From positions 5,559,989-5,623,988 of the forward strand of contig OZ020518.1 of assembly GCA_963971425.1 (NCBI GenBank): a stretch of DNA of 64,000 nucleotides, given 5' to 3'. The DNA is from Bryoerythrophyllum caledonicum. Lineage: Eukaryota > Streptophyta > Bryopsida > Pottiales > Pottiaceae. This document shows positions 1 to 64,000 of this stretch, piece by piece (the stretch's first letter is position 1; every line of letters starts with the position of its first letter). The translations under genes and the position numbers were made by a program. The notes under the pieces were generated by a model. It did not search any database. It saw only the letters and a program-made list of their open reading frames with translations, and was not told where the DNA came from.

Positions 1-239
1 ACACCCCAAATCATTCTCCCCATTCTGGCAGCGCTGCTGGTAATGACTGTCACTAAAGGACTGGGATGTGTGCTGCTGCAGATTGCTACAGTTGAGATTC
101 CGCTCCTGTTCTCATACAGTCACTCAGATCATGTTACCGAATAAACTTACAGTACCCCGGCATGTAAGTCAACAGCATGTCAAAAGAGGGTCAGGGTGAT
201 GGCAATGATCCTGCTTTTTTCTTTTCTTTTCTTTTTTTA

Positions 240-1250
240 AATTTTGACACAAGTGACAGCAAAACTTCACTTGCCAAGAGAAAACCAGAACAACAAAAAA
301 GTGCGCCACACCTCAGGGCCACTTCACACTATGCCCAAGTCGAGTGACCGTCCGTCAAAATGAGTGGCCAAACTATGGTGAGAGGCCAAACTTTTTTGCC
401 AAAAAAATACATTAAGTAATATAAATTGAAGGTTTGGCCGGTCGTGGTGTGAAGCCTCAAAGGCCAAGTCCAAAGTCCAAACCCCATATCATTACGCCAA
501 AAAAAATCAGCCAAAAAAATCCGCCACTTTGGCCATTCTAGCAATCTCATTGGTGGAAATTGACGACCACTCGACTTGGCCACCAAGTGTAAAGCGGCCC
601 TCAGACCGACCCAACAACTCAAGCAACTCACGAGCCCATAACACTCCCGACTACACACAGCCTCAAAACAATCCCAATTGGTGCCAAACCGGGTGGTGGC
701 AACAATCCTGCTTTTATCAAAGTTGGCGTGTTGTAGAGCATAATGATGAAGTCCCACGTAGTAACAGCCTGAGAGCAATCCCAAAAGCAGTGATGAATGC
801 TCTTAACTTCTCCAAGAGGACGCACCTCACACCTATCATCCACGTCAAGGAAAGCATGGTGCCTCCACTAGTTCACAGCAACCGCTTGGTGCCACACTTG
901 CCAGATAAAGCGTGCCTCTTTGCCAGCCATTTCTTTATCCCACACACTCGCCGACTTGAATTGAAATTGAGGGGGCAACACATTCCTCCACTTATTGGCA
1001 GCCACGTTGAGAAGAAGTTGGCAGGTCCTTAGCTAATCACAACGCCATCTTTGTGAAGTATGTCTGATCGACTCTGTACTCGACCAACAGACTCTAACAA
1101 GGTCCTAGTTTAAAGTGCACATCCTTCCATAGGAAAGGAGGTGGCTTTTGCAATCCTTGTGAGAGCTGCCCCTTGAGGAAGGGACTATCCAAACACTCTC
1201 CAGAAACCCAAAGATGATACGAGTATTATCGGTCACGGCCAGCACATGGA
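240..1250 (-). pseudogene. LINE (non-LTR retrotransposon) 3' fragment
   Basis: Decayed 3' part of a LINE on the minus strand, interrupted by a MITE at 316-600. Around 628-843 the minus strand reads a zf-RVT-like stretch (Cys, then a Lys-Ser-Ile-His-His-Cys-Phe-Trp core and another Cys). Further on it reads ATTRFGTNWDCFEAV, which closely matches ATTHFDANWGCFEAV near the end of the LINE at 23.7-26.3 kb. A T-rich run at about 214-240 on the plus strand would be the A-rich tail of a minus-strand LINE. Frames are broken by several stops. The 5' limit is uncertain; weak similarity may reach about 1500. It encodes no function now. Confidence 0.6.
316..600. mobile_element. Harbinger/Tourist-like MITE, copy F1 (285 bp)
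   Basis: A short non-coding element with terminal inverted repeats of the GGGCCGCTTCACAC type (left end GGGCCACTTCACAC, right end complementary with two changes). It is flanked by the 3-bp duplication TCA at 313-315 and 601-603. Two longer relatives lie at 18119-18639 and 30718-31257, so this copy is an internally deleted derivative. Ends starting GGG plus a 3-bp TNA target duplication are typical of PIF/Harbinger MITEs. It lies inside the LINE fragment. Confidence 0.85.
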
Positions 1251-2995
1251 ATACGCGCATGTGTTGCGTGACCACATATGCCACAACACCTCGTTTCAGC
1301 TCTTACCAGTAAAAAGAGGGCGCTCTGCAGGGACTACGCAATGATCGTGCTTTGATTGGAGTGGGCCATCACAATTCTCCCCCACACCACCCTGCCGTAG
1401 TCCGTGAGTCCTTGCCAAACAACACTCTACACATTCGGTACCCTTCACCGTTGTTGATTGAAGTTTTTTTTCTTGTGCCAAAAAAAGAGGTCAAGAAGAA
1501 TTGAGCCCCTTGCTCATACCAACAAATCCTATAGTGACTAAAATTAGTTAAAAGCTTCAATAAACCTAACTGCTACTACACTAAACTTTATGTTTAGTAT
1601 AGTCACACTATATGATTTGAAAGTATTGTAAGTTTTTACTTTTGAAGAAGGATTTTACTTTTGAAGAAGGAGGCATACGACGAGGAGGGTCGGGCTACCA
1701 CCTTTGCCTTCCTTGTCGGGTGCCTCCCTACTGGTGAAGCTCCCGCCTGGGGAACTCTCCCGGCATAACACCTATGATGGATTTCACGGCCCATGCTACT
1801 TGAACATTTGCCCAACTTACAGCCCTCGTGAGTGCAACTTAACAACCCACCAACTCATATTCCCTCCATGAAGTCAATAGAAGACAAACTTATAAACAGT
1901 TGCCTCTATTATAAACACTTTCCAAAACATCAACAATATGGCAATGCAACATGCCATGTCAATTCTCTTTGATATGCAAAGACTCGAAAATAACTAACCC
2001 CTACTAGAATCTATTATTTTAGTCTAAAATACCCAACCCCTACTATTTGAGCTATCTATTTGTTATAGTGTCTATCTTCAAGAGGATGAAGTAGTCTCAT
2101 ACTACTAACCTATATTTTGCGATGGGCATTGATATAGTAGTGGAAAAAACATACACTTTATTCATGTCGACTACCTCCAGAGACCGGAGTTCTTCTTCTG
2201 GTGGTTGCACTATGTATAGCCTATGGTAGTGATGTAGTCATACCAAGGCTACTACACTAGATTCCATCAGAACTCTGAAGATAAGCGCCTTAGGACCGGA
2301 ATAGGATTGGGATGAGTGACCTCCCAAGAAGTCTTGGTTTTGCATCCATTTTAAAATTCCCTTCATGAAATTAATCAAAGACACATTCAAAATCCCAATT
2401 GCCTCCACTAGAAACACGTTTTAAAACATGATCACCATTGCTAACCAACATGCGATGTCTATTCTCCTCCTAAGAGAAGACTAGAAAACAACCAACTCCT
2501 ACTCGAGTCACATACATTATAATAGAATTGAATAACCCATGCCGGATCAAAGAATACAAACAAACTACTTCACCTCCAACACTGTACGCACTATACATAA
2601 TACCCTTCACCTCCCCATCAAACCTAAAATGGCTCTTTTAAGCTTCTTTGTCTATAGTGCCTATCCTTGAGAAGGGAAGTAGTTCGAGACTACCAATCCT
2701 TTGTCTAGTAGGCATTATTTTAGGGACAAAATGAGTAGACACTTTATTCACGTCGGCCTCCTTTGGAAACCAAAATTCTTCTTCTTCTTAGCGATTGGTC
2801 TCAATTATATAGAGCAGCCATGACTTCATGGTTACGAGCACGTATCATTATCAACAAAAAAATTAAATCCATCCCCTCCTTTCAATAATCCTCGTTTCTC
2901 CAAACTCAACAGTAAGTCACCAAATATTTTCCCCCATACTTAAGTATAGCAACTTCCCACTTACACTCAATCATAAGCCGTTAATCTAAATGCCA
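1250..2995. repeat. Gene-free stretch holding a diverged direct duplication
   Basis: No gene is supported. Two related blocks follow one another: about 1850-2260 and about 2345-2830. The first contains TTCCCTCCATGAAGTC (near 1860) and an AGACCGGAGTTCTTCTTC motif (near 2178). The second contains TTCCCTTCATGAAATT (near 2357) and the matching motif near 2765. Spacing varies from about 500 to 590 bp because of indels. A third fragment of the same block lies at about 18650-18720, next to MITE F2. The nature of the unit is unknown. Confidence 0.5.
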
Positions 2996-3112
2996 TTAAT
3001 CCTTCAACATTAGGCTGGCTATGGCACGACCATCAGTCTACAAGGGTAGCAGATGATGCTCTCCAAAATTTATTACGCTCATAGATGATGGTCACGCCGC
3101 TAAAGGAATTAA
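2996..3112. mobile_element. Small TTAA MITE, copy 1 (117 bp)
   Basis: Bounded by TTAA at 2996-2999 and 3109-3112. Inside are inverted arms of the GGCTGGCTATGGC / GGTCACGCC type around an unpaired core. The better preserved copy at 48087-48216 and another at 13306-13419 define the family. It is non-coding and fold-back shaped. Confidence 0.6.
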
Positions 3113-4117
3113 CTCAAAGGCCCTCTATCAAGCCACAAAGAAAAGAGAGACACATTTCTAACCACAAGTGGTTGTCAAGAGGTCCACCCTTTGTGCCTCA
3201 CGTCCAAAGCCCACCATATAAACAAGGAGCTTCCATAATAGCTTAGAAAACTAATCAAGGGTAGCTTTAAGGGGGTGAATTTTTTTTTAACTCCAAGCTC
3301 AACCCCTCACACGCAGACACACCACGCAAAGGCCACAACCAAATCCACGCAATGAATCTCAATAAGAGAGAATATAAAATAGAAAGAGAATGTACAAAAT
3401 AATAACATAAAGACTCCAATCAAATCTTTTAAAACAATAAAAGAGGCCCAAAAGAGCGGGCAGCGGGCGGGCGGGAAAAAAAACTGCGCCGCCATTCTGC
3501 CCCTCACCGCGCCCCTTCCCCCATCAATGTTACCCCCCTAATTTAATCTTTTCCAAAATGGTATTTTCTCCAAGGCTTGGATTTTTATTAGGTAATAGTT
3601 ATTCTGAAATCCAATTCCTTGCTGGGGGCGAGATTGGCTGGAAAGAGGTTTTCTTTTTAGCGGGGGGGGGGACTTTTACAAATATGTTTCTATATAAAGT
3701 TTGTTTCCTTTTTCTTTTTGTGCACATGTGCATTTGCTCATTATGTTTATTGCTTTGTGAGTCACCTTTCCATGGGTGAGGATGTTGTTAAGGAGCGAAT
3801 CGTTGTGTTGTTGTGCTTGTTTGTAGTTGGAATAAACTAATTTTCATTTGATTTCTAGGATTTTAATAGTAAAATAGCGTGGTGTACAGTATTGTGGTCG
3901 AGTGAAATAGGATTTCATCTTCACTGATGAAGTCCTATTTTGATTAGTCTTCTTATTTATTTTATTTTCGGTTTTTTTGTCAATTATTACTATGTTTAGT
4001 ATATTAATTTTGTCTTGATTTTAGTGATATACTTCTTGTTAGTACTAAAATTATTTTACCAAAACAAGAAGTATAATACTAAAATCAATATATTCTTGTA
4101 GTGAAATTAACAATCAC
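3113..4117. other. AT-rich gene-free stretch
   Basis: No coding region, RNA gene or recognised repeat is supported. The stretch is mostly T-rich, with a G-run near 3661-3671. A local inverted repeat at about 4025-4100 (ATACTTCTTGTTAGTACT against its complement) could form a hairpin of roughly 25 bp. Confidence 0.4.
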
Positions 4118-4325
4118 TGCACTAAACATTGAATATAGTGTGGATTCATAATTGAAGTAAATCATCCACATTAATTCGCATCAAGCACATGCATGTCAAA
4201 ATCTAATTGGCTATTCATTTTCAAGCAGGTGTATGCCAGTCACTAATTGGGTGTCAATTTCCAATTAGTGTAGAAACTTGAACTATTGTGGTCCACACTA
4301 CATGTAGTGTTTGGTGTAGTTTCTT
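4118..4325 (+). repeat. Dispersed repeat I, copy 1
   Basis: About 205 bp with inverted ends of the TAGTGTGGAT...TCCACACTA type. An inverted copy lies at about 15795-15992. Shared internal blocks include ATCAAGCACATGCATGTC and CCAATTAG beside AACTTGAACTA. It is non-coding and probably a MITE; the class is not determined. Confidence 0.6.
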
Positions 4326-5519
4326 TGGAGCTGTCACATGTTCCAAAGGCAACACTCTCAAGGATTAAGCAATCCGATGAAAGAATCAACCAAAAGACAC
4401 CTATGTTGGTGTAATTGAATGATTTTTCTACATCCATTGGTTGAAAAATCATAAAAGAAGGAACCTTATCATTTATATACATGACATTCACTAATGTAAT
4501 GTGGAGCCAATCAATGCATGGCCCATATATGCTCAAATGAGTCCATTGGGTTTCAATCCCAAACAAATCATATGAAACAAGTGTAATCCACTTCCGATAT
4601 GGAAAGTGTTGGCACTCTCAACGACGAGCCAAGACATGGAATCACGGGGATGACGTATCCCGGTATCACCAATTCCCTGTGTAACGCCATGTCCAGGTAT
4701 CACCTATGTTTTGGCTTCACAAGTTATATAATAATAACATTAAATTAATATAAAGAAGAGATGAATGGTGAACCTAAATTCTGGTAATTTTTAAACGGTT
4801 CTATATAATTCCTACAGTGCAACGTTAATGACTTTTTGACAAATAGAAGAAGTAGAGCTCAAGTTTCCAAAGGAGGCCGGCATCAATACAACGTCGATTT
4901 GTTCCATTGGTCTATGTCCACAAGATATAGGTTGATAATATGAAACTACTTCCCCTCTTGAGGATAGACCTTATGTGACAAGTTGACAAATAGATGAACA
5001 CCTGATCCCTAAAAAGAAGCATTTTTATTTCTTCACTCATGCAGAATAATATTTCTAGACAAACTTGGCATTTTCATAACACTTTGTGCCCACACGAGTG
5101 CCAACATGGTGACCAGAACACAAGAAACAACTTTGTCAGAAAAATACAAAATCTAGGCCTAAAGGCATTATTTTCAAAAGGATTTTGTCCCTTGCTCTAC
5201 TCCTACAAAAATAAAGTTGGCAACTTCCACTATTTTTTTGCCAAGTGGGCAAGACTTTCCACATGACAACCAAGCCTGTCAATAAATGGACCACAGAATT
5301 TTCATAGAAAATAATACCATTTTCGTAAATATAATTTTTCAAATATGATGTTTTATCTGTGTCAATTTTTAATGGGTCTGCTCAAACACTCGCTGCATGA
5401 TGCATGATGCATGATGGTTCTTAGGGTTTAGGATTTAGGGTTTAAAATCAGCTCAAATATGGAAGAAGGTGGTCAAAATTCATGCTACTATATGACCTCT
5501 CTTTCTTTCTTTTTAAATT
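4326..5519. other. Gene-free stretch with short telomere-like repeat
   Basis: No gene is supported. Two small tandem features are visible: the 7-bp unit ATGATGC about three times at 5392-5415, then degenerate plant telomere-type repeats (TTAGGGTTTAGGATTTAGGG) at about 5422-5445. The 4600-4720 part has several GGTATCACC-like words seen elsewhere in family C elements. Confidence 0.45.
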
Positions 5520-5760
5520 TTAACCCCTAATTTCTTTGACAATCTCACACCAAAAACACTTTAATATTGCTCCTTTTAGTGCAATGAGTAAGGAAGAACA
5601 ATATACTTTCATTTCTAGTTTTAAGCATTGGATCTCAATTAACAGTGAATGAAAAAAGTCCCAAGGTGGGCTTTTGCAAATCTTAGGCATGTTTCCATGG
5701 TTGCAATTTATATTTGCAATTCTTGAAATTTTGTATTGAGATGCAAGAAGACGAGATGTA

Positions 5761-7457
5761 CAGTCCCCTCCAGAAAGTAAGGTAACCCCATGGGTCAGCT
5801 CACATGTGTTACACAGTTGATTTGATTGAACATCCAAATTAGGAAGTTGATTCAGCCAAGATAAATTGCAAATATATAATTGTAGTATCTAAGAATGCAT
5901 TTGTGAGCCGTCAGTGGCTTCTAGACTAGCAATTCCATGTGTTACATCAATTTGAGTACCATGTGGTATGTGAAGCTTTATGAAGCAATGTGGATATTTT
6001 TGAGAATAGGGAGCTCTATGAGTACTAAAGTCGCTCAATTTTGGTTGCAATGTCATGAAGTTGAGTAGTTGTGATGATCTGTGAGTTGAGAAGGTCACTC
6101 AAACCTAGAAGGTTTTGCTACAAAATTTGATATCTTGTGATGTTGTAGTTGTTGGTTTAATAGCTCATAGAATTGTTGTGTCTGTCACTAAGCAAATTCA
6201 TTTTCACTCTCCCTCACTAGTACCATGACAAGTTACTTCTTATCAGTAGAAGAGCAAAGTTTTATTGTAGGAATGAACACAGCTGGAGCATATTATAGTG
6301 AAATTGCACTCGTAGTTGGAAAATCAAAAAAGATAATTTCATTAGTCCTCAAGAGATATCGAGAGCGAGGTTCAGTACAAATAGCAAAAAGATCTGGACG
6401 TCCAAAAAAGTTGCAAGAGATTGATCGACGAGTTCTCAAATATGAGATTGTCAAGAATTGTAGAATACCTTTTGCTGAACTTGCTAGTAGCTTGCCCATT
6501 TCTGTGAGTATGAATACCATACGAAAAGAAGTGCATGACCTTGGATCTGGCAACCGAATTGCCAAGAAGAAACCTTTCTTGAATGAGAGACACAAGAAAT
6601 TGAGGTTAACCTTTGCGAAAGAGCATAAACATTGGACGGTCGAACAATGGAAGTTGGTTATTTGGAGTGATGAGTCGTCATTCGAGATCGGTGCTTATTC
6701 ACGTCAAACTCGAGTATGGCGGACTACTTCACAAAAATTTCATTCACAATGTTTAGCACCAACATTCAAGTCTAGAAGGATGTCAATCATGGTTTGGGAT
6801 GCTTTTACTACAACTAGTAAGTGTTTTTTGATTTTAATTCCTTTTAGACAACGCACTCCTATGGACTTTGTAGAGATTGTATGTGAGCAAGGATTATTGC
6901 CCTACTTCTACCACCATGCTAACCATGAAGAATTAGTATTTATGTCGGATGGTGCACCAACACATACAACCAGAGTGATAAAAAATTGCATCAAAGATAT
7001 TGGTTTAAAGATGCTCAATTAGCCTCCAAATTCTCCTGACTTAAACCCTCTAGAAAACATGTGGATGATTTCTAAAGATAGGGTCCAGAAGATGAAAAGA
7101 CCAAAAAACAAAGAGCAAATGTGGAATGCAGTGCAAGCAGCTTGGGAGAGCATATCAACGGAGATGTTAGACAAGTTAGTTGCAAGCATGCCAAAACGGA
7201 TACGAGCTGTTATTGATGCCAGAGGAGGTAGCATACAGTGGTAGTAGTAGTTGTTGATCAATCCAATTTTCAGGTTAGAAATTATTACAAAAGATTTGTA
7301 TTTTTTTTAGCAAGAAGCTTCTACATGTGTAAATGTATGGGAAAAGAAATCTATATTTGATGTGTACATGAGGTAGCATTAGTCAAGTTTTCTTGTTGGT
7401 CTCTTCATGTGTGTGTGAGAAACAACAAGCGGTTACCTTACTTTGTGGAGGGGACTG
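5761..7457 (+). mobile_element. Tc1-like transposon, complete ends (1697 bp)
   Basis: Terminal inverted repeats of 27 bp (5761-5787 and 7431-7457) match at 26 of 27 positions; the outermost bases are CAGT. They are flanked by TA at 5759-5760 and 7458-7459, the target duplication of the Tc1/mariner superfamily. The sister arm of the surrounding hairpin has a single TA at 9058-9059 at the corresponding place, giving an empty site. One transposase pseudogene lies inside, with about 440 bp of 5' and 210 bp of 3' non-coding DNA. Confidence 0.95.
6225..7244 (+). pseudogene. Tc1-like DD34E transposase, one nonsense codon
   Basis: The frame opens at ATG 6225 and reads about 340 codons, with a single in-frame TAG at 7020-7022. 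The N-terminal half has two helix-turn-helix-like parts separated by GRPKK (near residue 60), as in Tc1 transposases. The catalytic part shows the first Asp in WSDESSFE, the second in FMSDGAPTH, and the Glu in NSPDLNPLENMW. The second Asp and the Glu are 34 residues apart, the Tc1 DD34E signature. The stop falls directly before PPNSPDLNPLE at a position where Tc1 proteins often have Trp, so TGG to TAG is likely. The stop removes the catalytic Glu, so the product should be inactive unless read through. No frameshift is visible, so inactivation looks recent. Confidence 0.93.
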
Positions 7458-9926
7458 TACGTGGGAGTGTAGTTTATATTCTCATCGGACTTGTAGAAAA
7501 AAAGTTATGCCATCTTAAAGAAAATATTGTCGAGTGCGCGTACGTCGGGCAAGTCCAAAACTTTTCCTAGGACACTCTGAGATTTTCAATACTAGCAAGA
7601 AATATTATTTCGTTTCAAGTTGTTGAAAAACATTTATTGTCTTTAGTGATAAACGCATTTTTATCCAAAGTCAAATATTCTCACACATTGCCACACATTG
7701 TTTGGCAAGGAACCAAGAAAACTTCTTCTTTTCCACATAAAACTTTGATATCTTTATAAAAAATAAAAAAATAAAAATTCTGTTACTAGACGTGGTGCAA
7801 AACTTGTTCTTGTCTATTTGGATTATCCTTCTAAAACATGTTTTATTCCCAAAAAAGTTAAAACATGAATTGGCACGTTTTGAACCTCCACTCCTTACAC
7901 AATTTTTTGGAATATGCTTCACCTCTTCTCTACCTCTAAAATTGGTGCACAAGCAGTTAATAACATGATCAACATGATGATATAAAATTTAGACCTTCTG
8001 TAGTGAAAACTTTACGACCAAGTGTCAAAGTCAAAGTTTGATGATGTATTCAACGCAGGGATAAAAATGAACCTCTTTTTCTACTTCAAACACTATGATC
8101 ACACAATCCATGCAGTCAAAGTTGATGAAATATTGTTAGTACATTTTTTTATTACTTGTTAAATGAGATCCTACGGTTAAAACTCGAACTACATTTTTTT
8201 TGTTTCCTTCCTTACTCATTGCACTAGAATTAATAGTTTTGAAGTGTTTTTGGTTTGAAGTTGTCGAGGAAATTTAGACCAAAAACACTTCAAAACTGTC
8301 CAATAAGGAAGGAAGCAAAAAAATGTAGTTCAAGTTTTAACCGTAGGATCTCATTTAACACATACTAAAAAAACTATCGACAAAATTTCATCAACTTTGA
8401 CCGCACCGATTGTGAGATTATATTGTTTGAAAGAGAAGAAATGGTTCATTTTCATTCCTAAGAGGATCAACAAACCTTGACTTCACTTGGTGTCAAAGTT
8501 TTGTACTACATAATGTTTCCATTTGATATCATCATGTTGATCATGATATAAACTCCTTGTACACCAATTTTTAGAGGTAGAGAAAAGGTGTAGCCTATTC
8601 AAAAAAATTGTGCAAGGAGTGGAGGTTCAAAACTTGCCAATTTACGGTTTAGTTTTTTGGGAACAAAATATGTTTGAGAATGATAATCGAAATGTTAAAA
8701 AAGAAGGTTTACACCTCATCTTTTAATAGAAAAAATAAAAAGTGAAAAACATGAAGATCTCAAAGTTTCATGTAGAAAAGAAGAAGCTTTTTTGGTTCCT
8801 TGCCCGATAAAGTGTGGCAATGTGTGAGAATCTTTAACTTTGGATAAAATGTGTTTTTTCGCTAAAGACAAGAAATAGTTTTTGACAATATGAAAGGAAA
8901 TAATATTACTTGCTAGTATTGAAAATCTCAAATTTACTACAGTCTTAGCAAAAGTTTTTGGACTTGCCCATCGTACCTGCACTCAACAGTTTTTTCTTCA
9001 AGACGACATAGTTTTTTTCCTGTAATCCCGATGAGAATAAAAAATTATACTCCCACGTACCTCTGCGTCTCCGTACAAAATTTCAAGAATTGCAAATATA
9101 AATTGCAACCATGGGAACGTGCCCAAGATTTGCAAAAGCCCACCTAGGGACTTTTTCCATTTACGGATTAAGTGACATACTCACAAATTTTCATAAACCT
9201 TGACTACATAGGTTGAAAGATTATTGTGTTTGAAACAGAGAAAAGGGCTTGTTTTCTTCCCTATGTTTAGTGGATCAACAAATTTTGACTTCACTTGGTG
9301 TCCAATTTTCACACTATACAAGTTTTAAATCCATTACCATCATGTTAAGCATGGTATTAGTTCCTTGTACACCTATTTTTAGAAATGGAGAAATGGTGTA
9401 GCATATTCAAAAACATTGTGCAAGGAGTAGAGGTTCAAAAATTGTCAATTCATGTTATATTTTCTTGTGAGCTTAATATCTTTTAGAATGAGAATCCAAA
9501 TGGTCAGTAATAAGGTTTATATCACATGATAAAGTTTTATTTGTACCTTGCTCCACAATCTGCAACAATGTGTGAAAAATGTTTGACTTGGATTTATATG
9601 TTATTTTTCACTGAAGTCAAGAGAATTTTTTGGACAGTATGTAAGGATATGATATTACTTGCTATTATTGAAAATCACACATTCAAGAGAGTGTCCTAGA
9701 AAAAGTTTTGGAGTTACCCAACATCCCCGCTCTCTCCATTAGAACTTCAAAACCCTATAAGTTTTTCATTAAATGTTGGATTTAGGGAAAAAATTGGACC
9801 CACACAAAGCTTTTAGTAATGTCCACCTACAATAAATTTCAAAGAAAAATGTGTTGAATTGATACCATAAAAACCCGCCCAAAACTTCAAGAGTCCTCAA
9901 GGGACTTTTGAAAATTTAGGGATTAA

Positions 9927-12054
9927 ACATCAACCACGAATAGTATGTACAAGCACGTAATTTACTTTATAAATATAACCCAAAAATTTATAATAATAAA
10001 ATAGGAAGACTTACACATTTGGATTGAAGATTTGTCCATAACATCTTTCATTTGGAGGTCATTTCAATATTTGAACCTTACAATTCATGTTCAAATACAA
10101 CACCATACATGTAGAATATTGTGACGCCCAGTGACACCTTCTGACAATCAAGGATTGACGTCAAAAGAAAGAAGTTTCCATGAATGGACTTTTTATGAAT
10201 TGATGCACGTTCCTGTGGTATCAATCTAACAATTTTCTTTGAAGTTTTTGTTGTAGAAGGATAAATTTTACCCATTCAAGACAAGAGGCCCATAGGTGGT
10301 CACTTTTGGAATAATTTGCAAATTTGGTGCACCGGTATTTCATCTCTATCTGATCTTCAGTCAAAGTTAAATTTGAAGAATCAATGCTCTTCCAACAAAT
10401 GTGGCGAGAATGTGCGCCATAGTCTGATGGACAAATTATAGTGATTTCCATGAAGATCAGTTGTGATGAAATGAATCCAATGTGTATATGATGTTCTACA
10501 CAATCTATTATATGTGTAGGTTCTCCCAAGCCTAGCCACTCTTGTAGGCCTTAAAGGAGTAGGAGCATTTATTGTGGAAGTATGTATTTTTTATAAAACA
10601 TTCAATGAAATAATTATGCTACCCAAATTTTTTTTTTTACAAAGGGGGACTATAGGCAATTAACCAAGATTCTCAACACAATTTGAGCTTTTTGTATAAA
10701 AGATGCCAATATAACTTCCTTTGAAATTTTACAAAATAAATGCTTTCTACAGTGCAAAGCTTTGAGTCCAAGAAAGAGTCGATGTTTCTTGGTACCTTGC
10801 AGAAAAAAATGTTCATTCTTCGACATTCATAATCACAAAACTTTGGGATTTTCCATCTTTAGTTTTTTTAGTTTTTCTTAATACATGCGACCAAAATAAT
10901 ATTTATGTTCACCATTTGAATGAGATTTTACATGAGATTGAGACCACAACAATAATGTACTTCGTTGATTTTGAACCCCTTCATGTTGCAAGATTGTAAT
11001 GAATATGTTAAACACCTCTAACATATGTAAAGGTTTTTGGACACGTACCTTACATCATATAGATTGTGATGGTGAGAGTGACACCTCAACATAGAGTAAA
11101 TTTTCACTTTCTCAACAACGCTTAGGTGCGTATTGAATTACATTAGGGTGCAAAAAGACAATTGAACTAGCTCTAAATGCTATAATCTTCCTATCCATGT
11201 GATCCAAAATTCTTAGGAAAAATATGTTCTACCAAAAGTACAAGATCTTATTCTTATTATTGTCATCGTCGCTATGGTCTCCGAGTACCCATTCTTTTAA
11301 GGCTTGTGTGGGGTCTAACCCTAAAGAGTCATAATCTTGTTCATAAGAAGTACTTATTTTAAAAACTGCAGTCATGTCTGAAAAACACATGTGGTTACAT
11401 CACACTCTTTCTTTTACATTATACAGTACTCCACTTTAGTTTTTGTTAAACTTAAAAAAGTGAAAAGATAATGGCCTTCAAGTTCAATGAAGAAGAGGCA
11501 ACTCTTTTTCATACTACATGTACAAGGCCAGTACAATGGCCCGTAATAAAAGGCTACAATTTGTACAAAACACAACCTCGTCATAGATATTGCAATAGAG
11601 GGAGAAAGAAAGAAAGAAATAAAAACAAAAAAAATTAAATGATTTTTAACAAATGTTAAAGAAGAGGGAGTCACTGCTCGTTTTGAAAATCCAACGGTGG
11701 GACAGAGCACAATAATTAAATATTCGAAACATGGGCCTTTTGCAAGAGATGGTTGCATTGGGAAAGTATATCGTCTCGTTGTGGAAAATCATGGATGTCT
11801 GACATGTACCATGTCATACGTGTTTCCAACAACTTCGCATAAATTATATGTCGTTCATTCAAGTTGGCACCCTTGCCTGCAGACACAAAATGGACAGCTT
11901 CCTGCAGCGGACAATCATCATTTGCGATCGGGTGAATGGCTCGGGGAACTGGACCAGGGAACGGGGCTGACTGGGTACAATGTCCGGGAGGATGAGGTGT
12001 GGGCCCCATGGACTCACCACTCATCTGAGGTAAACCCGTACGCTAATTGACAAA
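9927..12054. other. Gene-free stretch with a degenerate D-like repeat
   Basis: No gene is supported. At about 10400-10558 there is a worn copy of TTAA family D (shared words GTGATTTCC, AATCTATTA, TAGGTTCTCCCA and GGCCTTAAAGG). Most of the remainder shows no pattern I recognise. An open frame of 117 codons at 11697-12050 has another open frame opposite it and no family motif, so it is not called. Confidence 0.4.
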
Positions 12055-12869
12055 TTAACCCCTAAAGACCCAATGTCCCCTCGGGGGACATTTTGAGTTT
12101 GTGTAGGGTACCACGTTCTCAAATTTAGGCATGATCTTCTAAGGTTTTATTTTATTGAATAAGCAACTTTTCGTTAGCTTTATATAGACCTACTTTTCGT
12201 AGAAATTAGACTTACCGTCCAAAAGTTACAGTTCTTTTTGGGTAACATATACAAATAGTGCAGCGTTTAGGTGTGACATATAACAAATACTATAGCAAAA
12301 CAATGATTAACTCTATATTCTATAGAAATTTGAGTTTCTATCCATTTTTTTAAAAAAAATTGTTTTGAAAGGAAATGGAAATCTTTGCATCTATCGTACG
12401 GATTTTTTAATTTCGAAAATATGCAAATGATTTGATACATGCAAAACTTGAAGTGTATTGTTGATTTTGAGCACATAATTGCATTGCTGGATTTTTAAGG
12501 ACATCCTCTACCCTTCTTCTACTTCTAAAATTTGGTGCACATGTGCCTAACACGATCCTTTTAAAGTTAAAATTAGAAAATCACATACTCTAGTGCTAAA
12601 AGATGCCATAGAAGGTGGTCAAAGTTTATTGAAAGTGTTTAGTATGACCTCGAGAAGAGTTTGTGTCTCACTTCAAAGGCCAATATCTTTCAATCCGCGC
12701 GGTCAAACTGAACAAAAGTTTTATTATATGCAGTTATACAATCCTAATACAAGATCCTACGGCTAGATATGTTAGAAATGTGTTTATTTGCATTTTGTGT
12801 TGAGTGCTTTGAAACTGGCAATTTTCAATGAGTTTGGGTGCTAAAATGCCTTGGGCCTTTAGGGGATAA
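12055..12869 (-). mobile_element. TTAA family A element A4, diverged
   Basis: Begins TTAACCCCTAAAGACCC and ends CCTTTAGGGGATAA, about 815 bp. Only parts of the interior (for example AATTTGGTGCACA and the GATCCTAC block) still match other A copies. A subterminal palindrome TGTCCCCTCGGGGGACA follows the left end. Non-coding. Confidence 0.65.
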
Positions 12870-13305
12870 GTAATGTGCATATATAGAGAGAAGAAAGAAT
12901 TAGACATTTCTTTTCAGTGATTGCCAATTGAACTACAATTGTAACTCAAGGTTGTGAATTTTTAGAGTGTATTGTCATGTTTAGTCGGTGGCTATCAAAA
13001 GGTACCGCCATAAGGGCTAACTAGAAGTAAGGGGGTTTTTACTTATAGCTATGCTCCATTTGGATGGCTGAATATGTGGTAATGGGTTGGATATACCAAA
13101 GTTTGATAGGTGTTGGTTATGGACATTGGTTGGTTACTAGGGGATACCGTAAATGTTTTGCACTTGTTTGAGTTTCCTTGAAAGTCCTTTATGGTGAGGA
13201 AAGAAAAGAGAAGGACAAAGTGAAAGTTGAAATATGGAAAGAGAGAGAGTACCAAAAGATTTTCAAAAAGATTCTAAAATTTGAGGTTGGTAGGAACTTC
13301 TTGTA
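12870..13305. other. Gene-free stretch
   Basis: Nothing supported. The block GTGCATATATAGAGAG...GGTTGGATATACC (about 12875-13100) recurs in diverged form at about 20370-20640, so it is an old duplicated or dispersed sequence of unknown type. Confidence 0.35.
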
Positions 13306-13419
13306 TTAACTCTTATGTTGGGCTCGTTATGGCTGATGGAGAATCTACAAGTGTATAAGATGGTATACTACAAAATCTACTACACTCATAAATTCAACCA
13401 TCAGCCGTTAAAGGGCTAA
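13306..13419. mobile_element. Small TTAA MITE, copy 2 (about 114 bp)
   Basis: Left end TTAACTCTTATGTTGGGC, right end CCGTTAAAGGGCTAA, with inverted arms TATGGCTGATGG / CCATCAGCCG. It belongs with 2996-3112 and 48087-48216. The right TTAA has changed to CTAA. Confidence 0.6.
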
Positions 13420-14039
13420 ATTAAAGCTGGTGCTTGTGCAGCAAATGCGATGGATCATATTCAAATTTAAAAACAAATAGATGATCACGTTTGTACACAT
13501 CAATCCAGGATGTGAAGTTTGAATGTTTGAAAATTCAATTTGCTTTGTGATGGTGGAAATTCATCATGCCGCTTCCAAGTGCATCAAAGACTGCTGAACC
13601 AAAGCCCATAATAATTCACCATACAAAATAATGTCCACAATACGAAACAAAATAATGGCCACAATATGGAACAAAATTCAATAATTCCCAGCCAGGGCCT
13701 TTTGCCGGTGTCAGCCAAATGCATGGCTTTGTATCATGGGATTGTGTTGAAAGTGTGAAAGGAAATTTGATGTTTGAATGAAGTTGCCGAGGAACCCCAC
13801 GCATACCCCAAGCATACGGCGGAAGTCTCAGAATATGAGAAGATGTCTCGGGCATGTTTGCATGATTTTATTTCGTATTTTGTTTGAACATGCAAGAAGA
13901 TAAGAGCTACATAGGATCAAAATTTTCTTATTATGATTGGGCCTATAGATAAAAGAATCATGCCATTTTCAAAAAAAACTGTCAAATGTGAGGACTTCAG
14001 GCAACTTCTAGAAACGTTGTTACAAACTTCTATTAAGGA
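13420..14039. other. Gene-free stretch
   Basis: No gene or named repeat supported. An 18-bp direct repeat unit (ATGTCCACAATACG / ATGGCCACAATATG) is present at 13630-13665. Confidence 0.35.
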
Positions 14040-15613
14040 TTATATTTTTATTACAAGTAAGTAAAATTGTTTTTATTTGAGATTGTTATAGAAAAACACC
14101 TTCTATAGAGTATAATTATCACTTTAAGACAAGTCAAAGTTTCCTCACCTTTTTTGGGCTAGGTTCACAAAACAATTTCATTTCCTCATAAAAATTGGAG
14201 ATCTTCATTTATTTTTCCTAATGTATTTTCTACTTCAAGAAGAAGCATAGACCTTATTTTTGGCTATTCGGGCAACTTTTGAACCTCTTCTCATTTTAAA
14301 ATTTTGAAAACAATCCATTAGTACTCTTTTACCTTTGAAAATGAATTATAGGAAACTAACATCACTTACATCATAATGGTATAAAAATCAGAACTTTTGT
14401 AAAGCAAAACTTTTACACCAAGTAAAGTCAAAGTCCAATGAGCCTTTAACCCCTAAGGTACCGTGACAGTTTTCCACCAAAAACACTTCAAAATTAATGG
14501 ATTCTAGTGCAATGAATAAAGAAGGTAACAAAAAAAATTATTTTTAGTTCTGACCGTAGGATCTCAATTAAGACTTATTAAGTAATACATACTCAAAATT
14601 TATTAAACTTTGACCGCACGGATTGAAAGATTATAGTGTTTGAAGTCAAAAAATGGTTCATTTTCTTCCCTGCGTTTAGTGGATCAACAGACTTTGACTT
14701 CAGTTGGTGTCAAAAAATTTCACTACACAAGGTCTAAATCTATTACCATCTTGTTAAGCACGATGTTAGCTCTTTACACACCAATTTTTAGAGGTAGGGA
14801 CGGGGTGTAGCATATTCAAAACAAGTGTGCAAGGAGTGGAGGCTCGAAATTTGTTAATTCACACTTTAATTTTTTTTGAACTTAACACATTTTTGATTGA
14901 TAATCCGAATGGTTAATAAGAAGGTTTACATTACATATTGTTGTCGAAAAAATAAAAAGTGAAAAATATGAAGATCTCTAGGTTTTATGTGGAAAAGAAG
15001 AAGTTTTTTTGGTACCTTGCCCGACAATGAGTGACAATGTTTGAAAATGTTTGACTTGGGTTGGTATGCTATTTTTCACTAAAAACAAGAACTTTTTTTT
15101 GACAATATGGAGGGAATTAATATTACTTGCGAGTACTGAAAATCTCACTTTCAATAGAGTGTCCTATCAAAAGTTTTTGGAGGTGCCCGAGGTGGCTGCC
15201 CTCCCCATTTAAAATTCAAATCCCTATAACTTTTTCATCAAATGTCCAATTTAGGAAAAAATTGTTTTCCCACTAATATTTGGTAATGTCTTTCTGTAGT
15301 AAAAATTTCAAAGAAGAATATTGGAAATTGATACCATAGGAACCTGACCGAACTTTCAAAAAGCCCATTTTTGACACTTGGTACCTTAGGGGTAAAAACA
15401 CGAAGCGGATTTTTGTTTATTCACTCCAATTAATGAAATATTTCAATCCGTAAGGTCAAATGTCTTGAAATTTTGTGACCATATAAATTTAGTAGTATTG
15501 ATTGAGATCTCACGGTTGAAGAAAGGAACTAAGATTTTTTTATTTTTTTTCACTAGCATGAACACGTCTACAGTGTTTATGGTGAGAAATTGCAAAAGGA
15601 TTTTAGGAATTAA
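14040..15613 (-). mobile_element. TTAA family A element A5, split by A6
   Basis: Pieces at about 14040-14445 and 15396-15613 together follow the reverse-oriented family A order. The left piece stops in AGTCAAAGTC and the right piece resumes in the part that begins AATATTTCAATCCG. The right end is TTTTAGGAATTAA (TTAA at 15610-15613). The left end is missing or too worn to place. The interruption is exactly another A copy in the opposite orientation. Confidence 0.65.
14446..15395 (+). mobile_element. TTAA family A element A6 (950 bp), nested
   Basis: Full-length copy. It starts TTAACCCCTAAGGTACC and ends GGTACCTTAGGGGTAA (right TTAA mutated to GTAA). Diagnostic blocks appear in the family order: GACCGTAGGATCTCAATTAA, GACTTCAGTTGGTGTC, TTTTTAGAGGTAGG, TTGCCCGACAATG, and GTGCCCGAGGTGGCTGCCC. 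No reading frame is conserved between copies, so it is non-autonomous. Confidence 0.85.
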
Positions 15614-15759
15614 GGGTACTAAAACCAAACAATACCTATACCAAATGATGTAATACATTCCATGATTTCCAAATTGTATTTAATCACTAAACATCATAAA
15701 TAGTAAGTTTTATTGAAATTGAAGGGGGTGACCCCGCACATCATTCCTAACTTTAAGCT

Positions 15760-16080
15760 TGCAATGGGTAGGGCTCAAGAGCATTGGTTGCCATTACTAT
15801 GTAGTGTGGATCAGAGTAGTTCAAGTTTTTACGCTAATTGGAAACTTAGATGCAATCGTCGATTGGCACATACTTACTTGAAAACAAATATCCAATCCAA
15901 ACTGGACATGCATGTGCTTGATGTAAATTAGTGTAGGTGATCCACATCAATTATGAATCCACACTATATATGGTGAATGATGTACTCGTGCAATTCATTG
16001 GTGCAAAAAATGGGACCATGAAATGCAAAATGCTCTATTTGGTCCATAAAAAACTCAACATGCCTTTATCTTCTCTTTTG
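15760..16080 (+). repeat. Dispersed repeat G (copy 4), interrupted by repeat I
   Basis: GGGTAGGGCTCAAGAGCATT (about 15767) and ATTCATTGGTGCAAAAA (about 15994) are adjacent in repeat G at 52138-52190. Here they are separated by an inverted copy of repeat I (about 15795-15992). Repeat G itself is a non-coding dispersed sequence with copies at 51975-52228, 53297-53570 and 54740-54970. Confidence 0.6.
15795..15992 (-). mobile_element. Dispersed repeat I, copy 2, inserted in repeat G
   Basis: Inverted relative of 4118-4325, with ends GTAGTGTGGAT and ATCCACACTAT. The insertion in G, with an uninterrupted G elsewhere, supports mobility. The target duplication is not clear. Confidence 0.6.
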
Positions 16081-16189
16081 TCTTCAAGAAGGTCTTTCGG
16101 GAAATCTCTAAGAATATCATCGCTTGACTAGATCTAATTGATTGTTTTTGCAGCTCAAACATACACACTACGAGAAAGCCACTTATTTA

Positions 16190-17944
16190 TTCAACCTAAA
16201 TTACCAAAAGTCCCCTCGGGGTACTCTTGAAGGTTTGACCAGGTTCCTACTATGTTAGGTTATAACATTATTTTTGGAGAGTTTTACTGTAGATGGAAAT
16301 TACTAAAAGCTTTGTGTGAGTCCAATTTTTCCTAAATCTAACATTTAATGAAAAGTCATAGGGGTTTGAAGTTCAAATGGCAAGAGTAGGCACATTGGGC
16401 AACTCCAAAAACTTTTGCTAGGATACTTTATTGAATGTGAAATTTTCAATTCAAGAAAATAATAATATTTATTTTCATATTAAAAAAAACATCTCTTGTC
16501 TTTAGTGAAAAATAGCAAGTCAAACATTTTCACACATTGTCGGGCAAGGTACCAAAAAATCTTCTTCCTTTCCAAATAAAACTTAGAGATCATCATATTT
16601 TTACTTTTCATATTCCCCGCGGAAATATGTGGCGTAAACCTTCTTGCTGACCATTCGGATTCTCATTCTAAAACATACTAAGTTCACAAAAAAATACAAC
16701 TTGAATTGACAATTTTTGAACCTTCACTCCTTGCACAATTTTTTTGAACATGCTACACCCTTTCTTTACCTCTAAAAATTGTTGTACAAGGAACTAGTAT
16801 CATGCTTAACATGGTGGTAATGAATGTAGACCTTGTGTAGTGCAAAAAATGGACACCAAGTGAAGTCAAAGTATGCTGATCCACTAAATGCAGGGAAAAA
16901 AAGGAACCCTTTTCCCTACTTCAAAAACTATAATCCTTCAATCCGTGCAGTTACAATTTATGAAATTTTGTGAGTATGTTTCATAATCCTTAAGCGCCCA
17001 CGAAGCCCAAAATGGGACTCCGGAGATGCTAAAACTCAATTTGCATGAAATCCATGAGCACCTAGGCTTTGAGATACCAAATTCACATTTTTGCACACAA
17101 TAGATGAACGCTCTTCATGAATTAGATCATGATTTGGATTTATAAAACTCTTGGAAAAGCTAGGAATACAACACAAAATACATCAAATACACTAAAATAC
17201 AATGAATACAATGAATACTATGCCACATACTATGTTGTATTTCACACACATGCACATTGATTTTGGTCTTAAGTTTTGATTGAACATCGTCTTTAAGACA
17301 TTCTTCATTGTTTTGTGATTGTTGATCTCTCTCTTCACATACAAAACTTATGTTTGGATTCGTATAAGGCTGGAACATTATTGAATACAATCAAGTAGAA
17401 AAAAACAAAAAAAACACCAATAATTGTGTATAAATATTTTCTTCACATATGATATATCAATGCAAAGCTATCAATCTAGTGCACATGTGAACTGCTCTAA
17501 TTCAAAGTCGAAAACTTCTTGCAAGAATCTATTGATGGTTAAAGTAGTACACCCTCCAAAATCCACACTTTTCATTACAAGTATACGTTAACTATAAACA
17601 CTATAATCTATTCCATCAGCCGTTGGATGTTGTGCAAAATATCCCCAAAGGTCATGTCATGGGCTAAGTTCAATTTTGTAAGGTTAGGTATTAATATTAG
17701 GCATTGTATTTCCATCAAATCCGATTCAAAGAAAAAATCAGCAGAAATCTTGGTTTTTCCAGAAACATCCCTCGGCGGTAAAGGGTTAAAGAGTAGTTAA
17801 GGAGAGAGGAGTTAACAAGTCTTAGTTGAAATCCGATAGTTGAAACTAGAGATAGAAGTTTTTTTTATTCCTTGTTCATTGTACTAAAAAAAGCAGTTTT
17901 GAAGCATTTTTGGTGTGAAATTCAGAAAGTAATTTAGGGGTTAA
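16190..17944 (-). mobile_element. TTAA family A element A7, interrupted by B1
   Basis: The left end TTCAACCTAAATTACC carries the subterminal GTCCCCTCGGGGTAC block. The right end, AATTTAGGGGTTAA, has TTAA at 17941-17944. The family order breaks at 16989 and resumes after 17789 with the AAGTCTTAGTTGAAATCC part, so one B element separates the two pieces. Confidence 0.75.
16990..17789 (+). mobile_element. TTAA family B element B1 (800 bp), nested
   Basis: Bounded by TTAA at 16990-16993 and 17786-17789. It begins TTAAGCGCCCACGAAGCC and ends GGCGGTAAAGGGTTAA. It is about 85-90 percent like B2 at 21856-22662 by eye, with long identical blocks such as GAATACAACACAAAATAC. An open frame of 76 codons on the minus strand (17160-17390) is also present in B2 with a similar sequence, but no domain is recognised. 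Otherwise non-coding. Confidence 0.8.
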
Positions 17945-18118
17945 GATCATTAGAATTTCATATAAATTTGTGTTAAGAAATGTTGTGGTAGTCATACTAC
18001 GTATAAAGAAACCAAGCTCTTTTGTAAACATGAAAAATGGAACATTCATACATAGCTACAACAACTCTGTTATGTCTATAATTTTTACACTAGCCTATGT
18101 TCCGTGGCCACATGCTTA

Positions 18119-18639
18119 GGGCCGCTTCACACTTGGTGGCCAAGTCGAGAGACCGTTGATTTCCACTAATGAGATTGCTAGAATGGCCAAAGTCCGGACT
18201 TTGGGCCTTCACTTGTGCCCAAACTCCAAAGGCCATTGTCCTACATGGCAACACTTTTGGGTTGTTTTGGCGCCAAAGCGACGGCCTCTAGAACAAAACT
18301 AGGGTCGCCCATTTTAGTGGATCCAAACTACAATCGAGAGTCCGTCGATTTTTTTAATTAAATTAATCAAAAACTGACAAGATCTAGACCGTTAGATGAA
18401 AGAGACCGAACTTTTGGGCTGATTTTATAGGCTAATTTTTTAGGGCTAATTTTTTGGACGTAATGATATGGGGTTTGGACTTTGGACTTGGCCTTTGGGG
18501 CTTCACACCACGACCGGCCAAACCTTCAATCCATATTATTTAATGTATTTTTTGGGCAAAAAAGTTTGGCCTCTCGCCATAGTTTGGCCACTCATTTTGA
18601 CGGTCGGCCTCTCGACTTGGGCATAGTGTGAAGCGGCCC
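18119..18639. mobile_element. Harbinger/Tourist-like MITE, copy F2 (521 bp)
   Basis: Terminal inverted repeats GGGCCGCTTCACAC at both ends, flanked by TTA at 18116-18118 and 18640-18642. The interior has no coding capacity. The same interior (for example GATCTAGACCGTTAGATG) is present in F3 but deleted from F1. Confidence 0.92.
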
Positions 18640-19091
18640 TTAGTGAAGAGAATGAACAAACACTATACAGTATTCACGTCGGTCTTCTTTGGAGACCAGA
18701 GTTCTTCTTCTTCTGTCTATAGTTTGCATTAATTTTAATAGAAATGAAGGAGATGCTGTTATACCTTGTTACAACACTTTTATTGAAAAAGCACAAAATC
18801 AGCTACAAAAATATAATCACATTCCCTTACAGAATCTGACAGGAAAACCTGACACTGTTAGAATATGATAACAATGCCGTAATTACGGTGGAATGTCATG
18901 GCATCATAAACAACCTTACAGATCAACACCATGAGTGTGCCGGAGGCAATTGATATGTAATGAGGACTTACCACCGTCTTCCATGCCGTTGAACAGCAAA
19001 TGTGTCATAGATTCAACCCCGTATCTTTATGAGTGGAAAATTGAATTGACCACATATGAATTGCAAGGTTTATGTGATTCCATGTAACTTA
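18640..19091. other. Gene-free stretch
   Basis: Begins with a fragment of the block duplicated at 1850-2830 (CACGTCGGTCTTCTTTGG, about 18675). The remainder shows nothing I can name. Confidence 0.35.
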
Positions 19092-20117
19092 TTAACTTTA
19101 TTGCACTACGTGCATGTTTCTGCTAAACCAAGATTTGTGCTGATTTTTTTTTCTTTGAACTGATTTTTATGGAAATGTAATGCCTAATTATAGAATCCAA
19201 CATTACAAAATTGAACTCAAACCATGACCTAATTTTTTGGGGAAAATTTGCACAACATGTGACAGTTGATGGAATAGACTACCCTACGCCGTGGTCACTT
19301 TTATTCACAATCTAATCAAGATGGAAAGTGTCCAATTTTTTGGAAAGTTCAAGAATTTTTTCTAGGTGATACCTATGGAATGCCATGGTGCTACCTGTAT
19401 AATGCCTATGTGATACCTATGTGATACCTAGGTGATATCCATTGTGCACAAACCAATGCATCCAAGAAAATGATATCATTTTGGTAGGAAGGTGCCGAAA
19501 GTGACCCCTATGTACGGAATAGTGTTTTAAAGTTATCGTAAATTGGGAGTATTTTGTGGATTTCATGGATGTTCTACTCTATCCATCTATAGATTCTTGC
19601 AAGAAAGTTTATACTTTGAATGAAAGAGGTTCAGATGTTCTCTAGGTTGATAGCTTTGCATTTACATATCGTATGTGAAGTAAACATTTATACATCCATA
19701 CTTTTGTTTAGTTGATTGTATACAAAAATGTGCCCAAGTTGTACAAATCAAAAGGAGGTTTTATATGCCATGAGAGAGGTCAACAATACAAAACAAGGAA
19801 GAGTCTCTTAAAGGTAAATTTCAATCAACCTTTGAGACCAAAATCATTTTGCGTGTGTATGAATACAACATAGTATGTGGCATGATATATGTAGATATTC
19901 ATTGTATTTTAGTGTATATAATGTATTTTGTGATGTATTCCAAGCTTTTTCATGAGCTCTATAACTCCAAATTGTGATATGACTTTTGCAACGTGTACTT
20001 GTAATGTGTGCGCAAATCTGAACTTCAATTTCACAAACTAGTCATGAATTTCATGCAAATTGAGATTTAACACATCAAGAGACCACATTTAGGTTTCCTT
20101 AGGTGCTAAAGGATTAA
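19092..20117 (-). mobile_element. TTAA family B element B3, interrupted by C1
   Basis: Reverse-oriented B copy with TTAA at 19092-19095 and 20114-20117 (right end GGTGCTAAAGGATTAA). Its middle matches B2 well (for example CAATTTTGTATTG-like blocks and the TTGATAGCTTTGCAT block). A 238-bp insert at 19278-19515 interrupts it. Confidence 0.75.
19278..19515 (-). mobile_element. Element C1 inside B3
   Basis: Flanked by GGAATAG at 19271-19277 and 19516-19522, a direct duplication of at least 7 bp. The ends are inverted (GTGGTCACTTT... against AAAGTGACC). The core carries repeated GGTGATACCTA words. Related sequences lie at 20783-21080 and 42545-42880. The class is undetermined; the duplication length would suit hAT or Mutator-like elements. 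Confidence 0.6.
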
Positions 20118-20782
20118 GAAGTTTGTGTAGAATTGTTATACAATTTAGGAACTCCACATGATGAACTATTATCAACTCTTTATTGAACCAATATGAAGTA
20201 ACATAGCTAACTTTATATTCAATTGATTTATAACCACCACTTTTATTTCAAAAGTGGCCTATTGAATTTGAAAGATGAGGTTGTTGATCTTTGAACTGAA
20301 GTCATGACTTGCCCATGAGGACAACAAAGGAGAAGTCATGTAAGCCCCCGTAAAACCAACAAGTTAAGGAATGTGCATATATATGGAGAGAGGAGATAAT
20401 TATGCTATTATTTTTCAGCGATAGCCAATAGAATTGCAATTCCAACCCAAGTGATTTCATATTTTTTCGATGAAAACTGAATTAGCTATGAATTTTCAAA
20501 CTGTGCAGCCATGTTTAGTGGGTGGCCAACAGTAGGTACCCTCCATAACCGACGACCAAAAGTAAGGGTCTTAACTAATAGCAAACCTCCATTTGGAACT
20601 CAGTTGGTGGTAATGAGATGGAAGAGGGTTGGATATACCCCAATTTTTTAGGCGTTGGCTATGGATTTTTGTTGGTTATGGAGAGGCTTACCTTAAATCT
20701 TAATCACCTATTATTCTTTAAGTTAATTATAAAGTGATTGAGAACTATTTAGAGTTGGTACTAAAGATTGGGTTCTGTAAGT
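20118..20782. other. Gene-free stretch
   Basis: No gene supported. Part of it (about 20370-20660) is a diverged copy of 12875-13100, including GTGCATATATATGGAGAG and GGTTGGATATACC. Confidence 0.35.
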
Positions 20783-21080
20783 ACCGCTAGTAGTGGTCAC
20801 TTTCGGCACCTCCTCTTGAAGTATTTATTTTTTCCAAATGCAGTAGTTTGGACACAATGGATATCACCTAGGTACTATATGGATATCACATATGCAGTAT
20901 ATGGATATTGCCTTGACATTACATGGGTATCACCTTTACATTACATGGGTATTACCTAGACATTACATGGGTATTACCGTGATATTACATGGGTATTACC
21001 GTGATATTACATGGGTATCATATAAACAAATCTCTTGAATTTTTGGATATTCTCCATTGTAACCTAATTATGTAGGGAAC
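20783..21080 (+). repeat. Element C2 with a 22-bp minisatellite core
   Basis: Starts with the C-type end GTGGTCACTTTCGGCACC (about 20794). The core at 20859-21023 is a tandem array of a 22-bp unit, about 7.5 copies, with starts at 20859, 20881, 20903, 20925, 20947, 20969, 20991 and 21013. The unit is of the form GGGTATTACCNNNACATTACAT; two neighbouring units are identical. The following AATCTCTTGAATTTT block is shared with 42806-42825. Confidence 0.85.
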
Positions 21081-21780
21081 TGACAAACGTGTAGGGTACA
21101 TCTCACATGGAACTGGGGAAAGTCATGTTTGCACATCTGACACGGCACATGGTGTGACCAAAACACTGAATTCCTGGCGGACGGATGGAACTCCAGACGG
21201 CGCCTGTTTTTCAGCGTTCTCACCACCGCCACATTTTCCAATGCTTATCTCACTCTTTGACCCATTCTCCATAGAAAACTTAGCTGGAGCTCTACAAATT
21301 CATCCAAACTTGATGTTATTTGCAATCATTCACCTTCAAATGTGGGAGTAACATAGGAATGTTTGTCTACATCGTCACTACCGGGACTAATTCATGTATG
21401 CTAGATGATTACTGTTTGTTAGCTTCATGATTATGAGGTGGCTTTGCCAGTTAGGTGTTAGCTGTCATGGAAAGCATATGGTGTGCCGTGATTTGTTCGC
21501 ATATTTGAATAAGACGTTAACTTATTATTCTTGTGTCCGATATGAAAAGAGTGAGAAGAAGGGAATGCATGTGACTTTTTAGAGGAAAGGAAGCCCCATA
21601 GTGGGGGATAGAAACCATGTGTCCATTCGTGTCGTGGAAAATGATAATTCTACTAATCCTATTATTGTATGAGAAACTTCGGTCTGTGATGAAATTTCCC
21701 TTTCTACAAGTCAAAGATGCAGTTGGGATGAGTCCTCGGACTGTCACCATGCATGTGGAACATTTCTTTTGTTGATTTAT
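21081..21780. other. Gene-free stretch, slightly GC-richer
   Basis: Open frames of 65 codons (21154-21351, +) and 77 codons (21517-21750, -) are present but have no recognisable domain, splice context or codon pattern, so they are not called genes. No repeat is recognised. Confidence 0.35.
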
Positions 21781-21829
21781 TTAACCCCCAACGAACAAAG
21801 CCATTTAATAGGAATCTCTATTGCATGGA

Positions 21830-23490
21830 TTAACCCGTAAGGGACCAAGTGTCCCTTAACCCTTTAGCGCCCAGGAAGCTTGAAATGGGACTCCGGAGGT
21901 GCTAAAACTCAATTTGCATAAAATCCATGAGGAATTAGGCATTAAGAAACGAGGTTCAGATTTGCCCATATAATACATGAACGCTCTCCAATAATCAGAT
22001 CATGATTTGGATTTATAAAATTCTTGGAAAAGCTAGGAATACAACACAAAATACACCAAATACACTAAAATACAATGCATAAAGTGAATACCATGCCACA
22101 TACTATGTTGTATTTCACACACATGCACATTGATTTTGGTCTTAAGTTTTGATTGAACGTCGTCTTTAAGACATTCTTCATTGTTTTGTGATTGTTGATC
22201 TCTCTCCTCACATGCAAAACTTCCGTTTTGATTTGTATAAGGTTGGAACATTTTTGTATACAATCAAGTAGAAAAAAACAAAAAAATCACCAATAATTGT
22301 GTATAAATATATTCTTCACACATGATACGTCAATGCAAAGCTATTGATCTAGTGCACATATGAACCGCTCTAACTCAAAGTCAAAAAACTCTTGCAAGAA
22401 TCTACTGATGGTTAAAGTAGTACACCCTCCAAAATCCACACTTTTCACTACTAATATACAGTAATTTTAAACACTAGAATCTATACCATCAGCCGTTGGA
22501 TGTTGTGCAAAATTTCCCCAAAGGTCAGGACATGGGTTAAGCTCAATTTTGTAAGGTTAGGTATTAATATTAGGCATTGTATTTCCATCAAATCCGATTC
22601 AAAGAAAAAATCAGCAGAAATCTTGGTTTTTCCATAAACATCCCTAGGTGGTAAAGGGTTAAATTGACGATTTTGATTTTTGACAGATTCCTTAAATTTG
22701 ATTTTCTTTATCAAGAACTTTGTGGAGGTATTTTTTTATTAGTTTTGGATTCATGGTTTGAATTTTGTACCACTCAAAGTTACAGATGGGGACTTTGGGC
22801 AACTCCAAAATTTTGCTAGAAGTTTCTATTGACATTGATATTTTCATACTTATAAAGAATAATATCTTCTTTGAAGCTGTCAAAAAAAATTCTTGTCTTT
22901 AGTGTAGAAGCATTTTACTCAGGTCAAACATATTTCGTGCAAGTGGGGAAAAAAACTTCATCTTTTCCACATAAAACCTAGAGACCTTCATTTTTTCACA
23001 TTTTATTTTTTTAACAACAACACGTGGTGAGAACCTTCTTATTGACCATTTGGATTATCATTCTAAAACATCTTTAGTTCACAAAAAAATAAAAAGTGAA
23101 TTGACTTGTTTTGAATCCACTCCTTGCACACTTGTTTTGAATGTGCTACACCCCTTCTCTACCTCTAAAAAATGGTGAATAGGGAACTAACATCATGCTT
23201 AACACAATGATAAAAGATTTAGACCTTGTATAGTGCAAAAATTTAATACCAGCTGAAGTCAAAGTTTGTTGATCCACTCAACGCACGGAAGAAACTGAAC
23301 CATTTTCTTGACTTCAAACACTATAATCTTCAATCCGTGCGGTCAAAGTTTTTGATATTTTGTGAGTATGTTGCTTAGTAAGTCTCAATTAAGATCCTAC
23401 AGTCAAAACTATATACGTAAGGTTTTTTCCTTCCTTACTCATTCCACTTAAATCAACAATTTTGAAGTGTTTTTGGTGTGAAATTGTCAT
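21830..23490 (-). mobile_element. TTAA family A element A8, inside E1, holding B2
   Basis: Begins TTAACCCGTAAGGGACCAAG at 21830. After the B2 insert it follows the reverse family A order (TTTGGGCAACTCCAAAA, the CCTTGCACACTTG-like block, AACGCACGGAAGAAA, GGTGTGAAATTGTCA) to about 23490. The outermost right end is missing or worn. Confidence 0.7.
21856..22662 (+). mobile_element. TTAA family B element B2 (807 bp), nested
   Basis: TTAACCCTTTAGCGCCC at the left and GGTGGTAAAGGGTTAA at the right, each including TTAA (21856-21859, 22659-22662). Best preserved B copy. Non-coding apart from the short open frame shared with B1. Confidence 0.85.
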
Positions 23491-23699
23491 AGTCCAAGAT
23501 AAACTTCATGAGAATGTAACTCTAGGATCTTCTTCTAATCTTATATGAGATGATGTGGTAAAAAAATTGTGAATTTTGACCATACATATTGAAAGATGGT
23601 TGTAGTCAAAGTGAAAAAATGTCCTTCCATGGGACACTTGAGTCTAGTTTCTTGAGGGATTAATCATTTCATACAATTCTTAACAAATATGTTTTTTTA

Positions 23700-26270
23700 T
23701 TAAAAAAAATTGGCACAAGAAAAGAAAACTTTATTGTAAGAAGGAACCAAAACCAAACATAGAGTGCTAGGGTCAACCACGCAAAAAGGATAGACCGGAC
23801 AACTCCTAAGCTCCTGAACCCACGTCACCCTATTACTCTGTCTACTACTACACACTCGATTTCTTAGAAGAATAAGAGGAGGTGGACCTCAATTTTAAAG
23901 TTTCGGGCTCTAAAGGTGATGAAGTTTCCTCCAAAATTTAGGGATATGCTATCCATCCTATATACTAGTGCGAAGGCCAACGTCAGCGTTAATAGGTGTA
24001 TAACAAAGGCCTTCCCCATAGAGCAGGTGGTGTGCCAGGGATGTCCTATGGCGCCCTATCTCTTCCTAATCATTGGAGAGGTGCTAAATACGTGTATCAA
24101 ACGTGAAGTAAGGACGGGGCAAATAAAAAGGATGGACATTCTGGGCTCATGCGAGCCCTAGATCATCATGTAGTTTGTTGAAGACTCCTCTCTAACACTT
24201 GCGGCAGAGGAACCAACTGTACTCCAGACAATCAACAGCCTTGGTTGGTTTGAGGATGGTTCCAGGCTGATTTTGAACCTTGATAAGTCCGTTGCTTACT
24301 ACTAGAGGCCGAAAGGTAGTCTAAGGCCTTTGTAGGTAGAGAAATTGCCATTTTGGTGGGTTCCTAGTGGTGAGGATTTCAAACTATTAAAAATTCTTTT
24401 TAGGCATGGTCTTTTTTTGGAAGGAATTCACCAATTTATACATGATAAGTTGGATAAGAAGCTGGCACAGTGGAATGCGCTGAAGGCACAGTCTTCGTCA
24501 ATGGCATCTTCACCTCCACCCTTTTGGTTGTCCTTGCAATATGGGAAGGTAGTACCGCTGGTGTGAGAAGTGCCACTAACAAAATCCGCAATTTTATCAG
24601 GTCAGACTCTACTCAGACCACTTGCACGAGGGTGTCATGGGACTCCAGTTGTCAAAAGAAAGAGGAGGGGGCTTGAACCTCATTGATCCGCAAAAAGCCA
24701 CCACGTCATTGATGTGGAAGTGGATAGTTGTGACTTGTTCCTAGGCAAGTCTAACTTCAATGGTCTACTACAAGCGCGCATGTCAAGCTGTCAGCCCTCG
24801 GGGGGCTATAAGTGGCCACATAGTCTCTGGTGGTGTTTTAGCCCGAATTTTAGAGCTTCAAACGACTCCAATCTTTGAAACCGCATGAAGAGGTTGTGGA
24901 GGCAACTATATAAAAGTTCAAGTGATCCCCGTCATAACTTGGACAAATGGCTTAGCTTGATGTTGTGGTGGTCAAGTAATCTCATTGAACATATCACGGA
25001 GTTTCCTTGGTCTTGTGCTGCGGAACTTGTGCCAAAGGCATTGCTTTTCAACCGCGATGTGTGGTTCCCTGAAGAGAGCCATATGCTTTCATTTGAAGAG
25101 GTTGTTGACCAAGTTAAGCTTGTAGAGGGAGAGCGTGACATGTGGAAGGTGATTTCCTCCAGGCTTGAACACCAGCTTGCGAATGTGAGATTGCTCCGTA
25201 GATCTCAACGTAGCCCTCGAGAGTGGGTCGGGATATTTGTAGATGGAGAAGACAACGCTTCGCTCTAGGTCTTGCAATGCCCCGACCTAAGACCCGTAGG
25301 CATCCTAGAGACCTATGAGTGTTGGCCTACTATGAAAAGAGCGTCACTGTCCATGTTGGCAAATCTCTCCTAGACCTTCCAGGGGATGCCGGATGGACGC
25401 TCTTCGTTGGACTTCACTCAGTTGAAAAGAGTCCCGGTTATTGCTACCTCTTGTAGCAGGGGCAAATCCAAGATGGAAACTTCGCTCATCTATTATGGCA
25501 AACTCCACAATCTTCAATGGAATCTCGACAGGATCAGGTGGGCAAACGGGGCCTTGGTGGTGATTCACACTACTCAGACGGGAAGGACTTTGTTTAGGAA
25601 GTGGTGACCCCCACTCAACCTTGTAGAAACAAAGTGGTGCAATGTGCTTCTGTCACGGTTCCAACATAACTGGAGCAATATATGGGACTCTCAGTGTGCC
25701 AGGAAGGAGGTTGGCCTAATTTGGCAGGGGTGGCACCCCACTAAAGCAGTTAACGAATGGCGTCAGAGGGCGTTCTGTGAAGTGGGTGTGCACTGCACGG
25801 TGTGCACCTTGAAGGAGGTGGAGAGCATTAGTCACCGGTTCTAATACTGCCCTTAAGCGAGTTCTACCTTAGACTTTATTGTCAGAATCCTCAATGCAGC
25901 TCAAAATGCTCGCAACCCACAATGGGAAAAGCCCAACTTAAATAATGCGGTCATTGCCACTAGGCTACCTCGAAATTTCAAGAGTGTTAGTCGGTCGAGG
26001 CTTCTGCCACGTGGGATCATGATGTGGACCATCTGGATTGCCATGAACAACTTGGTTTTCAGTTTGCGACGGTGGACCAAGCATAAGGTGCAAAGCGTCA
26101 TTTGACAAGGCCTCACTGATTATAGACGAGTGGCGTGGGGAAGGGTGGTGACGGCCAACTCTGATCAAAGTAGGATCAATGCTACCACCCATTTCGACGC
26201 CAATTGGGGTTGCTTTGAGGCTGTGTAACAAATGGTTGTTTTTTAAGGATACACTCCGATGGGGTAAAAA
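23700..26270 (+). pseudogene. LINE remnant: reverse transcriptase to zf-RVT
   Basis: A 5'-truncated non-LTR retrotransposon in several frames. From 23916 it reads fingers/palm RT sequence (SILYTSAKANVSVN ... QGCPMAPYLFLIIGEVLN), typical of plant LINE RT domain 2b-3. The catalytic motif region follows at about 24163-24190, where the usual FADD-like core reads F-V-E-D, so a catalytic Asp is lost, and a stop precedes it. Then come GEDFKLLKILF, WNALKAQ, the W-D-S-S-C-Q-K-K-E-E-G-A stretch (24620-24676), a 127-codon C-terminal frame (24885-25268), YYGKLHNLQWNLDRIRWANG (about 25490), and a zf-RVT-like Cys-Thr-Val-Cys (about 25800). At least four stops or frameshifts separate these. It cannot move by itself. 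Confidence 0.85.
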
Positions 26271-28115
26271 TTACACCTGAGTGAATCCTCCTTTAAAAAC
26301 AGTGGTTCTGACTTCCTGGATCCTTGTAACCCCAGAAAAGTAAACCAAGAGTCCTAAAGTAGAAGTACAAATACTGTATAAATCTCCCCCAAATACTCCA
26401 AATCCACTAACTCATCCGTATACCAATCGGAACAGCCCTCCACTCTACGCCCGGATTCGTATCTCATTGTCAACTTTAAAGCATGTACTTAGAATACTAA
26501 ACTTAGCCTTCTTTTGGTTCTTCTCCTTAATAGGAATGAAAATAAAAATACGCAAAATTTACCTACAAAACAATGTATGGCCAGTCACTAAAATACTATG
26601 TTCATGAAAATGTACGCAGTACACCAGAAATCCAGGTCTGACATTTGGGCTCCTTTTTTTTAGAATAGAGTCTTGTACAAATTCCAAGGAGTTATTGCAA
26701 CTCCCTTATTTTACCTAAGGACAAAACTTTGTTGTGCATCAAATTTTCCCCAAAGATTCTTGAGTTGTGGGTTTCTGATTACTTGGAAACTTTATTCAGT
26801 ATGGACTGGATGTATACATGCAAATTATGGACGTAATTTTGGTGTGGTGCAAAAATGGTCATACTTGCATGGTATATGGTACTACTATTACAAGATGTGT
26901 ATGGTCCAGGAAAATAAAGCTTTTACTTTTACTTTAATTGGGGGGAGTCTCACCCCTTCAGGCTTCTGCTAATATGCAGCTGGGTGTATCGCTTGCCATG
27001 CTGTGTATCCATGAAACTAATCCAAGTTTTGACAAAGTATCCCCTTCTTCAATCTCTATTTAGGTTCATGTAACTAATATTACAACATTTTGGATTCATC
27101 GAAGAGCTTTGGTGGTCTCTCATCTCAAATATAAACTCCACTAAGGATGGTATGAAGTATGACAATTTTTGTTGCGTTTCAAAAGACATCATGTTGTTCC
27201 ATGATTCACAACTCCCACTTCCTCCTCTTGGAACTAATAATAACTTTTTAGAACCAATTTAAAAGTAAGTCAATAGGTCAAAACTCATGGTATGTTTGTC
27301 TAACTCATAAAAAATGGAGTTTAAAATTAAAAAATGCAGTGTAAAAATTATTAATGAGGAGTATCCCATGAAAACACCGGGTGACTTTAGAAATTACCCA
27401 TTTAGTCAAAGGTTTAAGGGACATTAATTTGGTTGTAAAGTTTTAAATAGGGATCAGTGGCCGTTGCATGCATGGCATTAAATTGCATGGTCTTTCTGAG
27501 CATTAACTGTGGAAAACACTACTAATGTGGAAGTTTATGGGAGATGCCTGATATTCTTTGCTTTGATTGCGGTCCTGATTAGTTGTGACTGGTTATGACC
27601 CCTATAATTATGAGAAAAAAGTGAAATAAAAGTCCTCATATTTAGGCGCTTTTTGGTGCTCTGTTGGTAAATTGTATCTGGTGGTTGCTTTTCCATTGGC
27701 CAGGATTGTCAGTTTGGTTTTTTTTGGAGGCTTTTTGGAAACGTTATGGAATTAACCCCTCATTTTGGGTGTTAAGTTTTTTTGGCCAACAAACATTATT
27801 TCTTTCCGTCATTTGAAAAGAATTTTATGTTAACATGTTACTATTATTTATTCATTTTACCATTACTTTCTATTTTATCTTATCATTGTTTGGTTTTTTA
27901 TTCTAATTATTGTAACTTGCATGTGGAGGTGATTCAAATGTTTGAAGATGTTCTAATGACTAGATATTGAATTTTGACTTTCAATGTTTCTATTTCTAGA
28001 ATGGGCATTCAAGGTTATTAAGTTGTTGGGAAAGTTTTACTAGAAGTTGAAAGAGAGGTTAGAGAAGAGTGAAATTAAGTTGTGAGGTTTGAAAGTGGAT
28101 TGAACTAATTCTCTC
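26271..28115. other. Gene-free AT-rich stretch
   Basis: No gene, RNA gene or recognised repeat. Open frames of 62-99 codons (for example 26673-26972) lack domains and coding features. Confidence 0.4.
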
Positions 28116-29067
28116 TTAACCCCTAATGGACCAAGTGTCAAAAATGGGCTTTTTGAAAGTTTGGTAAGGTTCCTATGGTGTCAATTTCCAACATTCTTCT
28201 TTGAAATGTTTACTACAAAAAGGCATTTCCAATACCTTAGTGGAAATTTGTTTTCCCTTAAATTGGACATTTGATGAAAAGGTTATAGGGTTTTGAACTT
28301 CAAATGGGGAGAGCGGGCACCTCGGGCACCTCCAAAAACTTTTGCTAGGACACTCTATTGAATGTGAGATTTTCAATACTTGCAAGTAATATTTTTCCCT
28401 TCGTATTGTTGAAAAAAAATTCTTGTCTTTAGTAAGAAAAAACATAACAACCCAAGTCAAACATTTTCACACATTCTCACTCATTGTCCAGCAAGGTACC
28501 ACAAAAACTTCTTCTTTTCCACATAAAACCTAGATATCCTTATATTTTTCACTTTATATATTTTCCACAACAATATGTGGTGTAAACCTTCTTGTCGACC
28601 ATTCGGATTATCAATCTAAAACATATTAAGTTCACAAAAAAAAAAAAGTGTGAACTGGCAAATTTTGAACCTCCACTCCTTGCACAGTTGTATTGAATAT
28701 GCTACACCAGTCCTCTACCTCTAAAAATTGTTGTGTAAGGAACTAACATCATGCTTAACAAGATGGTAATGGATTTAGACCTTGTGTAGTGCAAAAATTT
28801 GACACCAAGTGAAGTCAAAGTCTGCTGATCCACTGAACGCATGAAAGAATATGAACCACTTACTTGACTTCAAACTCTATAATCTTTCAATCCGTGCGGT
28901 CAAAGTGTAAGAAATTTTGAGTACATACTACTTAATAAGTCTTAATTGAGATCATACGGTAAGAACTAGAAATCAAAGTTTTTGTTTCCTTCTTTGTTCA
29001 TTGCACCAGAATCCAACAATTTTGAAGTATTTGTAGTGTAAAACTGTCACGGTTCCTTAGGGGTTAA
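28116..29067 (-). mobile_element. TTAA family A element A9 (952 bp)
   Basis: Full-length copy in reverse orientation: TTAACCCCTAATGGACC at the left and TTCCTTAGGGGTTAA at the right. Exactly the same length as A11. Family blocks are well kept (GGGCACCTCCAAAAACTTTT, TGCTTAACAAGATGG, TCAATCCGTGCGGTC). Non-coding. Confidence 0.88.
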
Positions 29068-30108
29068 AAAAAAAGAAAAGATTTAGAACAAGGTTTCATA
29101 GTGTTACAAAGAATTGGTTACAAAGAATTTGTATCGTGTTACATCTGTAACTAATTCCTAATTGCCCAAGTATCTACATATTGAATTCCAATCATAATCT
29201 TTCATGCTCAATTTCCTGTCAACACACATTATTTTCATCCATCCACTTCCGGAAGATCTTTCATCTTATTGCAACTTACATGTGAAGGCAATCAGACAAA
29301 TATTTTTTTAGCATTCTTTTTGACAAGATGTTAAATCTTGAAGTGGAAATTTCCATTCTAAATAAGGTACAAACATTTAGGGTAGTTTGCATGGTTTTGT
29401 TGTTATTCTAAAAGTATCTTTTCAGATGTGAAGAAAAGAACATTTGAGATCCTTAATATGATGCCAAGTGGCAACAAGGTTGGCTTGTTCTTTTCACACC
29501 AAGTTGGTGGCATTAATCACATGATACAAATATTTGTAACAAATCCAGTCTCTAATCAACATCTGTGCCATAGAACTCACTTTTTGAGCTGGTTTCAAAG
29601 GTGACTGTTATGGGTTTTGAATTTGTTTGATTGTTTGTTTTAAAAAAAAAAAGTTTCCAAATTTGGCTATAATCGTGGTTCAAATTGTTTGATTGAAAAT
29701 GGTTTTGTAGTTCAAATTTTCTTGAGTTGTAGTGCAAATCATCTGCTTGAAAAGTTGGTCCAAGCTTTTAAACCTGAAGGTATGAAGGTACCTGAAATTA
29801 TCTCCTTTGGTGGACTTTGGGAAGATTGATAACAAAAGTCCCCATTCTCGTGATGAATGTTCAAACTTGAGAGTGTACGATGTATAGCTACAGTAGTCAA
29901 ATAATGGTATGGATAGGATAGGAGATATGTAAACATGTTACATGAGAGGTTTGATCTCATGCAAATAAAGTATAGGTTCATGAAACAAAGTCATGAAAAT
30001 GCTAATGCAAATGACATGAGTTCATTTTTAGAGTGATTGAATCTTTTTCTTGTTACATATTTTGAAGTTGATATGCAAATAGACACCCCTATGAGACCAT
30101 AGACTTGC
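29068..30108. other. Gene-free AT-rich stretch
   Basis: Nothing supported. Direct repeats TTACAAAGAATT occur around 29105-29130. Weak open frames only. Confidence 0.4.
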
Positions 30109-30376
30109 TTAACCCTTTAATGCCTATGAGGCCCTGGCATGGTCCCACAATTGGCCATTGTCTCTAGCGTACTCTGGACATTTTTTGAGCTCCTCATTAG
30201 CTTTTGATCGGATATCTTTAATTCCAATCCATGCATGCATCAACAAACTACAGTGATTTCCGTGAAGTGGGGTCCTGCTGAAATGTATCTTCTATGTAGA
30301 TGATGGTTTGCCTAATCTATTACTCTTGTAGATTCTCCCAGGCTCTCATGGTCCACTTAGGCGTTAAGGGGGTTAA
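30109..30376 (+). mobile_element. TTAA family D element D1 (268 bp)
   Basis: TTAACCCTTTAATGCC at the left and GGCGTTAAGGGGGTTAA at the right, TTAA at 30109-30112 and 30373-30376. Shared blocks with D2-D4 include CACAATTGGCCATTGTC, GAGCTCCTC and GTAGATTCTC. Non-coding MITE. Confidence 0.82.
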
Positions 30377-30717
30377 ACAAAGAGTAATGATGTCTTGAAA
30401 AAGAAAAATTTGTTCAGTACATTCTCCAATATTTATGAAATATAACATTTTTGAAGGCACTAGCAAGTAAATAATATATTATGTGGTCCTCCTCCCTCAT
30501 GACATGTTTGTAAAAATCCTGATTTCATAATGGCAGATATCAGTCATAGAATTGACGTACATATGTGTATTGTGTATTTTTTGAAACAATAGTATTGTCA
30601 TAGTATAGAGGAGAGTAGAGTGTATATTTGAGAAGTTTATTTTTATTTTTAATTTTAACAGAAGTTTCCACAAGACTTTGCATTCTTTCAAAATCTGCAC
30701 TTAATATTTATATGTAA
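30377..30717. other. Gene-free stretch
   Basis: About 340 AT-rich bases between D1 and F3; nothing recognised. Confidence 0.4.
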
Positions 30718-31257
30718 GGGCTGCTTCACACCTAACGCCCAAGTCGAGAGTATGTTGGTTTCCACCAATGAGATTGCTTGAATGGCCAAAGTCCGGCCTC
30801 TCGGCCTTCACACCAAAGGCCAAAGTCCAAAGGCCATCGTCTTTCAATGTGCCTACATGGCAGTACTTTTGGAGAGTTTTGGCGCCAAGGCGAGAGACTC
30901 TCGAGCAAAACTTGGGTCGTCGTTTTTAGTCGACCCAAACTTCCTTTGAAAGTCTGTCGATTTTTCAACAAAATAATCAAAATCTGACAAGATCTAGACC
31001 GTTAGATGAAAGAGGCTGATTATGTGGCTGATTTTTATTGGCTGATTTTTTTGGGCGTAGTGATATGGGGTTTGGACTTTGGACTTGGGCTTTGGGGCTT
31101 CACACCACAGCCGTCCAAAGGCTTCAATATATGTATTTTAATGTTTTTTTTAATCCAAAAGTTTGGACTCTCGCCATAGTTTGGACTCTTGCCATAGTTT
31201 GGGCATAAATTTTGACTGACAGACGGACTCTCGACTTGGCCTCGTGTGAAGCGGCCC
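30718..31257. mobile_element. Harbinger/Tourist-like MITE, copy F3 (540 bp)
   Basis: Ends GGGCTGCTTCACAC and GTGTGAAGCGGCCC, flanked by TAA at 30715-30717 and 31258-31260. Same interior as F2, with a local duplication of the TTTGGACTCTYGCCATAG segment at about 31160-31200. Non-coding. Confidence 0.92.
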
Positions 31258-31864
31258 TAAGTGTGATGTTCATATATGTTATTTCCATGATTTATCTATT
31301 AGATGTGAATTTGATATACATATAAATAATGTGAATGTTCACATAAAGCATAAAATTTTTATGCCATCATGACCATTCAGCAACAAATATAGTATGATAC
31401 TTTCATACTTTGCACATGTGGTTCAAAGTACCCTTATGAGCTGTAAACATTGTAAAGTGGCAGCAATAAAATTGATCTGATACTGGTTGCACACACTAAT
31501 TAATTTACAGTATATCCTCCAGAAAGCTTCCAGCTAACATAGACATACAGTCTTATGTTAATGGGGTCCAGATCTCAAAGCACATCTCCGTTGGCAAGCA
31601 TGCCTTTCATTACATGACAGGAGTGTATGCCGTCACTTGAAACAGCGTAGCAATGCAAGCAGACAAAACTGTGGAAACTTATCAACCATTCCAAGGAACT
31701 CAGATTTATTTAAAAATAAATATAACAAAGTTTAAATGCAAGAAAAAGTAACCACAACATAAAGCCGCCATGATGGGCCACAATCAGGGTTTTGGTTTTA
31801 GGCACCAAAACATGGAGGGAAGAGAGACTAGTAGACTAAATGTAGAGGGAGCAAGTGTGATTAG
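31258..31864. other. Gene-free stretch
   Basis: No gene or recognised repeat; ordinary AT-rich sequence. Confidence 0.4.
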
Positions 31865-32793
31865 CTCAGCCCCTAAAGGACCACGACCACTTTCGCTCTA
31901 AAACCAGTCCAAAACTGCCACTGCCATAAAGAGACATGAAAATCACATTTTAAAGTGAATTTCGGATTTTCAACCATAAGATCTTAAAATAGACTTTTAT
32001 ATAAACATGCCTTTAAATTTTGGTTGCAATCCACCGCACGGATTGATAGATTTTAGTGTATAAAGTCAAAACAATGGTTCATTTTCTTCCCTGCGTTGAG
32101 TAGATCAGCAGACTTTGACTTCACTTTGTATCAAATTTTTGCATTGTACAAGGTCTAAATCTTTTACCATTGTCTTAAGCATGATGTTGTTACCCAACAC
32201 ACCAATTTTTAGAGGTAAAAAAGGGGGGTAGCATATTAAAAACAAGTGTGCAAGGAGTGGAGGTTAAAAAATTCTCATTTCACGTTTTATTTTTTTGTGA
32301 ACTACGTATGTATTCAAATGATAATCCAAACGGTCAATAAGAAGGTTTTCACCACATATTGTTGTTGAAAAAATAAAAAGTGAAAAATATGAAGATCTCT
32401 AGGTTTTATGTAGAAAAGATGAAGTTTTTTTCCCCCGTTGCCCGAAAATGTGTGAAAATGTTTGACTTGGAATAAAATGCCTTTTTACACTAAAGACAAT
32501 TTTTTTAAAAAAAAATTTCCAGAAAAGGAAATATTCTTTATATATGTGAAAATCTCAATGTCAATAGAAACTTTTGTCAAAATTTTTGGATATGCCCGGA
32601 GTCCCCACTTTTGGCTTTAAGTGGTACTAACTTTCAAACCACAAATCCAAAAAAAATAAAAAATCTCCACGAAGCTCTCATGAGATCCTATCTTGAAAAA
32701 AAATTCAATTAAAAAGGATTTTTTTTCGAATTGTAGGTACATGCCCAAAATCCAAAATGACCCTGGGAGGACGTTTGGTCCCTTAGGAGTTAG
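31865..32793 (+). mobile_element. TTAA family A element A10
   Basis: Begins GCCCCTAAAGG (left TTAA changed to TCAG) and ends TCCCTTAGGAGTTAG. The interior follows the forward A order, with a diverged 3' third. It abuts the LINE fragment on its right, so it may have inserted into it. Confidence 0.75.
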
Positions 32794-33780
32794 ACCAAGC
32801 AGTTGGTGCCAAACAAAAACAAACTGGCAACAATCCTACAGAGACAACAAAACTAATGACAAGACCTAGTCCATGAAACCATGGGGTCTCTTTCAATGCA
32901 CACGACCTCAAAACAACTACAATTGGAGTCAAAATGAGTGGAAGCTTTAACCCTTTAACGCATCAGGAGAACTTTGGAGAATTTGCAAGGGTAATAGATT
33001 AGGTAGAACATCATCTATTAAGGGCTACATTTCAGAACAACCTCAATTTGCGGAAATCACTGTAGTTTTGTAGTCCTTATATGGATTGGAGATTGGAAAG
33101 ATCTGTTGGAAAGCTAACAAGGAGCTCAAAATGTGCTCGAAGGACATAAGAAACGATGATCAATTGTGGAAAGAGTTAGAGGAGTAAAAACACCAAAATC
33201 GACCCTGCAGGGCCTCGTAGGTATTGAAGGATTAATCTTGTTCAAGTTAGAGTTGACCGTGATGACCCTACCCTAGACAATTCTATCATATCCGGTGAGG
33301 CCTTGCCAGTTTGTACTCTACATTTGCTACTATTGCTAGCAGTGTTGATTAAACACCAAGTCTAATGGTTCAAAGAGTGATACATATTAAAAGGAGCCAA
33401 TTTAATCCTACTCATTAGGCACTCCAGCAACAACAAATTATTGTTCAAGGTTAGGTTTCAACTCATTGACTACGACTGGCATTGCTAATGGTGTTAAGAA
33501 TTTAGGAACATGGTCACACTCCCAAAGGCAATGAACCACTCTCCACCTCCCTGTTGTTGCACACTATGCAACTCCCATCAATACAAGCATGACTTTGTGC
33601 TCTCCATTGGTTGACCACAATCTCTTTGTGCCACAACTACCAGAGAAAGCCAAATACTTTGCCAGCTCTTTCAGGATCCCACATAGTAGTCCGTTTTGAA
33701 ACTCAAATTTACAATTCGCGAGTGAAACTCAAACTACAGTTCCACAATGGGTACATTTCATTGCAACCCTACTTCACAAA
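32794..33780 (-). pseudogene. LINE 3' fragment, interrupted by D2
   Basis: The minus strand at about 33500-33600 reads a zf-RVT core: Cys-Ile-Val-Cys-Asn-Asn-Arg-Glu-Val-Glu-Ser, and after one frameshift HCLWECDH. The DNA resembles the LINE fragment at 600-1000 (shared words around CTCTTTG(T)GCCA, CCAGA(G/T)AAAG and CAATTGG(A/T)G(C/T)CA). Family D element D2 splits it at 32947-33235. Frames are broken. Confidence 0.65.
32947..33235 (-). mobile_element. TTAA family D element D2 (289 bp), nested in LINE
   Basis: TTAACCCTTTAACGC at the left, TATTGAAGGATTAA at the right. Reverse orientation relative to D1, with shared blocks GAAATCACTGTAGTTTTG and AGGAGCTCAAAATGTGC. Confidence 0.78.
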
Positions 33781-33947
33781 AATCAATGCGGTTTGCCAAT
33801 TCCTACATTGATTTAGGTGGCGCTGGTCCCGGTAGACGCTCATCTTGCTCGGCCTCTGTATTTTTCTTAGACTTACCATAGAAGTGGCTTGTAGCGCTTG
33901 CAACATAGATTGACACGCCCAAACAACCCAAAAATGGACGTTAGGCC
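33781..33947 (+). repeat. Dispersed repeat J, copy 1 (D-related)
   Basis: GGTTTGCCAATTCCTACATT ... GGACGTTAGGCC, about 165 bp, with a second copy at about 48221-48410 (shared words GGTCCCGGTAGA/AGTCCCGGTAGA, CTCATCTTG, GCTTGTAGCRCTTGC). The start resembles the middle of family D, so it may be a rearranged D element. Confidence 0.5.
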
Positions 33948-34237
33948 TTAATCCTTTAGTGCCAACGAGCTTTACAAGGCTTGGGAGAATTCGCAAGTGT
34001 AAGAGATCATGCACAACAACATCTACACGTAGTGTAGACTTCACTGTTGACCCCACTTCACACAAACCATTGTAGCTCACCAATGTTTGCATCAATACAC
34101 CCGAAAATCGTTCCATTGGAAGGGTAATCAGCAGTGCAAGATATGTTATGACACAAAATAAAAACGCATTGAACTCACACACAAGGAACTGCTATAACCG
34201 GAAATACACCTGAACCAGCTGGGCGTTGTAGGGTTAG
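33948..34237. mobile_element. TTAA family D-like element D3
   Basis: TTAATCCTTTAGTGCC at the left, GCGTTGTAGGGTTAG at the right, about 290 bp. The interior is more diverged than in D1 or D4, but CTTGGGAGAATTCGCAAG and CACCAATGTTTGCATC still match the family. Confidence 0.6.
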
Positions 34238-34344
34238 GTTGTGTGTTGAAAGAAGTCAATGAATAGTACAACACCCTGTTGACGTGCACAACATAAAACT
34301 CCATAATCTCTGCAGAGAAGTTGTAATCTCAAGAAGTATGACGT

Positions 34345-35950
34345 AATTATCGCACTTGCTACTACGTCAAGAAGTTGGACATCGACGCTTCAGGCTGGCA
34401 TTCAGTCTCGACAACTTGGAAGACACGTGATCGAACCATGGAAGCGGGAGGCGAGCTATCCATCTTCACACGGTCTGAGTTACCACCGACTTACTGCGAC
34501 GTCGTACGCTGACAACAGCGTCCGCGATTATGTAAAGAATACTGGTTGTTTCCGTTAACCTACATACGTGTTTTCATGAGTTTTGATCGTACATGACGTG
34601 AAAACATCAGCGTCGATCCTTTGCAACGGTCACACTGGGAAGCGTCACGAGGATCTGGACGTGAGGACGGAGAGTTCTGGTATCGTTCAACAACACTCTC
34701 AACACATCGAAGTAGTATCGATGGATCATCAACCGACACTCTATTAATCAGTCATCAGTCGCGCGTGGTACTACCCCAAGCTGGACGTAGAATCAACGCT
34801 TCAGGGTGCATTCAGTCTCGATAACTTGGAAGACACGTGATCGAGCCATGAAAGCGAGAGGCGAGTTTACCCATCTTCACACGGTCTGGCGTACCACCGA
34901 CTTACTGCAGCTCTACGACGTCGTACGCTGACAACAGCGGCCCCGATTATGTACATAGTACTGGTTGTTTCCGTTAACCTGCATACGTGTATTCATGAGT
35001 TTTGATCGTACATGTCGTGAAAACATCAGCGTCGATCCTTTGCAACGGTCACACCGGGAATCGTCATGAGAATCTGGACGTGAGGACGGAGAGTTCTGGT
35101 ATCGTTCAACAACACTCTCAACACATCGAAGTAGTATCGATCGATCATCAACCGACACTCTATTAATCAGTCATCAGTCGCGCGTGATACTACCCCAAGT
35201 TGGACATGGAATCAACGCTTGAGGGTCCATTCAGTCTCGACAACTTGGAAGACACGTGATCGAACCATGAAAGCGAGAGGCGAGCTACCCATCTTCATAC
35301 GGTCTGAGTTACCACCAACTTCACTCTACCACGTCGTACGCTGACAACAGCGTCCACGGGCTCCGTCCGTTAACCTACATACGTGTATTCATGAGTTCTG
35401 AACGTACATGACGGGCGTCATGGCGATGGGTGACGTGAGATCGTCAGCGTCGATCCATGGCAACGGTCTTCGGGGGAGGCGTCAGGACGGTGATCCGACC
35501 GGAGAGTTCTGGTATCGATCAGCAACACTAGTCTCATGAGACCCACACATCGAAGTAATATCGATCGATCATCAACCGAGAGTCCAACAATCACTCATCA
35601 ATCGCACTTGCTACTACCTCAAGAAGTTGGACATCAACGCTTCAGGCTGCATTCAGTCTCGACAACTTGGAAGACACGTGATCGAGCCATGAAAGCGAGA
35701 GGCGAACTACCCATCTTCACACAGTCTGAGGGTACCACCGACTTACTGCAACTCTACGACGTCGTACGCTGACAGCAGCGTCCATGATTATGTACATAGT
35801 ACTGGTTGTTTCCGTTAACCTACATACGTGCATCAATAAGTTCTGATCGTACATGACGGGCGCCATGGCGATGGGTGACGTGAGATCATCAGCGTCGATC
35901 CGTGGCAACGGTCATACCGGGAAGGAAGCGTGAGTCAGGAGGGTGATCGA
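34345..35950. repeat. Fourfold tandem repeat, unit about 410-422 bp
   Basis: Four head-to-tail copies. The anchor TTCAGTCTCG starts at 34401, 34811, 35230 and 35652 (spacings 410, 419, 422). Each copy holds CACGTG (34424, 34834, 35253, 35675), CGTCGTACGCTGACA and TGGTTGTTTCCGTTAAC-like blocks, though copy 3 lacks part of the last. It is GC-richer than the flanks. No conserved frame runs through the copies. The last copy ends about 1 kb before the gene at 36982, so it may act as an upstream regulatory array or be a young satellite; the sequence does not decide. Confidence 0.9.
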
Positions 35951-36981
35951 GTTTATGGTATCTGTAGTGCAATCTCCGTTATGACGCAACCGTTCTCTTC
36001 CCCCCCGTCACGTACGTCGCGTGGAGTTAGGGTTTTGGAACATGGCAGGGTGTTGTCATTGTTGTGGGATTGCTTCCAGGTTTGCTGTAGGTTTGCTTTA
36101 AGGGGGATCGGTCGCGATGTATGATGAGGATGCTGGGGAATAATAGCCATGGAAGTAGCGGTGAGTCGCTCGAGTTGTCGGGTGATGGTGGTTTAATTGA
36201 GCTCCGTGTGTGGGTTTCTGGGGTTGGAATCGCTTCGTCGCTCATCGCGTTCAGCTATGATCTGCATTTCGACGTACAGATTATGCGGCTCCATGTACTG
36301 ATTGGCAACCGCAGTGGCTATGATGCAGTTGATCGCGTCGTGTTCTGTTTGAGGCGCACTCGACGTGATGCAAGTTTCTAAGAGAAAGATATGTCGCCTG
36401 AAACTGGCATGCCATCGATCCTGGTTATGATTTTCGTTGGTACTGGCCCTGACCGTCTTTCAAAGTTCTCATGACATGTGATGAGTCTTCTTCCCTTGCA
36501 AATGTTGTAAGCTACGATGGTGAAGGAGGAAGACTCCTCGCCATCGATACTTGATGGGAACTCACTTTCTTCGTTTATTAGGGCACCCCAATGACGGAGC
36601 GTTTTCCCTGATCTTTTGTGTGATGGTTGTTCTGTCTCAGGTGCGAAGTCTTGCTCACAATGTACGTGCCTCTTGGCTGGAAGTTGCGCATCAGTAGCTT
36701 GAGTAACAGGTCTTGAGTCTGCAAACCCTAATTGGTCTTGACAAGAGAGTCCAAAAGCTGCTCACGAGATTGTATCATGTCCAATTGCTTCCAGGGAGTA
36801 ATCGTTGCCCTTCTTGTCCAAGCGACCTAACCATGGAGCTGTGGTAAATATTGCTGCAGTGACTTGAAGATGCCGTGGCTGTGATCACCCAATGCGGGAG
36901 AGATCGGTGAGCTAGCTTCACAAAGTAGCCTAAACTGTTACACGCATCACAAGTGAATCCCTAGGGTTTTAGAACTCCAGG
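35951..36981 (+). promoter_or_regulatory. Upstream region / probable 5' UTR with telo-box
   Basis: No coding region is supported; an 86-codon frame at 36121-36381 has no domain. Telo-box-like words (TAGGGTTT) occur near 36028 and at 36962-36969, the latter 13 bp before the ATG. Telo-boxes are common near starts of plant growth and cell-cycle genes. An in-frame TAG at 36970-36972 closes the frame upstream of the ATG. Confidence 0.4.
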
Positions 36982-39900
36982 ATGACATCAATACTATCCG
37001 ACCTTGTGCCGGAGCCTCCCCCAACCTGCAGGGAAACCAAAATACCTCTACCCAAGTGTTTGGTAGAGTCGCCGGTTAGAACGGCCAGATCTCGAACTGA
37101 ACTTCGAGATATAAACTTGGCAGGAGTTGGTTGCAAATGGGATCAAGAGAATAATAGCGTGAGCTTTCCTCTGTACTCCAACTCTGAGCCTTCTACCTTG
37201 TTCACAACGTCAGCGAGATTCATACGGGGACATGGAGATAGTGCTGCCCAGGCCGCGGCTCTGACTCCGATCAGCGTCAATACATTTGTGAGTACTACAA
37301 CGATTCTATCGTTCTTCACTATTACTCTCCAACTGCTGATGCTTGAGTTTGATCTACAGAGTGCTATCATCGATGGAGCTGGATCCAACGCAACAACACA
37401 ACATGATTCCCCTGCCTCACAGCAATCCCCTTTCGTCTCTGGTGAGAAAATTGCTCAACAATAGATGTAACCAAATGTGGCTTTTTCCTGTTTTATGATC
37501 GATTGAGTTATTGCAGGCTCCTCTTCTTCGAGGTTCATCCTTCCAGGGGAAATGCTCTCCCCAGAAGAGCTTCCTAGTTTGATCTGTGAAAGGGGTAAAC
37601 ATGTGGAAGGTATGAGATTGAGCACATCCGAAATCTTGGCAGGGGACAGCACGTTCATCAAGATATCAAGCAACGGATCAGCATTCCTGGGAAACAATGC
37701 TGATCACTCCGCCATGAATTCATGCCACTCTAGCGAAGAACTGCTCAGGTATGGTCAGCCTCAACCTTGAATTTGTAGCGTCTTGGAAGAATGAAACAAG
37801 ACGCTGAGGCTAGTAGCATATCTCTTTTTTCTAATGAAGTTGCTGCCGTGGAAATCTTCATTACCCACGCTTGCAAGAACGAGATTCTGAGTTTGAAAGA
37901 GTCCTCGACATATTAATGTTTATAGAAGGCTTCCAATCCAAAGTGAATAATGTTTACCATTGCCTTGCAGGACAAGCTCAATATTGATGGAGTTGGAAGA
38001 CGCTCCTCTGGCCTCAAGTGACACAGAGAGTGCGGATCAGAGGTCCACCAAAAAGGACCTCTTTGACGCTTCTCTCCTTGCAGAGGAAGATTCCGACCTG
38101 GTCACCTTTGACAAAACCATGACCACTTCATTCTTCGCTCATGGAGAGCTTCATAGTCCTTTTGAGGACGAGAATCTCTTCATTGTCCACAACTGTCGCG
38201 AAGATCACCAACGACAGGCAGCTTGTTTTCCCCTCCACGCTTTGGAAGAGCAGCTGGAGGACGACAACCAGAGAGACATCGAGGGTGAGATTTCCAAGGA
38301 GATTCAGCACCTGAGCCAGAAACTGGCGAACCTTCAGGCGAGACACGGGGCGCAGCGCATGTCGGACGGATCTGGCATGCCCTCGGTGCTCAGTTGCCCT
38401 GTCACTCCTGTGCTCACACCTCGGATCAGCAGGTTGCGGAAGGAGCAGGCAAATGATGTGGGTAATTCCAATCCTGAGGTGGATCATGGTGGGCGTCACA
38501 AAAGAGGACGACTGGTTGCTGCCAGAGTAAGTAGTGGACGTGAAAAGCCAGCTCACCAGCTGAGCAGAGGCGCCGTGAGAAAAGAAAGCAGCTTGGAGAG
38601 GAGATGCAGCTCTTCCAACAGCTTGAATGCTAGATGTGCTCCGAGTGGGCAACAGGAGGAGCATTGTGGCGAAGATTCGCCGAGCTCTGGGAGCATCAGA
38701 AGCCACGCGACGGATTCTACGCATAATAAGAAGCCCAGAGCTCGGAACTTACAAGCTGAAGTGGCGAGTCCCCAGGTCTTTCCTGATAGTAACAGGCGTT
38801 TTGATTGGGTGAAAACTCTGAGATCTGGAGAAACTGGTAATATTTGTCATTCCAAACAGATACCAAGCATTTCAGGGGAGGAGTTGGAGTCCAAAGTTTC
38901 TCTTGAAAGTGTGAAGAAGAAGCGGGTAGCTTTGTTGGCTGGTATGACGAGGGAACTGGAGACGAGGCTGAACGAGTTGACCGTTGAGAGTGCAGCTCAT
39001 CCAGCTCGGAATGTCGGCAGGGTTGTTGCGAGTAGATATAATCTACCTCGGAGAGAGAAACGTCAACCGGGAGATTATTATGGATCTCTGCAGAAGCGCA
39101 CCGCGGCTCACTTGATGAAAGCTGGGTTGACAAGAGGACTTGCAGGCAAGAAATCACCGAAGTCCTGCAGCAAATCAAGACCTGAGAAGAAAGCTGGTGA
39201 CAAGGCTCCAGAGAAGAAGTCAGTTGGAATTCAGCATGATCCGAGCTGTGACCAACCTTCACATGATTTGGAGCAGACTTTTAAGACAGCGTATGAGGCT
39301 TTTGTGGACGGTCCAACTAGCGATGGGCCTAAAAGTATAGCAGAAGCTCTGGATGTGAAGAAGCATTTGGATGAGGAGCAGGCAGATCAAGGGAAAATCA
39401 GTCCAGGAAATTCGTCAGAAGAGCAACCAAGTGCGGTGTGTAGACCCAGGCTCAACAAACGGCAGCCTATCAAGAGGACGTACATCAGGTGCATAGAGGT
39501 GGTGAATGATCCGTCCTTAGCAGATAGGTCGGCGAGTGGTGCCATTGAAAACCTCTCCACTTCTCGTATCATTTCTGAGTCAACTGAAGGAGAAGGTAAG
39601 CATCTAAAATTGCTCCATCTGAATAATAATCCCATATCAATGTACAAGTATAGACATATCCATTACTTTGGCAGTTTTATGCTTGATTTTGAGCTTCAAA
39701 ATACAAACATTAACCCGGTCTTATGTTGTTGATCAATTTCTCAGGTTGTTTATCTCCAAAGGCTACATCAATTTCCAACCCTCACGTGACAGATACAAGC
39801 CAGTCGTCTGTAATCTCTCTTCGTGACAAGGTGATTGGGTCCAACTCCGTGAAGCCAAGAGACCAACCTTTGAGGAGTACAGTCTTCAAGATACATGGAA

Positions 39901-40548
39901 AACTTCGTCAAGAGTTGGGATGCGTCCAAGCTGACATGATCCCTGGGTCAAGTGATCTGAAAGGTGCGAACAATCAGTCGCTATTTTGCGATTCTAGATC
40001 TAACCATAAAGATATGCTCTGAAACTCAAACTTACACCTCTCTTCACATCAATCCTGGCTGTGAATCAACTGATTGTTTGCATTCATCTTAACAATTTTC
40101 ACAGTGATTGTTTGCAGTTCTTGCAGCTGAGAAACCTCCACTTTCATCTCTGAGAGAAAGGTGGGACGAGCTGATTGATGGTTTGGAGAAGGAGAGGCTG
40201 ACCTTGCCCAAAATCAGAACCGAGACAGGAAGCGGGGTGACCAGCCCTCGTGACTCCGGAGGCGTGAAGCGGATCACGGAGCAACGACTCAGGTCCAAGG
40301 ACCAGCACTTCAATCCAGAAAATTTGCAGGAAGATGAAAAGCTTCCAGTAGATGTTATCAAAGAGACGAGCCAACAAAGCAAGCCAACAAGGAGATCACT
40401 GCGGCGAAATCATGAAGAGTTTATTATCCCTCAAAGTGATCTCGAGGGTTTTGACTTAGAGAGTTTTTGGTGCTTGGTTAGAGAATCTGAAGACCATGTC
40501 CCTACTACTACAACAACAGCCCATCCCCCAATCGCTGCAGTGAGGTGA
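36982..40548 (+). CDS. Unrecognised 964-residue multi-exon protein
   Basis: I do not recognise this gene. Six exons join with consensus GT-AG sites and keep frame: 36982-37287, 37360-37441, 37517-37748, 37971-39595, 39745-39963 and 40118-40548 (2895 nt). The start is the first ATG after an in-frame stop. The protein is hydrophilic, rich in Ser, Arg, Lys and Glu, with no signal peptide or membrane segment. The best structured part is an acidic lead followed by an alpha-helical, coiled-coil-like stretch in exon 4 (EGEISKEIQHLSQKLANLQ, near residue 310). Basic clusters follow (for example KKPRAR, RREKRQPGD and KRQPIKRTYIR), which would suit a nuclear or cytoskeletal protein. Exon 6 has a charged helix (RERWDELIDGLEKERL). 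Intron 1 (72 bp) is a multiple of three and stop-free, so its retention would keep frame. It converges with the CYSTM gene. AG|GTGAAG just before the stop could be an extra donor, so the 3' end is less sure. Confidence 0.75.
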
Positions 40549-41025
40549 AGGACGTGAACTCATCTACTCACTCTTTTTGATGGTTTTTGTTTCCTTAGGA
40601 AGAACTCGGCGCAAGTGTTTTGCTAGTGTCTCTAGTGTAAGATAAGAATTATGTACAAATGTTTTCTCTCAAGCAATTAATTTCAAAAACTTGAGTTGTC
40701 AATGACTTGGACGAAGAAAGATGTCTTAGCAAACGGTGAATTGTCAAAAAATAATTTACCAGTTTATATCATTAACATGAGTCTCAACTAGGAAAGAATT
40801 AAAACATGATTCTTTCATAGCCCTTGACTACAAATTCTTGGCTCTTACATTCCGGATACACTTGTCCTTTTTCCATGGCAAGGGCTCATAAACTGACCCA
40901 CCAGGTCTTGTTTTATACTATTCACATCCTTCAAAAAATAAAAAAACAAACATAGTAAGTTTTGCTAAGAGCAAGCCCATGACGTGAAGGCGATTTCGAA
41001 TTCCAATGCTCCTCTCTTTTCTTGC

Positions 41026-41778
41026 TCAGAAGCATGCGTCCAGCACACAACAACAGCACAAAGCTGCAAGACTGCAAAACATAACAACACCAGGAAAGCA
41101 ACAAATCAGCGATTCAGCTATGGGACAGAAATATTTGTAAAAAGTGAGGCACGAATTAATACCTCTTTTTCTCATTTCAAATAACTAAATCAGCTCCAAA
41201 TATCTATAACCAGCTCTAAAAGGAAAGGGGCGGCTATGACCTCTCCTCCTTCCTTTCCTCTAAAACTACTTCTAACTTGAATTAAGAGCTAATGAGTGAC
41301 AACAGATACTAGCAATATAAATCAAAAGACCAATATCTTATTGAAAGTCTGGGTGATTTGACGAATCCAATGAAGGTCCAAAAGATTAATCTAGGACTCA
41401 TGTTATGAACGAATAACGTGGTTGAAATGGAATTTTTTTCTAGAGAAGAGGGAAGAGGTGAGACCAGTTTGAGGGAGAAGGGAAGACTTACAAAGCTTCA
41501 CAGAAAGAAGGGCTCTTTCCTCTTTGTTGATCTTGAGGGTACTGTTGAGGGTAGCTCTGGGGAGGGTATCCCTGCTGAGGATAGCCTTGCTGAGGGTACC
41601 CCTGAGGAGGGTAACCTTCCGGAGCTGCACCAAAAACAATCCATCCAAAAGTTTCAATTAAAAAAGATGAAAAAAAAAACTAGAAAAAAAAAATGGAAAG
41701 AAAGAAAGGGGACTGTCTTAAGTTACCGTATTGTGCAGGTGGGGCACCCACAGGTGGACCTTGGTTGTAATAACTCAT
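41026..41778 (-). CDS. CYSTM-family small cysteine-rich protein (76 aa)
   Basis: Three exons on the minus strand: 41727-41778, 41492-41624 and 41026-41071, joined in frame by GT-AG sites (introns 102 and 420 bp). Exon 1 reads MSYYNQGPPVGAPPAQY. Exon 2 is a Gly-Tyr-Pro-Pro-Gln repeat region. Exon 3 gives the C-terminal module FLAALCCCCVLDACF, the hallmark of the CYSTM family. Members are tail-anchored or membrane-associated, often palmitoylated, and linked in plants to stress tolerance; that role is family knowledge and is not shown here. The last exon encodes only 15 residues yet matches the family perfectly, which fixes the gene model. Length is normal for the family. Confidence 0.93.
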
Positions 41779-42544
41779 CTTCGCGCAACTGCAAGTGTGC
41801 AAAAAACCACATCCAACCAACAACAAAATGAGTGCTTTTTGCCACATCAAAAATGCAGCCTGAGGAGAAGGAAGACCCGACTACACCCAACAACAAAAGT
41901 GCTGTCCGTCGCTCCAAACTCACCAAGACTTTCCTAACAGATCCCACTTTTAAACCGTAGATCAAGTTCACATCCAAAACACCTATACTCTTTTGGAAGG
42001 CCCTCCCCTAGAAACTGAAGCCTCACTCAATAGCAACCTGAAACGAAAGCCCAAACCACGTCCAAGCAAGGTGAAATAAAATCCTAAGTCCCAACTTTGA
42101 AGCTCGAGAGCACTCACTTGAGACGACGACGCCTTGAAGGTGAATTGACGAAAGAAAACGGAGTGGTTTGGCTCTCCGGAGGTGAGATTATGTAAGAGCG
42201 AGAGAGGGAGAGATGGCACTTGTGAAAGAGCCTCGGAAGTGGTGACTTATAGCAACCATGGCTTCCTCATAGACCATGAGGTGAAGAAGTGGCATCACTC
42301 GGCTGCTGCAGGCCACCGCGGGTTGAGCCGACCACCTCCACGACGTCACGGCTTCCTGGAAAGCGTGTGAGAAGCCGTTTCGCCTACTCTTGTCATTTGG
42401 CTTCATGTGTTAACTTCATGTTAGGTGTGAGCCGCCACAGATTCATCTGGAAATGCTTGTTTTATATTGCTTGGATGCTTCCAAGGCTTTGGGAAAAATT
42501 AGACACAGAGAAACATCTTGGATGGATAACTGAAGTTGCCAAGT
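41779..42544 (-). promoter_or_regulatory. Upstream region of the CYSTM gene
   Basis: GC-moderate, gene-free. It probably contains the 5' UTR and promoter of the minus-strand CYSTM gene. Open frames here are short and lie on both strands. No TATA box or start site can be placed with confidence. Confidence 0.35.
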
Positions 42545-42880
42545 ACCCGAACAAAGTGGTCACTTTTGGACTCTCCCTATCGAACTAATTGTTTTTTTGG
42601 ACACCATGGGCATCACACTAGGTATTACATGGGCATCACCTAGGTATCACATGAGTATCACCTAGGTATTACCCGAACAAAGTGGTCACTTTTGGACTCT
42701 CCCTATCAAACTAATTGTCTTTTTGGACACCATGGGTATCACACTATGTATTACACGGGCATCACCTAGGTATCACATGAGTATGGCCTAGGTATTGACT
42801 TGACGAATCTCTTGAATTTTCCAATTTTTTTGGGACACTTTCCATTTTGAATGAATAATGTATAAAACTGACCACAACTT
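42545..42880 (+). repeat. Element C3 with a 126-bp tandem duplication
   Basis: Two direct copies of a 126-bp unit (42545-42670 and 42671-about 42796) each start ACCCGAACAAAGTGGTCAC and contain GGTATTACATGGGCATCACC-type words. The following AATCTCTTGAATTTTCC and TTTCCATTTTGAATG blocks are shared with C2 and C1. The C elements thus carry short, variable arrays of RGTATYACC words. Confidence 0.8.
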
Positions 42881-43335
42881 GAACCAGTCATTGTGAAATC
42901 AATCAGCTCATTTTGTCGTCAGTTTGTTGTCAATTTGTTCTTGTTTGAAGAACCATTGGATGAGGACTTTGGAAAGGATGCTAACGAGTAAGCAACCATA
43001 ATATTGAGGAAAAATTATGTTGTTGAGCGGTGGGAGTTGTTGCTTGCACATCATGGGACGTAACATCAATGGTTGGATTTTGTCAACACTGAAAGATCAA
43101 GGGTCAGACATGGTCAAAGCAACAACGCCTTGATTAAGGAAAATACCCTTGTCCTTCCCCATCTAATGTTTGAATGCTACGTCTACAATTATGAGCTCTA
43201 TCAACGTTACATTCTCATAACACCAATGCATAGGTTACACACAAGTTACAACCATTGGATAGGAAGGGCAAAGTTATTTCCCGTAATCTTTTATGATCCG
43301 TAGTTGACCATTGTTCAAGGGCAGGTTTGACTTGA
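42881..43335. other. Gene-free stretch
   Basis: No gene supported. GTTGCTTGCACATCA (about 43038) recurs at about 44384, after A11, hinting at an older duplicated or split sequence around that insertion. Confidence 0.35.
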
Positions 43336-44287
43336 TTAACCCCGAAGGTACCGTGACAGTTTCACACCAAAAACACTTCAAAATTGTTGGATTCTAGTGC
43401 AATGAATAAAGAAGGAAAAAAATACTTTCATTTCTAGTTTTGACCGTAGGATCTCAATTAAGACTTATTGAGCAACATACTCTCAAAATTTAATAAACTT
43501 TGACCGCACAGGCTGAAAGATTAGAGTGTTTGAAGTTAAGCAAATGTTTCATTTTCTTCCCTTCGTTCAGTGGATTAGCAGACTTTGACTTCACTTGGTG
43601 TCAAATTTTTGCACTACACAAGGTCTAAATCCATTACCATCTTGTTAAGCATGATATTTGCTCCTTGTTTGCCAATTTTTAGAGGGAGGGGAGGAGTGTA
43701 GCATATTCAAAACAATTGTGCAAGAAATTGAGGTTCAAAATTTGCCAATTCACGCTTAAATTTTTTGTGAAGTAAATATGTTTTAAATTGATAATCGGAA
43801 CGGTCAATAGGAAGGCTTACACCACATATTGTTGTGGAAAAAATAAAAAGTCAAAAATATGAAGATCTCTAAGTTTTATGTAGAAAAGATGAAGTTTTTT
43901 TGGTACCTTGCCCAACAGTTTGTGACATTGTGTGAAAATGTTTGACTTGGTATAATATGCTATTTTCACTAAAGACTAGAATTTTTTTTTGACAATATGA
44001 AGGGAAAAAATATGACTTGCTAGTGTTGAAAATATCACATTCAATAGAGTGTCCTATTAAAACTTTTTGGAGGTGCCCGAAGTGCCCGCTCTCCCCATTT
44101 GAAATTCAAAACCCTATAACTTTTTCATTATATGGCGGATTTAGGAAAAAAGTGTTCTCCCATTAAGGTCTTAGTAATGTTCTTCTACAATAAAAATTTC
44201 AAAGTGGAATGTTGGAAATTGACACTGCAAGAACCTGACCGAACTTTCAAAAAGCCCATTTTTGACACTTGGTCCTTTAGGGGTTAA
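43336..44287 (+). mobile_element. TTAA family A element A11 (952 bp), reference copy
   Basis: Complete, with TTAA at 43336-43339 and 44284-44287. It begins TTAACCCCGAAGGTACCG and ends TGGTCCTTTAGGGGTTAA. Inverted ends agree over about 10-12 bp (CCCCTAARGG). It is the best template for ordering the other copies. No open frame is conserved. Confidence 0.9.
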
Positions 44288-44744
44288 TCCAGTCATTGAG
44301 GTTATAGATGAATGGTAACATCCCAAGCACCCGCCGTTATGGAATTGACATGTCTCCGCAAGATTATTTCTCATAATCACGGGTTGCTTGCACATCACGG
44401 ATAGAATTGTCAGTGATTCGCAGGTTGTGTTAAATTTCTCCTTTGATGCAGTGACTTTTGTTGAGTTTTAGGGGCGGTTTACACTATGGACCAAGAACTC
44501 GTCCCATGCACCTCTAAAATCTGTGATTGGCTACACAACTTTTTACATTATTCCATAACTGTTGTGTTGAGTCACTGGTAAATCCTTACAATTTGCATCC
44601 AGTTATTGCGCTCTATCATCATTGCACTAATTGAGTTACATAGCATTTGAATTCATGTAGGTTGCTTCTCTATATGCTTCTTAATAGTAAGTATTCATGT
44701 TGTCGTTGACCGGGACAAACTTACATTGATGTATAATTTAAAAT

Positions 44745-45125
44745 ATGAAGTACTTAGCATGTATATAAAGTAAATAATGGCTAAATAACGGGTGCATTTG
44801 ATTTTTGCATTTACATGGATTTACTTAAGTGGAAATTGAACTCGCCTCCTTGGAGAAGATGAAGATCTATACTTGTCTTTTCTCTATATAAGATTACGGT
44901 CTCTTTTGCGTTTGTTGGCCGATACCTAGGTGTCTAGGTATTGCATAGATGACAAGTATGTAAAATAAATAACGGATATCGAAAACAAAGGATAAATATT
45001 TAAAATAAAAGAATGAGTATATAAATTATATAATGGGTATCTAAAGTAAACAATGAATATACATAGTAAACAATAGAGATATATAAAGTAGATAACACGT
45101 ATATAATGAGTACATCTAGTTTTTG
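44745..45125 (+). repeat. Degenerate AT-rich minisatellite
   Basis: Loosely repeated units of about 18-22 bp of the form GTATATAAAGTAAACAATG(A/G). The array is bracketed by two copies of a TTTTTGCATTTACAT block (about 44802 and 45118). Confidence 0.6.
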
Positions 45126-45142
45126 CATTTACATATGTTTAT

Positions 45143-46093
45143 TTAACCCAAAAGGACCAAGTGTCCAAAAACGACATTTTGAAGGTTTGGTCAAGTTTTT
45201 ATTGTGTCATTTTCTAACAATCATCTTTGAAAATTTTACTGTAGAAGGGCATTGCTAAAACCTTAGTGGGAGAACATTTTTTTTCTAAATCCGACAGTTA
45301 ATGAAAAAGTTATTGGGTTTTGAATTTCAAACACGGAGAACGGGCAAGTCGGGCACCTCCAAAAACTTTTGCTAGGACACTCTATTGAATGTGAGATTTT
45401 CAATAATGGCAAGAAATATTATTTCCTTACAAATTGTCAGAAAAAAATTGTGTCTTTAGTGAAAAATAGCATAGTAACGCAAGTCAAACATTTTCACACA
45501 TTGTCACACATTGTAGGGCAAGGTACCAAAAAACTTCTTCCTTTCCACATAATTCATAGAGATCTTCAAATTTTTTACTTTTTATTTTCCCCAAGGGATT
45601 ATATGGTGTAAACCTTCCTATTGACCATTTGAATTATCAATCTAAAACATATTAAGGTCACAAAAAATATAACATGAATGGGCAATTTTTGAACCTCTAC
45701 TCCTTGCATAGTTGTTTTTAATATGAGCTACACCCCTCCAATACCTCTAAAAATTGGTATATAAGGAACTATCATCATGTTTAACACAATGGAAATGGAT
45801 TTAGACCTTGTGCAATACAAAAAATTTAGACCAAGTGAAGTCAAAGTCTCTTGATTCACTCAACGCAGGGAAGAAAATGAACCATTTGCATGACTTCAAA
45901 CATAATAATCTTTCAATCTTTACAATCAAAGTTTATGAAATTTTGTATGTATGATACTTAATAAGTCTAAATTTAGATCATATGGCCTAAACTAGAAATA
46001 AAAGTTTTTATTTCTTTTTTCATTCATTGCACCAGAGTCCAACGATCTTCAGGTGTTTTTGGTGTGAAACTGTGATGGTACCTTGGGGGTTAA
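45143..46093 (-). mobile_element. TTAA family A element A12 (951 bp)
   Basis: Complete reverse-oriented copy: TTAACCCAAAAGGACC at the left, ACCTTGGGGGTTAA at the right. It lies directly behind the minisatellite at 44745-45125. Non-coding. Confidence 0.87.
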
Positions 46094-47060
46094 TTGGGGA
46101 GTACCTCTGCTCTGTTGGAGACAACAAAGATCTACTTGTTATAGTTAAAAAATAATTCAGTATCTCCACTGTTGTGAAAACAACTTAGTTTCTTTTTGAA
46201 ATTCTAAAAGTATTTCTCAATTTTATGGTTATGATCATGTTTATTTATAAATTATGTCAAAAAAAATTCATTTTGTATAAAATATATTATTATTATTATA
46301 ATTAAAATTTATGGGTTTTTTGGTTAGATACTCTAGTATTTTTAAGATTATGGGAATATACAAACAACGGTTGCTTGTGGTGTTATGATTCAGTTGATTA
46401 GTTTGAGTTTGCTAATCTATTTGTGTTTGAGAGGTTGTGTCAGTCATCACATTCTCATTTGGCGGATGAATTCATCCGCTAAAGTTTGTGAGTATATCGT
46501 ATGCAAGGGTAGATTCAACACTCTTGTGCTGAATAACTATTTATTTTTATAAATAAATTGACAGACTTCTAATAGTAGGATATTCTTCAAAATTCTTTAA
46601 ACACCAAATTAAAAAATGATGTATTTGAAAAAAAATCAAAAAAATTGGCAGCTATTTTTAAAAACGTTTTTTGCCGAATCCGACTCTTGGATATGGTAGT
46701 AGCACAACCTTCCTTGGCATGACAACTTTGTGAAGTCAAGCATTGTGAGTGAGATTGCTAGTTTTACTTGTAAGTGAGGGTTTGTCATTAGGAAAGACTT
46801 CGTACTTACCATTCTATCTTGCACTCATTGATTCTCATGTCGTGGATTGAGAGGCTCGACTTTCAGTGTGATTTTGTGCTTTCTCACCTTTGCTACAATG
46901 ATATTGTCAAAAAATTAACTTCCTTGCTTAAAAGTGCATGAAGCGAAAGAAACAGCAGAAAATGTTTCAAGAACTTCCAAGATTTTCAACAAGAACTTCC
47001 AAATAAAGAAACAATTTGCACGAAAACTAGAATTTTCTGAACTTCTTTTCAGACTTTCCA
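46094..47060. repeat. Gene-free stretch with a dispersed repeat
   Basis: About 46500-46710 is repeated in direct orientation at about 51345-51545 (shared words CTTGTGCTGAATAA, TATTTATTT, AAAAAATGATGT, GCTATTTTTA, CCGAATCCGAC/CCAAATCCGAC). No gene supported. A short GCGGATGAATTCATCCGC palindrome lies at 46461-46478. Confidence 0.5.
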
Positions 47061-48050
47061 TAAACATGCTACTCAACATTCAATAAAAGAGCGGCTCAGG
47101 TGGTGCATATTTCATCTGCTTTCAGATGGCATGGGGAAGCAGGTCTTCCCCGAGTGCACCTTCGTGCCATCACTGCCGAAGTCAGTATGGATCTTATAAT
47201 TACACAATGGTAGTAGGCTCATGAGGCGCGCTTTCCATCTGAAAGTCAGAAGTGTGAAGAGCAGGTATGCTAATCAGTGGAGCCTTATTCATATCCCGGC
47301 CTGTATGTCTCCAACTGCTTTAATGGCATGCTATATAGTTGTCTTCAAAATGTAGCCAAACACTATGGTACGAGATTCTTCTTCTTGAGAAATCTCAGGT
47401 GCGAGAAGGCGTGGATTTCTTATGCTATGAGAGCAATCCAGCCAGTTGAGAGGATATTGTCATGGTTTCTAGTGCTTAATCTCAGAAGGAAACTCAATGG
47501 ACTATTGTTTGCAATGGTCACATCAGAAGCAGCACACCTTTGATCTGTGAGTACATCGTCGGTCTACGTCCAGATACTTCAAGTATAGCCACGCCGCATC
47601 CTCATCTGGCTTCATCAGCACGTCGACTCTACCATATATTATCACAAATCATGCAATTCACTTCCCAGATCAGAGAAGCATTTACCAGTCAGGTTTAGAG
47701 TTTAGGCACTGTTGCTTCTTCTTCGGTATTTCCAGCCTTGGCGGATTTCCAGACATTGACCCGATCGTGTACATTATGTCAAGTCCACTTAGAAATGCAA
47801 AACGGAAGGTGGTGCGTAGAAGAATATCAGGAAGTGGAAGTCTGCTGAGAAAATTCAGACCCGTTGGGAGAGTGCCTTCCGTGTGGAAATACGGTGGAAA
47901 TACCGCTCAACGGGCACAAATCTCCTTTGCTTCTTATTCATTAAATTGCGCCTCGGTGTTCACTGCATTTGTTGGAAGTGCAGAGATTCATGCAAGTTTC
48001 CATAGTTTGTGGATTAGGCAACGATGACATTCAATAAAGCTATTTGCAAA
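47060..48050 (+). other. Possible transcribed unit with 159-codon open frame
   Basis: This kilobase has a more balanced base composition than its flanks and no repeat match in the window. An open frame from 47551 to 48027 is free of stops for 159 codons but has no ATG until 47776, and an 89-codon frame precedes it (47277-47543). No protein family is recognised. AG|GTATGC at 47263 could be a donor; AATAAA at 48032 could be a poly(A) signal. It may be a spliced species-specific gene, a captured gene fragment or chance. Confidence 0.3.
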
Positions 48051-48086
48051 TTAATTCCAAGTTGACCACTTATGGGTCTGTCGTCC

Positions 48087-48216
48087 TTAACCATTTAAGG
48101 TCGGGCTGGCTATGGCTGATGGAAATTCTATGGTTGTAGGAGATGATATTCTTTAGAATATATTGCATTCATAGATTCGACCATCAGCGATAGCCAACCC
48201 GGCCTTAAAGGGTTAA
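48087..48216. mobile_element. Small TTAA MITE, copy 3 (130 bp)
   Basis: Best copy of the small family. TTAA at 48087-48090 and 48213-48216; arms of about 35 bp are nearly perfect inverted repeats (AAGGTCGGGCTGGCTATGG against CCAACCCGGCCTTAAAGGG). It should fold into a stable hairpin. Confidence 0.85.
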
Positions 48217-48220
48217 ATGG

Positions 48221-48410
48221 TTAAGATAAAAAATCACTGTGGTTTGCCAATGCCTGCATCAATTTTAGTGGCACCAGTCCCGGTAGATGCTCATCTTGTT
48301 CAGCCTCTAATTTTTTCTAAACTATTCCTCGGAGGTAGCTTGTAGCACTTGCTATTAAGGTACACGTGCCAAAAATGACCCATGAATGGTTGTTAGGCCA
48401 TAAAGGGTGA
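48221..48410 (+). repeat. Dispersed repeat J, copy 2 (D-related)
   Basis: Begins TTAAGATAAAAAATCACTG and ends near GGCCATAAAGGGTGAA, matching 33781-33947 in the middle. The end resembles a worn TTAAAGGGTTAA terminus. Confidence 0.5.
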
Positions 48411-48414
48411 ACTC

Positions 48415-48631
48415 TTAATGGACCAAGCCATTTTAGAGAAATCTCTATTTCATTGATTGAAAACTACCAAGATAAAAAAAAATTGAGAATGTAACTGTGG
48501 AATAGTCTTCTAAATTCATAAAAAATGATGTGGTACAAATTTTGTGAATTTTAACTATACGGATTGAATAATAATTGCAGTCAAAGTGAAAAAATTGTCC
48601 CCAAAATAGACACTAGGTCTTTATTCCTTAA
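48415..48631 (+). mobile_element. TTAA family E element E2, uninterrupted (217 bp)
   Basis: TTAATGGACCAAGCC at the left, TTATTCCTTAA at the right. It aligns with both halves of E1 (AATCTCTATT and GAGAATGTAACT, then ATGATGTGGTA and GTCAAAGTGAAAAA), giving the empty site for the A8 insertion. Confidence 0.65.
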
Positions 48632-49330
48632 ACACCGGAGCAACTAAAAAGTGGCTTCTCATATGACATTTCAAGGATGATTATTGCTATAAACAGTATT
48701 TTTCATCCAATTCTTTTAGTAGAGAGTTCATTGAATCTGTAAGTTTCAGATGATGATGAAACTTGCCTCATTGAGGTAATCATGTTATATCTAAAGAAGA
48801 AAAAGTTTGTGACATGGATCTCAAAATAGTAAATTTTAGTAACCTCTTGCTCCAGTTCTAAATTTGAATTCGAGTCATTATAATGATGTATTTGAGTCCA
48901 ACTAGTTCCCATTCCAATTTGAAAATTTGAAAAATACATAAAATTGAATAACTTATTGCGATTTGAACTTTGGACCTATAACTATGGTTGACCAATTTTT
49001 TGATTTAAGCTAAACACGGAAATTTCATTTACAACACAAGTTTTGTTCCTACAATATACACCTTTGGTGAAATTTTCAGAATTTTATAGCATACTTTACA
49101 TTTGATATAAATTTTCTTCACTTTTTCTTCACAAAATCACATCAAATTCAAATTCTCACAGAAAAAATTGTGTTTTTTGTGACGTAAACAAAATATGTGA
49201 TCTCATCTCTGAAAGATGAAATAAAAGAGTTTCCACTTATATTTAATGAAAAATTAGAGCACATGGTAGTATGGAAATTGGGATTGATGCCATGGTCATA
49301 GGCTCCATCCTTTAAGGGATAAGGGATTCA
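48632..49330. other. Gene-free AT-rich stretch
   Basis: Nothing recognised beyond short weak open frames. Confidence 0.4.
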
Positions 49331-51240
49331 ATAGGTTTCCACCCAAAACATGTCAAGTACCCATATTGTAGATTTTTCTTCCATCTAGTCACTACACTAA
49401 AAATCTCATTTAGTTTAGTGGTACAATTTGTGTACTTACCCTAGTACACTATTTGTGAAGAAGTTGACAATTAGTGTTAGCCGCCACATCATTAATGATA
49501 CCTCCAATCAATCGCCTAACTCAGATTTCTTATCGGCTAGCCGATGCTTCTCCTCATTAGCAACTTTCAAATTACCATAACTTACTCAAATTTTATCCAA
49601 CTCAAATTTTATCCAAATAAGTTGTTTTTTGATATGTGTATGTTCTGTGAATGTCCAAAACCACCTCATATGCCCAATTCAGACAATATATGAGTGAGTT
49701 ATGGTCTTCAAAAGATTGCTTATAGTATACTTTGACACCTCTCAAATTTGGACCTTTCTTTTTAATTTCTTCTACTATTCATACACTAAACGTGCACAAG
49801 TGAAAACATATATATTACAATCTTTACTAGAATTGACACATAGTGTAGTATTTGGCATTTAGTGTCTTATTTTGTCACTACACTAATTGCCTACTTTGCA
49901 ATTAGTGTACAAGTTTGTATCTACACTAAATATTGCATTGAGTGTACTAAACACTAAATGCGAACATGTACACTAATTGCAAACTACGCAATTAGTGTAG
50001 TGGTAGAATACTATATTAAATGCCAACTACTACACTGTTTGGGAATTCCAGTAAAGATTGGAATAAATTTTATTCTACTTGTGGTCATTTAGTGCATCAA
50101 AAGTATAAGAGAATTATTTGTTCATTTGGAGAAAAAATAAAAACTTGTAGAGAAAAAATTGGAAAAAACAACAATTTGGAGAAATGAACAACATAGAAAA
50201 ATCAACAACTTTGAAAAAAGAACAATTTAGAAACACCAACAATTGAGAAAAGACAACAATTAGGAGATAAAAAATTGGAAAAAGAGAACATAGATATGGA
50301 AGGAAAGTGAGTTCACAATCCCCCCAAAAAAAAAACATTTGCAAGAAAGAGACCAAGGTTTGAAAGGAATAAGATTTTTTTTAAATGATTTGCAAACGAG
50401 GTCATTTGAAAATGAAAAGTTTTGAAAAACAAAAACTATAAAAATGGAAATATTTGAAAATGAAAACTTTTGAAAAAGTAATCTTTTGAAGAAGGAAATA
50501 TTTGAAAAAGAAAACATTTGAAAAAGTAACGTTTAGAAAACATAACCTTTGGAAAATTAACTTTTTGAAAAAGTAAGCTTTTAAAAAAGTTAACATTTGA
50601 AAACTAAACATTTTGAAAAAATAATCTTTTGAAAAAGTATTATTTTGAAAAAATAATTGAAAAAATAATCTTTTGAATAAGTAATGTTCTGAAAAAGTTA
50701 CTTTTTGAAACAATAACCTTTTGAAAAAGTTACATGTAGAAAAAGCAACCTTTTAAAACGATAACCTTTTGAAAAAGTAACCTGCTCATTAAGTAACATG
50801 TTGAAAAAGTATACATTTGAAAAAGTTATGTTTTAAAAAAAAATCCATTTTGAAAAAGTAACCATTTGAAAAAAGAAGTATTTTGGAGGTGTCTATTTGT
50901 TTTTCAATTTCAGTTAAGGCATGGTGGCCGGTAGGCGGTTGATTGGGGGTATTTTTTTAGTTCATTTTATTTTGATTGGCACAAGAAAGTTGATTGGGAG
51001 TATCATGAATGCCATGGATGGCTAACACTATTTGTCGACTTCTTTGCAATTCGTGTACCAGGATAAGTACACTATTTGTGTTAGTACACTAAATGCAATA
51101 TTTAGTGTAGTGTCCACTACATTGAATGAGATTTTTAGTGTAGTTTGAAGTGTATTTAGCTATGTTCCCACTCAAAATGTGTCACGTACCTAGTGCTATG
51201 GCGCAAAAGTTGACGGGATTGTTGCAATCTATGTTGAACC
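49331..51240. repeat. Large fold-back element with about 200-bp inverted ends
   Basis: The left arm (about 49340-49520) and right arm (about 50930-51200) are inverted copies. They share GTACACTATTTGTG, GACAATTAGTGTTAGCC and CACTACACTAAAAATCTCAT, among others. Inside are clustered ACACTAAATGC / GCAATTAGTGT palindromes (49780-50060), related to 57303-57440, and a minisatellite at 50110-50880. No coding frame. The transposon class is not clear. Confidence 0.65.
50110..50880 (+). repeat. Purine-rich minisatellite, unit about 16-19 bp
   Basis: Dozens of imperfect units like CTTTTGAAAAAGTAAC. The units are most regular at 50440-50880. The long minus-strand frames here (Phe/Leu/Ser-rich) are by-products of the repeat and are not genes. 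Confidence 0.8.
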
Positions 51241-51602
51241 GGCCACCACAAGATTTTTGCGGGGTACACCAATTTTTTTCCACTTCAAATATCGTGCCGA
51301 TGCTCTATCCACTCAAAAAATACAAACACTATCGTACTCAATGGTTGGATTTGGCACACTTGTGCTGAATAATTATTTATTTCCAATAAAGAAACCCCAT
51401 TAAATTCTAAAACTATAATATTCATGGAAATCCGTTTTCCACCAAGTTAAAAAATGATGTTTATAAAAAATAAATTCCAAAAAGTTTTCCAGCTATTTTT
51501 AGATATATTCTTTGCCAAATCCGACCCTTGGGTATGGTATTTAAATTTATTGTATTCAAAATGTAAACAAGTGAAGAAATTTATGTTGCCTCCTTTGATA
51601 AA

Positions 51603-51900
51603 TTAACCCTTTAAGGCCTACGAGGCCGTGACAGGGTCAATTTTGGTACTTTTGGTCTTCGAACTATTTCCACAATTGGCCATTGTCTATCACGTCTTCT
51701 ATTGCATTTCGAGCTCCTCGTTAGCTTTCCAACGCATCTCTTCAATCTTTAATCCATGCAAGCATTAGCAAACTACATTGATTTCCATGAAGTAGGGTTG
51801 TGTTGAAATGTACCCAATGTGTAAATGATGTTCAACCTAATCTATTATGCTTGTAGATTCTCAGAGGCTCTTGTTGTCCACTTAGGCGTTAAAGTGTCAA
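51603..51900 (+). mobile_element. TTAA family D element D4 (298 bp)
   Basis: TTAACCCTTTAAGGCC at the left; the right end GGCGTTAAAGTGTCAA has TTAA changed to TCAA. It aligns with D1 over its length and has about 30 bp more at the left (GACAGGGTCAATTTTGG), shared in inverted form with the right end of D2. Confidence 0.78.
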
Positions 51901-52228
51901 ATGGAAGTGAAAAAACCAAAAGTACCCAAAAAATAAATTGGTTGACTGATTCCATGTTTGAAGTAGAACTTTCCTAAAAATGAAAGGGGGTTGCCCTGTA
52001 TATCACTCCTTTCTTTATGGTCTTATGTTAGTAATAAGGACCACATGGACATGGTGACTTGGCTTTGGAATGGCGTCAGGAACTATTGATCAACTCTTTG
52101 ACTCCTTAGAGTATTATAGGGGAGCTTTAGTTTGTACTGGGTAGGGCCCAAGAGCATTGATTGCCGTGCATTTCATTGGTGCAAAAAGAAGGGAGCATGA
52201 AATTCCTCATGATCTCTTTCTTTCCATA

Positions 52229-52432
52229 TTTAACTCCTAAATTCCCAAGAGTCCCCTTGAGGGACCTTTGAAGGTTTGGGCAGGTTCCTATATCGTGTCA
52301 AAACATGACATTCGTCTTTGAAATTTTAACCGTAATGGGACATTACTAAAAATAAATTGGGAGTACAATTTTCGTCCTAATCCAACATCTAGTGAAAAAG
52401 TTGTGCTGGTGGAAGCATTGTCCTAGCCCCTA
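52229..52432 (-). mobile_element. TTAA family A fragment A14
   Basis: TTAACTCCTAAATTCCC with the subterminal GTCCCCTTGAGGGAC palindrome, then about 200 bp of reverse-oriented A, cut off at A13. With A13 it forms an asymmetric inverted pair like the hairpin at 5639-9171. Confidence 0.65.
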
Positions 52433-53296
52433 AAGGCCCAAAGGCATTTTCACACTAAAAACACTTAAAAACTGCTTGTTCTAGTGCAATGAGTATGGAG
52501 GAAAATAAAAACTTTTAAATCTACATATTACCGTAGGATCTCAATTAAGACTTATTAAGTAATGTCCTCACAAAATTTTATAACTTTTGGCCGCACGGAT
52601 TAAAAGATTAGAGTGTTTGCAGTGGAGAAAATTGTACATATTCTTCCCTCCGTTGAGTGGACCAACAGACTTTGACTTTACTTAATGTCAAGTTTTTCTC
52701 TACACAAGGTCAAAATTCATTACCATCATGTTAAGCATGATGTTTTTTTTTCTTGTACACAAAATTTTAGAGGCAGAGAAGGGGTGTAGCATACTCAAAA
52801 CAATTGCGCAAGAAGTGGAGGTTCAAAAATTGCCACTTCACATTTTATTTTATTGTGAACTTAATACGTTTTAGATTGATAATTCAAATGGTCAATGAGA
52901 AGGTTTACACCACATATTGATGTGGAAAAAAAAAGTCAACAAAATATAAAGTTCTCTAAGTTTCATATGGAAAAGAAGTAGGTTTTTTTTAATACCTTGG
53001 CCAACAATGTGTGACAATGTGTGAAAATATGCCATTCTCTTGGAGTCAAAGTATGGTGACCCTATCCACGCATGGAAGAAAATAACCATCAAGCACTTTT
53101 CATATGCATGTATCTTACAGTCGGTGCGGTCAAAGTTAAACAAAATTGTTGAGTTTCTTCTTGTAGTAGTTAACTTGAGGTTTCCAAGACTGAAATTAGT
53201 GAGAATATGTTAAAATTAGTCCTGCGATGGCTCATTGTAGAGAGGCAATTTTGGTGTGGTTTTAGTAAAACAAAGCCTTAGGAATTAAGGGGTTAA
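52433..53296 (+). mobile_element. TTAA family A element A13
   Basis: Left end CTAGCCCCTAAAGG (TTAA lost), right end TTAAGGGGTTAA. Forward order is kept up to the TTGCCCGAC-like block; the last third is diverged. Confidence 0.7.
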
Positions 53297-53570
53297 ATAC
53301 ATAAAGAAATAGAGCATGAGAAATTTCATGTTTTTGCACCAATGAAATGCATGGCAATCAATGCTCTTCGGCCCAACCCAATCAAAACTAAAGGTCCCCA
53401 AACATACCCTAAGTCCTCAAAGAATTAACTGATACTTCCCCAAACCTTTCCCAAGCCAAGTCACCCTGTCCATGTGGTCCTTGTTACTAACATAAGACCA
53501 GGGGTGATATGCAAGGAGACCTCCTTTCACTTTCAGAAGAACTCTATGATCCAGTTTCATTTTCCTTGGT

Positions 53571-54062
53571 CCTTGCCTTCTGTGCGGCACCAGGCTCAGC
53601 AGGCTTTGCATCCACATTTATTGACATCCTGGTTGTCAATACTCATTCCTCGTCACCCTCCAGAGAGCGGGAAACGTGTTGCTCCTTTTTATTGAACATT
53701 TTGTAAAAAATGTAGATTATGAATATTTCCAGTTTCACGATCAAAGGAAAATTTACTAAAAGAAAATTTTTCTGAAGTGTATATCTCAATGGTTTAGTCA
53801 AGTTCTTAGTGATGATCCATTAAAACATACTCAAATAAGTGAGATAACTTATTTTAATGATAATCCACAGTGAGCGTTGATGTAATTTAAACTAAGTTAC
53901 CAATACTGCAGCTCACGTGTTTAAATTAATGTAAGCCCAACAGGGCGTCCATGAAAATAAAAGTACTGTGCCACTTATGTACCTTAATTTATGTGCAGAA
54001 ACACGGACCCTGAAATTCCTCTGCAGTATTCCTTTCCATATTTAAACCAGACCACCTTCCAG
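53571..54062. other. Gene-free stretch
   Basis: No gene supported. Two overlapping open frames (53474-53706) start inside repeat G and have no domain. The rest is AT-rich. Confidence 0.4.
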
Positions 54063-55140
54063 GGCCCGGGCGAGATCATTTCAGCTGGGCCCGGCCTCTC
54101 CCACACAGGCCTTTTTTTTTGTTTTCAGAGTTTTAGCCAGATTTGGCCAGAGTGGCGTCACAAACTACTTGATGACCGCAAGTTTGGCGACACAAAGTTT
54201 CTCTAGAAACCATACAAAAGCAAATTTTCTCCGTAAATATCCATTTTGGAGAATTCAAATCTATAAACATAGATTTGTACATCCTTTTTGGCAACAAGTT
54301 GGAGTCCCCATTGTTCATTAGTAGCAATATGGCGATATGCAAACGGCCATCAATGAAGTTTTGGTGTTGTAAAATCTTAAAATTTCCCAGTTTTTGGGAA
54401 TATTCTATTTCTGGAAACAAAAATTCGCTTTTTGGCTCCAGGTCGCCAAAAAATAAAGGCTTGCTCCCACACCTTCTTCACTGCCCGGTCTCCCTGCCTA
54501 CACTTGCATTTGAACTGTCTTCATTGGGAACCCATCCCCAAATTGAAGTTGGCTGCCAAAGACTCACAAGAGATCATGGAGGATACAAAAGACTCTCAAG
54601 CTGATGATGATGCTAAGGAATACACTAGGATGAGACATGCTATGTCCATCATTGGCGAGCATTCAATTAACAAGAAACTTACTTACAACTAGTTCAGTGG
54701 AGTTTTCCTGAAAGTCACCAAAATACACTGGATAGGTACCCCAAATCTTAGGGTCTTATGCTAGTAACCGGGACCACATACACATGGTGTCTTGCCTTGG
54801 GAAAGGTTTGGGGGAACTATTGGTCAACCCTGTGAGAACTAAGGGTACTATGGAGGAGCTTTAGCTTGCATGGGGTAGGGCCCAAGAAACACTGATTGCA
54901 AAGCATTTCATTGGTGCAGAAAAAGGCGACATGAAATTCCCTCATCCTCTCTTTCTTTCCGTTTATACATCTCATATTGTCTGGCACCATATTCCTCCTA
55001 ACTTGCCCCTTCAGGAAGCACTTTCATGAAAACTCTAGTATCCTCCATAATCTTGGTAGCCAACTTCACTTCATGGATGGGTTCCCAATGCAAGTGAAGG
55101 TGTGGGAGAGGCGGGGCCCAGCTGAAACAAGGCCCGGGCC
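54063..55140. mobile_element. Mutator-like non-autonomous element (1078 bp)
   Basis: Inverted ends begin GGCCCGGGC, and after a short mismatch share TTTCAGCTGGGCCC and GCCTCTCCCACAC, about 45 bp in all. Flanks ACCTTCCAG (54054-54062) and ACTTTCCAG (55141-55149) match at 8 of 9 positions, the 9-bp duplication typical of Mutator-like elements. A second pair of inverted blocks (about 54470-54600 and 55000-55120, around GGGAACCCATCC) extends the arms inward. Repeat G sequence (54740-54970) lies in the middle. No transposase is present. Confidence 0.85.
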
Positions 55141-55149
55141 ACTTTCCAG

Positions 55150-55904
55150 CACACTTGCCGTAACGAGGAGAAATCGTCCCCAGCCCACTGATACTCAGGC
55201 AATACTCAGGAGATACTGCCATCATACCCGGGTGATACTGAGGCGATCACACCACGTGAAGGCTGCCGAAGAGCGAGAATCACAGACCTAGATCGGCGCT
55301 CATCAACTACGACATGAAAAAATGATTGGGTATTATTAGCATAAGGCTTCGAGGATACTATTGCGGTTACGAACAAGGTAATCACGTTGTGAAGTGCACC
55401 GTCTAGATCGGCGTCGTGCAGTTGCTAGACTCACCAGCTGGACAGCGCGTGCGAAGCCTGTCAAGAACTTTGCCGTTTTTGGCATCACGGTAGCAACTTT
55501 CGGAAAGGCGTTAGACTGGGAATATCACCAGATCTGTGGAACTGTACTGCGTGAATCTCAAGTGCAGGTATATAGTGGCCCGCAGTTGGGAGATGGTGAT
55601 CAGTTGCTTTCTTGAGGGCCAGTGCATTTGTGTGTCAAGTGCACTCGCTTGAGTCTAGTACCATCGAGATCTAGACACTCAGGACGTCTGCGTTGTTCGG
55701 GGCTAGGTGAGGCTTGTCTGCTCCGAAAGAGTTGGTGACAGATCTAGAGGTAGTGGGTGTATGAGAAGGTTTCACTTCAGTGTTCCTCTGTTCTAGACTG
55801 GTTGATCTGTCTAGATTCAGATCCTGGAGCGTTTCTTGAGGGGTTGTGGATCGCGTTCTGGATCTAGGTTCTGAAACGGTGGTTTTCGTTGCAGGTTTTT
55901 GACA
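55150..55904 (+). promoter_or_regulatory. GMD upstream region and probable 5' UTR
   Basis: Composition turns GC-richer here. TTTTCGTTGCAG ending at 55893 is a good splice acceptor 11 bp before the ATG, so the 5' UTR probably has an intron; the donor cannot be fixed (GCAG|GTATAT near 55566 is one candidate). CACGTG occurs near 55253. Confidence 0.4.
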
Positions 55905-57041
55905 ATGGCGCCGGAGACGACGATGAAGAAGGCGCTCATCACGGGTATTACGGGTCAAGATGGATCTTACCTGACGGAGTTTCTGTTGAGCAAGGGGTAT
56001 GAGGTGCACGGGATCATCCGGCGCTCCTCGAATTTCAACACGCAGCGCCTGGAGCATGTGTACATCGACCCGCACCAGTCGAGCGCGCGCATGAAGCTGC
56101 ACTACGGCGACCTCTCGGACGCGTCCGCGCTCCGGAAGTGGGTGGACTCCATCTGCCCCGACGAGGTGTACAACCTGGGCGCGCAGTCGCACGTCGGGGT
56201 GTCGTTCGAGAATCCGGACTACACCGCCGACGTCGTGGGCACGGGCGCGCTCCGGCTGCTGGAGGCGGTGCGCATCCACATCGAGAGCACGGGCAGGGTG
56301 GTGAAGTACTACCAGGCCGGGTCCTCGGAGATGTACGGCGCGACGCCGCCGCCGCAGGATGAGACCACCGTTTTCCACCCGCGCAGCCCTTACGCGGTGG
56401 CCAAGGTGGCAGCGCACTTCTACACCGTGAACTACCGCGAAGCATACGGGATGTTCGCGTGCAACGGCATCCTGTTCAACCACGAGTCGCCGCGCCGGGG
56501 CGAGAACTTCGTGACGCGCAAGATCACGCGCGCTATCGGCCGCATCAAGGTGGGCCTGCAGAAGAAGCTGTTCCTGGGCAACCTCAAGGCGTCGCGCGAT
56601 TGGGGATTCGCGGGCGACTACGTTCAAGGAATGTGGCTCATGTTGCAGCAGGATAAGCCCGATGACTATGTGCTCGCCACGGAGGACTCACACACCGTGG
56701 AGGAGTTTCTGGAGGAGGCGTTCGGATACCTCGGGATGAACTGGAAGGACTACGTCGAGATCGACCCCAGGTAACAACCACGCATCAATCTTCACCGTGA
56801 CTTCTCTAGTTGGTGTGTTCTAGCTTACTGACGGATGAGTCGTCTGTTCAGGTATTTCCGGCCTTCGGAGGTGGACAACCTGCGCGGATCGGCTGCGAAG
56901 GCGAAGGAGTTGCTGGGATGGCAGCCGGAGGTGCAGTTCAAGCAGCTGGTGGCGATGATGGTGGACGCTGATCTAGAGAAGGCGAAGCGCGAGAAGGTGC
57001 TCGTGGACGCCGGCTTCATCGACTCCCACCAACAGCCTTGA
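55905..57041 (+). CDS. GMD: GDP-mannose 4,6-dehydratase
   Basis: Converts GDP-D-mannose to GDP-4-keto-6-deoxy-D-mannose, the first step to GDP-L-fucose, in the cytosol with bound NADP(H). Two exons, 55905-56770 and 56852-57041 (intron 81 bp, splitting an Arg codon), give 351 residues, slightly short of usual plant forms because of a brief N-terminus. Extended SDR features are clear: Rossmann loop GITGQDG (residues 14-20); RRSSNFNT, which contacts the cofactor; [12 protein letters not shown]; the catalytic Ser-x-Glu in GSSEMYG (Ser140, Glu142); and Tyr163/Lys167 in [27 protein letters not shown] and the [12 protein letters not shown] block match the family closely. The ATG at 55905 is used because the upstream in-frame codon is only TTG. 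Exon 1 is strikingly GC-rich against AT-rich surroundings. The gene converges with the JMJ gene, 957 bp apart. It is orthologous in type to Arabidopsis MUR1/GMD1. Confidence 0.97.
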
Positions 57042-57302
57042 AATCCCTCACGTTCGTTCTCACCCAGAGTTGATCTGCGACTTGCGGTTGAATGGAGTTC
57101 GATTGACGATGGTCAATATATGATTAGATTTATAACATATAAGTAACTGTGGAAAGATTATTCCTCGATGTTGATAACATTCTTTTGAATAATGGAACTT
57201 ATTGCTTTCGATTATGCTTCTGTGAGCTGAAATCGTCTCACTTAAATTCTCTCGTCCCATGTCTTTATTTGTATGTAAATCGTCAACTTTCATACTTCGA
57301 CC

Positions 57303-57440
57303 CAGTACACTAAACATCGCATTTAGTGTCTACACTAAATACGAACGTTTTCACTGAATGTAAAAATTACAATTAGTGTAATGACAGAACATTACAGTAA
57401 ATGCGAAATATTACACTATATGTGAATGGCAGTAAAAATG
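57303..57440. mobile_element. ACACTAAAT palindrome repeat (MITE-like)
   Basis: TACACTAAAC...GCATTTAGTGT...ACACTAAATACGAAC and onward align with 49930-50070 inside the large fold-back element (shared order: ACACTAAATGCGAAC, ACAATTAGTGTA, AGTAAATGC, TTACACT, CAGTAAA). It lies in the short space between the two convergent genes, after the GMD stop. Confidence 0.6.
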
Positions 57441-57998
57441 GCTGTTTTTTTTTACTCGTGCACTATGAAAAAGCTTGCCGCAACTAACACTGATTGTAAA
57501 CTTGTTCGAAAATAGTACATTTGGGTAATCACACTATTTGTGTGCCATTTCTTCCCGGCAGCGTCCAATTTAGAAAGTGGGTAGTATTGTTCGAATGTGT
57601 ATGATTCTATTAAAATCGATATACTTGCTGATTTCTTGGTGTGAAAATGAAGGAATCTTTGGATATAACAATCTTGCAACGGATCCGCGTTAAATATGAA
57701 AAGTATGCTAAAACTGGCAAAAATAATCATGGAAAATTGTGACAATAAAATGTGAAATATAATAACTTCCCCCAAATCTCTAGTAAATAATACAAAATCG
57801 TATGCAAAGTTTACAGAGCCTACACACTGTAAAAGTTGACAACCTGCACGCTATGTTGGTTCCCCTATCTGAACTTCAAATGACGAAAAGTAAGCGCAGC
57901 GGCGTGATCTCTATATGAAAGATAAAGAAAAAATTCTCACAGCCAGAATAAGTGGCGAACAATGGAGACGTTGTAAGACCTACTCTTTCAAAGCCGTC

Positions 57999-60900
57999 CT
58001 AGAAATGTCGTCGGTTCTTTTTCCTCTTGTTGGTAACCCGTTTCGATACTTTAGTCTCCTTTTGATCGTCTTCTCTGCAAACCAAACCAAGGGTAGAAAC
58101 AATTAATAAAAAAAGCTCTCGTTCTACGAAACTAACTTAACAGTCTCTCATAACGACTGTTGAAACTAATCCAGACAGGGATATATATCCTTTCATGGAG
58201 TTATTTAGAACTTAAATACAAAGCCAAGCACTTACATGGGTTTGCCCTGAAGGTAGGAAACAGCTTCCCGCGCCGCATACAGAATCATCTTCTTCACCTG
58301 AAAATCCAACCACCAGGAGATGAATTATTTTCTGACATCACTGTAAAAGCAAGAATTGTATCACTTTTTTCTTGTTATATCAGGGCAACGCACCTCCAGC
58401 TTGTCCTCTCTTGCCCGGTGATCCATTGGAAGCAAACGAAACTCGTTTGTTAATCGCACACATTCGAGAACATTCTCCGGGGAAACGAAGTCCATGGCTA
58501 CCTTGATACAGGACTGCATCAATACACAACCAGTTAGAGAAACAGATTACTTAAATGTATGCTTTTGGAATTGCAATTAGTGCCAGAGAGCCAACCTTCA
58601 GATTGCGAACTTGATGTGGGCAACCAGCTGGAATAAACACGGCTTCCTGCTCATGTTGTTCAAATGTCCATGCCTCCACTTCTGCGCACATAGCAGGAGG
58701 GGCAAGTTGATGATCGGTCATGAAAAAGCAACAAAGGACAGAAGCTAATGTAAATCGTATAAACACCGGCAGTTTTGAAAATGACGTGTAGAAATAGTAA
58801 GCAACCTAAGATCTTATGTAACTTCCAAAAAGTGGGAACACTCACCAAATTCTGCCTTCAGTTTTCTCTTGTGCTCCTCATCAAGGAAAAAGGATTGATC
58901 ATGAATGGGATGCGCAACCTGCATAGAAGTAACGGCGTTCAAAAACACGCACACAGGAAACGGTCACAGATATTGACGACAGTAGTAATACTAGTCCGTG
59001 ATGAAAATTTATATTGAAGGGAATATGCATAAGGAAAGGCTTACCGAGTCGACTGGCAAATCACCATAATGGCGAAACTCTGCGACGTGTTTGATCAGAT
59101 ATTCTTGTATCTTGTTCACATCTTCTCGCCTAAAGATGTCCCATAAGGCTCCACCGTATGACGGATCAGCGGGTGTTTTCACAGGAGACGCCCCATTCGT
59201 AGCATTCCCCTTGCTCTCCTCCGTTACTTTCTCAGTCCTCTCATCTCTCTCATCAGCAGCAGCATTCGCATCGACCACTCTGGTATCAGCTGCGTCATTC
59301 GCTCGTTGCGAAGCCATCTCATCAACAGCCACCTTGGCGGTCTCTGGGTTTGATCTAGCAAGAAACTCTTTCACCTGCTTCGCAGCTTCCTTTTTGTAAA
59401 CCTCACGCTGCCTGAGGATGCTCCTCCTTTGGCTTGAGGAGATTTTGATCTCTTTGGTATGCGTCAACACGTTCACCTGCCGCATGCCACCACGTCAGGC
59501 CAAGTAAAAATCACCAAGTATTATAAATCTCAAGACGCAATGTGTAGGGTGTGAAGACATAGGGTGTGAAGAAAGAGGCAATACCGCATCTGACATGTCG
59601 CAGTGCAGTTTGGTCACAGAGTCTCCAAGTGCAAGCTCTTCACGCAGCCCATACGCAATGTAAGTTTTGGGGCCGAGGTCTGGTTTCACAGCTTCCAAGG
59701 GAAGCTTTGTGCCGAGGTTGAGAATCCCTCTCTTCGGATGCGTGTAGTCTTGAAAGGGCAAAGCAGCAATGAATTCACCTCCATGACGAGGAAGCCGCTC
59801 CTCAAACCGTGCGGATTGCGGCCAATCCTTGAGCTTGTACATGGTCGGCCACCCGTGCTTATTCCAGATCCCTTTCTCATAACCAACAAAGAACTCATGG
59901 ATGTTGAGCTCCACCTCGACCAAATCCGAGCAGTCGATAGCCCGGACGGATTTGCTGTCATCCTTGAACTTGCCCTGCGTCGTTTCTCGCAGCGCTCGCC
60001 ACATCGTCAGCGGCTCCCAGCTCAGGCCACTGGCGCCCTCCAGCACGTTGCGCACAATCACAGGCTGCCCCTGGCGCCAGTGCTTTTGGAAATGCGCCAT
60101 GCCCTCCTCCTTCTCAGTCTCCTGCAACGTGGGACAGTAGAGGTGATTCTCGCTGCCATCTGCTCGGTGAGCGGCTAATCTTGTGCCAGTAACGCCAGCG
60201 TTGCACATGGAGCATGACTTGTCCTCCTTCTCCGCCTGCTTGAAATCCTTCAGCTGCTCCTCCACCTCCTGGATCAACTGCGCCACCCAGTTGTACTCAA
60301 ACAGCGACTTCAGCCTCAGCGTGTGGCATCCACAACCCCCTCGCATCTTCGGAGGACAAGGAATATCACCATTCTTGTTTGGAGCCCACAGCGGAAGCAG
60401 GACATGCTCCTCACCTGCAACAACACCTGACCCACCTGCTTTTTCCTCTGCTTCCTCCGGTTCAGGATCAGCTGAAGTGCTTGCGACATCTCCCACTTGA
60501 ACTGACCCATTTGATTCATGCTTGCTACCGTTGGATTTTGCTCCTTCCTCGAGCTCCGGCTCCGTTGGGTCCGTCTTCACTACTTCACTTGGCAATTCAG
60601 CATCGGCCGTTTCATCTTTGGCCGGATCCTCGGATGAGCTTGCTACTTTGCCATTGGTTTCACCATCCTGCATATCTTCGTCTTCGTCCAGTACGTCCTT
60701 CCCAGAGTCTCCCGGAAGATCTTCTTCGTCCTCCACCATGTCGTCTTTGGTCAGCTTTGCCTCCGAGTGCTCTTGAGCCGACTCTGCCTGCTCTCCGCCT
60801 GGCTGCTGCCCAGCGCGCAGCTCGCGGCAGCAGGTTAAGCACAGGTCGTAAGTGCACTCACAGGGAGGATTGCCGCCGTCGCAGCTCCGGAAGTAGTCCA

Positions 60901-62661
60901 CTATGGATGTACTGCAGTTGTCACTGCAACAATCACAAAGACAAAACACGGTTACTATCGTAGAAAACTTTCAGCACGAAGAGATCCACTAAATACCGGG
61001 TCAGTTCCCACGATATCATGTGATGAAACTGTTAAATATCTAACACAGGTACCTAAATTCTTGGACTGCACTTTAGAAAAACTGACAGAAATGGAATACC
61101 AGTATATCCGCTCGTCCATTGATACGTTCGCAGTCTCAATGTGAACGTCTTCTTTCCCTGCACACAAAACCGCATCTCATCAGTTCTTCCACACGATACT
61201 CGAGAGCTCTTTTCACACCAAGTGTCGTCACAAGAGAGTATAGATTGCTGCAACTGATGGAGTTAAGATTACCTTGAATCTTGCGCTCAAGTTCCAGCTC
61301 CTCATTCTGCTCTTGCTCAATTTGCTTCAGCACAGGCAGAATCTCAGAGAGTATGTACTTGAAGCAATTGGTCTTCTCTGCTTTGGACTTCTCCACAACC
61401 GGCTGCCCCCACAAACAAACCAACATTAGTTCCGAACAACCTAAAAGCGGTACAGCAACTCACACTGATGGACTCGGAACTCACCCGCTTCGGCCCAGTG
61501 GTCCGGAGACACGCCTTGCAGTTGCAATTCCCTTTGCAAAACGGACACTCCTTAGCAACATCAGCCTCAGACAAACGTGGGTACCTGTTATCAAAGAGAA
61601 AATCAACGCTTTTGTGACCACGAAGAAAAAACCTAAGGCAGAGGTACCAGTTCTAAATCAGACACCTAAAAATCACGCTAAATAATCAGTTGTCCTCCGA
61701 ATGTAGTTAGTTACCCGCCACCTCATAATCAACTCCAGAACATGATCAACCGAGACTTTGAAAGAGGTTTCTTCTACTAATGCTAATCTGCAAAAGTTAA
61801 ATAAAAAATGTTTCCATCACTTGGAATAGGCAATTAAGGTACCAAACAGGTTACATACCAAGCTTTGATACAGGGAGCGCAAAATCGTTTGGCATCGCAC
61901 TTGGTGCAGAAGACGACGCGCTCCTTGTCATTTCGTTGACACTGATGGCACATTCTGCTCCTGCCAATGCGAATCTCCTCTTTCTCTGTAATCCGCCACT
62001 GTTTGCTCTATCCGCACAATCAGCTCTTGCACACACAGAAAAAAAATCAAAGAGAAAACGATAAGAGAAAGCTGACCTCCTTGGGACGGCGGCCGCGGGT
62101 GACTTGCTTCTCCAAACTGTCGTCTGAATCCACATCGCTGGAGCTTTCGGCGTACTCCTTCTTGACGATTCGCTGTCCGTTGGTGAGTTTCCCATTGATG
62201 CTCGTTTCCTTCTTGTAAACCTTGAGTGGTGGTTTCTCCAGAGTTTTTTCCTTGCCGCCGTTGAGGTGCATGACCTTCTCCGTTTCAGTTCCAGAGATTG
62301 TTTTCCGGCGGCTGCTGGGGGGCGGGTTGTTGACGACGCGCCTGCGCATCCGCAGCGACGCAGCATCCTCATCTGAGTCGTCGTCCGAGTCGTCGTCGAC
62401 GGCGGCGGCTCTGCGCGGTTTCTTCTCTGCTGGCGGGGCGATGTCGGAGGTGGAGTGGCGCCGCTTCGGGGCCCCTGCCGCCTTCAAGGCTCCGCCCCCG
62501 TTCACCGGCTTCACGTGGCGCTCGCAGAAGCGGTTGCCCTCCACGCGCAGATACTTGCATCGCCACACCTTGCCGTCGTTGCGGGTGCACCGCGTGTCGC
62601 CCGGCTGGTCCGGGTTCCGCTGCGCCTGCAGAACCTCCGCGCTCTTGGTATTCTCCGCCAT
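57999..62661 (-). CDS. JMJ25-like JmjC histone H3K9 demethylase
   Basis: KDM3/JHDM2-class Fe(II)/2-oxoglutarate demethylase, expected in the nucleus. Twelve exons (minus strand): 62077-62661, 61859-61998, 61485-61584, 61273-61402, 61100-61157, 59585-60923, 59045-59476, 58846-58918, 58596-58681, 58394-58513, 58236-58297, 57999-58074; all GT-AG, 3201 nt, 1066 residues. Domains: WRC motif (Cys25, Cys35, Cys46, His49); Ser/Asp-rich basic linker; RING-like zinc cluster (Cys212, Cys215, Cys226, Cys229 ... Cys255, Cys258, Cys262, Cys264, Cys267); a second Cys cluster ([12 protein letters not shown]) after an ERIYC lead; an acidic linker; and JmjC. Iron ligands His778 and Asp780 (LHCD) and His975 (CPHQVRN) are all present, so it should be active. 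A long charged, Ala-rich insert separates them, as in JMJ25 relatives. Plant IBM1/JMJ25 enzymes protect genes from H3K9me2. First ATG used; only TTG lies upstream. Confidence 0.92.
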
Positions 62662-63530
62662 TGCTGGTGGATCAGCGCATCCTCCCTCTTCTACACCACC
62701 TGCCCTGGATCCGTCACACAACCCCCATCAAACACACCGTCCGCAAAGACATTCCACTCAACCAACAAACTGCAATTACTGCAAAACGCGTCTCCCGAAA
62801 CTGACACTGAAACCATGTACATCTCTCCCTAAAACATCTACCGCAAGCCGAAACTAAAAGAAGCTGATAAGACCGGGACCAACGCAAAGGAAAAGTGCCA
62901 CCTTAAGCTCTCTCTCAACGCGACCTTACTAGATCAAACCCCCGATAGAACACACCCCAAACAAACACGAGCCAGAAAACGAGAACAACAACAACAACAA
63001 CGGCTCCTCTCGCAATAGAGAACACCCGGTGCCCAGCAACTCCTCTCGACCCTAAAAAAACCCTCCACACGCGCACTGCCATCAACCCCCACACGAACAG
63101 ACGAAACCGCCAATCGCCCACAACCCCAAATCCCAAAAACCACGATCAGGGGAGTGAGTGAAAAAAAACAAAAGCCAGTCGCCCATTGCATCTCAATTCT
63201 CCACGCTCCCTCTCCCTCCCTCTCTCCCCAACTAGGCTAACCGAATCCCAAATCGACTAGAACCTCCCCCAACCTGAGCACGCACAGACAGACACACAGA
63301 CTGCAGAAACACCTTGGAGAACCAACAAACCCTCTCTCTCCCACCACCAACCTGTCCGTCCTCCTGCTCTCTCGCGCTCCGTTACGTATTCCCAGCAGCA
63401 GCAGCAGCAGCGAGCCCTTGTTGCATGTGACGAAGTGGATCCACCATCACCAGCGCGACGACAGCAAAACGCAACACGACTCTTCCTGCTCGTCTAGTGA
63501 GAGGACACAGTCCATGCTGTGAACAAGTAT
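62662..63530 (-). promoter_or_regulatory. JMJ gene 5' UTR and promoter region
   Basis: C/A/T-rich on the plus strand (so pyrimidine-poor/purine-rich in the gene sense), with an AAC-type microsatellite at about 62984-63001 and CT-rich tracts at 63195-63350. A (CAG)6 run is at 63393-63411. These are typical of plant 5' leaders and core promoters; no start site can be fixed. A possible acceptor (CAGGGCAG near 62703) suggests a 5' UTR intron. Confidence 0.4.
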
Positions 63531-64000
63531 GATACTCTCTCGCGGCGCTCAGGCTACGTATTCTGTCGCGTCACCGCGCAACGCGAGGTGGAGTGATGAC
63601 ACCGTCTCTTCTCTCAAAAGGGGGGAAAAAAAAAAAAAAAAAAACACGATCGATGGTGAGTCGTGTTTATGGGTGAGGGATTTTTTTTGGGGGGGGGGGG
63701 AGGGGACTACCTTTTTGGTTGTTGAAATGATGGTGGTCCTGGGTTTGGATCCGTGTCTTTCTTTTGTTGTTGGAATGATGAGTGGGGAAGTTTGTTTTTT
63801 ATTTTATGAGGAGTTGGGTTTCGGGTGTGGGTGTGTGGGGTTTAGGGTTTTGGGGGGGGTTTATGAGGGGTTTGGGGAGGTTTGTGTGGTGTGTGAAGCA
63901 GTGGTTTTTTTTTTTTTTGGTGGGGAAGGGAGAATCTATGCTTGTACCATGATGGGGATGAAGCTGATTGAGTCATGTGAGGGTTTTCTCAAGATATAAT
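63531..64000. other. Homopolymer-rich end of window
   Basis: Runs of A (about 63626-63644), G (about 63689-63702) and T (about 63906-63920), and G/T-rich DNA including GTTTAGGGTTTTGGGG near 63839. A 156-codon open frame runs through it, but its composition is that of simple sequence and no domain is visible. Could be intergenic simple sequence or partly misassembled. Confidence 0.35.

Follow-up and report, generated by a model that had tools for sequence, protein, structure and literature searches.

The piggyBac superfamily of DNA transposons, represented among solved structures by 6x67/6x68 and 9c0f, combines a DDE transposase of the PF13843 type and its three aspartates with a TTAA target and short inverted ends that start with C, all of which recur in the elements described here. 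Some Sola elements also make TTAA duplications, and Wuneng and Microuli are rice MITEs. Both of these plant MITEs duplicate TTAA, and the passage of PMC2872659 that mentions them names no transposase partner. The coral CMITEs, as presented in the same source, are non-coding repeats of uniform length (about 100 bp) with TTAA duplications, CCCT or CCCC starts, and coding relatives in the genome; their CCCCT family (III) is counted there as retaining the CC[C/T]T motif. Kolobok elements likewise duplicate TTAA, but are described with RR...YY termini and a different transposase (PMC9587614).

The original prediction on the DNA analysed here held that piggyBac is hardly known from land plants, and the literature agrees with this, subject to a qualification. 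A Ceratopteris repeat table with 1,230 PiggyBac elements amounting to 0.00% (PMC6890710), a Stipa table with one 75-bp PiggyBac match (PMC8319324), and a paper on beetle elements (PMC12732532) fit the statement, whereas PiggyBac is listed among plant DNA-transposon superfamilies in PMC10794571 and among angiosperm MITE superfamilies in PMC10004981. A passage of PMC10813416 that gives no detail has piggyBac isolated from insects, fungi, and plants. Searches of the open-access PMC literature brought up no description of a piggyBac population in a moss, one moss match being due to the English word "piggybacking".

Here we describe a repeat family, family A, from a window of 64,000 nucleotides (the whole stretch of DNA analysed, C6:5559989-5623988) in a land-plant assembly of 437,360,962 bp and 894 contigs. 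We conclude that family A is, with very high probability, a non-autonomous piggyBac element, an internal-deletion derivative of a coding element of ~10 kb in the same genome. Like Wuneng and Microuli it has a TTAA target, and it shares with the coral CMITEs the lack of coding sequence, the uniform length, the TTAA duplication, a CCCC start, and coding relatives in the same genome; it differs from the former in having a candidate transposase partner, and from the latter in its length of about 950 bp, its plant host, and inverted ends that are short only, but with long end homology to a coding element.

Matches of a profile built from the four complete copies (nhmmer, E <= 1e-3) delimit family A in the window, where it takes the following forms, with positions in window coordinates:

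14446-15395/6, plus strand: complete copy a; right end reads TAAA; sits in an older, diverged A copy
13981-15597, minus strand: older A copy hosting copy a (profile 769-233 and 204-17, nhmmer)
28116-29067, minus strand: complete copy b, full-length relative of the other three
43336-44287, plus strand: complete copy c, first of two copies in the region singled out by the original prediction; query for the genome search
45143-46093, minus strand: complete copy d, second of the two copies in that region; ends GGGTTAA
31868-32792, plus strand: near-complete diverged copy (profile 3-952, nhmmer)
7461-8269, minus strand: partial copy (profile 16-829, nhmmer)
8273-9159, plus strand: partial copy (profile 26-942, nhmmer)
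9163-9925, plus strand: two pieces (profile 128-492 and 553-952, nhmmer)
16195-17944, minus strand: copy split by a family B insert at 16984-17789 (profile 1-139 and 132-947, nhmmer)
22787-23495, minus strand: partial copy (profile 13-754)
52231-53156, no single strand: three pieces (profile 782-952 minus, 3-606 plus, 144-259 minus; nhmmer)
12055-12868, minus strand: probable diverged A-type copy (profile 2-435 at 12868-12437; TTAACCCCTAAAGACC end at 12055)
5520-5650, plus strand: left end only (profile 1-134, nhmmer)
10161-11206, minus strand: two weak, diverged pieces (profile 792-947 and 165-564; nhmmer E 6.6e-9 and 5e-8)

The four complete copies measure 950-952 bp and are 80.5-87.4% identical in pairs. 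Read in A orientation they start with TTAACCCC; two end in GGGGTTAA, and the copy at 14446 ends in GGGGTAAA. The inverted ends of the consensus are short (TTAACCCCTAAGGTACC versus TTAACCCCTAAAGGACC), and the longest stop-to-stop frame in a consensus of 33 copies is 61 aa. In total, 21 profile matches cover 11,498 of the 64,000 bases (18.0%). The original prediction of four complete TTAA-bounded copies at these places, with short inverted ends and no ORF, was thus borne out with the exception of the one TAAA right end, and its estimate that around a fifth of the window is family A was about right. About 22 extra bases at one junction of the split copy at 16195-17944 are without explanation, and the copy at 22787-23495 probably has its right end at 21830, where a TTAACCC end lies on the far side of a family B element.

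Two further families with TTAA-type ends occur in the window, neither of which matched the 30 transposase loci fetched. Family B, of ~807 bp and with TTAACCCTTT ends, is represented by a pair of copies 90.7% identical to each other, each of which adjoins or sits within an A copy, and by a third, diverged copy; family C is a short, MITE-like set of 268-298 bp with TTAACCCTTTAA starts:

16984-17789, minus strand: family B copy
21856-22662, minus strand: family B copy
near 19114-20117: diverged family B copy
30109-30376, 32947-33235, and 51603-51900: family C copies

Family A and the two further families with TTAACCCTTT ends together occupy 15,004 bases, or 23.4% of the window. Besides these, a Tc1-like transposase frame of 276 aa lies at 6192-7022 on the plus strand (PF01498, E 4.2e-12), a lone 5S rRNA-like sequence at 2230-2348 on the plus strand (69.9 bits), and large direct repeats of 77-82% identity, offset by about 410-1,250 bp, at 34350-35948.

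In the genome as a whole, PF13843, the piggyBac transposase domain, gave 120 matches, the best with E 6.2e-81, after scoring of 116 of 305 candidates; in 19 of the best 30 the match runs without a stop. None of 14 control genomes gave a match, the 13 named ones all being prokaryotes, so that they do not serve as a plant control. The catalytic Asp positions, which we take to align with piggyBac D268, D346, and D447, are kept in all 19 stop-free transposases, including that of a 10.6-kb element (L049). Identity among the 19 goes down to 35%, and single linkage at 70% divides them into eight groups. In the two frames scanned, L034 (813 aa; E 2e-81) and L036 (E 3.4e-81), PF13843 is the sole domain, and the former matches the solved piggyBac 6x67 (E 1.4e-28) and piggyBat 9c0f (E 1.5e-24). 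Homologues were sought among 5.8 billion proteins with the domain, the whole 813-aa frame having given 14 matches that perhaps reflect low-complexity words. The nearest relatives carry no organism names, being metagenome proteins or unannotated ones; the nineteen best are 55-70% identical, and the best relative with an organism name in this domain search is from the sponge Ephydatia (32% identity). A FastTree of 83 domains, rooted at the midpoint, leaves out 12 of 95 proteins whose matched stretch was too short; as far as its topology goes, the transposases of this genome group with the unnamed proteins and away from the named animal proteins.

Four transposase loci were extended to establish element boundaries, which yielded two families of coding elements:

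C3:17753132-17759686: family 1 element, 6,555 bp
C9:9718676-9725151: family 1 element, 6,476 bp
C4:9618410-9628990: family 2 element (L049), 10,581 bp, with a 494-aa frame
C3:16507305-16518192: family 2 element, 10,888 bp, with a 498-aa frame and one stop in the transposase domain match

The two family 1 copies carry frames of 813 and 805 aa and are 99.4% identical over 5.8 kb in different flanks, which points to recent movement. The family 2 copies are 92-95% identical, again with different flanks, and have TTAA with CCCC/GGGG at start and end. At 6.5 and 10.6 kb, including nested insertions, these elements are long compared with intact beetle elements, for which PMC12732532 gives 2.1-3.5 kb. 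An element larger than A, with the same ends and a piggyBac or Sola transposase, had been proposed as the thing to look for, and the 10.6-kb family supplies one with ends of the same kind and a piggyBac transposase.

The correspondence with family A is closest in family 2. Positions 1-537 of A match the left end of the 10.6-kb element from base 1 (E 1.7e-28) and positions 740-952 match its right end (E 4.3e-33), collinearly, in the correct orientation at both ends and from TTAA onward, while for the central ~200 bp of A (about 538-739) no counterpart was detected in that element. Gaps aside, 89 of 101 positions agree within the first 120 bp and 161 of 204 within the last 214 bp; the top score among 200 letter shuffles was -36, against 59, in the first case and -70, against 138, in the second. 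Identity is 86% over the first 51 bases, and 56 of the last 59 agree as counted by eye in the printed alignment. Family 1 is more distant, with 184 of 253 and 153 of 204 positions identical at the two ends. The ends of A (CCCCTAAGGTACC and CCCCTAAAGGACC) are short and inverted, but have C as the fourth base, where the hallmark CC[C/T]T has T; the coding partners start with the same CCCCTAA. Since its ends are homologous to both ends of a coding family, A looks like an internally deleted piggyBac element, and the piggyBac-type reading originally put forward gains support from coding elements that have A-type ends and carry PF13843.

The likeness to piggyBac could also have arisen if A were an independent TTAA element, old copies of which were captured by or nested in piggyBac elements. 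A-type copies, complete or partial, are indeed nested within both coding families, and the delimited coding elements need not be direct parents of A. The homology described above, however, lies at the outermost ends, collinear, rightly oriented, and starting from TTAA, and the nested copies are separate and internal, which makes an origin by capture very improbable. A related proposal, that the interior of A is the 3' region of the L034 gene, was rejected, because the extended loci show the A-type sequence there to be a nested A fragment that lacks ends, whereas the homology that matters lies apart from it, at the outer ends.

That A might instead be a non-autonomous element of the Sola or Kolobok type was considered because TTAA targets occur in those superfamilies too, and TTAA duplications are on record for Kolobok (PMC9587614). 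The Kolobok termini reported in that source, 5'-RR...YY-3', stand against the 5'-CCCC...GGGG-3' of A and its coding relatives, and Kolobok was rejected on this ground. Elements with A-type ends encode PF13843 transposases, a Sola origin is unlikely, and taken together the two superfamilies offer a very improbable home for family A.

The distribution of A in the genome bears on how such a derivative could have spread. A search with copy c returned 10,958 first-look candidates. Of these, 40 were scored and, apart from copy c itself, show 86-92% identity. Thirty copies were fetched, these being the best matches to copy c and not a random sample (L001 is copy c); all 30 are 948-956 bp long, a few end bases of L002, L014, and L025 being extrapolated, and 27 carry TTAA at each end, the exceptions being L002 and L025, whose left end is without it, and L028, whose right end is. 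Their flanks are mostly different and they are spread across many contigs. Seven of them (L006, L009, L010, L014, L015, L018, and L019) have both flanks in common at 90-100% identity, and L002 and L004 have one flank in common, so that independent insertions number fewer than 30; the seven appear to be carried within a larger repeat that multiplied later. In the 437-Mb assembly, the 24-bp right end of A occurs at 7,775 sites with up to 3 mismatches and the left end at 2,518, reversed end patterns giving 0 sites. The left-end 24-mer is thus three times rarer, which suggests that many right ends stem from copies whose left end has diverged or from related families, the latter probably having the right end of A in common. 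Being non-coding, uniform in length, and present at thousands of end sites, family A resembles a MITE, but it exceeds the usual bound of <500 bp (PMC2872659), and "non-autonomous deletion derivative" fits it better.

Target sites were assessed by joining the flanks of each of the 30 copies and comparing the joins with all sequence gathered. Four of the joins span an uninterrupted copy of their host sequence. The partial A copy at 7461-8269 of the window is an uninterrupted site for the insertion in L012. In all eight pairings of such sites a single TTAA scores higher than none or two: for L027 the scores with none, one, and two are 140/157/148, 127/144/135, and 132/149/140, and in the closest case, L003, they are 129/136/131. 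Four of the eight host sites read TTAA literally; the other four are without it today, perhaps through divergence. The nested cases within the window are too diverged to discriminate: with none, one, and two TTAA, copy a in its older A host scores 97/97/97, and the family B insertion in A scores 35/39/39. The family 1 copy on C3 sits inside an A copy where the A consensus has TTAA, and here none, one, and two give 148/165/163, one and two being barely separated. The TTAA target proposed for family A accords with these sites, and the possibility raised alongside it, that empty sites would show TTAA not to be duplicated, runs against all eight pairings. A satellite or LTR retrotransposon fragment, also named at the outset as a contrary reading and suggested by the abundance of copies and by the head-to-head pieces clustered near 7.4-9.9 kb, has a negligible probability, given dispersal on many contigs with mostly different flanks, a fixed length of ~951 bp, TTAA at both ends, the lack of TG...CA ends, the uninterrupted sites, and ends common to transposase-coding elements.

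Several lines of evidence bear on the host. Plant genes in the window comprise a WRC domain, a GDP-mannose dehydratase, and a JMJ25-type demethylase region, which is 38-58% identical, at 37-93% query coverage, to the named plant homologues among the matches listed. Two plastid contigs, C894 and C821 (L067 and L068), have intact psaA/psaB and are 86% identical over 5.2 kb; in psaA/psaB of C821, several Ser codons stand where C894 has Leu or Phe, as C-to-U editing sites would, and C821 is probably the plastome of a second plant in the sample. Six chromosome regions with plastid insertions were compared (8 of the 16 chromosome rows), one of them on the contig of the window, and all six are closer to C894 (82-98%) than to C821 (75-89%). 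The psaB sequences of both contigs have the same best chains among solved structures, 8htu, 6l35, and 7ksq, which we take to be from Physcomitrium patens, and this comparison does not separate the two plastomes; the plastid insertions and rpoA were more informative. In most mosses rpoA has been transferred to the nucleus; the rpoA domain PF01000 gave one strong match on chromosome C3 and two weak ones on C6, and no match on C894 or C821, plastid contigs that as assembled may be incomplete. The plant genes, plastid insertions, psaB, and rpoA together identify the host as a land plant, most likely a moss. Its assembly has 13 contigs >= 20 Mb, unlike the two Sphagnum assemblies with their 20 chromosomes (PMC9946827).

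The simplest history for family A would be one internal deletion in a family-2-like element, which left about 0.5 kb at the left and about 0.2 kb at the right of an element of ~10 kb, followed by amplification in trans. A transposase of the family 1 or 2 type may bind the ends of A, excise it, and reinsert it at TTAA, and such cut-and-paste movement, together with carriage within larger repeats, could have given rise to thousands of copies. That the transposase of the coding elements acts on A is what we infer. The source of the transposase was raised as a question in the original prediction, and a strong candidate for it is present in the same genome.

Both the kind of element and its mechanism are known; the surprise lies in the host, a land plant, and in the abundance, diversity, and apparent recency of the elements. 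Judging by 120 domain matches, eight groups among the 19 transposases compared, two families delimited from end to end, and a pair of elements 99.4% identical, it is likely that the piggyBac population of this moss nuclear genome is large and diverse and was mobile until recently, that about a fifth of the window consists of its deletion derivatives, and that piggyBac transposition is, or until recently was, active in one lineage of land plants or more. On that reading, piggyBac would no longer count as a trait of animals, fungi, and protists that has left occasional traces in plants. To go by a title cited in PMC12732532, marker excision in plants has been done with an animal-derived piggyBac, for which reason the native plant piggyBac transposases that this genome offers are of interest. 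With complete elements, derivatives, and target sites all readable in one land-plant genome, whether moss piggyBac was inherited or horizontally acquired becomes directly testable.
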